Translations under genes and position numbers: made by a program
The notes under the pieces: model-generated
Database searches by the model: none
What the model saw: the letters and a program-made list of their open reading frames with translations, nothing else
Told to the model about the DNA's origin: nothing
In this document: positions 1-64,000 of the stretch, piece after piece
Layout: each line of letters begins with the position of its first letter
Position numbering within the stretch: the first letter of the stretch is position 1
Assembly (NCBI RefSeq): GCF_019744875.1
Contig: NZ_JAIETU010000005.1
Location: forward strand, 62,001 to 126,000
From: Hyphomicrobium sp.
GTDB taxonomy: Bacteria > Pseudomonadota > Alphaproteobacteria > Rhizobiales > Hyphomicrobiaceae
Direction: 5' to 3'
Length of the DNA: 64,000 bases

Positions 1-192
1 ACCTTTCCAAGCCAAAAAGGCACTGACCATGCCAAGACGCCAGCGTCGCTCCCCGGCATCTTCAGGAAGCGGAACAAACACCAAGAGTGCAGAACCGTCC
101 GGCATCTGGACACGGAACCGAGGCACGATCTCCTCGCCGCCCAGGATGATCGATGCCGAAAATCGAAGCTCGTCCTCGATCAACTCGCGCAT
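1..192 (-). CDS. Unknown protein, 3' part outside window
   Basis: The first 64 codons of a minus-strand gene that runs off the left edge of the window. The ATG at 190-192 is preceded by AAGGA with a 6-nt gap, a good ribosome binding site. The visible product begins MRELIEDELRFSAS and is acidic, without a signal peptide or membrane segment; it contains short alternating hydrophobic stretches (SIILGG, ALLVFVPLP) that suggest a beta-rich fold. I do not recognise the family. It starts 56 nt downstream of the subtilisin-like protease gene and has the same orientation, so it is probably the last known member of the ubiquitin-like/AAA/protease operon. Start and strand are directly supported; function is unknown. 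Confidence 0.55.
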   Translation of the reverse strand, partial: MRELIEDELRFSASIILGGEEIVPRFRVQMPDGSALLVFVPLPEDAGERRWRLGMVSAFLAWKG

Positions 193-248
193 CGTCGTTC
201 CTTCGGGATCGCGTTGCCTTGTGCCAACAGGATATTCCTGCTTCTTGC

Positions 249-2462
249 TCAGGTCCTCACCGGGATCTCGATGACGGGACGCAGTGGCTCTAGCTGGGTT
301 GCGTATTTTCTGACCACCTGATTGTACAGATCGGGAATCGCCTTCGACTGCACCGTGATGACCATCGCATAGGTCAATGGCAGCTCCGGTTCAAAATCCC
401 GGCCCTCGAGGCGTGCCACGTAATGAATGTCGAAAACCGGGTTGCTAAGGCTCTTGCCTTGAAACCGGTTCGACGCATGTAGGCAGTTCTCCCACTTCCA
501 GGCATCGCGCCGCAGCTCGTCCTCAGTCATCCCCTTCTGGGTCTTTCCAAAGAAGCTCTTTGAATCGGCGTGGACCTGTTCAGGCTTCTTTCGCCTGCCA
601 TCATGCGGGCGGAACACCGGCTCCAAACCTGCGCGCGTGTAGTTTCCCGGATGGTGGGAGTCTACGTCCGTGGAAAAGCACAAAGTCGCTTTGATCGTGA
701 CCATCCCCTTCAGCGCGCCGAGTGGAACCGGCACTGGAGCGCGAATGTACTGTCGCGCTGATATCTCGCCCTGATAGACGACCCGCACCGTGTCATCCGG
801 GCACTCCACCACATCGTGGAGAGATCTCGCCACCCTTCCCCGCCCGACTTCGGAGCAATGATGGGTGCAGGGCTCAAGTGAATGAACGACGAGAGCGTGA
901 ACTGCGAGCGTGCTAAGCGTTGGCCCGAAGTGAGCGCGAATTCCGGTCGCGAGCCGCAACGTGCTTGGCGCCGCAAACGATGTGCCTTCGGTGCCTTCCA
1001 GTGCGGGCGTCGTCGAGGCCGAAAGCACCACGAACGGCCGTTGCAGGATATCGCCGCCAAACTCGACCAAGTCCGGCTTTACAATGCCCGGACTTCTGCC
1101 GGGTCCTACAGAGCTGTAGGCCGCACGGGCCCACGGCTTGTCCGGGCTGTCGCACGCTCCCACCGCCATCGCGTTCACGCAATCCGAAGGAACCTGGACA
1201 CGGTCGCGTCCGGCACCTTCAGCGCCACCATTGCCCACGGCAATCGTCGCCAGCGTCTTTCCCCGCGCCAACCGGTCGTCGATCACGGCTGTCCAGGGAT
1301 GGACGTCGTCGTCTTCGATCGGCACTTTGGGACCGATGCTCAAATTCACGAAGTCGTAATGCTGGCTATTGAGCACCTTGTCGATGCGCGCGAGAACGAC
1401 CGCTAGTTCGTGAGGGTCCTGGCCCGGTGTCGTGTCGAACACGCGATAATGATCCACCGCCGTATAGGGCTGCGGAAGCGGCTTTCCCGGCTCGATGTGA
1501 CCGAACAGGAATGCCGACGTCACGGCCGTGCCATGCTCGCTAAATTCCGGAATTGTCCCGCCGCCGCCGGTGGCGTCAATTGGCGTAGCCCAGGTCGAAA
1601 GAGGATGTTGATCCGGGAGCCCGCCATCGAAAATCGCTACGCGCAGGTTCGGATCGACAGGCCCTACCGCCGGCATGGCGACTGCCTTCGAGGAGTAACC
1701 GGTCGTTCGAAATGAGGGGCGAAGCAGCCGAATCTTCGGCATCTGCCTCACAGCGCGCACCGGCGTGAACAGCGCGATCTCATCTGCGAGGTCAACTGGG
1801 GCATCGAGATCGACGAAGCAAAGACCGCCGGCGTAAAACTGACGCTCAAACCGCGGTTTGAGGCCCAGTCGTCCCAGGTATTTCTGGAACATCGGAACGA
1901 TCCGCCGGGCACCCGTTGTCTCGCCGGCGTGCAGCACGATTTCAAATACGATCTCACCCGATTCCGGCAGCTGGCCTTTTATTTTCTCTTCGACCGTCGG
2001 CGCATGGATCTCCTCGATCGTAGTGAACCCTTTCGCGACGGCCCCTTCACTGCCCCAGTTCAGAAGGCCGGCGTCCCATTCCCGAAACGCGCTTCGGCGG
2101 CCCATGACAAAAAGCTGGGTCGTCAGCGCTTCCTCAGGCTCGCGGTTCTTTGAGCGTTTGGCCGGCAGGATCTTTCGGGGGCGGCTACCGACCGTGGTGA
2201 GGCCGACGGCTCTGATCAGATCGGAAGGGTAATATGACTTCGCGATGTACTCTGGATTGATCGTCAGGGCCGCGACCGCCTGGTCGTCAGGACATGCTTC
2301 GGCAGGAAGCTCATCAATGCTCCTGGCGACCTTCCCGATCATCGGACGCAGCCGACTCCGGGCTTCGGCGAAGGTGTAGACGTGATGTTTCTCACCGCCA
2401 CCCCTGACGCCAATGGTTTCCTGAACCAGACGCTCGCCCTTGCCGAGAAGATAATTGGTCAT
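249..2462 (-). CDS. Subtilisin-like (S8) serine protease, IetS-like
   Basis: A 737-residue cytoplasmic-looking subtilase with no signal peptide. The first ~265 residues are an N-terminal region without a recognised motif; the S8 domain follows with Asp279 (VAIFDGGL), His310 (SEHGTAV), oxyanion Asn411 (AVGNGG) and Ser495 (GTSFAAP), so the triad is complete. The final ~200 residues are an extra C-terminal region. Its ATG overlaps the stop of the upstream AAA+ ATPase gene as ATGA, implying translational coupling. AAA+ ATPase plus large S8 protease pairs are known as IetA/IetS, first described on an Agrobacterium Ti plasmid and later reported as an anti-phage system. I infer membership of that class from pairing, order and size, not from alignment. 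Here the pair follows a ubiquitin-like operon, so it could degrade tagged proteins. Confidence 0.85.
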   Translation of the reverse strand: MTNYLLGKGERLVQETIGVRGGGEKHHVYTFAEARSRLRPMIGKVARSIDELPAEACPDDQAVAALTINPEYIAKSYYPSDLIRAVGLTTVGSRPRKILPAKRSKNREPEEALTTQLFVMGRRSAFREWDAGLLNWGSEGAVAKGFTTIEEIHAPTVEEKIKGQLPESGEIVFEIVLHAGETTGARRIVPMFQKYLGRLGLKPRFERQFYAGGLCFVDLDAPVDLADEIALFTPVRAVRQMPKIRLLRPSFRTTGYSSKAVAMPAVGPVDPNLRVAIFDGGLPDQHPLSTWATPIDATGGGGTIPEFSEHGTAVTSAFLFGHIEPGKPLPQPYTAVDHYRVFDTTPGQDPHELAVVLARIDKVLNSQHYDFVNLSIGPKVPIEDDDVHPWTAVIDDRLARGKTLATIAVGNGGAEGAGRDRVQVPSDCVNAMAVGACDSPDKPWARAAYSSVGPGRSPGIVKPDLVEFGGDILQRPFVVLSASTTPALEGTEGTSFAAPSTLRLATGIRAHFGPTLSTLAVHALVVHSLEPCTHHCSEVGRGRVARSLHDVVECPDDTVRVVYQGEISARQYIRAPVPVPLGALKGMVTIKATLCFSTDVDSHHPGNYTRAGLEPVFRPHDGRRKKPEQVHADSKSFFGKTQKGMTEDELRRDAWKWENCLHASNRFQGKSLSNPVFDIHYVARLEGRDFEPELPLTYAMVITVQSKAIPDLYNQVVRKYATQLEPLRPVIEIPVRT

Positions 2463-3616
2463 CGCACGAGCCTGAGATTAGCTTTCGACGCCCGCCTTCC
2501 CCGTGACTTCGGATCGTCCCCCTTCGTCGCGCGGCTGCGGATCGTGTCGCGTGACACGCCGGTTAGCTCGTGTGCGCGCCGTTGCGAAACAAGCCCTTGG
2601 TGCACCAGCGCTGTCGCCATGGCAATGCGATCCGCCTTGGAGCGCTTGTCCATCTGCACGAGGGCTTCGAGCTTGTCATCGAGCGGCGTTTCCATCACCG
2701 CCGAGATCCGCCGGGCCGTGAGGATGTCCCGTTCGATGTCACTGAATGAGTGACCCGCCAGGGCAATTCCCAGCACCTTCGCCCAGCTTGACGCCTTATT
2801 CGTATGTGGCTCTAACAGCTGTCCAACCATGTTTGTGATCGAAGCCTGATCGGGCAGCGGAAATTTGACGACCGCTTCAAAGCGGCGCCACACGGCAGGG
2901 TCGAGCAGATCATCGTGGTTGGTCGCCGCCAGCAGAAGCCCGGTGGAAGGCCAGTCGTCGATCTGCTGCAGCAAAACTGTGACAAGCCGCTTCAGCTCGC
3001 CGATCTCACCCTTGTCATCGCGGCGCTTCGCGATGGCGTCGAGCTCGTCCAGAAGCAGTACGCAATCAAGCGATTTGGCGTAATCGAGCACGAACCGAAG
3101 GTTGGTTCCGGTACGCCCCAGAAAGCTGCTCATGACGGCCGCGAGATCCAGTATGAGGAGCGGCTTGTTCAGCTCTCTCGCAATCCACCGAGCGACCATC
3201 GTCTTACCGACACCCGGAGGCCCAGTAAAAATGGCGCTTCGGGTCGGCAACAGGTTTACCTTCAGCAGCGCTTCCGGTTTGCGGCGTTCCCGGATAAGGC
3301 GCACCAGCTGCTCTTCGATGGCAGCATGAAGAACGGGTTCATGGTCAAGTTCCGGGTGTTCCTCAACCCGCATCAATTGAAGGCGGGAATCGATATCGAC
3401 AGGGAGCGGAACGTCCGCGTGTCGCCGCAGGGGCGAACACTTGGAGGGAATCTCCCGCAGAAGCTGGGTCAACTCAGCCGCCAGTCGCGGCGAGGAATCG
3501 CGATGGCGCTTGGCGGCGCGGTGCACCGCCAATTGCACGTCCTGCCCACGCCCCGAAAGGGCGACTTTCGCAAGGTGGATGAAGTCGGCTTCAACATCGG
3601 GTTTTTTATCGGTCAT
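2459..3616 (-). CDS. AAA+ ATPase, IetA-like, with C-terminal HTH-like segment
   Basis: A 385-residue AAA+ protein. Walker A is GPPGVGKT (residues 132-139), Walker B is LLLDELD (187-193), the sensor-1 stretch is AATNHDD (230-236) and a double Arg follows in WRRF (243-246), consistent with an arginine finger. Residues 1-120 are helical and charged; residues ~305-345 (LVSQRRAHELTGVSRDTIRS) read like a helix-turn-helix, unusual for an unfoldase. The ATG at 3616 follows GGTGGGGAC; in-frame starts up to 3784 lack a better site and would leave almost no gap to the E1-like gene. With the chosen start, 171 nt separate it from the E1-like gene, the only sizeable gap before the protease. It probably powers or gates the coupled S8 protease. 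Confidence 0.85.
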   Translation of the reverse strand: MTDKKPDVEADFIHLAKVALSGRGQDVQLAVHRAAKRHRDSSPRLAAELTQLLREIPSKCSPLRRHADVPLPVDIDSRLQLMRVEEHPELDHEPVLHAAIEEQLVRLIRERRKPEALLKVNLLPTRSAIFTGPPGVGKTMVARWIARELNKPLLILDLAAVMSSFLGRTGTNLRFVLDYAKSLDCVLLLDELDAIAKRRDDKGEIGELKRLVTVLLQQIDDWPSTGLLLAATNHDDLLDPAVWRRFEAVVKFPLPDQASITNMVGQLLEPHTNKASSWAKVLGIALAGHSFSDIERDILTARRISAVMETPLDDKLEALVQMDKRSKADRIAMATALVHQGLVSQRRAHELTGVSRDTIRSRATKGDDPKSRGRRASKANLRLVR

Positions 3617-3668
3617 GTCCCCACCAGCATACATGCCGATGGACGACTCCTCAAAGCCACGATGGAAA

Positions 3669-3723
3669 ATTCGTCCACAGGGTTCACCAGAGCTGATTTT
3701 GCGGACAACTCGCGTGGACGAAT
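3669..3723. promoter_or_regulatory. 10-bp inverted repeat in the AAA+ gene leader
   Basis: ATTCGTCCAC at 3669-3678 and its exact reverse complement at 3714-3723, separated by 35 nt, lie 53-107 nt upstream of the AAA+ start in the only sizeable gap between the E1-like and AAA+ genes. They could be paired operator sites or form an RNA hairpin that attenuates read-through from the ubiquitin-like genes. There is no U-run after the second arm, so it is not an ordinary terminator. Confidence 0.4.
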
Positions 3724-3787
3724 ATGAAGGCATTTTCGCCGATACATCATCGGCCCCGACCACGGCAACAAGAGGAAAGACCATGGA

Positions 3788-4672
3788 CTACCTCCCGGCC
3801 AGCGAGAGCAGCCAGTTCACCCAGCGCGGCCACGCACGCGCTGCGACCTGGGGCGGGCGGCGCAGATGGGCCCGAATGTCGAATAACGGATCACCCGCTT
3901 CATCCGCCGGGTGGTGAGGACATACCGAACCCTGCAGGACGTCTGCCCGTGGGCTCGGCACCATCGTCCCCTTGTTCCCGTCATAGATCAGATAGGCGAA
4001 TGCAAGCGGCTTGCGGTGCCAGGGGGTCAACACTTGCATCATCAGCCCGACGGCGGTCGAGGCAAGCACAGCGTTAGGCCAGACGACCTGCGGCCGTCCA
4101 CCGACAGCACCATACTTCCCCGCCTCAAAGCCCACACGCTCGTCCGTGATCACGCCGCAGCACCGCAGGCAAGGATAGCCCGGCGTCGAGAGCACGACCT
4201 GACCGGCCACCAGGAAACCGTGGGGCTGGATGTCGTGTACATCCATGCCCACATCGATGTACGGGATGAGATTGCGCCGGGCGAAGCGCTCCAACTGTTC
4301 TCGCTCGCTGAACGTGTCGACGGCGCCGATGATGAGATCACAACTTTTCAACTCTTCCGTCGCGTCGTGCCACGACTTCTTCACTTCCAGGATGTGCGCC
4401 CCGGGATGGACGCCTCGGATCGTCCGCGCCGCTATCGCCGTCTTGAAAGCCCGTCGGAGTACATCCAACAGCGTTCCGCCCACCAGGCGGTTCGTGTTGC
4501 TGAGGTCAATCTGGTCGGGGTCAACCAGCACATACCGGCCAATGCCAATGTGTCCGGCCTGCTGAGCGACGTGCGACCCGCCGCCACCGAGACCAACGAT
4601 CCCGATCTTCGTCGAGGCCAGAACGCTCTCGCTCTTCGCGCCCAGAAATTCCTGCCTAACCAACCTGCTCAT
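3788..4672 (-). CDS. E1-like (ThiF/MoeB/UBA) adenylating enzyme
   Basis: A 294-residue member of the E1/ThiF superfamily, which adenylates the C-terminal glycine of ubiquitin-like proteins. The Rossmann nucleotide loop is GLGGGGSH (residues 27-34), followed by Asp51/Asp53 (LVDPDQI) and the NTNRL motif (59-63), which corresponds to the (N)xNR signature of E1 enzymes. A later GAVDTF is the typical domain core, and CLRCC together with a later CPHH may bind zinc. Candidate thioester cysteines lie in the CLRCC cluster. The ATG at 4672 overlaps the stop of the JAB protease gene as ATGA. It is probably the activating enzyme for the multi-ubiquitin protein encoded upstream. Confidence 0.88.
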   Translation of the reverse strand: MSRLVRQEFLGAKSESVLASTKIGIVGLGGGGSHVAQQAGHIGIGRYVLVDPDQIDLSNTNRLVGGTLLDVLRRAFKTAIAARTIRGVHPGAHILEVKKSWHDATEELKSCDLIIGAVDTFSEREQLERFARRNLIPYIDVGMDVHDIQPHGFLVAGQVVLSTPGYPCLRCCGVITDERVGFEAGKYGAVGGRPQVVWPNAVLASTAVGLMMQVLTPWHRKPLAFAYLIYDGNKGTMVPSPRADVLQGSVCPHHPADEAGDPLFDIRAHLRRPPQVAARAWPRWVNWLLSLAGR

Positions 4673-5172
4673 GCCGGACTCCATTTCATCATGGCCGCGC
4701 CCACCGCGACGAAATCGTTGATTTCCACCGATGCTGAAGCGCGATTGAGCCAGATCTGACCGCGCGCCGCCTGATCGCTCAGGACAAGCGCCCCATGCGC
4801 GCATTGCGGCGCGACCTTGAAGAAGTCGGGCACGAATTTCTTGTTCTCGCGGATATCAACGCTGCTGAAGCCCGGGATACCCCGGCCGCCATGCGTGTGA
4901 ACGTGGAAGATCGCGTGCCCGTTCTGCATCGACCATTCGAGCGCCCGCCGAATGGCCTCGCGCCCCATCATCGCGCCGACCGAGCGATCGTCGAGATAGT
5001 CTTCATCCCGCACCCCGCGGTAGCTTCGCGCCAAAACGAGGAGGTCCCGCCCCATCGTGGAGAGTCCCGCCGAGACAAAACCCACGCGTTCATGCGCAAA
5101 CGCGTGCGGCCTTTGCAGGTCACTGCGGATCTCGGCGAGCAGCGCCTGCGTGATCTTGAACCGAACCCTCAT
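4669..5172 (-). CDS. JAMM/JAB (Mov34-type) metallo-isopeptidase
   Basis: A 167-residue Prok-JAB family protease. The JAMM zinc motif is visible: Glu28 (AHERVGF), His92-Thr-His94 (HVHTHGG) and Ser103-x-x-Asp106 (SSVD). The family cleaves after the Gly-Gly of ubiquitin-like proteins, either maturing precursors or removing the modifier from targets. The multi-ubiquitin protein here ends in Gly-Gly-Ser-Ser, exactly the kind of precursor tail that such an enzyme would trim. The chosen ATG (5172) overlaps the upstream stop as ATGA; the open frame extends 13 codons further but the coupled start is preferred. No signal peptide, so cytoplasmic. Confidence 0.88.
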   Translation of the reverse strand: MRVRFKITQALLAEIRSDLQRPHAFAHERVGFVSAGLSTMGRDLLVLARSYRGVRDEDYLDDRSVGAMMGREAIRRALEWSMQNGHAIFHVHTHGGRGIPGFSSVDIRENKKFVPDFFKVAPQCAHGALVLSDQAARGQIWLNRASASVEINDFVAVGAAMMKWSPA

Positions 5173-5501
5173 GCCACCGCCCTCAAATGAGCGCACAGCA
5201 TCGAAGGCCACGCCATCGTTTCAGGCACGTTCTGCCACGACGGAGCCAACCACTCGCGCTCAGCGACACGGAAACGATTCCAGTTCGCACCTTTTCCCGG
5301 AACCTGCCGCTCGAAAAACAGGCGCGTCATGTACCCACTGTGCAGCGCCGGAAAGAGCAACAGATCCATTCGCTGATCCGCATCTCCGGCGCGAAACGCG
5401 AAGTCCCGAAGAAGGACGACAGGAACGCCGCCCTCCTTCATCAGTGCGCAGTCCGCATGCAGCTTGCGAAGCGCATCGAACCCTACCGCTTCCGGACTCA
5501 T
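5169..5501 (-). CDS. Small E2-like (UBC-fold) protein of a bacterial Ub-like system
   Basis: A 110-residue protein encoded between the multi-ubiquitin and JAB genes, with ATGA overlaps on both sides (start chosen at 5501; an in-frame ATG at 5516 is less likely). The spacing of hydrophobic strands, the LLLFPALHSGY stretch (like the FPxxYP of E2 enzymes), the tryptophans of WNRF and W..SWQN, and the C-terminal WPSMLCAHL helix resemble the compact prokaryotic E2 families found with multi-ubiquitin genes. I see no cysteine at the usual E2 active-site position; the only cysteines are Cys18 and Cys103 near the two ends. It may be a divergent conjugating enzyme or a non-catalytic scaffold. The assignment rests mainly on position and rough pattern. 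Confidence 0.6.
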   Translation of the reverse strand: MSPEAVGFDALRKLHADCALMKEGGVPVVLLRDFAFRAGDADQRMDLLLFPALHSGYMTRLFFERQVPGKGANWNRFRVAEREWLAPSWQNVPETMAWPSMLCAHLRAVA

Positions 5502-6190
5502 GACGAGCCTCCGCACGGCGCCTGGCTGATGAATTTCATGCCCTGCTTGACGCGGACCTTATCGCCAGGCTTCAACGACACCAGCTGGCCGTCCCTCATG
5601 ACGTCGAGCACGTAGCCGTTCTCGACGCCGAAGAGCACCATCAGTTCTTCGGTCGTGTAGACGCCGCGGGGAATCTCGCGATCATCCCCGTTGTATGAGA
5701 CCGTCACCGTCCCTTTGCGGGTCTTGAGGTGCTCCGTCCCCTTCTTGCCGAGCCGGACCGTGTCGCCGGGCTCGAGTTCGCGGTCGGGTGCGTCCTCGCG
5801 CTCCAGAAGGATCACCTTGGTGTCCGGGACACTGGCGAGTTCACGCAGCCGCTCCTCCGCGATTTCGTCCGCTCCCCATTCGTACCCGCGCTCGTCAACC
5901 GTGAAGCTGAACACGCGGTCGCTGGCAAAGGCGAAAAAGGTGAACACGCCGCCGCGGCGCATATCCACGGTCTCATCGAGACCGATGGAGACGGATGCCC
6001 GGTCCAGAGCCCGGATCAGCACGTGGTCCGAAGCAGGATCAAACCCACCCGCCGACAGCAGCTGGCGGGCTGTCGGAACGGCGTCAGTCAGATGGACGCG
6101 GTCCCCGTTGATGAACAACTCGGCCTTGGCACCGCCAGGATGGGCGGCCTCGGCAATATCCGCGGCAACGCCGCTCACTCCGTGACTCAT
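5498..6190 (-). CDS. Multi-ubiquitin (tandem beta-grasp) protein with GG-SS tail
   Basis: First gene of the operon, 230 residues. It reads as three beta-grasp modules of about 70 residues: ~10-75 (starting AELFINGDRVHLTDAVP), ~80-149 (FSFTVDERGYEWGADEI) and ~149-225 (TVTVSYNGDDREIP), each with the beta-turn-beta, helix, beta pattern of ubiquitin-like domains. The second and third match the known bacterial multiubiquitin pattern (LEPGDTVRL, LKPGDKVRV). The protein ends CGGSS, so removal of two residues would expose Gly-Gly for adenylation by the E1-like protein. ATG 6190 is preceded by GAGGAG with 7-nt spacing. It is divergent from the XRE regulator and shares its operator region. The target of modification, or whether the protein polymerises, cannot be told from sequence. 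Confidence 0.87.
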   Translation of the reverse strand: MSHGVSGVAADIAEAAHPGGAKAELFINGDRVHLTDAVPTARQLLSAGGFDPASDHVLIRALDRASVSIGLDETVDMRRGGVFTFFAFASDRVFSFTVDERGYEWGADEIAEERLRELASVPDTKVILLEREDAPDRELEPGDTVRLGKKGTEHLKTRKGTVTVSYNGDDREIPRGVYTTEELMVLFGVENGYVLDVMRDGQLVSLKPGDKVRVKQGMKFISQAPCGGSS

Positions 6191-6238
6191 GATGCACTCC
6201 TCTGTTCGTTTCCTGCCCCTCATGGGGCCTTATCTGCA

Positions 6239-6267
6239 TAGATAACAGAGCGTGCTTGATATATCAA
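6239..6267 (-). promoter_or_regulatory. Probable promoter of the ubiquitin-like operon
   Basis: On the minus strand TTGATA (6267-6262) and TATCTA (6244-6239) are 17 nt apart, resembling sigma-70 -35 and -10 elements; the -10 is weak. The -35 lies inside the perfect 16-bp palindrome at 6254-6269, so a repressor bound there would block the promoter. Distance from the -10 to the multi-ubiquitin ATG is about 50 nt. Confidence 0.45.
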
Positions 6268-6269
6268 GC
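6254..6269. promoter_or_regulatory. Operator box 1 (perfect 16-bp palindrome)
   Basis: GCTTGATATATCAAGC is a perfect palindrome in the 159-nt divergent region between the multi-ubiquitin gene and the XRE gene. Three related boxes occur at 6283-6298, 8396-8411 and 8427-8442, all sharing the CAAGC half-site ending. It is the likely binding site of the XRE regulator encoded at 6350. Confidence 0.65.
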
Positions 6270-6282
6270 GTTTACTTTGCGC

Positions 6283-6298
6283 GCTTGACTTAGCAAGC
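6283..6298. promoter_or_regulatory. Operator box 2 (imperfect palindrome)
   Basis: GCTTGACTTAGCAAGC keeps the outer GCTTG/CAAGC arms of box 1; the start-to-start spacing is 29 bp, close to three helical turns. It overlaps the -35 (TTGACT) of the XRE promoter. Confidence 0.6.
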
Positions 6299-6313
6299 GG
6301 CGCGGTGCAAAAT
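6285..6313 (+). promoter_or_regulatory. Probable autoregulated promoter of the XRE operon
   Basis: TTGACT (6285-6290) and CAAAAT (6308-6313) are separated by 17 nt, a reasonable sigma-70 promoter reading toward the XRE gene. The -35 is embedded in operator box 2, which suggests autorepression. Confidence 0.5.
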
Positions 6314-6349
6314 AGCCTGAATAATCAAAACGTTCGGAGGAGTGCGCGG

Positions 6350-6742
6350 ATGTCGAACGAGAAGCAAAACGAAGAAACCGGGGTTACTTTGGGGCAGCAT
6401 CTTGCCCAGGTTCGTGCTGGTAAGAAGCTCAGCCTCCGGCAAGTTGAGGAGGCGACGAACAAGGAGGTATCGAATGCTTACCTATCGCAAATAGAGAACG
6501 ACAAGATCAAACAGCCGTCGCCCAACATACTCAACGCTCTGGCTGAATTGTACGCGATAGACTTTCAGGAATTGATGCGAATGGCGGGATACGTCAGATC
6601 TTCAGCCAACTCCACGGGCGACGCTCGACACGGCCGAGTCGGAACGTTTGCCGAATACAACCTCACCGGCGCGGAGGAATCCGCGCTGGTCGAATACCTT
6701 CAGTTCATTCGGGGAAGGAAAAAGCCAGGTGATCAAAGCTGA
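6350..6742 (+). CDS. XRE-family HTH transcriptional regulator
   Basis: A 130-residue Cro/CI-type DNA-binding protein. The helix-turn-helix is in the N-terminal half (TLGQHLAQVRAGKKLSLRQV through NAYLSQIENDKIKQPSP, residues ~12-60), with the typical SQIEN recognition region and a following NALAELY helix. ATG 6350 has GGAGGAG 8 nt upstream; the frame is open 15 codons further but lacks a comparable site. It is translationally coupled to the ImmA/IrrE-type peptidase gene, a pair known from ICEBs1 (ImmR/ImmA) and from Deinococcus IrrE/DdrO, where the peptidase cleaves the repressor to switch on the target genes. It probably represses the divergent ubiquitin-like operon, itself and the small RNA at 8246-8374 through the four palindromic boxes. 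Confidence 0.88.
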   Translation: MSNEKQNEETGVTLGQHLAQVRAGKKLSLRQVEEATNKEVSNAYLSQIENDKIKQPSPNILNALAELYAIDFQELMRMAGYVRSSANSTGDARHGRVGTFAEYNLTGAEESALVEYLQFIRGRKKPGDQS

Positions 6743-7694
6743 TGATTGCAGCCTCGATCCGAGCGCGTTGCGCTCGGTTGAAGAGCGTGCACGCGCCCTC
6801 CTCAACCGAGCAGAAGTCTGGGACAGGTTTCCGACGCCCATCGAAGACATTCTTGCCGCGGCGAACCTGCGGGTCGAAAAAAAATGCCTTCAGGACGCCG
6901 ACGGGTTCATGGCGTATCTCGCCGGCAAGGCCGCGCACATCGCCACTAAAGCCGCCGAGACACTGAGCGCCGTCAAATCGGCACTCACCAAGGTTTTCGG
7001 CATCTACGATCCCGGCGATTCCATCATCCACATCGACGACACCGTCTCCGGTTCGAAACAGAACTTCCTCAAACTCCACGAGACCGGTCATCACGAGCTT
7101 CCGGCTCACCGGAAGATGTTTCGGTTCTTTCAGGATTGCGAACAGACGCTCGCGCCGGAAGTCGCGGACCTGTTCGAAAGAGAAGCCAACAACTTTGCCC
7201 GCTTCGCTCTGTTTCAAGGAGGCGCCTTCTCGGCCATGGCCGCCGATTGCCCGCTCTTGATCAAGACACCGATGAAGCTGGCTACAAAGTTCGGGGCGTC
7301 GATCTACGCCTCGGCGCGCGAGTTCGCTAGAACCAATCATCGCGACTGTCTGGTGGTCGTGCTCAACCGCGCCGAATACATCAATGGCGCCGGGATGCGA
7401 GCATCCGTCAGGCGGATCGAGCCGTCGCCGTCCTTTAGGGCCAAGTTTCCGATACCGACGGACGAGTGGATTACCCTAGATCACCCGCTCGGTAGGCTGC
7501 TTCCCCGGCACGGACAGCGCATGGTCAAACCTACCTCTCTTGCCATGCGAGACCTAAATGGTCAGCGCCAAGAGTGTATTGCGGAATCCTTCGATACCAC
7601 GCACAATATTATCATCCTGCTCTATCCCCAAAAGGCGCTGACAACGACCACCGTCATCCTGCCTGCCGGCTTCAAGCAGGCGGGCAACTTTTAA
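6729..7694 (+). CDS. ImmA/IrrE-type metallopeptidase
   Basis: A 321-residue zinc peptidase of the ImmA/IrrE (COG2856) family. The HExxH motif is HETGH (in LKLHETGHHELP, near residue 120) and the third ligand is in the downstream FEREANNFARF helix, the family's ExxAN pattern. The preferred start is GTG 6729, which overlaps the XRE stop and follows GGAAGGA at 8-nt spacing; an upstream in-frame ATG at 6648 would lie deep inside the XRE gene. In known systems such peptidases cleave a partner XRE repressor in response to DNA damage or another signal. The C-terminal half (~170-321) is longer than in the simplest ImmA proteins and could be a sensory part. Confidence 0.87.
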   Translation: MIKADDCSLDPSALRSVEERARALLNRAEVWDRFPTPIEDILAAANLRVEKKCLQDADGFMAYLAGKAAHIATKAAETLSAVKSALTKVFGIYDPGDSIIHIDDTVSGSKQNFLKLHETGHHELPAHRKMFRFFQDCEQTLAPEVADLFEREANNFARFALFQGGAFSAMAADCPLLIKTPMKLATKFGASIYASAREFARTNHRDCLVVVLNRAEYINGAGMRASVRRIEPSPSFRAKFPIPTDEWITLDHPLGRLLPRHGQRMVKPTSLAMRDLNGQRQECIAESFDTTHNIIILLYPQKALTTTTVILPAGFKQAGNF

Positions 7695-7708
7695 GACGAG
7701 CGGGTCTC

Positions 7709-8245
7709 TTGAGAGTTTTTAAATCCATAACAATTCAGGGTGCGGAATATAATTTCGAACATCTGGTTCCGATCACTATTGAAGTGACCGCAGGCAAGGA
7801 CACACAGGCGCGCACCTACAAGGTGCTGGTGAATTTCAGCTGCCACTGCTTCACGGAAGAACTCGACGATCAGATTCACACGCCGGACTACCATTACGTC
7901 CATGAGAACGAACGCCGCGCGTTCTGCCCGGTTCGTTACGAACTCTCAAGGGGCCTGCCCGACATCATCCGAGAGATCGGCAACAAGCGCGTCTATTTCA
8001 CCTGGGAGCGCAACTACGTCTACATCGAGCAGGTCGACGACCAGGGAGAGGTCGTGCCGTATACGATTTTCTTCGACGTGAAGCGCGGCAACAAGGGCGT
8101 CGCCGATGTCGTCATGACCATCGTCAGCGCCTACGCAAAGCCGGGCATGGCAAAGCAGGCGTCTCCTATCCGCTTCCCTATGCTCATCGCCAAAACAGCG
8201 CGCGGCGAGAAACCGACGATCTCAAAACCAGGTGGCATTCGCTGA
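7709..8245 (+). CDS. Unrecognised protein, third gene of the XRE/ImmA operon
   Basis: A 178-residue protein starting at TTG 7709, 14 nt after the ImmA-type stop; the open frame runs upstream into that gene but no better start with a binding site is seen. It has no signal peptide or membrane segment. Clustered cysteines (FSCHCF, then RAFCPVRY about 35 residues later) could bind metal, and the middle part (RVYFTWERNYVYIEQVDD) is beta-rich and aromatic. The tail is basic (KTARGEKPTISKPGG). I do not recognise the family. Its place in a repressor/peptidase operon beside a ubiquitin-like system suggests a regulatory, sensing or effector role, which is inference only. Confidence 0.7.
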   Translation: MRVFKSITIQGAEYNFEHLVPITIEVTAGKDTQARTYKVLVNFSCHCFTEELDDQIHTPDYHYVHENERRAFCPVRYELSRGLPDIIREIGNKRVYFTWERNYVYIEQVDDQGEVVPYTIFFDVKRGNKGVADVVMTIVSAYAKPGMAKQASPIRFPMLIAKTARGEKPTISKPGGIR

Positions 8246-8374
8246 AAAGAAAATAGGCCCCGCAGGGCCTATCCTTGGAGCTTTCGCTCCCCGCGAGACC
8301 CTCTTAATCGCCTGCGCGCCGCAGGGACCGGTTTTACCCGGCAGGGTGACCGTGTTTCACTCGCTCTCGATCAC
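8246..8374 (-). ncRNA. Predicted structured small RNA (~125 nt)
   Basis: A minus-strand transcription unit is implied by a promoter at 8409-8380, no coding frame of note, and an intrinsic terminator at 8272-8245. The predicted transcript would begin near 8373 and contain several short hairpins: CCTGCG/CGCAGG (8311-8325), a GGAGC-GAAA-GCTCC stem with a GNRA tetraloop (8277-8290), and the terminator stem. The -35 overlaps an operator box, so it is probably controlled by the XRE regulator. The 3' end abuts the stop of the unknown gene on the other strand (8245), with little or no overlap. I do not recognise a known RNA family. Confidence 0.5.
8247..8272 (-). terminator. Intrinsic terminator of the predicted small RNA
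   Basis: An 8-bp perfect stem, ATAGGCCC (8253-8260) and GGGCCTAT (8265-8272), with a 4-nt loop. On the minus strand the stem is followed by TTTTCTTTTC; on the plus strand it is followed by CCTTGG, so it is oriented to stop leftward transcription. It may also slow plus-strand transcription leaving the unknown gene. Confidence 0.7.
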
Positions 8375-8379
8375 ACTTC

Positions 8380-8409
8380 ATTATATAGCGAGCGCGCTCG
8401 ATATTTCAA
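8380..8409 (-). promoter_or_regulatory. Sigma-70-like promoter of the predicted small RNA
   Basis: On the minus strand TTGAAA (8409-8404) and a consensus TATAAT (8385-8380) are 18 nt apart. The -35 is inside operator box 3 (8396-8411). This is the best-looking sigma-70 promoter in the island. Confidence 0.6.
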
Positions 8410-8411
8410 GC
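8396..8411. promoter_or_regulatory. Operator box 3
   Basis: GCTCGATATTTCAAGC matches box 1 (6254-6269) at 14 of 16 positions. It sits over the -35 of the small-RNA promoter. Confidence 0.58.
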
Positions 8412-8426
8412 AATAACAACGCGCCT

Positions 8427-8442
8427 GCTAAGTATATCAAGC
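8427..8442. promoter_or_regulatory. Operator box 4
   Basis: GCTAAGTATATCAAGC keeps the TATATCAAGC half of box 1 exactly. It starts 31 bp after box 3, mirroring the 29-bp spacing of boxes 1 and 2. Confidence 0.52.
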
Positions 8443-8585
8443 AAGATGGGCGTTGATATACGGGATGTCAAGGCTGCCGGCCTTGTAGGCGCGGATTACC
8501 CGCGGATACGCCCGTCCTTGGTATATCCGCGGTATAATGACCGCAGGTCAGGGACCGGGCAATTTCTGTATGTGATTGAAATAAT
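8443..8585. other. Probable island/tRNA junction with inverted repeats
   Basis: A noncoding stretch between operator box 4 and the 3' end of tRNA-Pro. It holds a perfect 9-bp inverted repeat, CCGCGGATA (8500-8508) and TATCCGCGG (8524-8532), and a CAAGG/CCTTG pair near 8470-8486. Such repeats are common around integrase core or arm sites. The tRNA-proximal end would be the attachment-site side if the island inserted at the tRNA 3' end; the matching direct repeat should lie left of the window and is not visible. Confidence 0.4.
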
Positions 8586-8663
8586 TGGTCGGAGCGAGAG
8601 GATTTGAACCTCCGACCCCCAGTCCCCCAGACTGGTGCGCTAACCAGGCTGCGCTACGCTCCG
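8586..8663 (-). tRNA. tRNA-Pro (anticodon GGG)
   Basis: The minus strand folds as a cloverleaf: acceptor CGGAGCG/CGCTCCG, anticodon stem CCAGT/ACTGG around a 7-nt loop CTGGGGG giving anticodon GGG, T-arm with GGTTCAAATCC, and an encoded CCA at 8588-8586. It decodes CCC/CCU proline codons. Its place after merR and the acyltransferase gene fits conserved alphaproteobacterial order; its 3' end faces the island. Confidence 0.95.
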
Positions 8664-8745
8664 ACTTCGGCCCCCCTTATGTCCGGCAATGAGGCCGCGG
8701 TCAACGCCTCGTTCCGGGGGCGGCGATTGAATCTCCTATGACAAT

Positions 8746-9471
8746 CTATTTCGGCCCGGCCAGGGCCTCGATCGCCTCCGCGCCGGCCGGAAAGACGACC
8801 AGGGGCGGCGGTGGGCGGGCGCCCGCAAAGGCGACCGCGGCGAACGTTCCGGGCGCCGTCGCGAGGTCGTGGGCCATGATGGCGGCGCCGCTCTCGGGAG
8901 CGACTGCATCGGGAGCGGATGCCCCGCTCGCGGCGCTGCGCGGGCGCACGGTTTCGAGCAGCGGGCCCACACCCGTGCCGCGCGCCTTGGCCACCGCCTC
9001 GATGCGCACCCAGGCGCGCAGGAAGCGCGTGTCGGCGTCGTGCCCTCCAAGCGCGGCTCCGTCCGCGAGGCGGATCGCCTCGACCTCGATTGGAGCGCGG
9101 CGTAGGGCGGGCATGCGGACGGTTCGCACCTTCTCGACATCGATGCCGATGGGACCTGCGCCGGAGATCGCGATGAGCGCGAGCCCATGCGTGTGTGCAA
9201 TGCTGAAGTTGGTGGCGCGATCGGGGAGGCTCGGCTCGCCGCTCGCGCTGCGCTCAAAGGCGACGCCGCGCACGCGAGCGCCGAGCGTGCGTTCAAGGGC
9301 GACACGAAGCGCGATATGCGTGAGCCGCCGGTCCCGGCGCGCGTCCGCCACCGCCATGGCGTCGAGCTGGCATCGGCAGGCTTCGCTCAGGCGCGGGGTC
9401 GCGGCCTCGACCTGCTCCAGGCCGGCGGCGCACGAAACCAGATCGACGAGCCAAAGCTCCATGTCAGACAT
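8746..9471 (-). CDS. 4'-phosphopantetheinyl transferase superfamily protein
   Basis: A 241-residue Sfp-type transferase, which moves 4'-phosphopantetheine from CoA to a carrier-protein serine. The family motifs are FSIAHTHG (residues ~88-95), GIDVEKVR (~108-115, Mg2+-binding Asp and Glu) and WVRIEAVAKARG (~151-162, equivalent of the usual WxxKEAxxK). The Lys-Glu pair of that motif is Ile-Glu here, a minor deviation. Residues 170-205 are rich in Ala and Pro and low in complexity. It lies between merR and tRNA-Pro, and no polyketide or peptide synthase is near, so the acceptor is not evident. Confidence 0.82.
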   Translation of the reverse strand: MSDMELWLVDLVSCAAGLEQVEAATPRLSEACRCQLDAMAVADARRDRRLTHIALRVALERTLGARVRGVAFERSASGEPSLPDRATNFSIAHTHGLALIAISGAGPIGIDVEKVRTVRMPALRRAPIEVEAIRLADGAALGGHDADTRFLRAWVRIEAVAKARGTGVGPLLETVRPRSAASGASAPDAVAPESGAAIMAHDLATAPGTFAAVAFAGARPPPPLVVFPAGAEAIEALAGPK

Positions 9472-9649
9472 TGCCAGCCCTCGCGCCGCGAGGGCTTCTT
9501 CCTTCGCCGCGCGTGGAAGATAGCTCTATCTGCCCGGCTGGCAAAACGCTTAGCGGGAGCGCCGTCTGCGGCTCGTCGGCTCATCGCGCCTTCGGTGCGA
9601 GCTGGACGCTCGCACCTCACGATCTGGCTCCGACAGCGCGTGCGCCGCG

Positions 9650-10186
9650 TTATGCGCCAACGGCGCGTGCGCGCCGGGTGGGACGCGCCTGCTCGGATTT
9701 GCCCATGGTTTCGAGCAGAAGCGAGCGGCACTCCTCAAGCTCCTTGATGGCCGCTTCGATGGCCGCAAGGTGGCTGACCGCGCCAGCACGCCCACGAGCC
9801 GCGCGACGTGCGGGAACGGGATTGCGGGCCGCGGAGGCGACGGCGACGTTGGCCGGCAGAGCGCGCGCATCGGGAGCGGCTGCCCGCAGTACGGCGCGCG
9901 TTTCGGTATCGCCCGGCTCGCGGCCGTGCTGCTTCACGTGATCGATGCCCTGCTCGCGCAGGATCTTCTGCACGCCCTTGATGGTGTAACCCTCAGCGTG
10001 CAGCAAATGGCGGATGCCGCGCAGCAGCTCCATGTCTTCCGGGCGATAGTAGCGGCGGCCACCGCCGCGCTTCATCGGACGAACCTGCGGAAAGCGTGCT
10101 TCCCAAAACCTCAGCACATGCTTCTGCACGTCCAGCTCGTCAGCGACCTCGCTGATCGTGCGAAATGCTTCTGCTGCCTTGCTCAT
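9650..10186 (-). CDS. MerR-family transcriptional regulator
   Basis: A 178-residue MerR-type protein starting at ATG 10186 (GAGGGGTAACG upstream). The N-terminal winged HTH is clear: [20 protein letters not shown], then [19 protein letters not shown], then a [11 protein letters not shown] helix. No metal-binding cysteines are seen in the C-terminal half, which is Ala/Arg-rich and ends in a coiled region ([17 protein letters not shown]). It sits downstream of ihfA as in many Hyphomicrobiales; the regulated genes are unknown. Confidence 0.85.
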
Positions 10187-10744
10187 CGTTACCCCTCGAT
10201 GCCTTGGCTCAGTTTTGTGAACGGCCGCGCCCCACGTTGCTCCCGCTCCGCTGACGCGCCGCCTCACATCAACCCAGCGGCCTGGCCCCCTGATACATCC
10301 GGCACTTCGCCCTCAGATGCACAAACGCCAACGCTACAGCCTTGTGTTGGTAATGATACCTGCAACGTTTCGCGCCGTCTCGATCAATTCGTAACTGTGG
10401 CCACAGCTTTTTTCCTGACGCACCGATGCGCGTTCGCATTGTCGATGCGCAACTGAAAGCCAATCAAAACGAATGAGAGGGGGCCAACGATGGGCTTGCC
10501 TGTGACGCATTTGCACGCCGACACATTTGCACGGCGGCGCGAAGCGGTTATGCGGCGGTCGTGGGAGACGAGCGGGCTGAAGCCTGCAAGGCGCGGATGC
10601 TGCGGGAGATTGCAGCGATGCGTCCGCTCACGAGGGGACGTGTGACTTCACAAGCGGAGAGACCGCAAGCAGCCAGAGCGGCTGAGCCCGGCGGAAGATG
10701 AGGGCACGTGTCGCCGGGGTGTAACCGAGGATCACTTGTCAGGA
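10187..10744. other. Noncoding gap between merR and ihfA
   Basis: A 558-nt stretch without a convincing coding frame; the short open frames inside are Arg/Cys-rich and lack ribosome binding sites. The part from 10550 to 10740 is GC-rich with several short self-complementary segments (for example around 10560-10690) and might be a leader or structured RNA, but I cannot assign it. Confidence 0.35.
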
Positions 10745-11068
10745 TCACTCGGCTGCCTTGGGGCGACGCGAGCGTCCGGCGTTGATCCGGTCTTTCATGA
10801 TGTTGCTGGGCCGGAACACGAGCACGCGACGCGGCGTGATCGGCACTTCCTTGCCGGTCTTCGGATTGCGTCCGATGCGTTCGCCCTTCTTGCGAATGCC
10901 GAACGAGCCGAACGACGACAGCTTCACCTGTTCGCCGCGAGCCAAGCTGTCCGAAATCTCATTGAGAACGAGCTCCACGAGCTCTTGAGATTCGTTTCTC
11001 GGAAGGCCGACCTTGCGGACTACTGCCTCTGCGAGATCGGCACGTGTCAATGTCTTGCCGCCGCTCAT
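10745..11068 (-). CDS. ihfA: Integration host factor subunit alpha
   Basis: A 107-residue HU/IHF-family DNA-bending protein. The N-terminal helices ([18 protein letters not shown]), the [14 protein letters not shown] strand pair, the beta-arm [12 protein letters not shown] and the C-terminal [17 protein letters not shown] are characteristic of IHF-alpha rather than HU. It forms a heterodimer with IhfB and bends DNA in transcription, replication and site-specific recombination. Located downstream of fabH, as usual in alphaproteobacteria. Confidence 0.95.
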
Positions 11069-11256
11069 ACTTTCAGGCCTCCCCGTAGCTAGGTATTTTT
11101 CCTTATGCTACCGGCAGTAAGACGAGCGGTCAATAACAGATCGCAAACAAGCAACTGATATCGCAGGGGGATTTAGACATCCCTTATACGGTGCAATTTT
11201 CTGCTGTCAGCCGTCTGATTTGTGCGCTGCGAAGTCGCGACTTCGCTATTGCAAAA

Positions 11257-12234
11257 TCACCAGCGTGCAAGCACTGCGCCCCAAGTAAATCCGCCTCCCA
11301 TGGCCTCCATGAGCACCAGGCTGCCCTCCTTGACGAGGTGCTCCTCGAAGGCGTGATTGAGCGCAAGCGGGATGGACGCGGCCGACGTGTTGCCGTGCCT
11401 TTCGAGCGTCTTAACGATCTTTTCCGGTGCGACGCCGAGCTTTTTTGCGATCCCGTCGAGGATGCGGACGTTCGCCTGGTGGGGGATGAACAGGTCGATC
11501 TCGTCGGCGGCATAGCCTGTCGCCACCAGCGTTTCCTCGATCACGCCCGAGATCTTCTGAACCGCGTGGCGGAACACCTCGCGGCCGTTCATGCGCAGGT
11601 GGCCGACCGTCTTGGTGGAGCCGGCGCCGCCGTCGACGTAGAGAAGATCCTCGAAGCGGCCGTCCGAGCGGAGCAGCGTCGACAGGATGCCGCGATCGTC
11701 GCGCCCGTTGTGCTGGGGCTGGGCCTCGAGCACGACAGCGCCCGCGCCGTCACCGAACAGCACGCACGTCGATCGATCGTTCCAATCGAGGATGCGCGAG
11801 AAGGTTTCGGCGCCGATGACGAGCGCGCGAAGCGACTGGCCCGTCTTGATGAAGTTGTCGGCGATCGTCATGGCGTAGACGAAGCCGGAGCAGACGGCCT
11901 GCACGTCGAATGCGGCGCCCTTGGTGATGCCGAGACCGGCCTGAATGCGCACGGCCGTCGATGGGAACGTGCGGTCCGGCGTGGCGGTCGCGCAGATGAC
12001 GAGATCGATGTCGACGGGATCGATGCCGGCGCGCACCAGCGCTTGCCGCCCTGCCCCGATGCCCAGCGTCGAGGTCAGCTCGTCTTCGTCGGCAATGTGG
12101 CGAGCGCGGATGCCGCTTCTCTCGACGATCCACTCGTCCGTCGTATCGACGATCTTCGCCAGATCGGCATTGGTCATGATGCGCCTCGGGAGATGCGCAC
12201 CCACGCCGCGGATGACCGATCGAATGACTGCCAA
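11257..12234 (-). CDS. fabH: 3-oxoacyl-[ACP] synthase III (KASIII)
   Basis: A 325-residue condensing enzyme that starts fatty acid synthesis from acetyl-CoA and malonyl-ACP. The catalytic Cys is in [11 protein letters not shown] (near residue 112), the His in PHQANVRI and the Asn in [10 protein letters not shown], giving the Cys-His-Asn triad of KASIII. Starts 30 nt after plsX and is co-directional with it; the two work in membrane lipid initiation. Confidence 0.96.
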
Positions 12235-12264
12235 GGTGTCCTCGTCCTCTCCAGCCGCTTCGGG

Positions 12265-13344
12265 CTATTTTTCCTCGTGAGAGCCTACCGGAGCGGCTTG
12301 CGCCTCGGACGCCACCGCGCTGTCAAGGCGGTGGTGGAACGCCTCAAGGTCGGCGGCCAGGCGCTCGAGCAGCCCGCTCTCCGACATCTCGTAACCGAGA
12401 TCGACGGCGCTCGCAAAGCCCAGCGCGTCCGTGCCGCCGTGGCTCTTTACGGCAATACCGTTCAACCCCAGGAAAGTCCCGCCGTTTACGCGGCGCGGGT
12501 CCATTTTGTCCTTCAGCACGCGGAAGCCGCCGCGGGCCAGAAACGCGCCGATTTTGGACAGCGTCGTGCGCATCATCGCGTCTTTGAGGTACTGGCCGAT
12601 CTGGCGCGCGGTGCCTTCGGCCGTCTTGAGGGCGATGTTGCCGGCGAAGCCTTCCACCACGACGACATCGACCCGGCCCTGGCCGATTTCGTTGCCTTCG
12701 ATAAAGCCGTGATAATCGAGGGGCAGCTCCACGGCCTTGAGAAGGACGTTGGCTTCCTTGACCTCTTCGGCGCCCTTGATCTCCTCGACGCCGACGTTGA
12801 GGAGGCCGGCTGTCGGGCGCTCGATGTGAAAGAGCGCGCGCGCCATGGCGGCACCCATGAGCGTGAATTCACAAAGCTGGCGTGCCGTGGCGCCGATGTT
12901 GGCGCCGACATCGAGAACGATGCATTCGGCGGTGATCGTGGGCCAGAGCGCGGCAATCGCGGGCCGCTCGATGCCGGCCATGGGGCGCAGGATCAATTTG
13001 GCCATGGCCATCAGCGCGCCGGTGTTTCCGGCGGAGACCGCAGCGTGCGCTTCGCCTTTTTTGACCGCCTCGAGGGTCAGCCACATGCTGGAGCCCTTGC
13101 CACGGCGCAGCGCCTGGCTGGGCTTCTCGTGCATCGAGACGACCTGGGACGTGTGCACGACGCGCGACTTGGCCGCGAGCGCCGGGCGTTCGGCCAGCAG
13201 CGGGGCGATGCGTGCTTCGTCGCCGAAGAAGATGAAACTCAACGCAGGGTGTCGCTCAAGCGACAGCGCCGCGCCCGGAACGACAACTTCGGGGCCGTGG
13301 TCTCCCCCCATGGCGTCGAGCGCTAGTGTTCGCGGCAAAGCCAT
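12265..13344 (-). CDS. plsX: Phosphate acyltransferase PlsX
   Basis: A 359-residue enzyme that makes acyl-phosphate from acyl-ACP for phosphatidic acid synthesis. The N-terminal [13 protein letters not shown] is the family signature, and [21 protein letters not shown] and [13 protein letters not shown] are conserved in it. Upstream of fabH in the standard plsX-fabH arrangement. The C-terminal ~30 residues are a variable tail. Confidence 0.96.
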
Positions 13345-13640
13345 GTGGCGATCTTCAACCTGTCAACGAACTGGGCCCGGACTTCCGAGTGTAAGGTCTT
13401 CTGCAACGGTCTTCCGCATCGAGACTTCTGCAACGAAGCGACGGCTCGTGCCCGGCACGGCTCTGAGGCCGGCGGCTCGCGTTCCCCGCGCCGAAGCCAT
13501 CCCCCGAGGTAAAGCCTGCGGGAAAATACAAGTTTGCTTCCCCGAGACAACCACTTTCCGCAGTTGCGAACAGGGCGACAAATATGCCTCGGAGAGCCCG
13601 CGGCGTGGGGCTGCGGGCTGCGATTGCGCATTTTCCCGCG

Positions 13641-14174
13641 CTACGGCTTGGGCTTGAGCTTGGCCAGCGCCGCGAAGGGGTTGGCGGCTTCGGGATCCGC
13701 CTTGATCTTGGGATCGACCCAGTCGAACTCGGCATTGGCGCTGCGCGGATAGGGATCGAGAGCCGCTGAAATCATGCCGAAAACCATCGTTCCGACATCG
13801 ATCCGGCCGTCTTCGATCGGCTCGACGTCAGGCATGCTCAGGATCTCGCGGTCGCCGGCGGGCGCGGGCTCGTCTTCAAGTGCCTCGGGCGGGCCCAAGT
13901 CGATGGAAAACGTCTCTGAAATGCGTGCCGGAACGGGCTCGAGCGTCACGACGCAGGCCTGCGACACGGTCGCTTCGAGGGATCCCGTAAAGCGATAGCG
14001 GTCCTTGCCCAACGACTTGATCGCGTAGTCCACGCTGACGCTGTCGCAGGCCAGGATGTCGAGCTCGCGCGCCAGCTCGATGCGCTCCTCTTCGGTGGCC
14101 TGGCGGGTGCGGCTCAGCGTGCGGTGATCGCCGATTTCCGTGATCTCGTGGGTCCAGTCGCGCAGGGCGGTCAT
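13641..14174 (-). CDS. DUF177 (YceD-like) protein
   Basis: A 177-residue member of the DUF177 family, of which YceD is linked to ribosomal large subunit/rRNA processing. The conserved central part is LGKDRYRFTGSLEATVSQACVVTLEPV around residues 55-80, followed by acidic segments and the C-terminal NPFAALAKLK that is typical of the family. In many bacteria it precedes rpmF and plsX; here rpmF is absent and a 296-nt noncoding gap separates it from plsX. Follows the bc1 chaperone gene by 15 nt. Confidence 0.85.
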   Translation of the reverse strand: MTALRDWTHEITEIGDHRTLSRTRQATEEERIELARELDILACDSVSVDYAIKSLGKDRYRFTGSLEATVSQACVVTLEPVPARISETFSIDLGPPEALEDEPAPAGDREILSMPDVEPIEDGRIDVGTMVFGMISAALDPYPRSANAEFDWVDPKIKADPEAANPFAALAKLKPKP

Positions 14175-14189
14175 GCGGGTCTCCCGGAA

Positions 14190-14729
14190 TTATTCGGCGC
14201 GAGGCGACGCGAAATCCGCGACGGCGGCTGCGAGCCGATCGAGCGGCACGGTACCAAGGTGATCCTTGAACTTCAAAATCCGGCGCGCCATGGCGTCGGC
14301 GCCCTCAGAACTCGCGTCCAGGCCTGGAACGGAGGTGGCAAGCTCGGCGCTGAGCGCGGCGACCGGATCGGCGGCCTGCACGGCGCGGCGATAGGCCAAG
14401 CAGCGCTCCCCCAGCGCCTGGGCCGCGCGCTTGACCTTTTTCGGCACGGACATGTCGCCGACGCCCATCTCGCGCAGCGTGTCGTCGACATCGGTGACGA
14501 ACGTTTCGCTCAAGTACCTCGCGAGGCGGGCGGTTTGCCGCCCCTCGGTCCCCAGACGCTCAAGCACCGGAAATATCACGGCGATGATCATCGCGGTGCG
14601 GCCTTCTGGCGTATCCGAGACACCCTGGCTGCCAAAAAACGCCGGCTGCCTGGCCTGGGTCACGACCGCGCCATAAAGGTCGATTGCTGTGCGTCGGTCT
14701 TGGGCTCGGCTTTTCAACCAGGTGAACAC
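14190..14729 (-). CDS. Ubiquinol-cytochrome c chaperone family protein (CBP3-like)
   Basis: A 179-residue protein of the family related to mitochondrial Cbp3, which assists assembly of the cytochrome bc1 complex. Family features are the N-terminal YGAVVTQARQPAFF, the FPVLERLG segment and FVTDVDDTLREMGVGDMSVPK. No signal peptide. It diverges from bamE and precedes DUF177, a gene order shared by many Hyphomicrobiales. Confidence 0.87.
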   Translation of the reverse strand: MFTWLKSRAQDRRTAIDLYGAVVTQARQPAFFGSQGVSDTPEGRTAMIIAVIFPVLERLGTEGRQTARLARYLSETFVTDVDDTLREMGVGDMSVPKKVKRAAQALGERCLAYRRAVQAADPVAALSAELATSVPGLDASSEGADAMARRILKFKDHLGTVPLDRLAAAVADFASPRAE

Positions 14730-14829
14730 GCAGGTTTTTCCGTCTCGTATGTCAGGGGATGGCGGTGGCCGTGCAGTTGCCTACTGCCCGCCTTTTAAGC
14801 TAAGGGCGGGATATGAGCGCAGGGAAATC

Positions 14830-15426
14830 ATGAGTCTCCAAGGGGGTCGTTGCAGCATGCGCCGTTCGGACGCATCGCGCCAGGGCGCGTCAGGTCAAAT
14901 GCGCCAGGGCGCGTTAGGCAATGGGCGCAAGGGCGCGTCTGACACCTCGCAGCGGCGTGCGGAGAGCAACCGTGGCGCCGATCTTGCGCGCCGCACGCTC
15001 ATCCCCGTTTTGATCGCGATGACCATCACGGTCTCCGCCTGCAGCGAGCAAATCACCAAGCACGGGCACCTGTTCCGCGAGACGGATATTGCCCAGGTCC
15101 AGCCCGGCATGGGGCAGGAGCAGGTGCGCCTGGTTCTCGGCACGCCGACGACGACCACCACGACCGGTTCGGGTTCCGTCTACTACTACATCTCCAGCAC
15201 CGAGAAGAAGACGGCGTTCTTCAAGAGCGACGAGGTGGACCGGCAGGTGCTCGCGGTCTACTTCACGCCGACGCAGACCGTCGACAGGATCGCGAACTAC
15301 GGTCTCAAGGACGGCAAGGTGTTCGACTTCGTGTCGCGCACGACGCCGGCTCCTGGCGGCAAGGAAGACGGCATCATCAAGCAGCTCTTCCGCAACCTCG
15401 GCGCCAAGCAGATCTTCGGCGAATAG
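14830..15426 (+). CDS. bamE: Outer membrane assembly factor BamE (SmpA/OmlA)
   Basis: A 198-residue lipoprotein of the BAM complex. The hydrophobic segment LIPVLIAMTITVSAC ends in a lipobox cysteine at about residue 71; the BamE core follows (GHLFRETDIAQVQPGMGQEQ, then LGTPTTTT and YYYISSTEKK). The start at 14830 (AGGGAA upstream) gives an unusually long, basic pre-signal region of ~50 residues, which contains a three-copy 8-residue repeat. A later start is possible but no better site is seen. Diverges from the bc1 chaperone gene. Confidence 0.9.
   Translation: MSLQGGRCSMRRSDASRQGASGQMRQGALGNGRKGASDTSQRRAESNRGADLARRTLIPVLIAMTITVSACSEQITKHGHLFRETDIAQVQPGMGQEQVRLVLGTPTTTTTTGSGSVYYYISSTEKKTAFFKSDEVDRQVLAVYFTPTQTVDRIANYGLKDGKVFDFVSRTTPAPGGKEDGIIKQLFRNLGAKQIFGE
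14877..14948 (+). repeat. Three-copy 24-bp tandem repeat in the bamE 5' end
   Basis: Units at 14877-14900, 14901-14924 and 14925-14948 each begin GCGCCAGGGCGCGT or a one-base variant. The period is in frame, encoding QGASGQMR, QGALGNGR and KGASDTSQ ahead of the BamE signal segment. Confidence 0.7.
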
Positions 15427-15567
15427 GAGACGTCGGCACACAAGCCTGAGAGAGACCTGCATGCACGATCCGCGCGGCCTTTCGCTGCGGCTCGCGGGCA
15501 TGCCTGCAGGCACGCGATCCGACGTAGACCGCAAAACGCGACCGGCAAACAACTGGTGCATAAGAAA

Positions 15568-15595
15568 AAGCCCCGGAGCGCAGGCTCCGGGGCTT
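15568..15595. terminator. Strong intrinsic terminator between bamE and hppA
   Basis: A perfect 12-bp stem, AAGCCCCGGAGC and its complement, with loop GCAG. On the minus strand it is followed by a CTTTTTCTTA run, so it mainly ends hppA; on the plus strand it can also end bamE. Confidence 0.85.
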
Positions 15596-15620
15596 CTTCG
15601 TCTTGTGCGTCGTTGGCGGC

Positions 15621-17777
15621 TTAGCTGTGGGACAGAACGGCCAGCAGCAGCAGCGCCACGATGTTGGTGATCTTGATGGCCGGGTTCACGGCGGGGCCGG
15701 CCGTGTCCTTGTAGGGGTCGCCGACGGTGTCGCCGGTCACCGAGGCCTTGTGCGCCTCAGAGCCCTTCTGATGCTTGACGCCATCCTTGTCGACGAAGCC
15801 GTCTTCGAACGCCTTCTTCGCGTTGTCCCAGGCGCCGCCGCCCGAGGTCATCGAGATGGCGACGAAGAGACCGGTGACGATCACGCCGAGCAGCATCGCG
15901 CCGACCGCCGAGAACGCCGCGCCGCGGCCGCCGATCGCCTCGATGGCGAAGAACAGCACGATGGGCGAGAGCACGGGCAGCAGCGAGGGGATCACCATTT
16001 CCTTGATCGCGGACTTGGTGAGGATGTCGACCGCGCGCGCGTAGTCGGGGCGCTCGGTGCCCTTCATGATGCCGGGCTTGGCCTTGAACTGACGACGCAC
16101 CTCTTCGACGATCGAGCCCGCGCAGCGGCCGACGGCCGTCATGGCGATGCCGCCGAACAGGTACGGGATCAGGCCGCCAAGCAGCAGGCCCACGACGACG
16201 TAGGGGTTGTCGAGGCCAAAGTCGATTTCGACGCCCTTGAAGTACTGGAAGGACGTGGAACCGGCTTCGTTGGCCTTGGCGATGAAGTACTGCAGATCGT
16301 AGTTGTAGGCGGCGAACAGCACGAGCGCGCCGAGGCCGGCCGAGCCGATGGCGTAGCCCTTGGTGACGGCCTTGGTGGTGTTGCCGACTGCGTCGAGCGC
16401 GTCCGTCGAGCGACGAACGTCCTTCGGCATGCCCGCCATTTCGGCGATGCCGCCGGCGTTGTCGGTGACGGGGCCGAAGGCGTCGAGCGCGACGATCATG
16501 CCGGCCAGGCCGAGCATGGTGGTCGTTGCGATCGCGGTGCCGAACAGACCCGCAATGTTGTAGGTCGCCAGAATGGCGGCGACGATGGCGATGGTCGGGA
16601 GCGCCGTTGCTTCAAGCGAGACGGCGAGACCCTGGATGACGTTCGTGCCGTGGCCGGTGACGGACGCCTGGCTGATCGAGCGAACCGGGCGGTAGCCGAT
16701 GCCGGTGTAGTACTCGGTGATCCAGACGATCAGGCCGGTGAGCGCAAGACCGATGAGGCCGCAGAGGAACAGCGACTGGCCGGTGATGACGACGCCGTTC
16801 GCGGTGCCCACGTCTCCGAAGCCGCCGAGCACGTACTCGGTGGCGCCGTAGAGGCCCGCGATGGAGAGCACGCCCGAGGCGATCACGCCCTTGTAGAGCG
16901 CGCCCATGATCGAGTTGTTGGCGCCGAGCTTGACGAAGTAGGTGCCGACGATCGACGTCACGATGCACGCCGCGCAGATGGCGAGCGGATAAACCATGAG
17001 GGCGGCGAGGTTTGGCTGCCCGGCGAAGAAGATGGCGGCGAGCACCATCGTCGCGACCACGGTCACGGCGTAGGTTTCGAACAGGTCGGCGGCCATGCCG
17101 GCGCAATCGCCGACGTTGTCGCCCACGTTGTCGGCGATGGTCGCCGGATTGCGGGGATCGTCTTCCGGGATGCCGGCTTCGACCTTGCCGACGAGATCGC
17201 CGCCGACGTCCGCACCCTTGGTGAAGATGCCGCCGCCGAGACGGGCGAAGATCGAGATCAGCGATGCGCCGAAGCCGAGAGCGACGAGAGCGTCGATGAC
17301 GACGCGGTCAGCCGGGGCGTAGCCCAGCATTTCGGTCAGCACGTAGTAGTAGATGGCGACGCCGAGCAGCGCGAGACCGGCGACCAGCATGCCGGTCACG
17401 GCGCCGGCCTTGAATGCGATATCCAGGCCCTTGCCGAGAGAGACGGTGGCGGCCTGCGCGGTGCGGACGTTGGCGCGCACCGAGACGTTCATGCCGATGT
17501 AGCCGGCAAGACCAGACAGCACGGCGCCGATCAGGAAGCCGACGGCAACAAGCGCGCCGAGCAGAACCCAGGCGAGGATGAAGATGGCTGCGCCCACGAC
17601 AGCGATGGTCTGATACTGGCGGTTGAGGTACGCGCTCGCGCCTTCACGGATGGCGCCTGCGATTTCCTGCATCTTTGCGTTGCCCGCGTCGGATTTCATG
17701 ACCGACTGAATGGTCACGACCGCGTAGACAATCGAGAGTGCGCCGCACGCGACGATCCCCCAGAGAATCTCTGTCAT
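15621..17777 (-). CDS. hppA: Proton-translocating membrane pyrophosphatase, K+-insensitive type
   Basis: A 718-residue integral membrane pump with about 16 predicted spans that couples pyrophosphate hydrolysis to proton export. Substrate motifs are visible: [20 protein letters not shown] (DX3DX3 type), [20 protein letters not shown] and DNAGGIAEM. The [11 protein letters not shown] segment has Lys where K+-dependent enzymes have Ala, which marks the K+-independent class. Transcribed alone, from its own promoter in the gap to the right, and ended by the terminator at 15568-15595. Confidence 0.96.
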
Positions 17778-18135
17778 TGAAGTGTTTCCCCTGTTTGGTC
17801 AGCTCGTGGGCCGCAACGTCGCGCGAGGCCGGTGTGCGCGACAACAGAAACCCGCCTGATCTCTTCACCCCGGACGGATTCGCAGGGCGCGCGCGGGACC
17901 ATGCCAAAAGACCCAGAGCGTTGCAATACAAGCACAACAACTAGGCACCACCCGCCGTGCCCCACACGACGCATCGTGCAACATCAATTTATTGCTGTAT
18001 TTCAAAACGCTAAGCGGGCGGCTCGTAAGCCACCCGCTTGCATTGCTTCTTCCATCCTTTAGGCCAAGGATGCGCTATCGCGCGCGGCCGTGATGCTGCC
18101 GCGCCTTGAATTCGGCCGGCCGAATCAATTTCGGC
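17778..18135. other. Noncoding gap upstream of hppA
   Basis: A 358-nt region that must hold the hppA promoter and, at its right part, the terminator of the adjacent secreted-protein gene. I see no coding frame with a plausible ribosome binding site. Confidence 0.5.
18012..18039 (-). terminator. Intrinsic terminator of the 112-residue secreted protein gene
   Basis: A 12-bp stem with one mismatch (AAGCGGGCGGCT against AGCCACCCGCTT, loop CGTA), followed on the minus strand by AGCGTTTTG. It lies ~97 nt after the stop at 18136. Confidence 0.6.
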
Positions 18136-18474
18136 CTACTTGCAGGGACGCGCTTCGAGCTGGCAATCGACGCTGCTGGTGCCGCTCGAGCACTTCATGC
18201 TTTTGCTGGCCGCGCGCGAGAACCGCGCCCAGTCGCTGCCGTATTCGAAGTCGGTGAAGCTCGACCACGACCCGATCGCCGCCTTCTGGGCGAGCGCCTT
18301 GTTCGCACCGCTGCCGCTACCGTAGTGGTAGTGGTCGGTGAAGCAGGTGCGCCCGCCTTCCTTGCGCAGATCGTGCATGTAGGCAAAGCCCGAGTCATCC
18401 GCGAACGCAGGCGCGGCGACCGCCAGCATCAGGCCCGCCGCCGCTACAGCTTTAGTCTTCCGAAGTGCCGACAT
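18136..18474 (-). CDS. Small secreted protein, unknown family
   Basis: A 112-residue protein with a clear signal peptide (AAAGLMLAVAAPAFA, cleavage near residue 26). The mature part is ~86 residues with four cysteines (RTCFTDHYHYG, MKCSSG, VDCQLEARPCK), which could form two disulfides in the periplasm. ATG 18474 is preferred over the in-frame ATG at 18528 because the signal peptide then has normal length. Similar small periplasmic proteins are common in Hyphomicrobiales but I know no function. Confidence 0.75.
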   Translation of the reverse strand: MSALRKTKAVAAAGLMLAVAAPAFADDSGFAYMHDLRKEGGRTCFTDHYHYGSGSGANKALAQKAAIGSWSSFTDFEYGSDWARFSRAASKSMKCSSGTSSVDCQLEARPCK

Positions 18475-18662
18475 TTCCGCCTCTTCGCCGTTATTTGACG
18501 TCTGTCTAATGAGGCGCGAAGTTTGCATGATTCACCGAACCGTCTCGATAGACCTTGCGCTGCGGGCGCGCGAATCGGCTCAGCCCGAGGCAAAGACGCC
18601 ACAGGAACATGTTCTGTCGTTCGGGAAGAGCGGCGGAGGGCCGGGCCCGGTTGCTTGTCGGC

Positions 18663-19010
18663 TTACTTCGCGGCGACGACGCTGATTTCGACCAGCATGC
18701 GCGGATCGACGAGCTTGGCTTCGACGCAGGCGCGCACGGGCGTGTCCTTGCCGCCGGTCCAGGCCTTGTAGGCCTCGTTCATCGCTTCGCGGTGGCGGAT
18801 GTCGTTGAGCCAGATCGTCGCCTGGACGACGTTCGACTTCGAGGTGCCGGCGAGCGCCAGCAGCCGGTCGATTTCGCGCAGCACTTCCTCGGTCTGGCCC
18901 TTCACGTCGCGCGAGAGGTCTGCCGGCACGATGCCCGCCGTGAAGACAAATCCATTCGCCTCGGCGGCCTTGGAATAGATTTCGGTCTGCTCGTGGCGCG
19001 TGATGGTCAT
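18663..19010 (-). CDS. RidA family protein (YjgF/YER057c/UK114)
   Basis: A 115-residue RidA-fold protein. The C-terminal PVRACVEAKLVDPRMLVEI contains the conserved Arg of RidA deaminases (in VRACV) and the family's final VEI strand; GQTEEVLREIDRLLALAG is the central helix. Archetypal RidA hydrolyses reactive enamines/imines from PLP enzymes. Subfamily cannot be fixed by eye. Monocistronic. Confidence 0.88.
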   Translation of the reverse strand: MTITRHEQTEIYSKAAEANGFVFTAGIVPADLSRDVKGQTEEVLREIDRLLALAGTSKSNVVQATIWLNDIRHREAMNEAYKAWTGGKDTPVRACVEAKLVDPRMLVEISVVAAK

Positions 19011-19109
19011 GACGGGAGGTGCTCCGGTTGGGTGACTTCGGCCGACCGCTTAGCAAAGGATGGCGGGCAGCGCCAGAGCCTCGCGCGGGCGGACGGGGGC
19101 GCCCCAGCG

Positions 19110-19682
19110 CTAGAGGAGCGGCTCCTCGTGGATACGCTTGCCGTCCACGGCGAGCGCCTTGATGGCGACGTCTCCCGAGCCGCCGACGGCCAGGACGGCC
19201 GAGATCTTCTTGTCACGCACCATCTGCTCGAGCGCGAGCCCGGTGCCTTCGGGCACGAAATAGCTTTCGATGCCAAAGCGAACCGACGCCTTCGGAAGCT
19301 CTGCGGGCGTGGCCTGGCTGACGTAGGATACGATGCCCTTGAGCACGACATTATCCGGGCCGCCCGTCAGCGAAGGATACGACCCTTCGGCCGAAACAGG
19401 CTCCCATTGGCCGGGACCCGTCGGCTTCAGCGTGACGTAGACCGTGTCGCCCTGAACCGTGCTCACCGGCACCGGCACCTCGCCGCGACCGAAGCTGTAG
19501 CCGAGGACGACGTAGTCGCCGCGGAAGAGGTCGCGCGGATCGACGGGGATCACCTCGGCCACGATTTCGCGGCCGTCGCGCAGCAGGCTGACGCGGCCGT
19601 AGACCATCCAGGCCAGCGCAGCCGTTTGAATGGCCGCCACGATGGCGATGGCCACCCACGACGCCGGTTGAAGCTTGATCAT
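19110..19682 (-). CDS. GDYXXLXY-domain membrane-anchored protein
   Basis: A 190-residue protein with one N-terminal membrane anchor (WVAIAIVAAIQTAALAWMV) and the defining motif GDYVVLGYSF at about residues 54-63; a second conserved region is VRFGIESYFVPEGTG near residue 138. The family is almost always next to a DUF2157/DUF4401 membrane protein, as here: its ATG overlaps the stop of the DUF2157 gene. Function is unknown; a role in the cell envelope is likely. Confidence 0.85.
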   Translation of the reverse strand: MIKLQPASWVAIAIVAAIQTAALAWMVYGRVSLLRDGREIVAEVIPVDPRDLFRGDYVVLGYSFGRGEVPVPVSTVQGDTVYVTLKPTGPGQWEPVSAEGSYPSLTGGPDNVVLKGIVSYVSQATPAELPKASVRFGIESYFVPEGTGLALEQMVRDKKISAVLAVGGSGDVAIKALAVDGKRIHEEPLL

Positions 19683-20776
19683 GACGCGCCTCCCTGAAGC
19701 TGCGGTTCTGCGCGTGAATGGATGCGATAGGCGAGGGCGGCGAGCGCCGACACGATCAGACCCGCCACGAGGAAGAAGAGCGACGTGTTGAGCAGCGTGC
19801 CGATGGTCTTGACGTAGATCGCCAGGATCTCAACCGAGAAGCCGATGTAGCCGAGCCAGAGCGCGCCTCGATTGCCCGACTGCAATCCCCAGAAGATGGA
19901 TGCGATCAGCAGCGCCATGGCGAGAACAGCGAGCAGCGTGAACACGTCGAGCTCGGGCGACTTGAAGAACTGCAGCGCCCACAATCCGGCCAGCGTGATG
20001 ACGAGGCCGTAGTTGAACGTTCCGGACCAAAGGGCCGGCAGCTCCGGCTTCAGGCGTTCGCCCGCGATTGCGGCGGCCATGACGCCGAGGCCCGCGGCCG
20101 TGACCAGGCCGTGCGCGTCACCGTCGTTCAGGCGGTAGCCGAGGCTGACGATGAAGCCGGTCAGCGCGATGCCCGACAGATGAAGGCCGGGCCGCCAGCG
20201 CTGCCAATAGAAGGCCGCCGAGACGATGGCCCACGGGAGGAGGAACGGCCAGAAGACGGTGTTGAACCGCAGCGCTTCGGAGATCCCCCAATAGGTGACG
20301 AGGATCATGGCGAAGGCGAGCGCCGGATTCGACCGCAGCCCCACGCCCGCGACGAGCGCGCCCGCGGCCCAGAGCAGGATCGCATCGGCCGGATTGCCAT
20401 CCATGTGGTACATCTGCGAAATCAGCATGATGGACCCGCCGAAGATGCCAACGCCGAGCAGCACGGCCGCATGCGCGAAGCCGTCCATGCCGCGGCGGGC
20501 GAAGACGCCGGCGAGCGCGTAGGACGCCCAAAGGCTGGCGAGAAGCAGGCCGAGGCGCAGGATGCGCGGCATCTCCTGCCAGTTCGACGCCACGAAGCTC
20601 ATGACCGCAAAGCCGATCAGCACCGCGCTCAGGATTGCGAGCGCATTGGCGAGACCCAGCGTGCGAATGCCCTTTTCGACGTCGGTGCGGATCGCCGCCT
20701 CGCCTTCGGGCGTAATCCAGCCCGCCTCGCGCCAGCGAACGAGGTCGCGGTCGATACGTTTTCGGTAGCTCCACAT
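19679..20776 (-). CDS. DUF2157 multi-spanning membrane protein
   Basis: A 365-residue protein. The first ~45 residues are soluble (WREAGWITPEGEAAIR, typical of DUF2157), followed by about ten hydrophobic spans. It is translationally coupled (ATGA) to the GDYXXLXY gene, an association known across proteobacteria. Function is not established. It starts just downstream of a 365-nt noncoding region. Confidence 0.85.
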   Translation of the reverse strand: MWSYRKRIDRDLVRWREAGWITPEGEAAIRTDVEKGIRTLGLANALAILSAVLIGFAVMSFVASNWQEMPRILRLGLLLASLWASYALAGVFARRGMDGFAHAAVLLGVGIFGGSIMLISQMYHMDGNPADAILLWAAGALVAGVGLRSNPALAFAMILVTYWGISEALRFNTVFWPFLLPWAIVSAAFYWQRWRPGLHLSGIALTGFIVSLGYRLNDGDAHGLVTAAGLGVMAAAIAGERLKPELPALWSGTFNYGLVITLAGLWALQFFKSPELDVFTLLAVLAMALLIASIFWGLQSGNRGALWLGYIGFSVEILAIYVKTIGTLLNTSLFFLVAGLIVSALAALAYRIHSRAEPQLQGGAS

Positions 20777-21141
20777 GGGTAGGGACCTTGAGGGTTCAGT
20801 CCGGGCTCGGACGACGGGAGGAGTGTGCGAGGCGCTGCCTCAGCAATCCGGATGCGAGCCAGACCGCATACTGATCACCGAAGTATTATGTCGCGACGAT
20901 GACCAAGCGCCAGAGGTTCCTCGAGGCCGCGGGGAGCGGCTTGCGAGCGTGCTTAACGCTTGGCGAACGCGATGGGCCAAGGGCGGTGGCGGACCACAGC
21001 CCAAGCCCGAGCCGCGTTGCATGTGATCCCTGTTGCCTAGGCGTTGCATAGGCGTTGCATAGGCCGCAGCTCATCGCGCCGCGAAATCGGCGCGGCGGCA
21101 TCATCGGCAATCCAGTATCGGCCTTCCCTCGACGGACGGTG
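20777..21141. other. Noncoding gap with a short tandem repeat
   Basis: A 365-nt region between the DUF2157 gene and a small anchored protein, both on the minus strand. It contains a two-copy 11-bp repeat (TAGGCGTTGCA) near 21038-21059 and a CGCGCCG/CGGCGCG hairpin at 21075-21094 without a U-tract. No coding frame is supported. Confidence 0.4.
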
Positions 21142-21336
21142 CTAGGGCTGCGGCGGCGTGGGCGCGGCGGGCGCCGGTTCGGAAGGCGGCGTGGGTGCAG
21201 GCGTCGAGGTATCGGAAGCGGGAGCAGGCGTGGGCGCTGCGTCTTTAGCCACATCCGGCGCAGGCGTCAGTGCTGTGTACGCGATGACGGCCAAAGCGAT
21301 GGCCGCGGCGATCGCAACAACGACTTTTGTGTCCAT
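21142..21336 (-). CDS. Small membrane-anchored Pro/Ala-rich protein
   Basis: A 64-residue protein: an N-terminal membrane segment (VVVAIAAAIALAVIAYTAL) followed by a low-complexity tail of Ala, Pro and Thr. ATG 21336 is preceded by GGAGG at a good distance. Probably anchored in the inner membrane with the tail in the periplasm. No known family. It diverges from the cydA-like gene. Confidence 0.65.
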   Translation of the reverse strand: MDTKVVVAIAAAIALAVIAYTALTPAPDVAKDAAPTPAPASDTSTPAPTPPSEPAPAAPTPPQP

Positions 21337-21527
21337 AGCGTTTCCTCCGTGTTTCCAAGCAACACGAGCGCCTTTCATATCACGCTTTGGTCGCACTCGC
21401 CACGAAGCGGCGCAAGGTCGCGAGCCCTTACGGAAAGGCTCGACGGCGGAGGTGACACAAGCCACAATGCGTTATCCGGTTCGTCCGGTGATCGTGATTG
21501 CTTCCAACCGCTTCCGAGATGGCGCCC

Positions 21528-22925
21528 ATGGACTTCGACGCAACCTTTTTGGCGCGCATCCAGTTCGCCTTTACGGTCTCGTTTCACATCATTTTTCCGA
21601 GCTTCACGATCGGCCTCGCGGCGTTCATCGCGACGCTGCTGGTGCGCTGGCGCATGACCGGACACGACCACCTGCATCGCCTGGCGCGCTTCTGGACCAA
21701 GATTTTCGCCGTCAGCTTCGCCATGGGCGTCGTTTCCGGCATCGTGCTTTCGTATGAATTCGGAACGAACTGGAGCCGCTTTTCGGTCGTGGCGGGCAAC
21801 GTCACAGGTCCGCTGCTCGGCTACGAGGTGCTGACCGCGTTCTTCCTCGAAGCATCCTTCCTCGGCATCATGCTGTTCGGCTGGAACCGCGTGTCGCCCA
21901 ACTTGCACGTCACGGCGGCCGTGCTGGTGGCCATCGGCACGTCCATTTCGGCGTTCTGGATTCTGGCCGCCAACAGTTGGATGCAGACGCCGGCCGGACA
22001 TGAGGTGCGCGACGGCATCGCCTACCCGGTGAGCTGGCTCGAGATCATCTTCAATCCGAGCTTCCCCTACCGCTTCTCGCACATGTTCACGGCCGCCTAC
22101 CTGACGACCTCGCTCGTGGTGGCGGCGGTCGGCGCGCGCTATCTGCTGGCCGGCCGGTTCGTCGAAGAATCCAAGACGATGCTCCGCATGGGCATCGGCA
22201 TGGTGGCGGTGCTGGCTCCGCTGCAGCTCGTGATCGGCGACGCGCACGGCCTCAACACGGCCAAGCACCAGCCGGTCAAGGTCGCCGCGATGGAAGCGCA
22301 TTGGGACGGCAGCAAGCCGGCCGACCTCGTGCTGTTCGCCTGGCCCAACGAAGCCGAGGAGCGAAACGACTACGAAATCTCGATCCCGAACATCGCTAGC
22401 CTCATCATCACTCACGACGTGAACGGCCTGTTCAAGGGTCTGAAGGACTTCGCGCCGCAGGACCGGCCGCCCGTGAAGCCCGTGTTCTTCGCCTTCCGCG
22501 TCATGGTCGGCATCGGCATGCTCATGATCGCAGCCGGCCTCATCGGCGCGTTCCTGTGGTGGCGCGGGCTATTGTTCAATGCGCGCTGGTATCTCTGGCC
22601 GCTGTCTCTCGCTTGGCCTGCGGGCTTCATCGCGATCCTGGCCGGCTGGTGGGTGACGGAGACCGGGCGCCAACCGTGGCTCGTGTATGGAATTCTGCGC
22701 ACCAAAGACGCGGCGTCGCCCGTTTCGGCGGAAGCGGTTCTGACCACGCTGGTCGCGTTCGTGATCGTCTACTCGATCGTCTTCTCGATGGGCATCTATT
22801 ACATCAACCGGCTGATCGAGAAGGGACCGACGGGGGCCTCCGTCAAGCCGTCTGAAGGCGTACCGTCGCGACCGTTGTCGGCCGCCGAAGAAGCCGCGCA
22901 CGAAGCAATCGACAAGAAGGGCTGA
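21528..22925 (+). CDS. cydA: Cytochrome bd-type quinol oxidase subunit I (CydA/CioA)
   Basis: A 465-residue integral membrane subunit carrying the haems of a bd-type oxidase, which oxidises quinol and reduces oxygen to water without pumping protons. The N-terminal RIQFAFTVSFHIIFPSFTIG holds the first haem-ligand His, and ETGRQPWLVYG is the CydA signature. The length and short quinol loop fit the cyanide-insensitive (CIO) subgroup. The start at 21528 is chosen because MDFDATFLARIQF matches the family's N-terminus. cydB follows after 3 nt. Confidence 0.93.
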   Translation: MDFDATFLARIQFAFTVSFHIIFPSFTIGLAAFIATLLVRWRMTGHDHLHRLARFWTKIFAVSFAMGVVSGIVLSYEFGTNWSRFSVVAGNVTGPLLGYEVLTAFFLEASFLGIMLFGWNRVSPNLHVTAAVLVAIGTSISAFWILAANSWMQTPAGHEVRDGIAYPVSWLEIIFNPSFPYRFSHMFTAAYLTTSLVVAAVGARYLLAGRFVEESKTMLRMGIGMVAVLAPLQLVIGDAHGLNTAKHQPVKVAAMEAHWDGSKPADLVLFAWPNEAEERNDYEISIPNIASLIITHDVNGLFKGLKDFAPQDRPPVKPVFFAFRVMVGIGMLMIAAGLIGAFLWWRGLLFNARWYLWPLSLAWPAGFIAILAGWWVTETGRQPWLVYGILRTKDAASPVSAEAVLTTLVAFVIVYSIVFSMGIYYINRLIEKGPTGASVKPSEGVPSRPLSAAEEAAHEAIDKKG

Positions 22926-22928
22926 GGC

Positions 22929-23951
22929 ATGGAGAGCTTGGAGGGCATGGCCTACTGGCTGCCGTTGATTTGGCTCGTCGTGCTCGGCGTGGCGGTGGCG
23001 CTTTACGTGGTGCTCGACGGGTTCGACCTCGGCATCGGCATTCTTTTTCCGGCGAGCCCGGAAGAAGCGCATCGCGACCAGATGATGAACTCGGTCGCGC
23101 CCTTCTGGGACGGTAACGAGACCTGGCTCGTGCTCGGCGGCGGCGGCCTGCTGGTCGCGTTCCCGCTGGCCTACGCAGTCCTCATGCCGGCCGTCTATCT
23201 GCCGGTCATGTTCATGCTGCTCGCGCTCGTGTTTCGCGGCGTGGCGTTCGAGTTCCGCTGGGTCGCGAAACCGCATCATCAGATGTGGGACATCGCATTC
23301 GCCGGCGGCTCCATCGTCGCGTCGTTCATGCAGGGGCTCATTCTCGGCGCGTTGCTCGAAGGCATCGAGGTGCGCGACGGGGCTTATGCGGGCGGCACGT
23401 TCGACTGGCTGTCGCCGTTCTCGCTGTTGACCGGCGTTGCGGTGGTGGGCGGCTATGCGCTGATCGGGGCGACCTGGCTCGTGATGAAGACCGACGGGCC
23501 GGTGCAGGCGAAGGCACGCGAGCAGGCGAAGTTTCTCCTGCCCGCCGTACTCCTTGCGCTGCTGATCGTCAGCCTCTGGACCCCGCTCGCCATTCCGCGC
23601 ATCTACGAGCGCTGGTTCAGCCTGCCGAACTTCTTCCTGCTGGCGCCGGTGCCGCTGCTGACGGCTTATGCCGCCTGGTCGTGCTGGTCCGGGTTGCAGA
23701 GCGGCCACGACACGCGGCCGTTCGTTTCGACCATCGCGCTCTTTCTGCTTGGATTCCTGGGACTTGCCGTCTCGAACCTGCCGCTCGTCATCCCGCCGTC
23801 GCTGGACGTCTGGCAGGCGGCCGCGCATCCCTCGTCGCAGCTGTTCATGCTGATCGGCGTCTTGATCCTGGTGCCGGTCATTCTCGCCTACACTGTCTTC
23901 GTCTACTACACCTTCCGCGGGAAGGTGCGCGCCGGCGAAGGCTATCACTGA
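22929..23951 (+). CDS. cydB: Cytochrome bd-type quinol oxidase subunit II (CydB/CioB)
   Basis: A 340-residue membrane subunit with about eight spans. The N-terminal YVVLDGFDLGIGILFP and FWDGNETWLVLGGG are the CydB signatures. It pairs with the CydA-like protein encoded directly upstream. No CydX-like small subunit or cydDC exporter is next to it, in keeping with CIO-type operons. Confidence 0.94.
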   Translation: MESLEGMAYWLPLIWLVVLGVAVALYVVLDGFDLGIGILFPASPEEAHRDQMMNSVAPFWDGNETWLVLGGGGLLVAFPLAYAVLMPAVYLPVMFMLLALVFRGVAFEFRWVAKPHHQMWDIAFAGGSIVASFMQGLILGALLEGIEVRDGAYAGGTFDWLSPFSLLTGVAVVGGYALIGATWLVMKTDGPVQAKAREQAKFLLPAVLLALLIVSLWTPLAIPRIYERWFSLPNFFLLAPVPLLTAYAAWSCWSGLQSGHDTRPFVSTIALFLLGFLGLAVSNLPLVIPPSLDVWQAAAHPSSQLFMLIGVLILVPVILAYTVFVYYTFRGKVRAGEGYH

Positions 23952-23984
23952 CGACGAGCCGGCAGTTTTCGAGCGGGTTTCATC

Positions 23985-24713
23985 ATGCGCTTCGAGCTTG
24001 CCAAGCTCACCGGGATGCGGCGCGGCCTCCTCATGGCGTGCGCGCTCGGCGCGGCCTCTGCGCCCGCGTTTGCCGACCCGCGCGGCAGCAGCCGCGTTGT
24101 GGCCGAGAACGGCAACATCGTCCTGATCTCAGGCAGCGTGCGCAAGGTGCTGACCGGCACGGGCCGCGACAGCGCTCCTTCGCTCACGCCCGATGGACAG
24201 TGGGTCGTGTTCACGCGCAGCGCCAAGCCGCCGCCCGATCCATCCGACGATGCGCTGACCGACTGCGCCTCCCTCTCGGGTTCGGACGAGCTGCGACAGG
24301 TGAAGACCGACGGCAGCGGAGACGTGCTTCTGCTGCAGGGGCGCACGGGATCTGAGCCGAGCCAGGCGCTCTGCGGCTTCCACAACAAGCAGTTCTCGTC
24401 CGATGGACGCACGATCTACTTCCTGTCGCCCGCGTGGGCGACGTCCTCGGGGCTGCATCTCTATTCGCGGGACTCGCAAACCGCGCGCTTCGTGATGCCC
24501 GCCAACGACTTCGTGGTGCTCTCCTGGTGCACCTCGGCCCTCAAGGACGCGATCATCGCCCAGCAACATCGCTACTTCAAATTCGGCGGCAGCTTCGACT
24601 GGTATTGGCTCTTCGACGCGAGCGGCAAGACGGAGCAAGGGCCGGTCGGCGAGTTCGACTCCGTCGACGCGATCAAAAACGATCTCGACGCCAGCGGCCA
24701 ATGTCAGAGCTGA
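23985..24713 (+). CDS. Secreted protein with TolB-like beta-propeller repeats
   Basis: A 242-residue exported protein: signal peptide with LLMACALGAASAPAFA, cleavage near residue 31. PSLTPDGQWVVFTRSA and KQFSSDGRTIYFLSP are the repeats typical of TolB/WD40-like propeller blades, so a short (incomplete) propeller is likely. Four cysteines may pair in the periplasm. It overlaps the downstream sensor kinase by 13 nt, suggesting co-expression; a role as periplasmic partner is inference. Confidence 0.7.
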   Translation: MRFELAKLTGMRRGLLMACALGAASAPAFADPRGSSRVVAENGNIVLISGSVRKVLTGTGRDSAPSLTPDGQWVVFTRSAKPPPDPSDDALTDCASLSGSDELRQVKTDGSGDVLLLQGRTGSEPSQALCGFHNKQFSSDGRTIYFLSPAWATSSGLHLYSRDSQTARFVMPANDFVVLSWCTSALKDAIIAQQHRYFKFGGSFDWYWLFDASGKTEQGPVGEFDSVDAIKNDLDASGQCQS

Positions 24714-26239
24714 TCCAACAGTTGACCGCGACCGGCGACGGGCCGTCCCGGACGCGCAAGGCCGTGCATTTCCTCTCGATCGCCCTCTTGATGGCGGTCA
24801 CGTACTATGTCGCGGCACGCGTCGGCCTCGCCTTGCTGGACGACGCGGGCGTGGCCGTGTTCTGGCCCGCATCGGGCGTCGCCGTCGGCGCGCTGCTGGC
24901 GGGCGGGCGCCACAGCGTGGCCCCGATCGCCGTCGGGGTGGCCGTGGCCACCTTAGCGGCCAACATCACAGCGGGACGCTCGTATTTCCTGACCGCATCG
25001 TTCGCCATGGCAAATGTGGTCGAGTGCGTGACGGTGGCCTTGCTCGTGCACCGGGTTCTCGGGGCGCGGCTTCAGTTCGATAGCCTGCTGCGCGTGTTCG
25101 GCGTGTTTCAGGCGGCGATCATCGGCGCCGGCCTCGGAGGCGCGCTCGCCACGTTCGCGCTCTACCTCGCCGATCGCTCCTGGACGTCGTGGGCCGACGA
25201 CTGGCATGTCTGGTTCCGCTCGGACCTGATCGGCATCATCGCACTGTCGCCGCTCATCGTCGGGATGCGCACGCTCTTCACCACGCCCGCGACGTGGCGC
25301 GACCACCTCGAGGGGATCGCGTTGACGGGCGTCGTCGTTGCGACCGCCTATGCCATCGGGCCCGGCGGCTCGCAGATATCGACCTCGGCGATCGATCTCC
25401 CCATCGCGCTCATCTTTCCGTCGTTGCTGCTGCTCGCGATCCGCCACCCCCTCACCTACTCGCCGATCGGCGCATCGGCGGTCGCGCTGGTGATTGTCGG
25501 GTCCGTCATTGCGGAACAGGGCGCGACGGGGGCACTGCACATTTTCAGCACGCAGCTCACAATAGTCTCGCTCACCGGATGCTCGCTCGCCCTCAGCGCG
25601 CTCATCGCCGAGCGCCGGGCGGCCGAGACCCGGCAAACGCTCATGGTTCGCGAACTCAATCACCGGGTGAAGAACGCACTGACCGTGGTGCAGGCCGTCG
25701 TGGAGCGGTCGCGCGAGAGCACGTCATCGCTCGGCGATTTCTACGTTGCGCTCGGAGGGCGCATCCGCTCGATGGCCCGCACGCATTCGCTCCTCAGCCG
25801 CGAACGCTGGCACGGGCTCGCGCTGGATGAACTGGTGGAAGCCGAGCTCGCGCCCTACCAGGCATTCGACGCGCAGATGGTGCGCGGACCGCGGGTCGTG
25901 CTCGGGCCTTCGCTGGCTCAGTCGGTCAATCTCGTGCTGCACGAGTTGTCCACCAACGCCGCGAAATACGGCGCCCTGTCGCAACCCGGCGGCAAGGTCA
26001 GCGTCGGCTGGGTGGTGGAGACGGCAGGACCCGACGAGAGCGACACGCTCGTCATAACCTGGAGAGAAACGTGCGCCTCGGCCCTCGGCGCCATCGGACC
26101 CGAGGGGTTCGGCCTTTCGACCATTCGCGAGCTGCTTCAGTATGAAACCGATGGAACGGTCGAGCTGACCTTCCCGCCGCCGGGCGCGCTGTGCATCATC
26201 CGGCTGCCGCTCTCAGAGCCCGGTCTTTCACTCACCTAG
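24701..26239 (+). CDS. MASE1-containing HWE-type sensor histidine kinase
   Basis: A 512-residue membrane sensor. Residues ~20-320 form a MASE1-like domain with eight or more spans (FWPASGVAVGALLAGG is typical). The kinase part has the H-box VRELNHRVKNALTVVQAVVE (phosphoacceptor His), the N-box LHELSTNAAKYGALS and the WRE motif (VITWRET) that defines the HWE family, then GFGLSTIRELL. HWE kinases are abundant in alphaproteobacteria and often feed the general stress response or light signalling. ATG 24701 overlaps the upstream gene. The convergent response regulator at 26257 is a likely partner. Confidence 0.88.
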   Translation: MSELIQQLTATGDGPSRTRKAVHFLSIALLMAVTYYVAARVGLALLDDAGVAVFWPASGVAVGALLAGGRHSVAPIAVGVAVATLAANITAGRSYFLTASFAMANVVECVTVALLVHRVLGARLQFDSLLRVFGVFQAAIIGAGLGGALATFALYLADRSWTSWADDWHVWFRSDLIGIIALSPLIVGMRTLFTTPATWRDHLEGIALTGVVVATAYAIGPGGSQISTSAIDLPIALIFPSLLLLAIRHPLTYSPIGASAVALVIVGSVIAEQGATGALHIFSTQLTIVSLTGCSLALSALIAERRAAETRQTLMVRELNHRVKNALTVVQAVVERSRESTSSLGDFYVALGGRIRSMARTHSLLSRERWHGLALDELVEAELAPYQAFDAQMVRGPRVVLGPSLAQSVNLVLHELSTNAAKYGALSQPGGKVSVGWVVETAGPDESDTLVITWRETCASALGAIGPEGFGLSTIRELLQYETDGTVELTFPPPGALCIIRLPLSEPGLSLT

Positions 26240-26256
26240 AGCGACATCGCCTGCAA

Positions 26257-26670
26257 TCACGCAATGCTCTTGCCGGGCTGATTTCCCGTGAAGGCCGCGA
26301 TCAGCGCCGAGATGCGGGCGTGGTCGAGCGGCTTGTTCATGCGGTCGATCGCGGCGCGATCCGCATCCGTCGGCAACGCGTCGTAAGCCGTTATGATGGC
26401 ATACGGAATGTTGCGGGCGATCAGGACATCGACCAGCGGATCGGCGAAGTGATCCTTGAGGTTCATGTCGACGAGGGCCAGCGCGATCGGCTGCGTTTCG
26501 ACGACCCGCAGCGCTTCTCGCACGGTCGGCACCGGGCCGATGGCGCGCGCACCGGCCTGCTCGACGATGCCCTTGAGGGAAAGCGCAACGTTCCAGGAAT
26601 CTTCGACGATGAGTACGCCCACCACCGGTTTACCGGCACGCATCTCGCCGTTTCGCGGGATAACTGACAT
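26257..26670 (-). CDS. Single-domain response regulator
   Basis: A 137-residue receiver domain without an output domain. The acidic pair is in LIVEDSWN, the phosphoacceptor Asp in LALVDMNL, the Thr in IITAYD and the Lys in MNKPLD. The family is typical of HWE/HisKA_2 kinase partners in alphaproteobacteria. It is convergent with the kinase gene, with 17 nt between their stops. Confidence 0.88.
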   Translation of the reverse strand: MSVIPRNGEMRAGKPVVGVLIVEDSWNVALSLKGIVEQAGARAIGPVPTVREALRVVETQPIALALVDMNLKDHFADPLVDVLIARNIPYAIITAYDALPTDADRAAIDRMNKPLDHARISALIAAFTGNQPGKSIA

Positions 26671-26691
26671 CGGTTCTTTCCGACCTCGTTC

Positions 26692-26814
26692 TCACCACTC
26701 AATGACTACGGTGTCATCAGTGTGAGGGGCAAGTTTATAATCGCCGTTCAATTCTTGCAACGTACGGGGTTGACGCAGCCCCTTCCGGACTGTGATAGCG
26801 TCACTCCATGACAT
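26692..26814 (-). CDS. Candidate 40-residue small protein upstream of the response regulator
   Basis: An ATG at 26814 opens a 40-codon frame ending 21 nt before the response regulator start. The product begins [18 protein letters not shown] and ends TDDTVVIEW; its composition is like a real protein rather than the Arg-rich products of random frames in this GC-rich DNA. It overlaps the trmFO start on the other strand by 7 nt and its ribosome binding site is weak. Confidence 0.3.
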
Positions 26815-28253
26815 CACATCCCATTCACGTCGTCGGTGGCGGACTTGCCGGCTCGGAAGCCGCTTGGCAGATCGCCGAGCGCGGACTGCCCGTCGTACTC
26901 CACGAAATGCGCCCTGTACGCACCACCGAGGCCCACAAGACCGACGGGCTGGCGGAGCTCGTGTGCTCAAATTCCTTCCGGTCCGACGACTGGGAGACCA
27001 ACGCCGTCGGGCTGCTGCATGCGGAAATGCGGCGTGCGAACTCGCTCATCCTGGCGGCCGGCGACCGGCACAAGCTTCCGGCGGGCGGCGCGCTCGCCGT
27101 CGACCGCGACGCTTTTTCGGCCGAGGTCACGGCGCGGCTCACGTCGCATCCGCGCGTGACGATTGCGCGGGGCGAGATCGAAGGTCTGCCGCCTGAGGAC
27201 TGGGACAACGTCGTGGTGGCGACCGGGCCGCTGACCTCGCCTGCGCTCAGCAGCGCTGTGCGGGCGCTCACGGGGGAAGCCGAGCTCGCCTTCTTCGACG
27301 CGATCGCACCCGTCGTGCACATCGAGACCGTCGACGAGACCATCGCGTGGCGCCAATCGCGCTACGACAAGGCGGGACCTGCGGGCACGGGCGCGGACTA
27401 CATCAATTGCCCGTTCTCGAAGGACGAGTACGAAGCCTTCATCGACGCGCTGCTGGCCGGCGACAAAACCGTCTTCAAGCAGTGGGAAGCCGACACTCCC
27501 TACTTCAACGGCTGCCTGCCGGCCGAGGTGATGGCCGAGCGTGGGCGCGAAACGCTGCGGTTCGGCCCCATGAAGCCGGTCGGCCTCACGGACCCGCGTA
27601 CGGGACGGCGGCCCTATGCCGTCGTGCAGCTCCGACAGGACAACGCGCTCGGCACGCTCTGGAACATCGTCGGCTTCCAAACGAAGCTCAAGCATGCCGA
27701 GCAGGTGCGCGTGTTCCGCATGATCCCGGGCCTCGGGCAGGCGGAATTTGCACGCCTCGGCGGGCTGCATCGCAACACGTTCCTCAACTCGCCGAAGCTG
27801 CTCGACACGGAGCTTCGGCTCAAGGCGCAGCCGCGCCTGCGTTTCGCCGGGCAGATCACCGGCGTCGAGGGCTACGTGGAAAGCGCGGCCATCGGGCTTC
27901 TGGCCGGGCGGTTCGCCGCTGCCGAGCGCCTCGGCGCCACGCTTGCGCCGCCGCCGGCCACGACGGCGCTCGGCGCGTTGCTCGCGCACATTACGGGCGG
28001 GCACCTTCTGGAAGCCGAGGCGAGCGGGGCGTCGTCCTTCCAGCCGATGAATATCAACTACGGCCTGTTGCCGCCGCTGGAGACAGCTCCGGCCGCCGGT
28101 TCCGATGGTCGCAAGCTCAAGGGCAAGGAGCGCGGGGCGGAGAAAAAGCGCATCATGTCGCGCCGCGCGCTGGCGGACTTCGACGGCTGGATCGAAACGA
28201 CGGGGCGTGCGGAGGCTGCGAGCCGTGCAGTGGGGGCAGACGCCGCGAGCTAG
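26808..28253 (+). CDS. trmFO: Folate/FAD-dependent tRNA (uracil-54) methyltransferase TrmFO
   Basis: A 481-residue flavoprotein that makes ribothymidine at position 54 of tRNA using methylenetetrahydrofolate. The N-terminal [16 protein letters not shown] is the FAD-binding loop, and [11 protein letters not shown] and [11 protein letters not shown] hold the two conserved cysteines of the family. [13 protein letters not shown] near the end is diagnostic. Standard length. It stands alone on the plus strand. Confidence 0.96.
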
Positions 28254-28434
28254 GACCGCGATCCCAAGCGAGGCGACGCGTCGCGACCCAAGCCGATTGA
28301 TCGCCGTCTCGCCGCGCTTATCTCCTAGGGCGTATCGGAGCCAAGTCGCGGGGACGCGACTTCGCTCACAGGCGCGCGACTTCGTCTTGAGCGGGCCGCG
28401 TCTTCCCGCAGAGCACGTGTTGCCGGAGGAGCAC

Positions 28435-29619
28435 TTGGGCGACGCCGAAGCAAGGATCGTGAAAGTCGTCCCGAGCATCGGCGAAATCGCCGCTGCCGAC
28501 TGGGATGCCTGCGCCAATCCGGACCCGGCGACGTACAATCCCTTTCTCGCGCATGCGTTTCTCAAGGCGCTGGAAGAGTCCGGCGCGGTCGGAGCCGGGA
28601 CAGGGTGGACGCCGTATCACCTCGTTATCGAGGGCGTGGACGGCGCGATTTCCGGCGTAATGCCGCTGTACGGCAAGACCCACAGCCAAGGCGAATACGT
28701 GTTCGATCATGCCTGGGCCGATGCGCTGCATCGCGCCGGGGGCCGATACTATCCAAAGCTGCAGGGCGCCGTGCCGTTCACGCCCGTTCCCGGCCGCCGC
28801 ATCCTGGCCCGGCCGGGGCCGCAGCAGCAGGAAACGGAGCGCCTGCTGGCACTCGCCACGCGCGCGGTCGCATCCCGCATCGATGCCTCGTCCGTGCACA
28901 TCACCTTTCTCACCGAAGGCGAATGGCAGCGCCTTGCGGGCGAGGGCTTTCTGCAGCGCACCGGCCAGCAGTTCCACTGGCGCAACGCCGGCTATCGCTC
29001 GTTCGATGATTTTCTGGCGACGCTCGCCTCGCGCAAGCGCAAGGCGATCCGCAAGGAGCGGGCCGAGGCGCATTCGTCCGTCGAGATCTTCAGCGTCACC
29101 GGACCCGACATCACGGAGACGCACTGGGATGCGTTCTTCGCGTTCTACCTCGACACCGGATCGCGCAAGTGGGGGCGTCCATACCTCAACCGCGCGTTCT
29201 TCTCGCAGCTCGGGGCCGCAATGGCGGACCGGTGCCTGCTCGTGTTCGCGCGTGAGGGCGATGCTCTCGTGGCGGGGGCCCTGCACCTGATCGGCGGCGA
29301 TTGCCTTTACGGCCGCTACTGGGGCTCAACGTCCTATCATCCGGCGCTGCATTTCGAGCTCTGCTACTACCAAGCCATCGAATATGCGATCGCGCACGGG
29401 CTGGCGCGGGCGGAGGCCGGCGCACAGGGCGAGCACAAGCTGGCGCGCGGCTATCTTCCGGAGACGACGTATTCGCTGCACTGGCTGGCCAATCCGAGCC
29501 TGGAAGCGGCCGTGGCGCGCTATCTCGCCGACGAGCGCGATCAGGTCGAGGAGGTCAACGAGCTTCTGCGCGAGCATGGGCCGTTCCGTAAGGACGGCGG
29601 CTCGACGGGCGAGACCTAG
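28435..29619 (+). CDS. FemAB-like peptidoglycan-type acyltransferase (DUF482/GNAT)
   Basis: A 394-residue protein of the DUF482 family, related to GNAT and FemAB aminoacyltransferases. Conserved parts are NPFLAHAFLKALEESG, the GEYVFDHAWADA and YYPKLQGAVPFTPVPGRR stretch, HWRNAGYRSFDDFLATLASRKRKAIRKER, and GRYWGSTSYHPALHFELCYYQ. The start is uncertain: TTG 28435 has GGAGGA 4 nt upstream; GTG 28459 is an alternative. The acyl acceptor is unknown; some relatives modify peptidoglycan. Confidence 0.82.
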   Translation: MGDAEARIVKVVPSIGEIAAADWDACANPDPATYNPFLAHAFLKALEESGAVGAGTGWTPYHLVIEGVDGAISGVMPLYGKTHSQGEYVFDHAWADALHRAGGRYYPKLQGAVPFTPVPGRRILARPGPQQQETERLLALATRAVASRIDASSVHITFLTEGEWQRLAGEGFLQRTGQQFHWRNAGYRSFDDFLATLASRKRKAIRKERAEAHSSVEIFSVTGPDITETHWDAFFAFYLDTGSRKWGRPYLNRAFFSQLGAAMADRCLLVFAREGDALVAGALHLIGGDCLYGRYWGSTSYHPALHFELCYYQAIEYAIAHGLARAEAGAQGEHKLARGYLPETTYSLHWLANPSLEAAVARYLADERDQVEEVNELLREHGPFRKDGGSTGET

Positions 29620-29687
29620 GGGCTTGCGGCGCATCGCCCGCGATGCTCTTAAGGGGCAGCGTTTCCTTCCAAGAGAGCATGCGCACC

Positions 29688-30110
29688 ATGGCCTACGATA
29701 CCAACAACGTCTTCGCGAAGATCCTTCGCGGTGAAATTCCGGCTCACAAGGTGCTGGAGGACGACGACGTCGTCGTGTTCATGGATGTGATGCCGCAAGC
29801 GCCGGGCCACGTGCTCGTGGTGCCGAAGGCCGCCTCTCGCAACCTGCTCGATGCCGGAGACGCGGCGCTCGCAAAACTGCTGCCCGTGGCCGCCAAGGTC
29901 GCGCGCGCCGTGAAGACCGCGTTCGCCGCCGACGGCGTCAGCGTCTTCCAGTACAACGAGCCTGCGGGCGGCCAGAGCGTCTTTCATCTGCACATTCACG
30001 TCGTGCCGCGCCACGAGGGCGTGCCGCTCAAGCCGCACACGGGCGGCATGGAAGACGGAGCGGTGCTCGCCGCGAACGCCGCGAAGATCAGGGCGGCGCT
30101 CGCCGGCTGA
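29688..30110 (+). CDS. HIT-family nucleotide hydrolase
   Basis: A 140-residue histidine-triad protein. The triad HLHIHVVPR is near residue 97-105, preceded by NEPAGGQSVFHLH; the N-terminal FAKILRGEIPAHKVLEDD is the HINT/PKCI-type start. Such enzymes hydrolyse AMP from AMP-lysine or adenosine phosphoramidates. ATG 29688 (AAGAGAG upstream) is favoured over the in-frame ATG at 29679. Confidence 0.92.
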   Translation: MAYDTNNVFAKILRGEIPAHKVLEDDDVVVFMDVMPQAPGHVLVVPKAASRNLLDAGDAALAKLLPVAAKVARAVKTAFAADGVSVFQYNEPAGGQSVFHLHIHVVPRHEGVPLKPHTGGMEDGAVLAANAAKIRAALAG

Positions 30111-30653
30111 TCAGCGGATCGGAGAGAGCTTGTCGCGAACGGGGGCAGCGGGTGCGTGCTTTTCGGGCGCGGCCGCCGGTACGACCGATGCCGACCAGGC
30201 CGACGCTTCTTCCCGCATGTCCACGGCTGCGGTTTTGTCGTAGCAGCCGGCGATGCAGGCGAGGTTGCTTTCCTCGACATCGCCCGGCTTTGCACCCGCC
30301 CCAGACGACGTGGGAACCATCTCGCCCTGCGTGATGGCCTTTTCGCGTTCGGTCTCGCGGCGCGCGAAGACGATTTCGGGTGTCTGGCCGACGGGGCAGC
30401 CGGCCTCGCAAACCACGACATCAAATCCCGGATGTGCGGCGGCAAGCGGGTGCTGCTTTGCTGCGCCCTTCTTTTCCGCTTCGATCACGCTCTCGGCTCG
30501 GCGCGTATAGTAATCGGCGGTCGCGGCAGCGCCGGGCGGAGACGCGGCAGAGCCGGCGGGAGACGCGGTGTCTTCCGCCGCGCTGGCCGGCGCGATGCCG
30601 CCTGCAAGCAGGGCCACGCTCAAGATCACTCCGCCAATGCTGAGGCCACGCAT
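30111..30653 (-). CDS. Small exported protein, unknown family
   Basis: A 180-residue protein with a signal peptide (GGVILSVALLAGGIAPASA, cleavage near residue 25) followed by an Ala/Gly/Pro-rich spacer and a segment with two CxxxC-like pairs (VVCEAGCPVG and LACIAGCYDK). The cysteine pairs suggest disulfides or metal binding in the periplasm. ATG 30653 is favoured over 30692. Convergent with the HIT gene, abutting its stop. Confidence 0.65.
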   Translation of the reverse strand: MRGLSIGGVILSVALLAGGIAPASAAEDTASPAGSAASPPGAAATADYYTRRAESVIEAEKKGAAKQHPLAAAHPGFDVVVCEAGCPVGQTPEIVFARRETEREKAITQGEMVPTSSGAGAKPGDVEESNLACIAGCYDKTAAVDMREEASAWSASVVPAAAPEKHAPAAPVRDKLSPIR

Positions 30654-30731
30654 GTCACGCTCCGCTGGGCAACAGTTTCCACGATGGGGCACTGTCGCAA
30701 GGCGGGGTTAACGAATTGCTGCGGCCCCAGT

Positions 30732-32321
30732 TTACGGCGTCTTGGCCGGATACCTCCAGTAGGCGCCCCGGTCTGTTGCTACCTCATCGAGCAACGGCGT
30801 GCGCAGCTTGGGCGGCCGCGTGCCCGTCGCAATCAGCGCGCCGATATCGGTCAGGAGCGCGTTGTTTTCCGCATACCCCGAGTGGTTGAGGCTGAAGCTG
30901 TCCGTGCTTGCCGCCGATACGTCGATCGTGTCGATGCCCGGCAGAACGAGCGGTCCCGTCGACGGCACGTCGCCTGCGCGCGGAATGCCGCCGTAGAAGT
31001 TGCGCGACACGCGCAGCGCCCGGTCGTTGCCGGCGGCGTAGAGCGTGATGCCGTTCGCCAGGCCTTGGATTTCCGAGACGATGTTCTCGAAATTGTCGCG
31101 GTCTACGTCAGGCGCGGCGAGAACGATCTGGCTGATCTGCACATGGTCCGGCTTCGAGCGGCGCAGATCGCGCAGCACCTGGAGCGCCGGCTGGTTGCCC
31201 ATGCTGTGCGCGATGATGCTGACCGACTTCGCGCCGGATTTGTTGATCACCATCTCCATGAACTTCTTCAGGTACGGCTCTGACTGCCCCGAGCTTTCGC
31301 GGTCGTAGGTGTAGCTCGCAAGGCCGCCGCCCGAAGGCCAGCTGTAGGCGAACGGCGCGCCGTCGAACTTGAGGTCGTAGGCGATCTGGGCCGTGCGGTA
31401 GAGCGCGTAGTCGAAGGTCGTGTTGTAGCCGTGGATGAAAATGAAGGCGTGATCCTTGTAGCGCTGCGACGCGGCCAACCGCTCGCGCACCTGCGCCAGA
31501 AGCTCGTCCTCCGTCATCGCCTTGATCTCCTTCATCGTGAAGTGGCGATCGGGGTCTTCTGCCTCCTGGTAGAGCGTGATGTTGAACACCTTGATGGCCC
31601 ACGGGCGCTCGACGTTCGGCACCTTGTGCGCCTTCGGCACCGTTACCAGCGCGCGGCCCAGCTCGAGGCGGCGGCCGCGCTCACTGCCGTAATCGAGGCG
31701 GTTCTCGTTCGGCGCCTGCGTGCGGTCCGTGCCGTAATAGACCGGGACGACGTCCCATTCGCCCTGCTCGGACTTGGCCGCATCGGCGGGCACGCCGCCG
31801 GCAGGCGGAGGCGGCGACGGCATCGGGGGTGGCGCGCCCTGGCCTGCGCCGAGCGGTGGGCCGGAGCCGCCGACAGGATCCGGGCCTGCCGGTGGCGGGG
31901 AGCCGCCAGCCGGGGGCTGCTCTGCGCCGGCAGAGGGGGGACGGGCGTAAGCACGCGGGCGGGGCGCAGAGGATCCATTTGCGCCGTGATCGTCGGAGCC
32001 CGCGCCTGGCGCAGGAGCGCCCGGTGCGGGAGAAGTCGGTGCTGGAGAACTGGGTACTGGCGCGCTCGGCGCTGGCGACGTGGGTGCTGACGAACCGGGC
32101 TCAAGCTCTTCGGGTGCGGACTCGGCGGCCGGAGACTCGGCGGGCGCGGGCTCTGCGGGCTTCGGCGCGGAACTGACGCCATCGGATGGCGTTTTGCTTT
32201 CCGTGGAAGGCGGTGTTGCGCCAGACGAATTTTCCGGTGCGTTCGCCTTCTGTGGCGCCTCGCCGCACGAGGCCAGAGCGAGGGCGAAAAAGCAAAGCAC
32301 CCCAATGCCTATTTTGCGCAA
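30732..32321 (-). CDS. Lipoprotein alpha/beta hydrolase (DUF900)
   Basis: A 529-residue protein. TTG 32321 is chosen because GGAGG lies 5 nt upstream and it gives a compact lipoprotein signal (IGVLCFFALALASC). Residues ~20-185 are a long Pro/Ala/Ser-rich linker, then the DUF900 hydrolase domain: VYYGTDR, FIHGYNTTFDYALYR, nucleophile Ser in IIAHSMGN, Asp in AAPDVDRDNF and His in NHSGYAEN. It is probably anchored to a membrane facing the periplasm. The substrate is unknown; the family is esterase-like. Confidence 0.85.
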   Translation of the reverse strand: MRKIGIGVLCFFALALASCGEAPQKANAPENSSGATPPSTESKTPSDGVSSAPKPAEPAPAESPAAESAPEELEPGSSAPTSPAPSAPVPSSPAPTSPAPGAPAPGAGSDDHGANGSSAPRPRAYARPPSAGAEQPPAGGSPPPAGPDPVGGSGPPLGAGQGAPPPMPSPPPPAGGVPADAAKSEQGEWDVVPVYYGTDRTQAPNENRLDYGSERGRRLELGRALVTVPKAHKVPNVERPWAIKVFNITLYQEAEDPDRHFTMKEIKAMTEDELLAQVRERLAASQRYKDHAFIFIHGYNTTFDYALYRTAQIAYDLKFDGAPFAYSWPSGGGLASYTYDRESSGQSEPYLKKFMEMVINKSGAKSVSIIAHSMGNQPALQVLRDLRRSKPDHVQISQIVLAAPDVDRDNFENIVSEIQGLANGITLYAAGNDRALRVSRNFYGGIPRAGDVPSTGPLVLPGIDTIDVSAASTDSFSLNHSGYAENNALLTDIGALIATGTRPPKLRTPLLDEVATDRGAYWRYPAKTP

Positions 32322-32506
32322 ATACGCCTCCCCACACGCCGATGCCATAGAATGCCATTGAAGGATCATAGTCGGGTGCCCACCTGCCTACAGACGGACC
32401 GCCTCATGTGGCGGAGCGTAAGACCGATCCAATACGAGATCAATGTGAACACACTGGCCTCCCCAATCCGCGGGTGGCCATTCAATTGATCATTTCCTGA
32501 GGCCAG

Positions 32507-33175
32507 ATGCGGCGGCGAGACACTATCCTTTTGACGGGGTTCGGCCCGTTTCCTGGCGTCGAAGAAAACGCCAGCGAGCGGTTCGTGGCCAAGCTCGCGC
32601 ATCTCGCAGCGCGCCGCTTCAGTGCGCATCGGGTCGTGGCGCGCATCCTGCCCACCGAATGGGAACGGGGACCCGCACGGCTGGCGACGCTCTATCAGCG
32701 CGAGCGCCCGAAGCTGGTTTTGCATTTCGGCGTTTCCGCCAACGCGACCGCGTATGTGGTCGAGACCACCGCCCGCAATGCCTGCTCGCTTTCCGAGGAC
32801 GCGGTCGGCGCCGTACCGGCGGGCCGCCTGCTCGAGCCCAATGGTCCGGACCGGCGCGACGTGCCGCTTCCAGCCGCCGATATCGTGGCGCGCCTGACAG
32901 CACTCAAAATACCGGCGACCACATCGGACGACGCCGGATCCTACCTGTGCAACGCCGTTCTCTATCGCTCGCTCGAACTCGCCGAGGAGCAGGAGATCGA
33001 CGGCGTCGGGTTTTTCCATATTCCGCGCGTGATCCCGCCCGCGCTCCTGAAATCGAAGGTGGAACGGCGCGAGATGCGCTTCGACTGGGGCTCGGCGCTG
33101 CTTGGCGGGCTCGAGATCGTGCGCACCTGCCTCGGCCGTCCGCCACCCTCCCGGCGACACGTTAAGTTCCTTTAA
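32507..33175 (+). CDS. pcp: Pyroglutamyl-peptidase I (C15 cysteine peptidase)
   Basis: A 222-residue enzyme that removes N-terminal pyroglutamate. The N-terminus LLTGFGPFPGVEENASE is the family signature; the triad appears as Glu in VVETTARNAC, Cys in SYLCNAVLY and His in GFFHIPRV. The arrangement and length fit the family. No signal peptide, so cytoplasmic. Confidence 0.9.
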   Translation: MRRRDTILLTGFGPFPGVEENASERFVAKLAHLAARRFSAHRVVARILPTEWERGPARLATLYQRERPKLVLHFGVSANATAYVVETTARNACSLSEDAVGAVPAGRLLEPNGPDRRDVPLPAADIVARLTALKIPATTSDDAGSYLCNAVLYRSLELAEEQEIDGVGFFHIPRVIPPALLKSKVERREMRFDWGSALLGGLEIVRTCLGRPPPSRRHVKFL

Positions 33176-33210
33176 CTCCCATCCGGCATGATGCGCCCCT
33201 GGAGGCCACC

Positions 33211-34566
33211 ATGCCGCTCGACCGCCGCACCCTGCTCTCGACTGGACTCGCATCCGCCGGCCTCGCAACGGCTGCTGCGGCGGCCGGTCCGCGCGCGCGG
33301 GACGAGACGGCGACCGCAGCTTTTCAGCCCGTTTTCGCGCCCGATGGCGACGGCGACCAGACCGCTCGTCTGCAGTCCGCAATCGACGACGCCGCCCGGC
33401 GCGGCACGCCCCTCACGCTTGCCGCAGGGCTTTTCCGCGTCGGCCACATCAAGCTTCGGCCCAACTTGCGGTTGATCGGCGCGGCGCGCCAGTCGGTGCT
33501 CGAATTCACGGGCGGCGCCGCCTTCCTCACGGGAGAGGAAGCACCGGGGCTGCGCCTCGAAGGCCTCGTCATTGACGGCAGCCTGCTCGGCATGGATGCG
33601 GGGCTCGGCACCGGCCTGATCTCGCTCTCCGACAGCGACGGCATTTCGCTCGTCGATCTCGACGTGCGGCGCGGCCTCATGAACGGCATCGCGCTCACGC
33701 ACTGCTCGGGCCGGATCGGCGATTGCGACGTGCGGGACATGTCGCAGGCGGGGATCTTCAGCCTCGATGCGCGCGGCCTCGACATCGCCCACAACGCCGT
33801 CATGGATTGCGGCAACAACGGCATCCAGGTCTGGCGCAGCGCGGCCGGCGAGGACGGCACGACGGTGGTCTCGAACCGGATCTCGCGGATCGCGGCCAAG
33901 GCCGGCGGCAGCGGCCAGAACGGGAACGGCATCAACGTGTTCCGGGCCGGCGGGGTGCTCGCGGCGTCAAACCGCATCGAGGACTGCGCCTATTCCGCCA
34001 TTCGGGGCAACAGCGCGGAGAACATTCAGATGGTGGGCAACGCCTGCCGGAAGCTGGGCGAAGTGGCGCTCTACGCCGAGTTCTCGTTCGCGGGCGCGCT
34101 GATCGCGACCAACGTCATCGACGAAGCCGCCAACGGCATCGCCGTGACCAACTTCAACGAAGGCGGGCGGCTCGCGGTGGTGCAGGGCAATCTGGTCCGC
34201 AATCTGTTCCGCCGCGAACAGGAGCCTGTCGACAAGCGCGGCATCGGAATCGGCATCGAGGCGGACGCGGCGGTGAGCGGCAACGTGGTGGAAGATGCTC
34301 CGACGGCCGGTATCTCGGCGGGATGGGGACCCTACCTGCGCGACGTCGCGATCACCGGCAATCTCATTCGCAAGGCGGGGATCGGCATCATGGTATCGTC
34401 GGACCCGAAAGCGGGCGCGTGCCTGATCAGCCAGAACATGATTTCGAACACGCGCGACGGCGCCATTCGCGCCATGGACCACGGACAGGCGCACGGGCCG
34501 GATCTTGCGTCTGCCGAGGTGCCGGCCGGAAGCCGCCTCGCGATCAGCGGAAATCTCGCCGTTTAG
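33211..34566 (+). CDS. TIGR03808-type Tat-exported beta-helix protein
   Basis: A 451-residue protein with a twin-arginine signal (LDRRTLLSTGLASAGLA). The rest reads as a right-handed beta-helix with repeated Asn-rich turns (NGIALTHCSG, NAVMDCGNNGIQVW, NRIEDCAYSAIRGNS, NLVRNLF), typical of the TIGR03808 family seen in Hyphomicrobiales. Such folds often bind or cleave polysaccharides, but no catalytic set is evident. Confidence 0.87.
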   Translation: MPLDRRTLLSTGLASAGLATAAAAAGPRARDETATAAFQPVFAPDGDGDQTARLQSAIDDAARRGTPLTLAAGLFRVGHIKLRPNLRLIGAARQSVLEFTGGAAFLTGEEAPGLRLEGLVIDGSLLGMDAGLGTGLISLSDSDGISLVDLDVRRGLMNGIALTHCSGRIGDCDVRDMSQAGIFSLDARGLDIAHNAVMDCGNNGIQVWRSAAGEDGTTVVSNRISRIAAKAGGSGQNGNGINVFRAGGVLAASNRIEDCAYSAIRGNSAENIQMVGNACRKLGEVALYAEFSFAGALIATNVIDEAANGIAVTNFNEGGRLAVVQGNLVRNLFRREQEPVDKRGIGIGIEADAAVSGNVVEDAPTAGISAGWGPYLRDVAITGNLIRKAGIGIMVSSDPKAGACLISQNMISNTRDGAIRAMDHGQAHGPDLASAEVPAGSRLAISGNLAV

Positions 34567-34575
34567 CTCTTTTTT

Positions 34576-34702
34576 TTCGTGCTTCTTATCGGACACGGTG
34601 GCTTGCCTGGCTCCGCCATGACCGGTTCCCACTTTTCCGGAAGCACTCTGCTTGTCGTGTTTCTAATCGGAAAACCGGTTCCCACTTTTCCGGAAGCACT
34701 CT
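34576..34702. repeat. Dispersed palindromic repeat element, copy A, with internal 29-bp direct repeat
   Basis: A 29-bp sequence beginning ACCGGTTCCCACTTTTCCGG occurs at 34621-34649 and again at 34674-34702 (period 53 bp). The intervening CGGAAAACCGG makes inverted pairings with it. The left part (34576-34632) resembles 37872-37933. The pattern is like the short palindromic elements widespread in Rhizobiales. The second copy supplies the first two bases of the stop codon complement of the next gene. Confidence 0.65.
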
Positions 34703-35378
34703 ACGGCGCGGGCGGCGGCGGCGTTGCGCTGATCAGCTTCAGCAGCTCGCTGTCCTTGGAGATCTGGCCGGTGTCGCGGCACTCGTCCTTGGCTTCCTGC
34801 GTGCACTCGACCGTGACGGTGTACGGCACGCCGAAGCGCATGATCGTGTATTCGGCCAAGAGGCCTTCTTCGCCGCCCTCATTGCGGTCGTCGAACACGT
34901 TTACGGCCGGGCCGGCCGCCGGGGCCGCGCCGGGGCTCTTGTTCTCGTAGAGCGGCAGTTGCTCGGGCGTGAATTCGTGCTGCACGCGAAGGTCGGCCGA
35001 GACCGAGACCGTCACGTCGCCGTAGCGCTCGACAATCTGATACCAGACGGGATTTTCCTCATCGACGACGACATCGCGCTCCGTCGCCGGGCGCGGCCCG
35101 AGCCGGAACGTGCTTTCGACCACGCCGGGCGTCGCCCCGAAGGCGAGCACGGGCAGCTTCAGCTTGGAGAGTTTGTCGTCTTCCGTAGGCCCGAGCGAGC
35201 GCGCGGACCCGCCCGCATTGGCCGAGACGAAGCTCTTGATTTCAGGATCGGACCATTGCACCGCGATCAATTTGTCGTTGGCGGAGGCAGACGACGTCAC
35301 GCCGAGGCACACCACGAGCGCGGCGCACACGCTCGGGGCGGCGCGCGAAACCGGACGCGACAAACGATTGATCGGCAT
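34701..35378 (-). CDS. Exported protein, unknown family
   Basis: A 225-residue protein with a signal peptide (SVCAALVVCLGVTSSASA, cleavage near residue 34). The mature part is acidic and beta-rich, with two cysteines in TVECTQEAKDECRD. ATG 35378 (AAGGA upstream) is chosen; an in-frame ATG at 35402 would lengthen the n-region. It ends in an Ala/Pro tail, with its stop codon formed at the edge of the repeat element. No family recognised. Confidence 0.7.
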   Translation of the reverse strand: MPINRLSRPVSRAAPSVCAALVVCLGVTSSASANDKLIAVQWSDPEIKSFVSANAGGSARSLGPTEDDKLSKLKLPVLAFGATPGVVESTFRLGPRPATERDVVVDEENPVWYQIVERYGDVTVSVSADLRVQHEFTPEQLPLYENKSPGAAPAAGPAVNVFDDRNEGGEEGLLAEYTIMRFGVPYTVTVECTQEAKDECRDTGQISKDSELLKLISATPPPPAP

Positions 35379-35714
35379 GCGAACACATCCTTGTTTTATC
35401 AACCGAAGTCGTTTTACCGACCGAACGCGCGCGCTTTATGGCGCTGACCTGCAATTGGGCTGGCCGCACGCGGCAGCGACCTTACCCGGCGGTGGCGTTT
35501 GCGATCAAGTCCATCCCTGTGAAGCGTCTCCCACTTGCCACGCACGCGCACTTCGTCGGCTGCTGCCGGTTGAATGCCTACGCCGCAAAGAGTATTCGCT
35601 TGGGACCACGCTCCCCGGGGGGAGCGCCGCAATCTCCTGCACGCTGGTTCGCGCACGCGCGCGATTTGGCGGACACAGGGCGGATTGCGGTCTGAGTTGT
35701 GCGTGGAGTGCCCA

Positions 35715-37871
35715 ATGGCCTGGCGAATTTTCCGGACCGTGCTCGTCGGCGCCGTCGTGTCGGCCGCACTGCTGATTGCATTCCCGCCCACTGGCCTTCT
35801 CAAAGACCAGCTTGCCGCGACCATCGGATCCGCCATCGGACGCAAGGTCACGATCGGCGACCTGCGGCTCAGCGTGCCGCTGAAGCTCGAAAAGCCGCGG
35901 CTCGATGTCGAGCTGCATAACGTGACCGTCGCCAACCCCGAGGGGATGCCCGTCCGCGACCTGTTCACGGGACAGATCATCACGACGACGGTCGAATTGC
36001 TGCCGCTGATCAAAGGCCGCGTCCGCATGGAGGCGCTGGCCTTCGTCCAGCCTGCCCTCGCGCTCGAGGAAGACGCGGCGGGCAACCGCAACTGGGTGTT
36101 TGCCGCCACGAGCGCGCCGGCCGCGGCGGCAGCCGCGCCCACGGAAGCTGCGCAGTCCACCCCTGCGCCCACGACCTCCGCACCGGCCGCCGACTTCACG
36201 CTGCCGCCGGCGATCACGATCGATACCGGGGCGGTCTCCTACCAAAGCGCGCTGACGGGATCGAAGGCAGCCGCAAGCGCCATCACCTCGGTGCAGACGC
36301 TCGATGCAATCTCGGGCGCCGTCACGTCGAAGGGCCAGCTCACGGCCGGAGGCGAAACCGTCGCGTTCGACGTCGCGCTCGGCGACTACACGGCGTTGAC
36401 GAGCGTCAAGACGACCACGCTTGTGGCGCGGATGGACGCGCGCCCGCTCACGGCCAGCGTTTCTGGCGATGCTTCTTTTTCCACCACGGCCGAGTTCAAG
36501 GGCAACGTGGTGGCATCGACGCCGTCTCTCGTGGGACTTGCGCAGTGGGCCGGAGCGGATGCCGCCGCTTCGGGCGAGCCGCTCAGGACGTCGCTCGAAG
36601 GCAAGATCGCGGCTGCGGGCGACGTCATCGCCTTCACCGAGACGGACGTGATGGTCAACACGACCAGCGGGCGTTTCGACGGCACGCTCGATCTCGCGGG
36701 CGAGCGCCCGAAGATCTCCGGTGCGGTTTCGAGCGAGCACGTCGACCTCAGGCGCCTGACAGGGGCCACGCCGCGTGCGTCGCTTGCGCCGGAAGCGATC
36801 CAGGAGGATTTCGAGCCGCTGGTCAAACCGTCGTGGGAGCAACTGCTCAACGACCTCAACACGCTCGAAAGCGGCCCGCAGGCCGCGGCTGTCGCGCAAG
36901 CGGCGCCGACCGCCGCCGTCAGCTCGGCAAGCGGCTGGAGCGACCAGCCGTTCAATCTCAAATCGCTGCGTTCAGTGGACATGGATGTCGAGATCCGCGC
37001 CGCCCAGATTTCCTACGGACAGCTCGATCTCAAGCAGGGGCGCGTCAAGGCCGGTCTGGTCGACGGCGTGCTCGATGCCACCATCGAAGAGCTGGCGGTC
37101 GGTGACGGCTCGGCCAAGGGCACGGTCAACGTCGACAGCCGCGCATCGCCGCCGCGCGCGAAAGTGGCGCTCAATCTCTCGAAGGTCGCCGCAGAGCCGA
37201 TCGTGACGGAGCTGACCGGCAAGCCGCTGCTCTCTGGCACCTCGGATGTGGTGATCAACGCCACGGCGGCCGGCCAGAACCAGGCGCAGCTCGCCTCGAC
37301 GCTGGACGGCAAGGCGCATTTCCAGATGGGCCGCGGCGCGCTGCGCGGTTTCGACGTGCGGCGCATGATCTTCGAGTGGTGGAAGAGCTGGAAGTTCGAT
37401 CTCGCCATGAAGACGGGATTCGAGCGGCTGGATGCCCAATACGACATCAAGAAGGGCATCATGCGCAGCGAGCCCGGCTTCTCGATGGGCGGGCCCGAGG
37501 TCGAGATCAACTCCACCGGCTCGGTGAACGTGCCGGCGCGCAAGCTCAACCAGGAAATCCGCGTCAAAGCCATTCCGCCGCCGACGGCGTTTCCGATCCC
37601 CGTGCGCATTTCGGGCGACTGGGCCAAGCCGTCCGTCGGGATCGACTGGGGCGGGCTCTTTTCGTCGTCGCCGGGATTGGGCGGGCCGCAGGCGCTGGCC
37701 GCCTCGCCCGAGCCGCCGCCCGCAAACGTCCAGGCGGCGATCCGGCGCGTGCTCGCGGCCGATCTTCCGCCGGACCGTCTGTCACCGGATGCTCGGCAAA
37801 TGCTCCAATCTCTGCTGCCTCCCGAGGAAGCAGCGCCCGAAAGTGGAACTCCGGAGGGTGGCACGCCTTAG
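35715..37871 (+). CDS. AsmA-family protein
   Basis: A 718-residue protein anchored by an N-terminal segment (VLVGAVVSAALLIAFP). The N-terminal AsmA domain shows GSAIGRKVTIGDLRLSVPLK and TTTVELLPLIKGRVRMEALA; the C-terminal AsmA_2-like part includes LDGKAHFQMGRGALRGFDVR. The family spans the periplasm and is implicated in outer membrane lipid transport and assembly. Residues ~135-165 are an Ala/Pro linker. Start at 35715 is set by the anchor. Confidence 0.86.
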   Translation: MAWRIFRTVLVGAVVSAALLIAFPPTGLLKDQLAATIGSAIGRKVTIGDLRLSVPLKLEKPRLDVELHNVTVANPEGMPVRDLFTGQIITTTVELLPLIKGRVRMEALAFVQPALALEEDAAGNRNWVFAATSAPAAAAAAPTEAAQSTPAPTTSAPAADFTLPPAITIDTGAVSYQSALTGSKAAASAITSVQTLDAISGAVTSKGQLTAGGETVAFDVALGDYTALTSVKTTTLVARMDARPLTASVSGDASFSTTAEFKGNVVASTPSLVGLAQWAGADAAASGEPLRTSLEGKIAAAGDVIAFTETDVMVNTTSGRFDGTLDLAGERPKISGAVSSEHVDLRRLTGATPRASLAPEAIQEDFEPLVKPSWEQLLNDLNTLESGPQAAAVAQAAPTAAVSSASGWSDQPFNLKSLRSVDMDVEIRAAQISYGQLDLKQGRVKAGLVDGVLDATIEELAVGDGSAKGTVNVDSRASPPRAKVALNLSKVAAEPIVTELTGKPLLSGTSDVVINATAAGQNQAQLASTLDGKAHFQMGRGALRGFDVRRMIFEWWKSWKFDLAMKTGFERLDAQYDIKKGIMRSEPGFSMGGPEVEINSTGSVNVPARKLNQEIRVKAIPPPTAFPIPVRISGDWAKPSVGIDWGGLFSSSPGLGGPQALAASPEPPPANVQAAIRRVLAADLPPDRLSPDARQMLQSLLPPEEAAPESGTPEGGTP

Positions 37872-37933
37872 TTTCGTCGTGCTTGTTGTCGGACACTGTT
37901 AAACCGCATGGCTCCGCGATGACCGGGTTCTCT
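37872..37933. repeat. Dispersed repeat element, copy B (diverged)
   Basis: TTTCGTCGTGCTTGTTGTCGG and the following GGCTCCGCGATGACCGGGTTC resemble the left part of copy A (TTTCGTGCTTCTTATCGG, GGCTCCGCCATGACCGGTTC at 34576-34632). It starts immediately after the stop of the AsmA gene, as copy A starts 9 nt after a stop. Confidence 0.55.
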
Positions 37934-38097
37934 TGATTGTGATTTAGTCTTTGACGGTCCACTGCATTTTTTAGTTTGGCGAGCATTTTCGGCGCACCGG
38001 TTGCACCCGCGGTTGCGTTGCCAGGACCGGACTGTTTGGGGCATAGTCGGCCGGGGATCCGGATGCGTGTTTCGGCATTGGGAACGGGGGATGTCGC

Positions 38098-39660
38098 GTG
38101 AGAGTGGTTCGTAGGTTTGCGTTGTGGGCCGTTCCCGCATGCGCGGGACTTCTCCTTTTCATTCCAGTCCGCGCACCGGCGGAAGTCGCCGTTCCTCCGA
38201 CGCCGCGCTCGATCGAAATGGCGACACGCGCCCTCGTGGGCCGCGATCCAACAACGTATGCGTTGGCGCAGAGCCTCGCGGGTGCTCGGACAGGCGGCGG
38301 TTTCGGCGTGATGCGCGCCGATGACGGGTCCTGCTACGGGCGCGACGACAGCGGCAGCCTGGTGCACCTCGCGCGCTGCAGCCTGCTGCCGCCGGAAGGC
38401 ACTCCGCCTACTCCAACACCGACACCGACACCCACGCCGACACCGCCCGAGACCGGTGAAGGCCCGGTCACGCCGCCGACGCCCGGCGAGCCGCCCGCGC
38501 CGACGCCGACCGAAAAAGCAGGCTTCGCCTACTACCCGCCCGGATCGCTTTTCGAACGCGACCAGGGGCGCGGGCGCGTCGACCGTTTCGTCTACATGCC
38601 GGATATGCTGTTCCCGCTGAAGCTCGCCGAGGGCCAGTATCCGCACATGAACTCCCAGATCTGGGGTTACGGCGGCGGCGGCTGGAACGGCAAGGGCGCG
38701 GCCGGCGGCAGCGACAGCGATCCGCGCAACTACGATCCCATGAAGCAGCGCGACAACTATTGCGAAGTGCGCGGCTGGGACATGCCGATGTGCCCGGGCG
38801 GCGCAGGCCACCAGGGACAGGACATCCGCCCGCCCTCCTACAAGGACAATTTCTGGGAAGCCGTCGCCGCAGCCGATGGTCAGATCGTCAACGTGACGAG
38901 CAACACCACCGTGCAGCTCAAAGCGACCGACGGCACGGATTACTACTACCTCCACATGCACCCCAAATCGATCACCGTGAAGACGGGGGCGAAGGTCAAG
39001 AAGGGCCAGGTTCTGGGCCGCGTGTCGCGCTACATGGGCGGCAAAATCGCGACCAGCCTGCATCTGCATTTGCAGGTGCGCCAGCGCGTGAAGGTCGGCG
39101 ACAAGACGCTGCAGGTTTATGTGCCGACGTTCACGTCGCTCATCGCCGCGTTGCGCCGCTCCAAGGGGATCGACGGGGGGATCGACGCGTCCGGCAATCT
39201 GATCGTCGATGCCGGTCTCGAGATCGGCGCGCCGAAGCCGCCGCCCACGCCGCCCACTCCGGCGCCGGAACCCAAACCTGCGCCGACACCCACGCCGCCT
39301 CCGGCTCCGGCGCCCGAGCCCGCACCTGCGCCGCAGCCAGAGCCCGCGCCGCAACCGACGCCCGAGCCGCCTGCTCCGCAGCCCGAGCCGGAACCGGCGC
39401 CCGCACCGGAACCTGCGCCTCAGCCGGAACCGCCCGCGCCTGCGCCAGAACCGAAGCCGGAACCTGCTCCGACGCCTACACCTGCGCCAGAGCCCGCTCC
39501 CGCGCCCACACCTGCGCCTTCACCTGCTCCCACGCCGGAACCGAAGCCTGCGCCGACGCCGGCTCCGACACCTGCACCTGCTCCCGGTCCTGAAAAGGGC
39601 TGGTGGCAGTCGACCAAGGACAACTGGAATTCCTGGTGGAACTGGGCCACGGGGCCCTGA
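38098..39660 (+). CDS. Exported M23 peptidase with Pro-rich C-terminal tail
   Basis: A 520-residue protein with a signal peptide (LWAVPACAGLLLFIP). Start is GTG 38098. The LytM/M23 zinc site is seen as HQGQD (HxxxD), LHMHP and HLHLQV (HxH) between residues ~240 and 330, so a peptidoglycan endopeptidase is likely. Two low-complexity regions flank it: a Thr/Pro repeat (~105-140) and a 110-residue Pro/Ala/Glu repeat near the C-terminus (~380-500), which ends in WWQSTKDNWNSWWNW. The tail may span the wall or bind surfaces. Confidence 0.87.
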   Translation: MRVVRRFALWAVPACAGLLLFIPVRAPAEVAVPPTPRSIEMATRALVGRDPTTYALAQSLAGARTGGGFGVMRADDGSCYGRDDSGSLVHLARCSLLPPEGTPPTPTPTPTPTPTPPETGEGPVTPPTPGEPPAPTPTEKAGFAYYPPGSLFERDQGRGRVDRFVYMPDMLFPLKLAEGQYPHMNSQIWGYGGGGWNGKGAAGGSDSDPRNYDPMKQRDNYCEVRGWDMPMCPGGAGHQGQDIRPPSYKDNFWEAVAAADGQIVNVTSNTTVQLKATDGTDYYYLHMHPKSITVKTGAKVKKGQVLGRVSRYMGGKIATSLHLHLQVRQRVKVGDKTLQVYVPTFTSLIAALRRSKGIDGGIDASGNLIVDAGLEIGAPKPPPTPPTPAPEPKPAPTPTPPPAPAPEPAPAPQPEPAPQPTPEPPAPQPEPEPAPAPEPAPQPEPPAPAPEPKPEPAPTPTPAPEPAPAPTPAPSPAPTPEPKPAPTPAPTPAPAPGPEKGWWQSTKDNWNSWWNWATGP

Positions 39661-39701
39661 TCCACGACGATGCCGTTCAATGTTGAGTTAGGAGTCGCTT
39701 G

Positions 39702-42700
39702 ATGCCGAGACATACGCCAGCTTCTGCCGTGGCGATGCTCATCGCGATCGCCGCGCCGCTCGCCGCCGCCGAAGCGCAACTGCCGCCGTCGCAGTACGAC
39801 CGGCTGCAGCGATCGCTCGAAGAGAAGTTCGCGCCGAAAAAGACGCCGCAGCCGAAGCCTTCCCAATCCGGCGGCGGCCAGCAGAAGCAGGACGACTTCA
39901 TCTACATCGATCCCGGCAACAAGGATCAGAAGGGCTCCAACGAGAAGCGCTCCGACGCCTCGTGGGGCGAGAAGGTCTATGCGTTCTTCTCCTCGAAGTT
40001 CGCCGACGAGCCTGCGGCTTCGGCCGCCCAGCCGGAGGGCGCGTTCAGCGAAACCTCCGAGGCGGACACGTCGCGGCAGCCGTCCATCTTCCGCTCGCTC
40101 TATCCGCGCAAGTCGCGTTCGCGCCAGGAGCCGAGGGACCAGAGCAGCGAGCGCCGCGTGCCGGTGGCGAAGCCGAACAGCTACGTGATCCAGCTCAGTC
40201 CGACGGCCACCGACAAGGACATCGAAGACCTCCTGAAGAAGTACCACCTCAAGATCACGAAGATGATCGCGCCGCTCGGCGTGATCACGGTCGAGGTCGA
40301 CGAGAGCGCGAGGCGGCGTGCGCCCGTGACATCGCCCGCGCCCGGCGCGGCGCCGGCCGACAGCAAGGCCCAGCTCCAGAACGTGCTCGAGCCGCAGCTG
40401 ATCCGCGATCTGCGCGACGAGAAGGTCGTCGACGGCGCGTTCGTCAACTCGACGATGCAGGCCAAGCATCTGCCCAAGAGCAAGGGCGCTTCGATCGTCG
40501 TCGGCGATGAAGTGTTCTCGTGGCGCTGGCAGGCCGGTGACACGTTCGACGGCAACTGGGGCCTCAAGGCCATCCGGCTGCCGCCCGTCTGGACCATTCT
40601 CGATCGCTACCGCAAGGCGAACCCGCAGGCCGTGCGCCCGAAAATCGGCATCATCGACGGCGGCTTCGCGACCAACGCGATGGTTCCGTTCGCTTCGATG
40701 CAGAACGTCAATCCGCTGGTGTTCCACACCGCGAGCTGCGGCACGCATCACGGCATGCACGTGGCCGGCATCATCGGCGCCAACCCCGGCGATCAACCCG
40801 GGATCAACGGTATCGTGCCCGGCGCGCGCATGGACGCGATCGCCGTCGACGACAAGATCGTGGGCGACTCGGGCCAGGCCGGAGTCGACGAGGGCTGGCA
40901 GGTGCACGCGTTGCTGTTCGACGACGTGCTCGCCAAGACGCTCGACTACGTCTACGCCAACCTGATGCAGCCCGACGGGCTAAAGGTCATCAATGTCAGC
41001 CTCGGCTACAATTTCGTGGCCAGCGATCTGCTCGGCGACGACGATCCGGACGAGGTGCCGGGGCTCGCGTTGCATGTCACGCATCAGGCCAACCTCATCC
41101 GCCTGATGGCCAGTCGCGTGCAGGACCATGTGCTGTTCGTCGTCGCGGCGGGCAACGATTCCGAAGGCCGCACGACACCGATCGACGCGAAGTGGGCTTC
41201 GCCCTTCGCCTGGGCCGGCACGCAGAAATCCGCAACCGGTGAAAGCCCGCCCAACATCGTGGTCGTCGAAGCCGTCGATCGGAATGGACTTCGCGCCGAC
41301 TTCTCCAACACGGGCGGGCATCTCGCGGCGCCCGGCGTCGACATCATGAGCACGCTCGCCGCCGACAAGGTGCCGTTCGGCGTCTGCAGCGGCACCTCGC
41401 AGGCAGCGCCGCACGTGGCCGCGCTGGCGGCGATCCTGTTCGAGCTCGCCCCCGACAAGAAGCCAGCCGAGATCGCAGCGATCCTGCGCAAAAGCGCGAC
41501 CCCGCCGCCTTCCGGCGCGGCGCAGGCGGCGACCATCGACGCGCTCGAAGCGGTCAGCGAAGCGGCTCCCCAGGCGGCGCGCCTGGTCGCGGACCTCGAC
41601 GGCGACGGCGCGGTCGGGCCGAGCGACCTTGCGCTGTTCTCGCGCCAGATCGCATCGCTCGCCAACGCGGCGACGGCCAACGCAGCCTTCACCGAGGACC
41701 TCAACGGCGATGGCGTAGTCGACGACAACGAGTGCTTCTGGCCGCAGATCGACATCAACGGCAGCGGACAGGGCGCGTTGACGCCGAGGGACGCGCGTTT
41801 ACTCAGCGGCTCGCGGCGCACGGATCTCGCCGCGATGGACTTCCTGTGGTCGGATTCGGCTACGCCCTTCGCAACCGCCATGGCGGCGGCCGGCCTTACG
41901 ACGCCGCCCGAGATCTATGCGGTGGCGGAGTCGACTCCTGAGCCGGTGACGCAGTGCCGCCGTCTCATCAATTCGAACGTCGTGGCCACCGGTCCCACGC
42001 AGCCCACCGGCACGGGCGGCGGCACACCGATCGCGGCGACCGCCGGTACGACGGCGGGCGCGTCCACCAGCGACGCCGCGGCGGTGCGCAGCGAAGTCGA
42101 GGCGGCGATTTCGGAGCTGCGCAAGACGCATCCGAACCTGCACGTCACGATCAACCCGGCGACCGGATTGCCGAGCACCGTGATGGGGCTTTCGCCGCAA
42201 CCCGGCGGCACGGCCGGGCTCGGCGCGGCAAGCGGTTCGGGCGATCTCTCGGAAGAAGAGACCAAGCGGGCCGTGGAGAGCTACTTCGGTACGGGTGGCC
42301 TCGGCACGCTGTTCCCGAGCAAGAACAAGAGCGCCAAGCAGCAGTATGTCGACCGCCGCAAGGATCCGGATTTTCCGGATCGCTACGTGGCGGAGGTCGA
42401 GCAGCGCATCGAAGGCGTGCCTGTGTTCGGATCTTCGGCCAAGCTTACCGTGTCGCGCTCGCTCGGCGTGACGAAGTACAGCGGCACGACCTCCAATGCC
42501 GCCGTCGAGACCACGAAGCCGAAGATCGCCGAGGGCGAGGCGGTGGCGGCCGCACGTGCCAAGCTCAGCGAGGTGCTGCGCAGTGCGCCGGACGCCTCGC
42601 GGGCGTTCCCGCTCGCGCCCGATCCGCAGAAGGCCGACGTGGCGAAGCCTGAACTCACCGTGTTCGACCCCGCGCTCGTCGGCAAGGCGAAGGCGGGCCC

Positions 42701-43772
42701 GACACGGCTCGCGTGGCTCGTGACGATCGACTCGTTCCGCATCTTTGTCGACGCGGCGACGGGCGAGGCCTTCTACTACTACCGCGACCAGCCGTCGGGC
42801 ATGCTGCGCCGGATCTACGATCTGGCGCAGACGACCACGTTCCCCGGCACGATCGGGATCGACGAGGACGCCCGCACGCGCGCCGAGAAGCTTTCTCCCG
42901 AAACGCTGATCGCGTTCCGCAACGCGGGCATCGTGCGCGACTACTTCTTTCTCACGTTCGGCCGCAACAGCTTCGACGATCGCGACGGATCGGGCGGATC
43001 GCCGCTCGAAGCCTACGTGCAGCACGGGCGCACACAGAACGCCTACTGGTGCACCACGAAATCCTATGACTGCCCCAAGGGCAACGTGATGGTGTATGGG
43101 CCGGGCTACGCGGGCGCGCTCGACATCGTGGCCCATGAAATGACGCACGGCATCATCGCGCACGAAAAGAACCTGCTCTATCTCAACGAGCCGGGGGCGG
43201 TGAATGAATCGCTCGCCGACATTTTCGCAGCCCTGATCGAACTCGACGCGAAGGGCGACGGCGGCAACTGGCTGATCGGCGAAGCCTCGCCTGGCTTCTC
43301 CGTGACGGCGCCGTTGCGCAGCCTGGCCGACCCCAACCTCAAGGACAGCAACGGCCTCTCGCTCTTCAACCGGGCGGCGCGCTTTTCACTCGCCAACCGC
43401 GGCCAGCCGGATCACTACGCGGACGTGCTCACGCCGGACGATACGCAATGCGGCTCGACGGCCTACCAGGACAACGGCTGCGTGCACTTCAACAGCGGCA
43501 TCCTGAACAAGTTCGCCTACCTGATCTCGGAGGGCGGCACGCATCGCGGCATGACGGTGCGCGGCATCGGACGCTACAAGCTCGCGCGCATCACCTATCG
43601 CGCCATGACGGTCGGCATGAACCAGAGCTCGACGCTGGCGCATGCGGCGAACGCGTTCGTCGAGGGCTGTTTCGAACTCGCGAGCGGCGAGATCGGCGGC
43701 TTGATCCCGGCCGACTGCGAGCAGGTGATCGCCTCGCAGCGCGCGGTGGGGCTTGAAATGCCGTCGTCGTGA
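39702..43772 (+). CDS. Dual-domain protease: subtilisin (S8) fused to thermolysin-like (M4)
   Basis: A 1356-residue exported protein (signal peptide ~25 residues; ATG 39702 after TAGGAG). The S8 domain has Asp319 (IIDGGFA), His350 (HHGMHVAG) and Ser566 (SGTSQAAPH). Calcium-binding EF-hand/dockerin-like loops follow (DLDGDGAVGPSD, DLNGDGVVDDNE). Residues ~800-1100 are an FTP/PepSY-like propeptide region (YVAEVEQRIEGVPVFG). The C-terminal M4 domain has His1145-Glu1146 and His1149 (HEMTH), Glu1169 (NESLADI) at the thermolysin spacing of 24, and VHFNSGILNK. Both catalytic sets are complete. Extracellular or periplasmic digestion is the likely role. Confidence 0.9.
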   Translation: MPRHTPASAVAMLIAIAAPLAAAEAQLPPSQYDRLQRSLEEKFAPKKTPQPKPSQSGGGQQKQDDFIYIDPGNKDQKGSNEKRSDASWGEKVYAFFSSKFADEPAASAAQPEGAFSETSEADTSRQPSIFRSLYPRKSRSRQEPRDQSSERRVPVAKPNSYVIQLSPTATDKDIEDLLKKYHLKITKMIAPLGVITVEVDESARRRAPVTSPAPGAAPADSKAQLQNVLEPQLIRDLRDEKVVDGAFVNSTMQAKHLPKSKGASIVVGDEVFSWRWQAGDTFDGNWGLKAIRLPPVWTILDRYRKANPQAVRPKIGIIDGGFATNAMVPFASMQNVNPLVFHTASCGTHHGMHVAGIIGANPGDQPGINGIVPGARMDAIAVDDKIVGDSGQAGVDEGWQVHALLFDDVLAKTLDYVYANLMQPDGLKVINVSLGYNFVASDLLGDDDPDEVPGLALHVTHQANLIRLMASRVQDHVLFVVAAGNDSEGRTTPIDAKWASPFAWAGTQKSATGESPPNIVVVEAVDRNGLRADFSNTGGHLAAPGVDIMSTLAADKVPFGVCSGTSQAAPHVAALAAILFELAPDKKPAEIAAILRKSATPPPSGAAQAATIDALEAVSEAAPQAARLVADLDGDGAVGPSDLALFSRQIASLANAATANAAFTEDLNGDGVVDDNECFWPQIDINGSGQGALTPRDARLLSGSRRTDLAAMDFLWSDSATPFATAMAAAGLTTPPEIYAVAESTPEPVTQCRRLINSNVVATGPTQPTGTGGGTPIAATAGTTAGASTSDAAAVRSEVEAAISELRKTHPNLHVTINPATGLPSTVMGLSPQPGGTAGLGAASGSGDLSEEETKRAVESYFGTGGLGTLFPSKNKSAKQQYVDRRKDPDFPDRYVAEVEQRIEGVPVFGSSAKLTVSRSLGVTKYSGTTSNAAVETTKPKIAEGEAVAAARAKLSEVLRSAPDASRAFPLAPDPQKADVAKPELTVFDPALVGKAKAGPTRLAWLVTIDSFRIFVDAATGEAFYYYRDQPSGMLRRIYDLAQTTTFPGTIGIDEDARTRAEKLSPETLIAFRNAGIVRDYFFLTFGRNSFDDRDGSGGSPLEAYVQHGRTQNAYWCTTKSYDCPKGNVMVYGPGYAGALDIVAHEMTHGIIAHEKNLLYLNEPGAVNESLADIFAALIELDAKGDGGNWLIGEASPGFSVTAPLRSLADPNLKDSNGLSLFNRAARFSLANRGQPDHYADVLTPDDTQCGSTAYQDNGCVHFNSGILNKFAYLISEGGTHRGMTVRGIGRYKLARITYRAMTVGMNQSSTLAHAANAFVEGCFELASGEIGGLIPADCEQVIASQRAVGLEMPSS

Positions 43773-43846
43773 GTGACGTCGTCGTAACGGCGGACATGAC
43801 CCGGAACTGAAGTTGACGCACGCATGAGAAGCACGAGGGAGTGAGC

Positions 43847-44836
43847 ATGACACGGGTCAATCTCGACCGCCGCCAGATCGCCGCGGGGCTTGCCGCCGCG
43901 ATGGCCGCGCCGTTCACGCCTCGCCTCAGCCTCTCGCCCGCGCTCGCGCAGACCGGCCGGGGGCCCTGGTCGGAGCTTACCGCGCTCGCCGAGGAAGCCC
44001 AGCGGCTCGGGCTGTCGGTTCCGCGCATGGGGCTCGCGCCGTCATCGGGGGGTGACGATTTCACCGAGATCCAGCCCGCGCTGGTGGACTTCATGGACGG
44101 TGTCAGCGCGTCCGCGCCGGATGCGCCGGGAGCAACGTCCGCCGACGTTGGCAGCCTGATCGACCGCGCGTCCGAGATTCTGCGCACGAGCCGCAACGCG
44201 GAACGCGTACAGCGCGACATTCCGGAAGGTCCGCAGGCGGCTGCCGTCACGGCGCCGAAGTTCGAAGCCATCGCAGACGATTATCGCAAGCTGTTCGACA
44301 CCTGCGTGATCCGCCCGGAAAAGAAGTCCGAGGTGATGTGGTACGTGTCGAAGATCGCCGATCCGACGCGGCGCAAGGCCTACGAGCAGGTGTTCGAGGA
44401 AACCTGCGTGCCGTGGTACGTGGTGGCGATCATCCACGGCATGGAATGCTCGTTCGACATGAACTCGCATCTCCACAACGGCGACTCGATCAAGGCAAAG
44501 ACCTGGCAGGTGCCAAAGGGACGGCCCAATCCGTGGCTGCCGCCGTCCGACTGGGTGTCGAGCGCGGTGGACGCGCTCAAGTACGACAAGCTGCACGAGC
44601 AGTCCGACTGGAGCCTGCCGCGCATTCTCTATCGCTGGGAAGGCTACAACGGCTGGCGCAGCCGCGTGCTCTACAAGATCAACACGCCGTATCTCTGGAG
44701 CTTCTCGAACCACTACAGCAAGGGCAAGTTCGTGGCCGACAACGTGTGGGACGGAAACGCCGTCTCCAAGCAGTGCGGCGCGGCGGTGATGCTCAAGGGG
44801 CTGGTGGAAGCCGGCCATATCGCGACGCCGGCGTAG
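43847..44836 (+). CDS. Tat-exported lysozyme-like protein
   Basis: A 329-residue protein with a twin-arginine signal (LDRRQIAAGLAAAMAA). The C-terminal half resembles a family of lysozyme-like proteins: WYVVAIIHGMECSFDMNSHL, HNGD, QVPKGRPNPW, YRWEGYNGW, TPYLWSFSNHY and KQCGAAVMLK, with the Glu of HGMEC as the candidate catalytic acid. A peptidoglycan hydrolase role is inferred from that pattern. It follows the dual protease gene by 74 nt. Confidence 0.75.
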   Translation: MTRVNLDRRQIAAGLAAAMAAPFTPRLSLSPALAQTGRGPWSELTALAEEAQRLGLSVPRMGLAPSSGGDDFTEIQPALVDFMDGVSASAPDAPGATSADVGSLIDRASEILRTSRNAERVQRDIPEGPQAAAVTAPKFEAIADDYRKLFDTCVIRPEKKSEVMWYVSKIADPTRRKAYEQVFEETCVPWYVVAIIHGMECSFDMNSHLHNGDSIKAKTWQVPKGRPNPWLPPSDWVSSAVDALKYDKLHEQSDWSLPRILYRWEGYNGWRSRVLYKINTPYLWSFSNHYSKGKFVADNVWDGNAVSKQCGAAVMLKGLVEAGHIATPA

Positions 44837-44944
44837 GGTGTAGTTGGCGAGGCTCAGCCGATAGAGAACGCCGGCATGGAGCCGACAGCGGACCTCGGTT
44901 GAAAGTGAAGCCCGCAAGCACGTCGGCTTAGCGGCTGCCGCCGG

Positions 44945-45793
44945 TCACTTCTTCTGCGCAGGATCGGCGGCGGTGCCCGCTGTAGCGGGCTGTGCTGCCT
45001 TCGGCGTCGCCGCGGTCGTGGCGACCGCTGGCTTCTTCTTGACCGCGGCAGGCTTTTTCACTTTTGGCTTTTCGGGAGGGTCGCCGAAAAAGCCGAAGTC
45101 GAACAGAGATGACAACGGCGCGGTCTCGCTCACGCCGCCGTTGTAAGCTTGAAGCACGCTCACCTTCGTGCCGACCTTCGCAATCGAGGCCAGGTGCACG
45201 ACGTGCTCGTTCGTCAGACGGAAGCAGCCCGACGAATTCGCGCGCCCGACCGTGCGATCGTTGTTCGTGCCGTGGATACGATACACGGTACTGCCGAGAT
45301 AGAGCGCGCGCGCGCCTTGCGGGTTCTTGAGCCCGCCCGAAACCGTGAGCGGCAGGCCCGGCACGCGCTCGTGCATTTCAGGCGGCGGCGTCCACGACGG
45401 CCAGGACGCGATCCGGCTGATGCGCTGCGTGCCCGTCCAGGTGAAGCCCTCGCGGCCGACCGAGATGGGATACTCGTAGGCCTTCTTGTTCGGCAGCACG
45501 AAGTACAGCTTGCGCGATTGCGTATCGACGATGATGGAGCCGGTTTCCTCGCTGCGGTCGAAATAGACGATCGGCGGCGCGACAGGCGCGATGTCCGGCC
45601 GCTCGCCGCCATCCATATGCTTGGGATAGACAACGGGCTCGGCGGTTGCACGGCGCGCTTCGCGCTCGAGGCGCTCCGCTTCCTTCATTTGCGCATCATG
45701 TTCAGCGACAGAGTCGCTGAACTGCGCGTTCGCCGGCGCCGCCATCAGCGCGACACAGGCCGCCAAAGCCAGACACGTTGCGCGCATTTCCAT
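44945..45793 (-). CDS. L,D-transpeptidase (YkuD family)
   Basis: A 282-residue exported protein (signal peptide ending VALMAAPANA). The YkuD domain contains YRIHGTNNDRTVGRANSSGCFRL-type active site, here spread over residues ~175-200, with His in HGTN and the catalytic Cys in SSGCFRL. It forms 3-3 crosslinks in peptidoglycan or attaches proteins to it. The C-terminal ~60 residues are Lys/Ala/Pro-rich. Confidence 0.92.
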   Translation of the reverse strand: MEMRATCLALAACVALMAAPANAQFSDSVAEHDAQMKEAERLEREARRATAEPVVYPKHMDGGERPDIAPVAPPIVYFDRSEETGSIIVDTQSRKLYFVLPNKKAYEYPISVGREGFTWTGTQRISRIASWPSWTPPPEMHERVPGLPLTVSGGLKNPQGARALYLGSTVYRIHGTNNDRTVGRANSSGCFRLTNEHVVHLASIAKVGTKVSVLQAYNGGVSETAPLSSLFDFGFFGDPPEKPKVKKPAAVKKKPAVATTAATPKAAQPATAGTAADPAQKK

Positions 45794-46084
45794 AAGCGTT
45801 CCGCAACCGGTTGATTACCTTAGCCCTGATAGGGCACCTCGCCGCCCCTGGACAAGTCCCGATCACAGTCCAGCGGCTGCACGAAGCGTCACCTGTTGCA
45901 GTCCTGCCCCATTGCGGCACGGCGCGTTGAGGCCCCAATCTTGCGAACAAGCTCACCGAAGCATCAACTTGTAGGCACCCTCGCAACTTGCTAACTCATG
46001 CGACCTTGCGAAATCGCGCATGTGTTTTCGCCCTTGAGCGTCTGCTCGCGGACCGCATGCGGCGCCTCCTAATCCTCATAGGAC

Positions 46085-47359
46085 ATGATTGTGACACTTG
46101 CCTCCGGCGCGTGCGGCCTTGACTTTGGCACATCCAACAGCGCTATCGGCCATGCCGCTGAAGCTCATCCCTCTCTGATCCCCCTGCAGGACGGCCGCGC
46201 TTCGATCCCCACCGCAGTGTTCTTCAGCTTCGAGGACGGAAGCGTCACCTTTGGCCGAGATGCGGTCTCCCGCTACTTGCAGCGCGAGAATGGACGCCTG
46301 ATGCGGTCGCTGAAATCGGTGCTCGGATCCTCGCTCATCCACGAGCAGACGCAAGTTGGAACGAAGCGCATCCGGTTCGATGAGATCATCTCGCTTTTCC
46401 TCGGCTACGTGCGCAAGGCCGCCGACGAACCGTCGTCCGTCGTCATGGGCCGCCCCGTGTTTTTCGTGGACGACGACCCGGTCGCCGACAAGAGTGCGGA
46501 GGATCAGCTCCGGCAGGCGGCGCAACACGCAGGCTTCAAGCATATCGAATTCCAGTTCGAGCCCATCGCTGCCGCCCTCGACTATGAGCGCCAAGCCGGC
46601 GCCGAAGAACTCGCGTTCGTCGTCGACATCGGCGGCGGCACTTCGGATTTCTCTATTGTCCGCGTCTCTCCGCACCGGCGCGGGAAAGTGGACCGCAAAT
46701 CCGACATTCTCGCCTACTCGGGCGTGCACATCGGCGGCACCGATTTCGACCGTCGCCTTGAGCTCCAGGCCGTGCTTCCCTATCTCGGGCTTGGCGCCAA
46801 GCTTCGTCACAAAGACATGGAAACACCTTCGTGGTGGTACCAGGATCTCGCAACCTGGCAGCGCATCAACGTCCTCTATGACCACAAGATCCTTGCCGAC
46901 ATTCGCCGGGTACGCCGAGATGTGTTCGAGCCCGAAAAGCTCGACCGGCTGCTCGAGGTCCTGGAGAACAGGAAGGGTCACGCGCTGCTGACCGCCGTCG
47001 AGGACGTCAAGATCCAGCTCTCCTCCGCAAAGCTCGTGGCGATGGATTTGCAGAAGCTCGCCGGCATCGAGCCGATCGACATCACGAGAAAGCAGTTCGA
47101 CGGCGCGATTGCCGACCAGATCGGCCAGATCCACAAGACGATCAGAAACACCCTGAGCCAGAGCAACGTGGCCGCCGACGCCATCGGCTCGGTGTTTCTG
47201 ACCGGTGGCTCGTCGCGGATACCGCTGCTGCTTGCGACCTTGCGCAAGGTGTTCGGCAATGCCCGTATCGTCGAAGGCGATGCGTTCGGTTCGGTCGCCA
47301 CGGGGCTCGCACTTGAAGCCCATAGCCGTTTCGGGGCGATGCGCGCGACGCCGGCGTAG
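46085..47359 (+). CDS. Hsp70-family protein (YegD-like)
   Basis: A 424-residue actin-like ATPase. The phosphate loop GLDFGTSNSAIG is at the N-terminus, the second nucleotide motif is VVDIGGGTSDFSIV, and the adenosine motif is FLTGGSSRIPLL. It lacks the substrate-binding half of DnaK, as does E. coli YegD. Function is poorly known; a regulatory or client-binding role is likely. Transcribed alone, without a DnaJ partner nearby. Confidence 0.9.
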   Translation: MIVTLASGACGLDFGTSNSAIGHAAEAHPSLIPLQDGRASIPTAVFFSFEDGSVTFGRDAVSRYLQRENGRLMRSLKSVLGSSLIHEQTQVGTKRIRFDEIISLFLGYVRKAADEPSSVVMGRPVFFVDDDPVADKSAEDQLRQAAQHAGFKHIEFQFEPIAAALDYERQAGAEELAFVVDIGGGTSDFSIVRVSPHRRGKVDRKSDILAYSGVHIGGTDFDRRLELQAVLPYLGLGAKLRHKDMETPSWWYQDLATWQRINVLYDHKILADIRRVRRDVFEPEKLDRLLEVLENRKGHALLTAVEDVKIQLSSAKLVAMDLQKLAGIEPIDITRKQFDGAIADQIGQIHKTIRNTLSQSNVAADAIGSVFLTGGSSRIPLLLATLRKVFGNARIVEGDAFGSVATGLALEAHSRFGAMRATPA

Positions 47360-47464
47360 GGTGGGCGGTGGCGAGAGCTCAGCCAAGAAAACGTCGGCTT
47401 CGGCGTCACAAGCCGACATAGATACTTGGTCCACGGCGGGATGAGCAGATCGCTTCAATGCATG

Positions 47465-47728
47465 TCAGAAATCAGCGACGACCAGCGTGTATGCGTCTCG
47501 GTGGCGGTCGGAATAGGCATTTGAGGCCACTTTAAGAATTCGATCCCTGTAGCGATCGAACGTGTTTAGGAAGCCGGCTTCATCCAGCTTCGTGCTGGGG
47601 TCTATGCGAGAGAACGCGCGCTGCTCCACGAAGAAATTGATCTCAAACGTTCCGTCGTAGCCCCAAAAACGCACGCGGCGGCCTCGCTCATCGTAGCTCC
47701 GGCTCAGGTTAGGAAAGGTGAGGGTCAT
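47465..47728 (-). CDS. DUF1488 family protein
   Basis: An 87-residue protein of the DUF1488 family (MTLTFPNLSRSYDERGRRV, then FWGYDGTFEINFFVE). A strong AAGGAGG site precedes the ATG. Such small proteins are common in Hyphomicrobiales and have no assigned function. Confidence 0.85.
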   Translation of the reverse strand: MTLTFPNLSRSYDERGRRVRFWGYDGTFEINFFVEQRAFSRIDPSTKLDEAGFLNTFDRYRDRILKVASNAYSDRHRDAYTLVVADF

Positions 47729-47770
47729 AGAGCGATCCTCCTTCTGGCGTCTCGCTGGCGCAAAGGACGG

Positions 47771-48040
47771 CTAATTCTGTGTGTGGATGCGCTCACACAC
47801 TGTCTTCCATAACGTCTTGCTCATGTGCGTCGCGGGCTCCCAGAGATCCATGCACGAAGCAAGCTTCTGCGCCTCGGTCGGCGGCGCGTAGCTTCTGGTC
47901 TCCGCGGCCGGTTTTTCGATTTGCGCGTCAACGGGCAGGCCCAGCGGCTGTTTGGCACGAGCAGGTGAATGTGCCATGCTCGTCGAACATGCCAGCAAAA
48001 CCAAAGCTAAGGTGGTCGCGCGATCTTGCCGGACGGCCAT
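47771..48040 (-). CDS. Small exported protein
   Basis: An 89-residue protein with a signal peptide (TTLALVLLACSTSMAHS) and a short mature part holding two cysteines (LASCMDLWEPATHMSK, TVCERIHTQ). The MxxxxWxxxC pattern is typical of small periplasmic proteins from Rhizobiales. ATG 48040 or the upstream 48049 could be the start. Confidence 0.65.
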   Translation of the reverse strand: MAVRQDRATTLALVLLACSTSMAHSPARAKQPLGLPVDAQIEKPAAETRSYAPPTEAQKLASCMDLWEPATHMSKTLWKTVCERIHTQN

Positions 48041-48138
48041 TGCAATCATCGCCCCTTTTTGTCGACGAAGCGCTTCGGAGCGCCGTTTGAGAACGCATTG
48101 TCACCTGGCGTTCCGTGGCTGTCGGATTCTCCGACCCA

Positions 48139-48387
48139 TCAATCTAGCGATGTCGGGTAGCTGAGTGACGCCCGGCCGTGACGTGTACGCCCGCCGCTAC
48201 GATCGTGAACGATCATGTCCGCATGGACTTGAAAGGCAACCGCGCGCGCGAAAGCCATGGCATGAGCACGTAGGCGGTAGCTTGAAGAAGCGAGGATCTG
48301 TCCGCCTTCTCTGACCCGCCAGGATTCGCCGGGTCCGTGCACCACGTGAATTTCTCTGACCGATGCCTCGACGTGATCGTGGGTCAT
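48139..48387 (-). CDS. DUF2188-like small protein
   Basis: An 82-residue protein; the core (VVHGPGESWRVREGGQIL, then HAMAFARAVAFQVHADMIVHDRSG) resembles DUF2188, in which a strand pair and helix precede an IVHxRxG motif. It overlaps the upstream gene as ATGA and is the third gene of a tight operon. Confidence 0.65.
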   Translation of the reverse strand: MTHDHVEASVREIHVVHGPGESWRVREGGQILASSSYRLRAHAMAFARAVAFQVHADMIVHDRSGGRTRHGRASLSYPTSLD

Positions 48388-48623
48388 GGCTTTATCCTTT
48401 CGGGGAAGGCGGTGACGCTCGAATTCCAAAGCGTGGAAAGCAAGACCAACTCTTCATGATCGGCAAAACGCTCGTCGGGTTCGAGGATCGTCTTGACGCA
48501 ATAGGACGGACCCCGCCCATGCCGAGGCCGGAGCCGCAGTATCTTGTAGGCAACGAAGCGTGCCGCTGCGGAATCGCGCGTCATGCCGACAAAGCACACC
48601 ACTTGACCGACTTTGAAATTCAC
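48384..48623 (-). CDS. Small protein, unknown family
   Basis: A 79-residue protein (MNFKVGQVVCFVGMTRD) with an N-terminal beta-strand/turn that looks like a small SH3-like barrel (VGQVV...YKILRLRPR). It overlaps both neighbours as ATGA, so the three genes are surely co-translated. Function unknown. Confidence 0.65.
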   Translation of the reverse strand: MNFKVGQVVCFVGMTRDSAAARFVAYKILRLRPRHGRGPSYCVKTILEPDERFADHEELVLLSTLWNSSVTAFPERIKP

Positions 48624-48889
48624 ATCCGGTCATCCTCGTCCATCGCATCTCTCGCAAGGGCAGCGGCGAGATCCGCCGGATCAATCGTCGTGAGCTGCCG
48701 GGATAGCGCCGTCGGTGCCTGCACCGTGATCGTGGTCGAGGTCCGGCGCCAACCGACGATGGAAAGGCTGTCGATCTGCTCTTCCACCACTTCGATCTCG
48801 TATGTCCCGGGCGGGAGCAATTCGTCGAAGCCGGCCAGCCGAAACGGGCGGCGAAATTGAACGGACGTTTGAGCTGTTCGTTCGATCAT
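48620..48889 (-). CDS. Small protein, unknown family, first gene of a three-gene operon
   Basis: An 89-residue protein beginning MIERTAQTSVQFRRPF. Residues 12-55 (PFRLAGFDELLPPGTYEIEV) suggest a small beta-rich domain, and the C-terminus is acidic. Homologous small proteins are frequent in Hyphomicrobiales but have no assigned role. Confidence 0.65.
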   Translation of the reverse strand: MIERTAQTSVQFRRPFRLAGFDELLPPGTYEIEVVEEQIDSLSIVGWRRTSTTITVQAPTALSRQLTTIDPADLAAALARDAMDEDDRM

Positions 48890-48960
48890 GGGGTTCGCCT
48901 AGCGGAAGGTCGCCCCCGGCTATTCCCGAGGGCGAGTCTCAGTGGCTCTTCAGCTTGGAA

Positions 48961-49185
48961 CTAGAGCTGGCGGCCATTCGCGAAAGCATCGACGTCCCGC
49001 TGGGCCTGCCCCTTGTCGAGGCTGTATTTCGCCTGGACCTGCGTGACGAGGTCGTCCTTGTCCTTGAGGCCGGCGATCTCCGTGGCGTTAAACTTCGACC
49101 ACTTCTGCGCGATTTCACTACGCATTCCGGCAGCCTTGTCAGGCTGCGGAGTTGCTGGAGTTGTCGCCTGGGGTGCATTTGTCAT
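48961..49185 (-). CDS. CsbD-like stress-response protein
   Basis: A 74-residue protein. KWSKFNATEIAGLKDKDDLV and QVQAKYSLDKGQAQRDVDAF follow the CsbD pattern (W-x-x-L/F, then GKxxxL, YG..., helix), a small family induced in general stress. AAGGAG precedes the ATG. The AT-rich region upstream probably holds its promoter. Confidence 0.75.
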   Translation of the reverse strand: MTNAPQATTPATPQPDKAAGMRSEIAQKWSKFNATEIAGLKDKDDLVTQVQAKYSLDKGQAQRDVDAFANGRQL

Positions 49186-49653
49186 CAGAAATCTCCTTAA
49201 GTAATTTTCAAATAATCTGGGACGTTCCCAAATCTTATTTTCAACTTATGTCACGCTATTTCATTTGAATTATGTCATTTCTCAAAATAAACTGAAATTT
49301 ATTTTTCGATACTTGCGGACAATAACTTTTTGATTACTTGACGTGAAATTTGAGATGTCGGATCGATAAGCGCATATTTAGGGGTGCGGCGACTATCGTT
49401 ACTTAAATGTATTGCGTTGGTGTTGCTGTGTCGTTGCATCAAGCGGCCTGTGCGATGCTGGGATTGGGCAGCGTCGTGAAGCAACAGGAGGCGCAGCGCA
49501 GCTTCCCTCACGCGCGATCACGGACGTGAGTGTGCAAGGGGGCGCTGATCACGAACCTCCGTGGCGCCGAGCCGCTTTGGGCCCGCCGACGTCAGCGCAG
49601 AAGCGGCGGATCCGACCGGGTCAAAAGCGCAGCAGCTCCTGCCGACTTGCCCC
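49186..49653. other. Noncoding gap, AT-rich in its left part
   Basis: A 468-nt region between the CsbD-like gene and the DUF3829 gene. From 49200 to 49410 it is markedly richer in A and T than the neighbours and holds the CsbD promoter region; the right part has normal composition. No gene is supported. Confidence 0.5.
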
Positions 49654-50718
49654 CTACTCCAACAGCGTCCGGAGCTGCGATTGGGCGAGGCCGTTGCCGT
49701 CGTTGAACATGTCGAAGTAGGTCTGGACGACCTGATTGACCAAGGGGCCAGAGTTCTCGAAGTCCTTCCCCTGGTTCTGTTGCAGCGGCTTTTGCAGCTC
49801 GCGCAGAGCGGCGAGCAGCGCTTGCGGCTTGCCGTTGAAGTCTTCGAGATCTTCCGCGCCTTTGGGCTTCGCGGCCGCGAACTTGTCGAACGTTTCGACG
49901 GCCTCCGCGTAGGATTTCATCGCGGGATCGAACAGCGCCATGTCGATGACGACCCCTTTGGGCGGCACCACGCCGGCGATGATCTGGTCGAACTCGGCTC
50001 CCGAGCTGTTCGGGCCGAGATTGCCGATCATCTGATCGAGCGTGTCGGCGTCGATGGGCTGGGGCCGCGTTTTCGGAAAGGTGTCGATGATGCGGTTGGC
50101 GGCGTGGAGCACGTTCGCCGCCTGCCATCTGAGCGTCCGCCCTTCGCTTGCCTCGATCGCCGCCACCTCCATGCCTTCGGCCGCGCGCACGAAGGGGCGC
50201 AGCTCGCGCAGCATCGCCTCGCGCTTGGCCAGGAAGTCTTCGGCCAGGGGAACCATGCGGACGTGGAGCGCCTTGCCGGCCTTCATGCCGTCCGTGCGAT
50301 AGCCCTCGCGCTCGTAATAGGCATTCGCCTCGTTCAGAACCGGCGCCAGAGCCTCGTAGGCTGCGAGGTAGGTCGCGATGGCAGCGTCGAGCGCGGGCGT
50401 GTCGGGCTTCAGGCTCGCGCTGTTGCGGACTTCCGTCAAAAGACCGGCGATGTCGTGGACGTCGTACATGCCGTAGGAAATGTAGCGCTCTTTGCCGGTC
50501 GGGCCGGTCTTCATGTTGACCCAGCTCGCATAGCGCTCCCACGAGTCGCGGGCACGCTCGGTGGACCGGGACACCTCGATGTAGAGGTTGGCTTTCTGGA
50601 GCGTGGCGGCGGGGTCCTCGGCGGCAGCGCCCGGCACAGTCATCATCGGGATGGATGCCGCGAGCGCCAACGCGAGCCAAGCTGCACGGGCCGTGTTGCA
50701 AGATCTCAGCGCGCGCAT
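49654..50718 (-). CDS. DUF3829 (YiiG-like) exported protein
   Basis: A 354-residue protein with a signal peptide (AWLALALAASIPMMTVPGAAA). The mature part is helical with family features NLYIEVSR near the start and YYEREGYRTDGMKAGKALH, typical of DUF3829. ATG 50718 is chosen because it gives the signal peptide normal length. Function unknown. Confidence 0.8.
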   Translation of the reverse strand: MRALRSCNTARAAWLALALAASIPMMTVPGAAAEDPAATLQKANLYIEVSRSTERARDSWERYASWVNMKTGPTGKERYISYGMYDVHDIAGLLTEVRNSASLKPDTPALDAAIATYLAAYEALAPVLNEANAYYEREGYRTDGMKAGKALHVRMVPLAEDFLAKREAMLRELRPFVRAAEGMEVAAIEASEGRTLRWQAANVLHAANRIIDTFPKTRPQPIDADTLDQMIGNLGPNSSGAEFDQIIAGVVPPKGVVIDMALFDPAMKSYAEAVETFDKFAAAKPKGAEDLEDFNGKPQALLAALRELQKPLQQNQGKDFENSGPLVNQVVQTYFDMFNDGNGLAQSQLRTLLE

Positions 50719-50872
50719 GCATTGCTCCCTCAGCCGTGGGCGCGGGGCAGCGGGCGGCCCCGTCTGTGTCTCTATGAGGGCATCAGCGTCGCCAATAATC
50801 AGCGCTCGGGCAATCGGATTTGGAGAAGGCCGTAAAAATTTGCTCTCTGAACCCGTGTGCGGAGCGGGGGCA

Positions 50873-51655
50873 TCACCCCAGCGTGACGCCGCAGGCGGCG
50901 GGCCAGCCGAGGCCCGCAAGCGTGTCGCCGCGCGGCTTGTACTCACAGCCGATCCAACCCGTATAACCGCTCGCGTCGATGGCGCGGAACAGGCGGGCGT
51001 AATCGAGCGTGGCGAGGCTCGGCTCGCCGCGATCCGGCGGGTCGGCGCACTGGTAGTGGCGCGCGAGGGGCCCGAACTCGGCGATGGCCGCCTCCACGCC
51101 GCCTTCCATTATGTGGCGGTGATAGAGATCGAACTGCAGGCCCAGATTGGGCGCGCCGACCTCGGCGATCACATCGCGGGCGTCCGCGGTGCGGGTGAGA
51201 AAATAATCCGGCATGTCGCGGGTGTTGATCGGCTCGATCACCAGGTCGATGCCCATCGGCGCGGCCCAGCTCGCCGCCATGCGCAGGTTCGCGACGTAGG
51301 CTTCGCGCGTCGCGCCGTGCGTCGTGAGCCCGGCCATGACGTGAAGGCGCGGGCACCCCAGCGCCTCGGCATAGTTCAGCGCCAGATCGACGGCGGACGC
51401 AAACTCGTCCTCGCGGCCGGGCAGCGCCGCAAAGCCGCGCTCGCCTTTGTCCCAGTGGCCGGGCGGAAGATTGAACAGCACGAGACTCAAACCGTTGGCA
51501 TCCAGCCGGGCGCGGATGTCGGCGGCGGGCACGGCGTAGGGGAACATGAACTCCACGCCCTTGAAGCCCGCTTTCGCCGCCGCATCGAAGCGGTCGAGAA
51601 ACGGCAGGTCCATGAACATGAAGCTGAGGTTGGCGGCAAAGCGGGGCATGGGCAC
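50873..51655 (-). CDS. 2-oxo-tetronate / hydroxypyruvate isomerase
   Basis: A 260-residue TIM-barrel isomerase of the OtnI/Hyi family. ANLSFMFMDLPFLDRFDAAA is the N-terminal signature; metal ligands are in VIEPINTRDMP (Glu), LQFDLYHRH (Asp/His) and GCEYKP (Glu). Whether it acts on 2-oxo-tetronate or hydroxypyruvate cannot be told; no partner genes are adjacent. Confidence 0.88.
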   Translation of the reverse strand: MPMPRFAANLSFMFMDLPFLDRFDAAAKAGFKGVEFMFPYAVPAADIRARLDANGLSLVLFNLPPGHWDKGERGFAALPGREDEFASAVDLALNYAEALGCPRLHVMAGLTTHGATREAYVANLRMAASWAAPMGIDLVIEPINTRDMPDYFLTRTADARDVIAEVGAPNLGLQFDLYHRHIMEGGVEAAIAEFGPLARHYQCADPPDRGEPSLATLDYARLFRAIDASGYTGWIGCEYKPRGDTLAGLGWPAACGVTLG

Positions 51656-51681
51656 TCGATCGCGCGGTTCAATCTTCAGGC

Positions 51682-52104
51682 TTAATCGTGGGACGGGCGA
51701 GACTGGCGGAGCTTCTTGACGCCGCCGCGCTTCACCTTGCTGTCGACGCGGCGCGCCCTGGCGGCCCGGCTCGGCTTGGTGGCGATGCGCCGCTTCGGAA
51801 CGTGCATCGCTTCCTTCACCAGCTCCACGAGACGCTGGCGGGCGTCATCCCGATTACGCTCCTGCGTGCGGAAGCGCTCGGCGCGGATCACGAGCACGCC
51901 CTCGTCCGTGATGCGCCGGCCGGCGAGCTTAACGAGGCGGTCGCGCACGGCGAGCGGAAGGCTGCCGGAATGGCGCACGTCGAAACGCAGCTCGACGGCG
52001 GTCGAGACCTTGTTGACGTTCTGGCCGCCGGGACCGGATGCGCGGATGAAGCGCTCCTCCAGCTCGCGGTCGTCGATGGAAAGGGTGTCGTCGATATCCA
52101 GCAT
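51682..52104 (-). CDS. arfB: Alternative ribosome-rescue factor ArfB
   Basis: A 140-residue peptidyl-tRNA hydrolase that frees stalled ribosomes. The GGQ motif is in RASGPGGQNVNKVSTAVELR and the C-terminal basic tail (KPSRAARARRVDSKVKRGG) is the part that enters the mRNA channel. Normal length. Confidence 0.93.
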   Translation of the reverse strand: MLDIDDTLSIDDRELEERFIRASGPGGQNVNKVSTAVELRFDVRHSGSLPLAVRDRLVKLAGRRITDEGVLVIRAERFRTQERNRDDARQRLVELVKEAMHVPKRRIATKPSRAARARRVDSKVKRGGVKKLRQSRPSHD

Positions 52105-52233
52105 GGCTGGGATTTAGCAGAGTTCCCGGGCCAGGAAACCTGGAATGTGGCGGCGGCCGCGCCGCCTGGGCAGTGTGTATCGCCGGGGACTGACGGTTGC
52201 CGCCCGATGGGCCATGGTCAGCAAATCCATCTC

Positions 52234-52593
52234 ATGGAGGCATTCGTGGTGACCCTATTCGACCTCATCGTCTCCGGCTTCGTGGCGCTCGTCGTTCTGC
52301 CACTGGCCGTTTCATCGCTCGTGGCGGGCTCTCCGCCACCGCCCCCCAACATGTTCCTCGCGAAGTACTACCTGGCCGAGCCGCGCCTGATGCTGGCGAG
52401 CAACCTGTTCCTGCTCGCGGTGTGCGCCACCGCCATTCAGAGGCTCGCGACCCATTTCGGTGTCTTGAGCGAGCCTGTCTCGCGCAGCCTCGATATCTGG
52501 ATCAGCGTGCCGTTCGTCGTTCTGCTGCTGGCGTTTCTCGGCCTCTTCATCAAGGCCATTCTCACGGTGCGGCGCGCAAACCGGGCGGCCTGA
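52234..52593 (+). CDS. Small membrane protein with three to four spans
   Basis: A 119-residue hydrophobic protein (VTLFDLIVSGFVALVVLPLA, then MLASNLFLLAVCATAIQRLA and a C-terminal VPFVVLLLAFLGLFIKAIL). No family recognised. ATG 52234 is chosen; other in-frame starts lie in the ArfB antisense region. Function unknown. Confidence 0.6.
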   Translation: MEAFVVTLFDLIVSGFVALVVLPLAVSSLVAGSPPPPPNMFLAKYYLAEPRLMLASNLFLLAVCATAIQRLATHFGVLSEPVSRSLDIWISVPFVVLLLAFLGLFIKAILTVRRANRAA

Positions 52594-52630
52594 ACCAGCG
52601 CCCGGTGCGTTCCGCTCCTCTGCATTTTTG

Positions 52631-53533
52631 TCAGCGCGCGGCCAGCGCGGCGACGCACTCCGTCACACCCCGTTGCCAGGGCGGCAGGCGGAGCGCGAAT
52701 ACGCGCTCGAACTTGTCACAGTTCAGCGTTGCGTTGACGGGACGCGGCGCGGCCGCCGGGTAGTCCGACGATGCAATCGCCTCGGGCGCGGCTGAGGGCC
52801 TTGCGGCCGGGGCGCGGGCAATCAGCTCGCACGCCAGGCTATGCCAGGTCGCTTCTCCGCTGCCGGCCGCGTGGTAGGTGCCCCAGGGCATTGCATCGGA
52901 GGCGCCATTTTTTTCAGACGGGGCAGCAGCCAGGCGGCAGGCGATTTCGAGAATGGCGGCCGCGAGATGCGGCGCGTAGGTCGGGTTGCCGCGCTGGTCG
53001 GCAACGACGCGCAGGTGCTCGCCGGATTGAGCCTGGGCCAGCATGCGGGCGGCAAATCCGTTGGGGGCGGTGCTGAACACCCAGCCCGTGCGAATGATGA
53101 CGTGGCGCGGGTTCGCGTCCGCAACGGCGCATTCGCCCTCATACTTCGAGCGGCCATAGACGGTGGCGGGCGACGGCTGGTCGTGCTCGTCGTAGGCGGC
53201 CGGTTTGCCGCCGTCGAAGACGTAGTGGGTCGAGAGGTGGATGACGGGGATGTTGCGGCGGGCGGCGGCGCGCGCCAGCAGCGCCGCACCGTCCCGGTTC
53301 ATTGCAAAAACGGCGTCTCGATCGTGCTCGGCCTTGTCGACGGCGGTGTAAGCCGCGCTGTTGATGACCATGTCCGGCGACAGATCGCCGAAGGCACGCT
53401 CGATCGAGCGCGGGTCGCGCACATCGAGCGCCGGACGACCGGCCGCCAGAGCCTTGATTTCCGGCCGGGAGGGCGCCGCCTCGATCAAGGCCCGCGCCAC
53501 CAGTCCATGCCAGCCCGCAATCAACAGCCGCAT
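52631..53533 (-). CDS. rfbD: dTDP-4-dehydrorhamnose reductase
   Basis: A 300-residue short-chain dehydrogenase-like enzyme of dTDP-rhamnose synthesis. The active-site pair is YGRSK (YxxxK), STHYVFDG carries the Ser/Thr, and INSAAYTAVDKAE and NRDGAALLARAA are family regions. The NAD(P) loop is GWHGLVA, a deviation from the usual GxxGQLG. rfbA, rfbB and rfbC are not adjacent. Confidence 0.87.
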   Translation of the reverse strand: MRLLIAGWHGLVARALIEAAPSRPEIKALAAGRPALDVRDPRSIERAFGDLSPDMVINSAAYTAVDKAEHDRDAVFAMNRDGAALLARAAARRNIPVIHLSTHYVFDGGKPAAYDEHDQPSPATVYGRSKYEGECAVADANPRHVIIRTGWVFSTAPNGFAARMLAQAQSGEHLRVVADQRGNPTYAPHLAAAILEIACRLAAAPSEKNGASDAMPWGTYHAAGSGEATWHSLACELIARAPAARPSAAPEAIASSDYPAAAPRPVNATLNCDKFERVFALRLPPWQRGVTECVAALAAR

Positions 53534-53616
53534 CCGTCTCCGGCCTTATCGACGTGTCCGGATGCACGATCGCAGCGCCGGGCCCAGATGACACGTGGGG
53601 CGCACGACCGAAGGCT

Positions 53617-53991
53617 TCAAGCGCACGCCGCGAGACGAACCGGTTTGCCGTTCTCGCCGGCCGTCATGTGCGGGCGGACCAGGGTGACCGGTGCGCCGCT
53701 CAGGGCGTTGCTGACGATGTCCTGGTCCATGCCGTGATCGAGCCCCTCGCACGCGAGGTCATGGGCGTACTGCAGCAGCGTGTCGTGAATGGCGACCCGC
53801 AGCGCATCCGAGAATGCCGCGCGCGCATGGCCGCCGGCGACGTAGCCCTCGGACGCGGTCAGATCGATCGTGCAATCGGAGCCGGACAGGCGGGTGAGCC
53901 CGTGCATCAGGTCGCGAACGGCGCGCAGTTCGCGTTCGTAGTCAAACGCGAGGTCGCGCTTCATGGAAATGTACTCGGATAGCTTTCCCAT
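53617..53991 (-). CDS. Unknown conserved-looking protein
   Basis: A 124-residue soluble protein (MGKLSEYISMKRDLAFDYER), helical in its first half and with a TLVRPHMTAGENGK tail. No signal peptide. No family recognised. It is followed by an AT-rich stretch at 54025-54130, which probably holds its promoter. Confidence 0.6.
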   Translation of the reverse strand: MGKLSEYISMKRDLAFDYERELRAVRDLMHGLTRLSGSDCTIDLTASEGYVAGGHARAAFSDALRVAIHDTLLQYAHDLACEGLDHGMDQDIVSNALSGAPVTLVRPHMTAGENGKPVRLAACA

Positions 53992-54160
53992 CGGACTTTC
54001 TCCCCAATACCGTGCCTTTCAGACATGGGTGAAGGCTCGATTTATTCGCTTACCAAAAGATTAATGCGGCATCGGCGCTGGATTATTTTTTCCTATATAT
54101 ATCAGATAGTTGACATACTTTGTGCGCTATCATTTAGAGCACAAGTCCACCTTGCCCGGC

Positions 54161-55759
54161 TCAGCGGCGCTTGCGCAGATCGCGCAGGATTTCGCGCGCC
54201 GCGTTGTGGCCCGGAACGCCCGTCACGCCGCCGCCCGGATGTGCACCCGACGCGCATAAGTAGAGGCCGTCGAGCGGCATGCGGTAGTCGGCGTGGCCGA
54301 GCACGGGCCGGAGCGAGAAGAGCTGATCGAGAGACAGCGCGCCGTGGAAGATGTCGCCGTCGACCATGCCAAAGCGCTGCTCGATATCGAGTGGCGACAG
54401 GATCTGACGGCCGAGGACGCTCGCTTTGAAGTTCGGCGCGTGGCGCGTCACGGTCTCGATCACGAGGTCGGCGAAGGCTTCTTTTTCCGCGGGGTCCGCC
54501 CACGAGCGGGGCGCGGGCAGATGAGGCGCGACGTGCTGGACGAACAGGCTCGCGACGTGGCGGCCGTCGGGAGCCAGCGTCGTGTCGAGCATCGTCGGAA
54601 TCAGGATCTCGACCACCGGTTCCTTCGACCAGCCGTCGCGGCGCGCATCGAGATAGGCGCGCTCGAGGTAATCCATGGTGGGCGCGATGACGATGCCGGC
54701 GCCGAGCGTGCCGTCATTCTCGCCGCGTCCGCGCAGGCAGGTGAAGCGTGGCAGCTCCGAAAGCGCCACGTTCATGCGGAAGCTGCCGGAGCCCGACTTG
54801 AGGGTCTTCAGGCGATGATGCAGATCCGGCGCGACGGCCCCTTCGGGCACGAGGCGGGAAAACAGCAGCTTCGGCGGCACGGCTGCGGCAACGGCGCGCG
54901 CGCGCACGACCTCTCCGCTCGCGAGCTTCACGCCGGCGGCACGGCCGTTTTCGACGACGACTTTGGCCACCGGCACGTCAGTTCTGATCGTGGCGCCTTT
55001 TTCGCGCGCAGAGGACGCGATCGCCGCGCTGATCGCACCCATGCCGCCGATGGCGTGGCCCCAGACGCCGGTCTTGCCGTTCACTTCGCCGAAGCAGTGA
55101 TGCAGCAGCACGTAGGCCGTGCCGGGCGTCGAGGGCGCCGCGTAGGTCCCAACGATGCCGTCGAAGGCGAACGCGGCCCGCACCGTCTCGTTCTCGAACC
55201 AGCGCGCGAGGTAGTCGGCCGCGCTCTCGGTGAAGAGGGCGGCCAGATCGCGTTGCGTCTCGAGCGGCAGCTTCAGAATGGAATGCGACAGGCGCGCGCC
55301 TTTCCAGAGCGCCGCCAGCCCGCCGCCCGCGTTCGGCGGCGTTTCGAGCACGAGACGCTTCAGCACGTTGGCGGCCGCTTCGAGGGCATCATCGTAGGCG
55401 GGAAGACGGGCGGCGTCGCGCTCGGAAAAGGCGGCGATGGCTCGCTGCCGCGCGGCGAGGCCGTAGGGCATCACGAGCGCGCGCGTCTCGTCGACGGGCC
55501 AGAAGTTGGCGACCTTGCGCTCGACGACGCGCAGGCCATGCCGGTGGAGATCGAGATCCGAAATGACTTTCGGATTGAGCAGGCTCACGGTGTAGGCGGC
55601 GACGGAATTGCGGAAGCCCGGATGGAACTCCTCCGTGAAGGCCGCCCCGCCCACGTGGGCATTCTTCTCGAGCACCACGACATCGAGGCCAGCGGCCGCC
55701 AGATAGGCCGCGGCCGTCAGGCCGTTGTGGCCGCCGCCAATGATCGCCACATCGTGCAC
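54161..55759 (-). CDS. FAD-dependent oxidoreductase, phytoene-desaturase-like (PYROXD2 type)
   Basis: A 532-residue flavoprotein. The N-terminal DVAIIGGGHNGLTAAAYLA is the dinucleotide loop with VVLEKNAHVGGAA following; SGAHPGGGVTGVPGHNAA near the C-terminus is the carotenoid-desaturase-type signature. The protein is closer to PYROXD2 than to true carotenoid enzymes, as no carotenoid genes are near. Substrate unknown. Confidence 0.88.
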   Translation of the reverse strand: MHDVAIIGGGHNGLTAAAYLAAAGLDVVVLEKNAHVGGAAFTEEFHPGFRNSVAAYTVSLLNPKVISDLDLHRHGLRVVERKVANFWPVDETRALVMPYGLAARQRAIAAFSERDAARLPAYDDALEAAANVLKRLVLETPPNAGGGLAALWKGARLSHSILKLPLETQRDLAALFTESAADYLARWFENETVRAAFAFDGIVGTYAAPSTPGTAYVLLHHCFGEVNGKTGVWGHAIGGMGAISAAIASSAREKGATIRTDVPVAKVVVENGRAAGVKLASGEVVRARAVAAAVPPKLLFSRLVPEGAVAPDLHHRLKTLKSGSGSFRMNVALSELPRFTCLRGRGENDGTLGAGIVIAPTMDYLERAYLDARRDGWSKEPVVEILIPTMLDTTLAPDGRHVASLFVQHVAPHLPAPRSWADPAEKEAFADLVIETVTRHAPNFKASVLGRQILSPLDIEQRFGMVDGDIFHGALSLDQLFSLRPVLGHADYRMPLDGLYLCASGAHPGGGVTGVPGHNAAREILRDLRKRR

Positions 55760-55807
55760 GAGTGTCCCTCCGGAAACGCGCTGCGTTTACGGAGACCTAC
55801 ATCGCGC

Positions 55808-56092
55808 TCACCCCCAGGTACAGACCGACTTGCTGCACCGCTTGCGAGCACCGCCGATCACGCACGTCGATGCAACGTAGCGGCAATACCGGCAACTGTA
55901 GGACGAGAGGCATCCCCGATAGCTGCCGCCCCTCTGGAACTGGCAGGTGGTGATGGTCTGACAATCGCGGCCGGGGTTGACTCCCTGAGCGGAACTGCCG
56001 GCGGCCGTGGCCAGAGCGATGGAGAAAACCGCGACGAGGGAGAATGCCCCCAGGCCGGCGAGGCGAAACAGATTTTTGCGCAGGTTTCTCAT
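55808..56092 (-). CDS. Small secreted cysteine-rich protein
   Basis: A 94-residue protein with a signal peptide ([20 protein letters not shown], cleavage near residue 36). The mature ~60 residues contain eight cysteines ([35 protein letters not shown]), so it is probably disulfide-linked and exported. ATG 56092 is chosen over in-frame upstream starts. No family recognised. Confidence 0.65.
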
Positions 56093-56235
56093 GGCGATGG
56101 CCGCGCTGCTGGATCCGATCGGCCCACTTTCTGCCACATTTCGGCATCCCGCAAGAGGGATCGACGCTTGCGCCGCGCCCACGGGCCGGCATGCTTGCTC
56201 GCGCTCCAGTCATTTCGCGAAGGCAGGTCTCTTCC

Positions 56236-56700
56236 ATGGCTCCCGATCCCGCCTATTCGATCCGCCACCTTCAGGCGGGAGACCTCGCGCTCTTCCGGCA
56301 GATGCTGGACATGTTCGGCGAGGCCTTCGAGGATCGCGACGCGTACACGGCCGCGCAACCCGACGACGCCTATCTCGCGCGGCTTCTCGGCGACGAGACG
56401 TTCGTGGCGCTCGCGGCGATGCGGGACGGCGCAGTTGCCGGCGGGCTTGCGGGCTACGAACTGCGCAAGTTCGAGCGGGCGCGCAGCGAGTTCTACATTT
56501 ACGATCTTGCGGTTGCGGCCGCGGATCGCCGCCAGGGGGTGGCGACGGCGCTGATCGAAGCGCTCAAGACCCTCGCGCAGGCGCGCGGCGCCTACGTGAT
56601 CTTCGTGCAGGCCGACCTCGTCGACGATCCGGCCATTGCGCTCTACACGAAGCTCGGGTGCGGAGAGACCGTTCTCCACTTCGATATTGCCGTGCCGTAG
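56236..56700 (+). CDS. GNAT acetyltransferase, AAC(3)-I-like
   Basis: A 154-residue GNAT enzyme. [50 protein letters not shown] and [17 protein letters not shown] follow closely the aminoglycoside 3-N-acetyltransferase I family; the acetyl-CoA loop is [10 protein letters not shown]. Many environmental homologues are of unknown substrate, so resistance is not proven. It lies alone between small exported genes, without a mobile element. Confidence 0.8.
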
Positions 56701-56888
56701 CCGGCTGGCGACCGGCAGGCGGAACGGGAGGCCGTTTTCCCTCCGGATCGGGCGGGAGACGTTGCCCGGATGCATCAACGGCTCGAATTCAAAAATTGCG
56801 GGTAAACTGACTATTGCCCCGCTCGACCAACGGCACTTACGCTCCTTGTACGAATTGCAAGCAGCAAGCGGGCTTTGGCCTGTCACAA

Positions 56889-59003
56889 ATGTCCGGAGAG
56901 ACGACCTTGCTGAGAACGCGCGTTGCGTCATCTGCCGTGACTGCGGCTCTGGTGCTCTCAGCCTCGTCCGCTGCGCACGCCGCGTGCCCTACTGGCGTCG
57001 CCAGCGGGGAAACGCAGACCACGACAGCCACGCTCGGCAGCGCCAATTCCTGCGCCATCGAGCAGGGCGGCGCGATTGACGTCCTTAACGCCGCCACCGC
57101 GACCGGCATCGATGCGACCGACACCAACTCCATCATGAACAACGGCTCGGTGTCCGCCGCCGCCGGCAACGGAGGCGTGGCCGCCGGCATCACCGCCAAC
57201 GACTTCAACACAATCGTCGGCAGTGGCGCGGTATCGGCCATCGGCGGAAACGCTTCGAACGTCACGGGCATCGGCGTCGCCAACAACAACACGATGACGT
57301 TGAGCGGATCGATCACCGCGTCGGCCGGCGACGGCGGACCGCTCGTGCGGGGTATCAACGCCCTCAACACCAACACGATCACGACGAGCGGGGCGATCAC
57401 CGCGACCGGCGGGCTCGGCGCGGACGCGTACGGCATCTATGCCCGCGACGGCAACACCGTCTCGAACAGCGGCAGCGTTTCCGCATCCGGCGCGGCGTTC
57501 TCCGATGTTGCTGGCATCCTCATCCGGTCTGGCAATTCCGTAACGAACACCGGCAGGGTATCCGCCAGCGGCGGTTCCGGGGTGTTCGGCATCTTCGGCG
57601 CAAACAGCAATTCCGTCACGAACAGCGGCGTCGTCACCGCGACCGGCGCCAGCGCCGTGGAAGTCATCGGCATCTACAGCTTCGCATCAGGCGCGATCAT
57701 CAATACCGGCGAGGTCAGGGCCACGGGCGGCGCCTCGAACATCGGACTGTTCTCATTTTCCGACGGGACGATGATCAACAGCGGCACCGTCATCGCCGCC
57801 GGACCGACAGCGAGCGCGATCGGCTTCGGCGACGGCGCAAATACGCTGACGCTTCTGCAGAACTCGCGCATCTCCGGAGGGATCCGGCTCGGCATCGACG
57901 CCGATGCGGTGACGCTCGGGCGCGGCGAGAACTGGCTCATGACCTTCAACCAGGACCCGACCCTCGGCGGCAATACGCTCGACACACGCGGGCGGCCGTT
58001 CGCACTGCTCAACGGCGGGCTGACGGTTGCGACTTTCGACGCGGCGACCACGCTGTTCGGCATCGAGGACGAGGCGCTCTCGGATCTCACGGGCGCGATC
58101 AATTCCGCATTGCATGACCGCCTGACGTCCGGGAACCCGGCGAGCTACGTTTGGATGCAGGGCTTCAAAAGCACCCGCAGCAGCAGCGGCAACGCAAGCG
58201 GCACGGGGGGCGACGACGTCCGCCTCACAGGTGGACTGGCCGGCTTCTCGTTGCCGCTCGCCTCCTGGGCGCGCGGCGGCCTGTTTGCGGGCTATGCGGA
58301 AGCCGACCTCGAGAGCGCGTTCGCAAACAGCATCGGGGGCGCGACGCGGCGCCATGCGATCGAGCAGGACGGCTGGTTCGGCGGCGCGTACGGGCGCGCG
58401 TTCGCCGGGCAGGTCTACACCGACATCATCGTCACGGCAGGCTCGACCGAGTCCGAGTCGCGCCGGCGGATCCTGAACAACCTCGATGCCGACGGCGTCG
58501 AGACCGCGACCGGCAGCCGGGATGGCTGGCTCGTCAATTCGGAAGCGACCGTCGGCATGGAATTGCCGATGATGGGCGTGCTGGTCGTGCCGTCGGCGAG
58601 CGTCGGCTATGCGGCGCACTTTCTCGATGGCTTCACGGAGAGCGGATCGCTGGCATCGGTGGCGTTCGCGAGCCGCGACGTCGAGATCGTCGAAGGGCGG
58701 CTTCAGGTCGAGCTGCGCAGACGCTGGGAGGACGCATTCGGAAGCTGGCTTGCGATGTGGCGCGGCGGCGTCAAGGGGCGCAGCAACATCGGCGACGACG
58801 ATCTCGTGGGCGTGCTTGCCAATACGACCGCGTTCAACGTTGCGATCCAGGGTGACGACGATGCGGCTGCTGTCTTCCTCGGCACCGACGTGACCTGGAG
58901 CCCCACCGCCGGCATGGCGCTGTTCGCGGGCCTCGAAGGCGCCCTCGAAAGCCAGGGCGACACGGTTCTCAACGCCCGCTTCGGCGCAAACCTCAAGTTC
59001 TAA
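56889..59003 (+). CDS. Autotransporter with Asn/Ser/Gly-repeat passenger
   Basis: A 704-residue surface protein with a signal peptide (ALVLSASSAAHA). Residues ~40-340 are imperfect ~25-residue repeats of the type NTVSNSGSVSASG...GI, forming a predicted beta-helix passenger. The C-terminal ~270 residues are an autotransporter barrel (SYVWMQGFKSTRSSSG start, terminal ...ARFGANLKF ending in Phe). ATG 56889 is chosen by the signal peptide. Probably an adhesin or surface display protein. Confidence 0.87.
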   Translation: MSGETTLLRTRVASSAVTAALVLSASSAAHAACPTGVASGETQTTTATLGSANSCAIEQGGAIDVLNAATATGIDATDTNSIMNNGSVSAAAGNGGVAAGITANDFNTIVGSGAVSAIGGNASNVTGIGVANNNTMTLSGSITASAGDGGPLVRGINALNTNTITTSGAITATGGLGADAYGIYARDGNTVSNSGSVSASGAAFSDVAGILIRSGNSVTNTGRVSASGGSGVFGIFGANSNSVTNSGVVTATGASAVEVIGIYSFASGAIINTGEVRATGGASNIGLFSFSDGTMINSGTVIAAGPTASAIGFGDGANTLTLLQNSRISGGIRLGIDADAVTLGRGENWLMTFNQDPTLGGNTLDTRGRPFALLNGGLTVATFDAATTLFGIEDEALSDLTGAINSALHDRLTSGNPASYVWMQGFKSTRSSSGNASGTGGDDVRLTGGLAGFSLPLASWARGGLFAGYAEADLESAFANSIGGATRRHAIEQDGWFGGAYGRAFAGQVYTDIIVTAGSTESESRRRILNNLDADGVETATGSRDGWLVNSEATVGMELPMMGVLVVPSASVGYAAHFLDGFTESGSLASVAFASRDVEIVEGRLQVELRRRWEDAFGSWLAMWRGGVKGRSNIGDDDLVGVLANTTAFNVAIQGDDDAAAVFLGTDVTWSPTAGMALFAGLEGALESQGDTVLNARFGANLKF

Positions 59004-59078
59004 CGGCGGTCTTGCGCGGCTTCCCCCGCGGGAGGCTGCCAGGAGCCCCCCCCGCCAACACGCGCTTCGCGCTCGTGC

Positions 59079-59759
59079 CTAGGGCTTCAGATGCGTGTCG
59101 AGGAACGACCGCAACTGATGGATAGCGGCGACAGGGTCGAACTTGTTCAAGATGACCGCGCGCACGCACACGCCGTCCAGATAGGTCGAGATGAACGTTG
59201 CGGTCTCGTCGACGTCGATCTTGCGGAAATCCCCGCACGCGATGCCCGCAGACAGCGTCTGCCGAAGCACCTCGCGCTCCTCGTCGTAGAACCTGTGAAT
59301 GACTTCGTGGACGCGCGATTTGCGTGGGGCGGTCTTGGAGTAGTCGATCGAGATCATGATCAGCTTCGCGATCGCATCGAACTGCACGATGTGCGTGTCG
59401 AGCCAACTGCGGATGATATCGCCCGGCCGCTCCAGGCTCTGACGTGAAGCGCGGAACTGCTCGAACGCGCGCTCGACCGCGAGCGTGACCGACTGGCGGA
59501 ACAGATCTTCCTTGCTGCCGAAGTAGTAGTAGATCAGCGCCGGATTGAAGCCCGTGGCGTCGGCGATGTCCTTCGTCGTCACCGACGAAAAGCCTCGCTT
59601 CGAAAACAGCTCCAGCGCCGCCTCTCTGATCCGCAGCTGCGCATCCGGCGTGGCCACCGAGAGCTTCGGCCGCCCCGCGCCGCTTGCGCGTTTCGAACGC
59701 GGAACGCCCTCGCCGCTCTTCTTCGAACGTTCCTGCGTTTTTCTCGTTTCCCGGGCCAT
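59079..59759 (-). CDS. TetR/AcrR-family transcriptional regulator
   Basis: A 226-residue repressor-type protein. After a basic ~35-residue N-terminal extension the HTH reads IREAALELFSKRGFSSVTTKDIADATGFNPALIYYYFGSKEDLF. The C-terminal ligand domain is of the TetR_C type (SWLDTHIVQFDAIAKLIMIS). ATG 59759 follows GGCGAGGGA. It is divergent from the ABC transporter genes and probably controls them. Confidence 0.9.
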   Translation of the reverse strand: MARETRKTQERSKKSGEGVPRSKRASGAGRPKLSVATPDAQLRIREAALELFSKRGFSSVTTKDIADATGFNPALIYYYFGSKEDLFRQSVTLAVERAFEQFRASRQSLERPGDIIRSWLDTHIVQFDAIAKLIMISIDYSKTAPRKSRVHEVIHRFYDEEREVLRQTLSAGIACGDFRKIDVDETATFISTYLDGVCVRAVILNKFDPVAAIHQLRSFLDTHLKP

Positions 59760-59977
59760 TCCCTCGCCTCTCCGCGCGCGCACGCGTCCTCTTGTATCAG
59801 ACTCGATCCGTTTGCAGCGACGCCGCACGTTTGTGCACGGTGGTGCAATTTCTGTTCGAAAAATGGGCGCTTTTCAACGACTTCTCGCTTGAACGCATAA
59901 ATTATTTCAGCAGTTAATTAAATACACAAAACGCAGCAGCGTGAGTGGTCGAGAACCTCTTCGCCTGGGACGGACGG

Positions 59978-60850
59978 ATGATCGCGATGGACGCAGGCAG
60001 GGCAACGAAACCGCGGGAGCTGGAGCCTGCCGCAGGATCCGGCACACCGCCGAACCGTCGCCGCCCCCGGCTGTGGGCGATCCGCGGAACCCTGTCTTCC
60101 AAGACCTACGCTGCGATTGCCGTGCTGGGGATCGCGCTCCCGTTCCTTCTTTGGATCGGCCTTCTTTCGCTCGGCGCCGTTCCGAAGCTGTTCATGCCGG
60201 CACCCATCGAAGTGGTCGGGCGCTTTGCAAACTGGGTGACCAACGAGGGCTTTGCCGCCGATCTCTGGATCAGCGTGCAGCGTGTCACGCTCGGCTTCGC
60301 GCTCTCTCTCGCGATCGCTCTGCCCCTGGGCTTGCTGTGCGGCACGTTCAAGCCGTGCGAGGCCTTTCTCGAGCCCGCTTTCGACTTCGTCCGCTACATG
60401 CCCGCCGTGGCGTTCGTGCCGTTGATGCTGCTGTGGTGCGGCATTGGGGAAGCTTCGAAAGTCTCCGTCATCTTCATCGGCACGTTCTTCCAGATGCTGC
60501 TGATGTTCGCGGACGACGTGCGCCGTGTGCCGATGCAGCAGATCGAGGCTGCACAGACGATGGGCGCCACGTCGCGGGAGATCCTCTTTCGCGTGATCCT
60601 TCCCTCATCGGCGCCGGCATTGCTGACCACGTCGCGCGTGACGCTCGGTTGGGCTTGGACCTACCTCGTCGTGGCCGAAATGGTCGCTGCGAACTCCGGC
60701 ATCGGCTACGCGATCCTCAAGGCTCAGCGCTTCCTGCAAACCGACAAGATCTTTGCCGGTCTCATCGTGATCGGCCTCATCGGCCTGCTGCAAGACCAAT
60801 TCATGCGCGCCCTTCGTGCCGTGCTCTTTCCTTACCTCAAGGGGCGCTGA
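59978..60850 (+). CDS. ABC transporter permease (TauC/SsuC type)
   Basis: A 290-residue permease with about six spans. The EAA loop is EAAQTMGATSREILFRVILP, and the overall form matches the nitrate/taurine/sulfonate/pyrimidine-type (BPD_transp_1) permeases. Preceded by 219 nt of AT-rich DNA shared with the TetR gene. The ATPase gene follows after 2 nt. The start may lie at 59978 or 59987. Confidence 0.88.
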   Translation: MIAMDAGRATKPRELEPAAGSGTPPNRRRPRLWAIRGTLSSKTYAAIAVLGIALPFLLWIGLLSLGAVPKLFMPAPIEVVGRFANWVTNEGFAADLWISVQRVTLGFALSLAIALPLGLLCGTFKPCEAFLEPAFDFVRYMPAVAFVPLMLLWCGIGEASKVSVIFIGTFFQMLLMFADDVRRVPMQQIEAAQTMGATSREILFRVILPSSAPALLTTSRVTLGWAWTYLVVAEMVAANSGIGYAILKAQRFLQTDKIFAGLIVIGLIGLLQDQFMRALRAVLFPYLKGR

Positions 60851-60852
60851 TC

Positions 60853-61662
60853 ATGACAAAGGGCCTCTCTGTTCAGAATCTCACGAAGGCGTTTGGCGAA
60901 ACGCGCGTTCTCGACGACGTCAGCTTCGTCATCGAGCCCGGCGAGTTCGTCACCATCGTCGGCGCATCCGGATGCGGCAAGTCCACGTTGCTGCGCATTC
61001 TCGCGGGGCTCGAGTTTTCCGATGCCGGAAGCGTCACGTGCAGCAGCCACCCGATTGAAGGGCCTGGCGTCGAGCGGGCCATGGTGTTTCAGGACTACAG
61101 CCTGTTCCCCTGGCTGAGCGTTATGGACAACGTGCTTTTCAGCCGCCGGCTCTCGACCAACGAAGACGACAATCTCGCCCTCGAACGTGGAGCCGAGGAA
61201 GCGCGCGCCCAGAATCTGCTGTCGCTCATCGGCCTGTCGAAGGTGAAGAGCGCCTACCCCTCGCAGCTTTCGGGCGGCATGCGCCAGCGAGTCGCCATTG
61301 CCCGCGCGCTGATGTCAAAGCCCGCCGTGCTGCTGATGGACGAGCCCTTCGGCGCCCTCGATGCCCAGACACGCGAAGTCATGCAGGACCTTGTGCTCGA
61401 TGTCGTGCGCGAGGAAGGCACGACCATCGTGTTCGTGACGCACGACGTAGAGGAAGCGATCTATCTCGGCTCGCGCGTCGTGCTGATGGCCCCTTACCCG
61501 GGGCGCATCGACAGCATCTACGACGTGGCGCTGCCTTCCCCGCGCACAGACGACATCCGCCTTGAGCCCAAATTCATGGAGCTCAAACGACGCATCACGT
61601 CTCGCGTCCGCGAGACCGCCGCCGCCTCGTTCGACGGCGCAGACCCGAGTTCATCCAGCTGA
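60853..61662 (+). CDS. ABC transporter ATP-binding protein (TauB/SsuB type)
   Basis: A 269-residue ATPase: Walker A GASGCGKST, Q-loop FQDYSLFPW, signature LSGGMRQR, Walker B VLLMDEPF and H-loop VTHDVEEA. Closest by form to the nitrate/sulfonate/taurine family. The gene lies between its permease and substrate-binding protein genes. Confidence 0.93.
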   Translation: MTKGLSVQNLTKAFGETRVLDDVSFVIEPGEFVTIVGASGCGKSTLLRILAGLEFSDAGSVTCSSHPIEGPGVERAMVFQDYSLFPWLSVMDNVLFSRRLSTNEDDNLALERGAEEARAQNLLSLIGLSKVKSAYPSQLSGGMRQRVAIARALMSKPAVLLMDEPFGALDAQTREVMQDLVLDVVREEGTTIVFVTHDVEEAIYLGSRVVLMAPYPGRIDSIYDVALPSPRTDDIRLEPKFMELKRRITSRVRETAAASFDGADPSSSS

Positions 61663-61699
61663 GGCGATGCCGCAGCGTTCTCAAGAAAGGGAGTATCCT

Positions 61700-62716
61700 A
61701 TGCTTGCTAAACTCGCTCATGGCCTACGAAAGGCTTCGATCCTTGCGGCCGGACTTGCCGGCGTGCTCGCGGGTGCGGGCGTGCCGCAGGCGCGGGCGGA
61801 AGAGAGCGTGACGCTCGCGACCGTCGCCTGGATCGGTTATGCGCCCTTCTACGTGGCCGTCGAAAAGAACCTGTTCAGCAAGCATGGCGTCAAGGTCGAG
61901 CTCAAGGATTTCGCAGATCCCGCGCTCATCCCTGCCGCTCTCGCCAGCGGCGGCATCCAGGGCGCCATGTACACCTACGACCAGGTGATCAACCTCGTCG
62001 CCAACGGCAACGACTACCGCGTCGTGATGCCGATCGACTACTCGAACGGCGCCGACGCCATCATCGCGAGCAAGTCGGTCAAGTCGCTCGCAGACCTCAA
62101 GGGCAAGAAGGTCGCCTATCCGTTCGCCACGTGCGACAACCTTCTCGTCGCCTACGCTCTGAAGTCGGCCGGGCTCACCGAAGCGGACGTCGAGGGCATC
62201 GACACGACGCCGGAGAACGTGCCGGCAGCCCTCGCCGCTGGCGCAAGCGCGGGTGCGACCTACGAGCCCAACGTCAGCAAATCGCTCAAGCTCGAGGTCG
62301 GCGACGGCTTCCACGCCATCTACACGTCGGCAACCGCGCCGGGCCTCATCACGGACGTTCTCTACTTCCCCGCCGATTTCATCGCCAAGAAGCCGGCGAC
62401 CGTCGAAGCCGTCATCAACGGCTACATCGACGGCATGAAGTTCCTCAAGGAGAACCCCGAGGAAGCCTACGCGATCGTCGCCAAGTACTTCTCGACCACG
62501 GTCGAGGACGTCAAGGAGCAGGCCAAGGGCGTCTACAACGTGCCCGTCTCCGAGATGGCCGGCTACTTCGGTCCCCGCGACGATGCAAAGTCGTTCTACA
62601 CGACGGGCAACCTGATCGCGGAAGTTCTCATGGCGCGCAAGCAGATCACGGCCGCCCCGAAGGTCGAGGATACCTTCACCAAGGTGTTCGTCGATAAGCT
62701 CGCCGCCGCGAAATGA
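61700..62716 (+). CDS. ABC transporter substrate-binding protein (NMT1/TauA type)
   Basis: A 338-residue periplasmic binding protein with signal peptide (LAAGLAGVLAGAGVPQARA). TLATVAWIGYAPFYVAVEKN is the typical start of NMT1/ABC-type nitrate, sulfonate or pyrimidine-precursor binding proteins, and LKGKKVAYPFATCDNLLV the hinge region. ATG 61700 follows AAGGGAG. The ligand is unknown; an amine or nitrogen compound is suggested by the downstream gene. Confidence 0.9.
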   Translation: MLAKLAHGLRKASILAAGLAGVLAGAGVPQARAEESVTLATVAWIGYAPFYVAVEKNLFSKHGVKVELKDFADPALIPAALASGGIQGAMYTYDQVINLVANGNDYRVVMPIDYSNGADAIIASKSVKSLADLKGKKVAYPFATCDNLLVAYALKSAGLTEADVEGIDTTPENVPAALAAGASAGATYEPNVSKSLKLEVGDGFHAIYTSATAPGLITDVLYFPADFIAKKPATVEAVINGYIDGMKFLKENPEEAYAIVAKYFSTTVEDVKEQAKGVYNVPVSEMAGYFGPRDDAKSFYTTGNLIAEVLMARKQITAAPKVEDTFTKVFVDKLAAAK

Positions 62717-62800
62717 GTGACCGGAACGGCCTCGTCCTCCGGATGAGGCCGTTCACCTCCCCACACACCCGCGTACCTTCATAAACAACGGAGACTTGCC

Positions 62801-64000
62801 GTGGACGCCGCCGCCGATAAGAAACCGCACGCACTGAGCGAAACGCTCGGGCCATCAGGCGTGAAGTACCTGCTTGCCAGCTACGTCGACATGCACGGCG
62901 TCTCCAAGGGCAAGGTCGTTCCGGTCGCGCATCTCGACCGCATGATGACTGGCTCGGAGCTGTGCACGGGAGCAGCGCTCGATGGCGTGCCGCAGGACGT
63001 AAGCGACGAGGAAGTCGCGGCCCATCCCGACGCCGCCTCATGCACCGTTCTGCCGTGGAAGCAGGATGTGGCCTGGTTCGCGAGCGACCTCTGGTGCAAG
63101 GGCAAGCCGTTCGAGGCCTGCAGCCGCAACATCCTCAAGCGCTCGCTCGCGAAGGCGGCCGGCATGGGATACGGCATGAACCTCGGCATGGAGGCCGAAT
63201 TCTACGTGCTGCGCGACGATCCCGCGCTCGGCTACCGCCCCATGTCCGATCGCCGGAACCTCGACAAGCCCGCCTATGACGTCTCGCGCATGCTCGACAA
63301 CATGGGATGGATGGACGAACTCGTGCAGGCCATGAACGGCCTTGGCTGGGACGTGTACAGCTTCGATCACGAGGACGGCACGGGTCAGTTCGAGATCGAC
63401 TTCCGCTTCTTCGACGCGCTGTCGATGGCCGACCGTTTCGTGTTTTTCCGCCTGATGGCGCATGAGATCGCGCGCAAGCACGGCGGCTTCGCCACGTTCA
63501 TGCCGAAGCCCTACGGGGATCGCGCGGGAAGCGGTGCGCACTTCAACATGTCGCTCGCCGATCTCAAGTCCGGGCGCAACCTGTTCTCCGATCCGGACGA
63601 TCCGCGCGGCTGCGGCCTCTCGAAGCTCGGCTATCAGTTCCTGGCCGGTGTCATGAGGCATCTGCCGGCGATCTGCGCCGTCGTCGCGCCGACGGTCAAC
63701 AGCTACAAGCGGCTCGTGCTCAAGGGATCGATGTCCGGCTTCACGTGGGCGCCTGTCTGGGCATGCTACGGCGACAACAACCGCACCAACACGCTGCGCA
63801 TTCCTCTGGGCGGCGGGCGCGTCGAGCTTCGTGCCGCCGACAGCGCCTGCAATCCGTATCTCGGAGCCGCGCTCGTGCTGGCCGCGGGACTGGAAGGCAT
63901 CGAGCAGGGGCTGGATCCCGGCGAGCCTCACACGGACAACATGTATCTCAAGAGCGAAGCCGAGCTGAAGGATCTCGGGATCTCGCGCCTCCCCAAGACT
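62801..64000 (+). CDS. Type III glutamine synthetase-like protein (GlnT/GmaS-like), partial
   Basis: The first 400 codons of a ligase that continues past the right edge. GTG 62801 follows GGAGA. The GS signature regions are present: GMEAEFYVL, FDHEDGTGQFEIDF, GSGAHFNMSL and NRTNTLRIPLGGGRVELR. It matches the type III GS group, which includes gamma-glutamylmethylamide synthetase of the N-methylglutamate pathway and the rhizobial GlnT. The upstream ABC importer and TetR gene fit an amine or other nitrogen source. Downstream genes outside the window would decide. Confidence 0.85.
   Translation, partial: MDAAADKKPHALSETLGPSGVKYLLASYVDMHGVSKGKVVPVAHLDRMMTGSELCTGAALDGVPQDVSDEEVAAHPDAASCTVLPWKQDVAWFASDLWCKGKPFEACSRNILKRSLAKAAGMGYGMNLGMEAEFYVLRDDPALGYRPMSDRRNLDKPAYDVSRMLDNMGWMDELVQAMNGLGWDVYSFDHEDGTGQFEIDFRFFDALSMADRFVFFRLMAHEIARKHGGFATFMPKPYGDRAGSGAHFNMSLADLKSGRNLFSDPDDPRGCGLSKLGYQFLAGVMRHLPAICAVVAPTVNSYKRLVLKGSMSGFTWAPVWACYGDNNRTNTLRIPLGGGRVELRAADSACNPYLGAALVLAAGLEGIEQGLDPGEPHTDNMYLKSEAELKDLGISRLPKT

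What the first reader, a model, noticed from the sequence alone, without database searches (positions are those of the whole stretch)
249..6190. Complete ubiquitin-like conjugation operon followed by AAA+ unfoldase and subtilisin
Directly visible: four ATGA-coupled genes for a tandem beta-grasp protein ending GG-SS, an E2-like protein, a JAMM protease and an E1-like enzyme, followed in the same direction by an ATGA-coupled AAA+ ATPase and S8 protease. Bacterial multi-ubiquitin operons are known, and AAA+/S8 pairs (IetA/IetS) are known as plasmid and anti-phage systems. I am not aware of the two being combined. Inference: the modifier may mark proteins for unfolding and cleavage, a bacterial analogue of tag-directed proteolysis, possibly for phage defence.
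Basis: partly seen in the sequence, partly recalled or inferred. Interest (0 to 1): 0.92.

Follow-up and report, generated by a model that had tools for sequence, protein, structure and literature searches.

The report
Bacterial ubiquitin-like operon with unfoldase-protease pair
A six-gene bacterial cassette puts a ubiquitin-like protein-tagging pathway next to an unfolding enzyme and a protein-cutting enzyme, and because the same two modules have been joined repeatedly in different bacteria, they may work together, perhaps as a simple tag-and-destroy system against viruses.

Summary
Window 249-6190 (-) encodes a three-beta-grasp Ubl, an E2-fold protein, a JAMM protease and an E1, overlapping at ATGA, then an ATGA-coupled IetA-like AAA+ and IetS-like S8 protease. 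Corrections: the E2-like protein lacks a conserved cysteine; AAA starts at 3616, so a 171-nt gap with its own operator sites precedes it; divergent CapH/CapP-like genes flank the operon. The pairing is not unique to this genome: the same six-gene order occurs in five other alphaproteobacterial loci, and a distant IetAS repeats it in G245. Of the 80 nearest IetA loci (capped list), 16 have a Ubl system within 10 kb (14 Bub, 2 Bil), none was found in 43, and 21 are cut by contig ends. Eight arrangements need seven changes on the IetA tree. Against: 51 of 53 Multi_ubiq loci lack IetAS; 44 of 46 IetA-like matches in the order and 28 of 28 viral-contig loci lack Bub/Bil. Best reading: a separately regulated, exchangeable proteolytic arm of Bub/Bil pathways. 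That tagging directs the proteolysis is inference. My searches of the held library showed no report of the pairing, but the key Bub papers were not held.

The parts
5498..6190 (-). Ubl with three beta-grasp domains, C-terminus PCGGSS
   Evidence: PF14452 3 stretches 4.7e-28; PDB multi-Ub 9d59/8u38/9d5b E 3.5e-16 to 5.2e-16
5169..5501 (-). E2-fold (UEV/BubB-like) protein, 110 aa, no conserved Cys
   Evidence: model pLDDT 54; best VIA matches Tsg101 UEV Z 8.3 and, lower, Citrobacter BubB 9eae_C Z 5.6; alignment of 9
4669..5172 (-). JAMM metalloprotease (putative deconjugase)
   Evidence: E28, H92, H94, S103, D106 invariant in 8 sequences; no Pfam hit, no PDB sequence match
3788..4672 (-). E1-like ThiF-fold adenylyltransferase
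   Evidence: PF00899 1.6e-25; best PDB match Citrobacter BubCD 7.3e-13
3617..3787 (-). E1-AAA intergenic region with IetA-type operator sites at 3640, 3671, 3715
2459..3616 (-). IetA-like AAA+ ATPase, 385 aa from the start that relatives support; Walker A, pore loop F-L-G, HTH-like C-terminal end (the last by eye)
   Evidence: PADLOC IetA 9.2e-81; alignment; PDB sequence matches mostly p97/Cdc48 type
249..2462 (-). IetS-like S8 protease, 737 aa, triad D279/H310/S495, propeptide-like domain about 169-240; no signal peptide seen by eye
   Evidence: PADLOC IetS 6.7e-36; triad invariant in 19 sequences; fold match to pro-subtilisin E from residue 169, Z 21.5
6191..6349 (.). divergent promoter region with palindromes GCTTGATATATCAAGC (6254) and CGCTTGACTTAGCAAGCG (6282)
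6350..6742 (+). HTH repressor, CapH-like
   Evidence: HTH_3 5.1e-9; PADLOC HTH_VI 2.1e-9, capH 0.0023
6729..7694 (+). M78/ImmA-type peptidase, CapP-like
   Evidence: PF06114 6e-5; PADLOC capP 2.5e-15

Best explanation
The locus is a CapH/CapP-controlled Bub-type (polyUbl) pathway that carries an IetAS-like AAA+/S8 pair as an exchangeable proteolytic arm. Shown from sequence: the gene set, its recurrence as a six-gene cassette in six loci, the repeated joining of this IetAS clade with Bub and Bil operons in eight arrangements, conserved AAA+ and S8 catalytic residues, and separate operator sites for the IetAS unit. Inferred: on DNA damage or infection CapP relieves CapH repression, E1 activates the Ubl, the Ubl is attached to or assembled on target proteins, an IetA ring (F/Y-L-G pore loop, related to p97/Cdc48) engages the Ubl-marked protein and unfolds it, IetS cuts it, and the JAMM enzyme removes Ubl. 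The target is probably a phage or plasmid protein, or a host protein whose loss aborts infection.
For: Same six-gene order in window, L130, L131, L147, L148, L154 (the E2 gene of L147), and a distant analogue in L042. Of 80 nearest IetA loci, 14 have Bub and 2 have Bil. Bub subtypes differ: separate JAB and E1; Prok-E2_E plus JAB-ThiF; DUF6791-ThiF plus DUF6527. Ubl label on the IetA tree (23 rows): 7 changes against 19.8 in shuffles, 0 of 500 as low; 8 arrangements need 7 changes, the minimum. S8 triad and AAA motifs conserved. Identities of Ubl, JAB, E1, AAA and S8 correlate at r 0.89-0.98 over the 15 pairs of the six loci, but see against.
Against: Neither module needs the other: IetAS in 2 of 53 Multi_ubiq loci; Bub/Bil in 2 of 46 IetA-like matches in 397 order genomes (an S8 gene was detected in only 15 of the other 44, and 12 of these 44 are cut by contig ends) and in 0 of 28 viral-contig loci. 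AAA-S8 has its own operators and a 154-176-nt gap. The E2-like protein lacks a conserved Cys, so conjugation may not be canonical. The Pfam scan shows no Ubl-binding domain in AAA or S8. Nothing here is experimental.
Confidence: 0.43

Rival explanations
1. Two independent defence modules that travel together. Bub and IetAS are each complete; they sit side by side because both ride in defence islands on plasmids and integrative elements, and stay linked because they cover different phages.
For: In the surveys each module was mostly found without the other. IetAS has its own operator sites whether or not Bub genes are near (two or more sites in 17 of 21 Bub-linked and 31 of 51 other rows). Other IetAS loci neighbour other defence genes such as Septu and restriction systems. 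Co-divergence of the modules is weak once the window is left out.
Against: 16 of 80 loci have a Ubl system although polyUbl was found in only 33 of 397 genomes of the order. Other systems were not counted over all 80 loci; in 16 non-Bub loci of the same clade each other system that I located was in at most 2 loci (capped list). Both Bub and Bil are joined, in eight arrangements.
Confidence: 0.32
2. The Ubl pathway regulates IetAS itself. The Ubl is attached to, or bound by, IetA or IetS and switches the protease on or off, as CBASS conjugation primes CD-NTases. IetS is a zymogen-like toxin that IetA or a Ubl event activates.
For: IetS has a propeptide-like domain before the catalytic domain. 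Conjugation that raises the activity of a CD-NTase is known in CBASS (start of the abstract of PMC10449767 in the listing). A separate promoter suits an effector kept apart from its regulator.
Against: IetAS of the same clade is found without Ubl genes nearby (Paracoccus plasmid L140; viral contigs), so it must also be controllable without Ubl.
Confidence: 0.15
3. The S8 protease matures the Ubl, cutting the tail after GG.
For: The Ubl ends GG-SS and a protease is encoded nearby.
Against: Four relatives without AAA/S8 within 8 kb keep the SS tail and a JAMM gene.
Confidence: 0.03

Closest known systems
Bub (bacterial ubiquitination-like) operons; Iyer 2006 group 6e polyUbl operons
   Same: PolyUbl, E2/RWD-like protein judged inactive, JAB and E1; CapW or CapH+CapP beside 219 of 544 Bub operons (PMC13373217, passages; PMC1779556, passages)
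   Different: JAB and E1 are separate genes here; no DUF6527 found in the genome; AAA/S8 added. The passages seen do not mention AAA/S8 partners.
IetAS anti-phage / plasmid system
   Same: AAA+ then S8, overlapping genes, PADLOC models match
   Different: Far below NCBIfam equivalog cut-offs (IteS 91.4 of 900, IteA 237.6 of 510 bits); linked to Ubl genes.
Bil (BilABCD)
   Same: Four-gene Ubl pathway; two Bradyrhizobium Bil loci also carry this IetAS clade
   Different: No PADLOC Bil model matches the window genes at E 0.01 among the families listed (for E1 the best 25 of 26 were shown).
Ubiquitin-p97/proteasome and Pup-Mpa systems (recalled)
   Same: Tag, AAA+ unfoldase, protease as a working analogy; the AAA+ domain's PDB sequence matches are mostly p97/Cdc48 type
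   Different: Protease is a subtilase, not a proteasome; coupling not shown.

Membership tests
Bub / 6e polyUbl operon | Ubl with tandem beta-grasp domains | tested here: met
   PF14452, 3 stretches; PDB multi-Ub matches
Bub / 6e polyUbl operon | E2/RWD-fold partner (BubB) | tested here: inconclusive
   Model pLDDT 54; UEV Z 8.3, BubB Z 5.6; no sequence match in PDB or to the Prok-E2_E-type profile
Bub / 6e polyUbl operon | E1 related to BubC | tested here: met
   Best PDB match BubCD 7.3e-13
Bub / 6e polyUbl operon | JAB fused to E1 (BubCD) | tested here: not met
   Two genes with ATGA overlap; a fused gene with JAB (by eye) before E1 occurs in L195. The fusion is a subtype trait, so I call the locus Bub-type, not a canonical BubCD operon.
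Bub / 6e polyUbl operon | Protein conjugation by the pathway | not testable with these tools
   needs biochemistry
IetAS | AAA+ and S8 of the IetA/IetS families, adjacent | tested here: met
   PADLOC 9.2e-81 and 6.7e-36; ATGA overlap
IetAS | NCBIfam equivalog cut-offs IteA/IteS | tested here: not met
   237.6 of 510 and 91.4 of 900 bits; hence 'IetAS-like'
IetAS | anti-phage activity | not testable with these tools
   needs phage challenge
CapH+CapP regulators | HTH repressor plus M78 peptidase divergent from the operon | tested here: met
   homologous pairs beside L130, L131, L136, L138, L139, L147, L148, L154, L156, L158
CapH+CapP regulators | DNA-damage-activated cleavage of the repressor | not testable with these tools
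   needs biochemistry
Bil | matches to BilA-D models | tested here: not met
   no Bil model among the hits of the window proteins

The most novel reading that the evidence does not exclude
This is a bacterial counterpart of the ubiquitin-p97-protease route: Ubl-marked proteins are delivered to a p97-like AAA+ ring and destroyed by a partner subtilase, and the same proteolytic arm has been captured independently by Bub and Bil pathways.
Probability: 0.3. Interest if true: 0.93.

Novelty: new variant of a known kind. Interest (0 to 1): 0.73.

Why it matters
What bacterial Ubl conjugates do is largely open: Bil is reported to interfere with phage assembly (title in reference lists), CBASS conjugation promotes an enzyme's activity (abstract start), and Bub operons have not been shown to protect from phage (PMC13373217, passages). 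A recurrent AAA+/protease partner makes one answer directly testable, tag-directed destruction, in a compact six-gene cassette.

Tried and rejected
Prok-E2_B (PF14461) in the own genome: nothing, and the control rang nowhere. Profile match of the window E2 clade to Prok-E2_E-type proteins: probability 6.7, not supported. PDB by sequence for JAB (E up to 0.1) and E2: no relevant match. A duplicated tRNA end (att site) in the 40 kb left of the window and in window 1-8500: only 10-11-nt matches. E1 in viral contigs: none confirmed. IetA in viral contigs: 28 of 48 loci annotated (identity 38% or more), none with Ubl genes, several short. S8 as the Ubl-maturing protease: rejected, since relatives without S8 nearby keep the tail. 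Co-divergence: strong with the window, weak without it. Defence-island control: 16 non-Bub loci of the same clade, 135 ORFs, 128 in one scan and 7 in another; 117 PADLOC families matched in the first but only 25 were listed, so the list of neighbours is incomplete; the two Bil loci came out of this scan. Not examined: the weak PF14452 hit in G455 and the second hit in G152 were not fetched; L045, L052 and L125 lie on contigs under 5 kb; an AAA+ ORF about 8 kb from the Ubl gene in L044 was not identified. The Ubl-system HMMs were built here from loci in hand, and Bil was sought with one locus pair's BilC/BilD, so other Ubl types may be missed. The operator motif was first seen in some of the loci in which it was then counted.
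Full report
What is there. On the minus strand of window 249-6190 lie six genes: Ubl 5498-6190, E2-like 5169-5501, JAB 4669-5172, E1 3788-4672, AAA+ 2459-3616 and S8 249-2462. The first four overlap at ATGA and so do the last two. Pfam gives Multi_ubiq (3 stretches), ThiF, AAA and Peptidase_S8; PADLOC gives IetA 9.2e-81 and IetS 6.7e-36, but both are far below NCBIfam's equivalog cut-offs, so I call the pair IetAS-like. Divergent from the Ubl gene are an HTH gene (6350-6742) and an M78 peptidase (6729-7694) that match CapH- and CapP-type models, CapH only weakly. The Ubl matches solved bacterial multi-Ub proteins (9d59, 8u38, 9d5b, 9cd2) and the E1 matches Citrobacter BubCD best.

Anatomy in detail. 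The AAA reading frame opens at 3784, but relatives share a start at 3616, so E1 and AAA are separated by 171 nt; the gap is 176 nt in L130 and 154 nt in L131. That gap holds TCGTCCA/TGGACGA sites. The generalised sites TGGA[AC][GT]A and T[AC][GT]TCCA occur at least twice within 250 nt upstream of 63 of 93 IetA genes, against 0.5 expected from Markov resampling; 17 of 21 Bub-linked and 31 of 51 other rows have two. In 52 of 93 an inverted pair lies 29-32 nt apart, 30 or 31 nt in 45. The motif was first seen in some of these loci. It is absent between the Ubl and HTH genes, which have different palindromes. AAA-S8 is therefore probably its own transcription unit, perhaps autoregulated by the HTH-like end of IetA (inference).

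Catalytic parts. JAB: E28, H92, H94, S103 and D106 are invariant in 8 sequences. E1: the adenylation-site glycines and NxNR are conserved, with CxxC and CxH that look zinc-binding (motif reading recalled). E2-like: no Cys is conserved in 9 sequences; its weak model (pLDDT 54) matches Tsg101 UEV (Z 8.3, 99 residues, 3.2 A), E2s, and BubB 9eae_C (Z 5.6); the tool warns that Z under 8 may mean only a common arrangement. Ubl tail: PCGGSS in 5 of 6 linked loci, PCGASS in the sixth, P[AV]G[QH]SS in 4 relatives without AAA/S8 nearby. AAA+: 85 of 93 rows have a Y/F-L-G pore loop, 7 L-L-G, and 1 was parsed otherwise; the PDB sequences matched best are a Cdc48-type protein, a vesicle-fusing ATPase and then many p97/Cdc48 entries, at the second AAA domain by position (60 of 227 shown). 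S8: D279, H310, S495 and N411 are invariant in 19; the model (pLDDT 81) matches subtilases (Z 23.4) and pro-subtilisin E from residue 169 (Z 21.5), so residues about 169-240 look like a propeptide.

The pairing elsewhere. Plasmids of Methylovirgula 4M-Z18 and Bradyrhizobium 62B have the same six genes in the same order with divergent HTH and ImmA genes. Three Rhizobiaceae plasmids have IetAS convergent with a Bub operon with a fused JAB-E1 gene. Six other plasmid IetAS examined have no Ubl genes within 8 kb. In L195 only the JAB-E1 gene is firm; its small Ubl candidate is by eye and has no Pfam hit. The titles of L174, L180 and L195 name Acidobacteria, Verrucomicrobiales and Obscuribacter MAGs, whose binning I could not check. 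Two more, L169 and L179, have a Bil operon (BilC and BilD by model; BilA and BilB candidates by position and eye). So 16 of 80 have a Ubl system, 43 have at least 4 kb on both sides and none found with these models, and 21 are cut by contig ends. Partner Bub subtypes differ (proteins of L149, L150, L180, L195).

Tree and co-divergence. On a tree of 93 IetA sequences the Ubl label (23 rows) needs 7 changes, shuffled mean 19.8, 0 of 500 as low; the eight arrangements need 7 changes, the least possible over all, although the six-gene group itself needs 2, the window standing apart; the 43-row clade with the window holds 19 linked, 15 unlinked and 9 cut rows. Near-copies inflate such tests, and L042 is a long branch. 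In the six loci with the six-gene order, pairwise identities of Ubl, JAB, E1, AAA and S8 correlate at 0.89-0.98, but without the window the correlations of Ubl, JAB and E1 with AAA and S8 fall to 0.23-0.70. Inheritance as one unit is therefore plausible, not shown.

Results against. Of 53 Multi_ubiq loci (52 fetched plus the window; surveys), only the window and L042 have AAA-S8. Close E1 relatives without IetAS: Sphingobium, Methylocystis, R. leguminosarum pRL4b1 and Bosea plasmids, the last two beside PD-(D/E)XK and UvrD genes. In 397 genomes of the order, PADLOC IetA gave 46 matches in 44 genomes: the window and L042 have Bub, and Bub or Bil was found in 0 of the 44 other loci. An S8 gene was detected in only 15 of those 44, and 12 are cut by contig ends, so not all are complete IetAS. 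One of the 44 (L259) has a CBASS-type E1-E2 gene 2.7 kb away. Of 28 viral-contig loci none has Ubl genes. So the association belongs mainly to one IetA clade. Other IetAS also sit by Septu, restriction genes and others, the defence-island background.

Mechanism. Best supported is an exchangeable proteolytic arm for Bub and Bil pathways. CapH/CapP control suggests DNA-damage induction (PMC13373217, passages). That the Ubl marks IetA's substrates is inference by analogy with p97. Rivals are independent co-travelling modules and Ubl-dependent control of a zymogen-like IetS.

Setting. The locus abuts tRNA-Pro (8586-8663); the seven other genomes of the genus match from about the tRNA on, and none matches window 8250-8560, so the tRNA marks an island edge.

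Literature. Passages of PMC13373217, PMC1779556 and PMC12687455 were seen; other papers only as listings. Gong 2025, Ye 2026 and Chambers 2024 were not held. The listings showed no paper that pairs IetAS with Ubl operons; most list only part of the papers found, and the unheld papers may mention it.

What the check changed. Confidence in the best explanation went from 0.45 to 0.43, that of the independent-modules rival from 0.30 to 0.32, and interest from 0.74 to 0.73.

Noticed in passing
window 3617-3787; 63 of 93 IetA upstream regions: Conserved operator sites (TGGA[AC][GT]A / T[AC][GT]TCCA), in 52 of 93 as an inverted pair 29-32 nt apart, upstream of IetA genes across phyla, with lineage variants; possible autoregulation.
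   Followed up: partly
L169 5622-13371, L179 5638-13368: Bradyrhizobium Bil operons divergent from HTH-M78-IetA-IetS: the same protease pair with a second kind of Ubl system.
   Followed up: partly
L134 9035-14874, L135 9162-14992: Close Bub relatives without IetAS lie beside PD-(D/E)XK plus UvrD genes, in the same direction in one and convergent in the other: another possible exchangeable module.
   Followed up: no
window 8245-8663: Island edge at tRNA-Pro; a site near 8426 (TGCTAAGTATATCAAGC) resembles the palindromes in the Ubl promoter.
   Followed up: partly
window 7709-8245: Unknown 178-aa protein after the CapP-like gene; no Pfam or PADLOC hit.
   Followed up: no
L229 (G000:C7) 9403-12870: A second IetA/S8 pair in the same genome, no Ubl genes found in the 19.9-kb stretch fetched.
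   Followed up: partly
L259 13152-14858: CBASS-type E1-E2 gene 2.7 kb from an IetA-like gene.
   Followed up: no
L178, L185: Flavobacterium IetAS directly after Septu (PtuA/PtuB) genes.
   Followed up: no
L001 11643-13642: MobC- and relaxase-like ORFs (by eye, not scanned) left of the window, fitting a mobile element.
   Followed up: no
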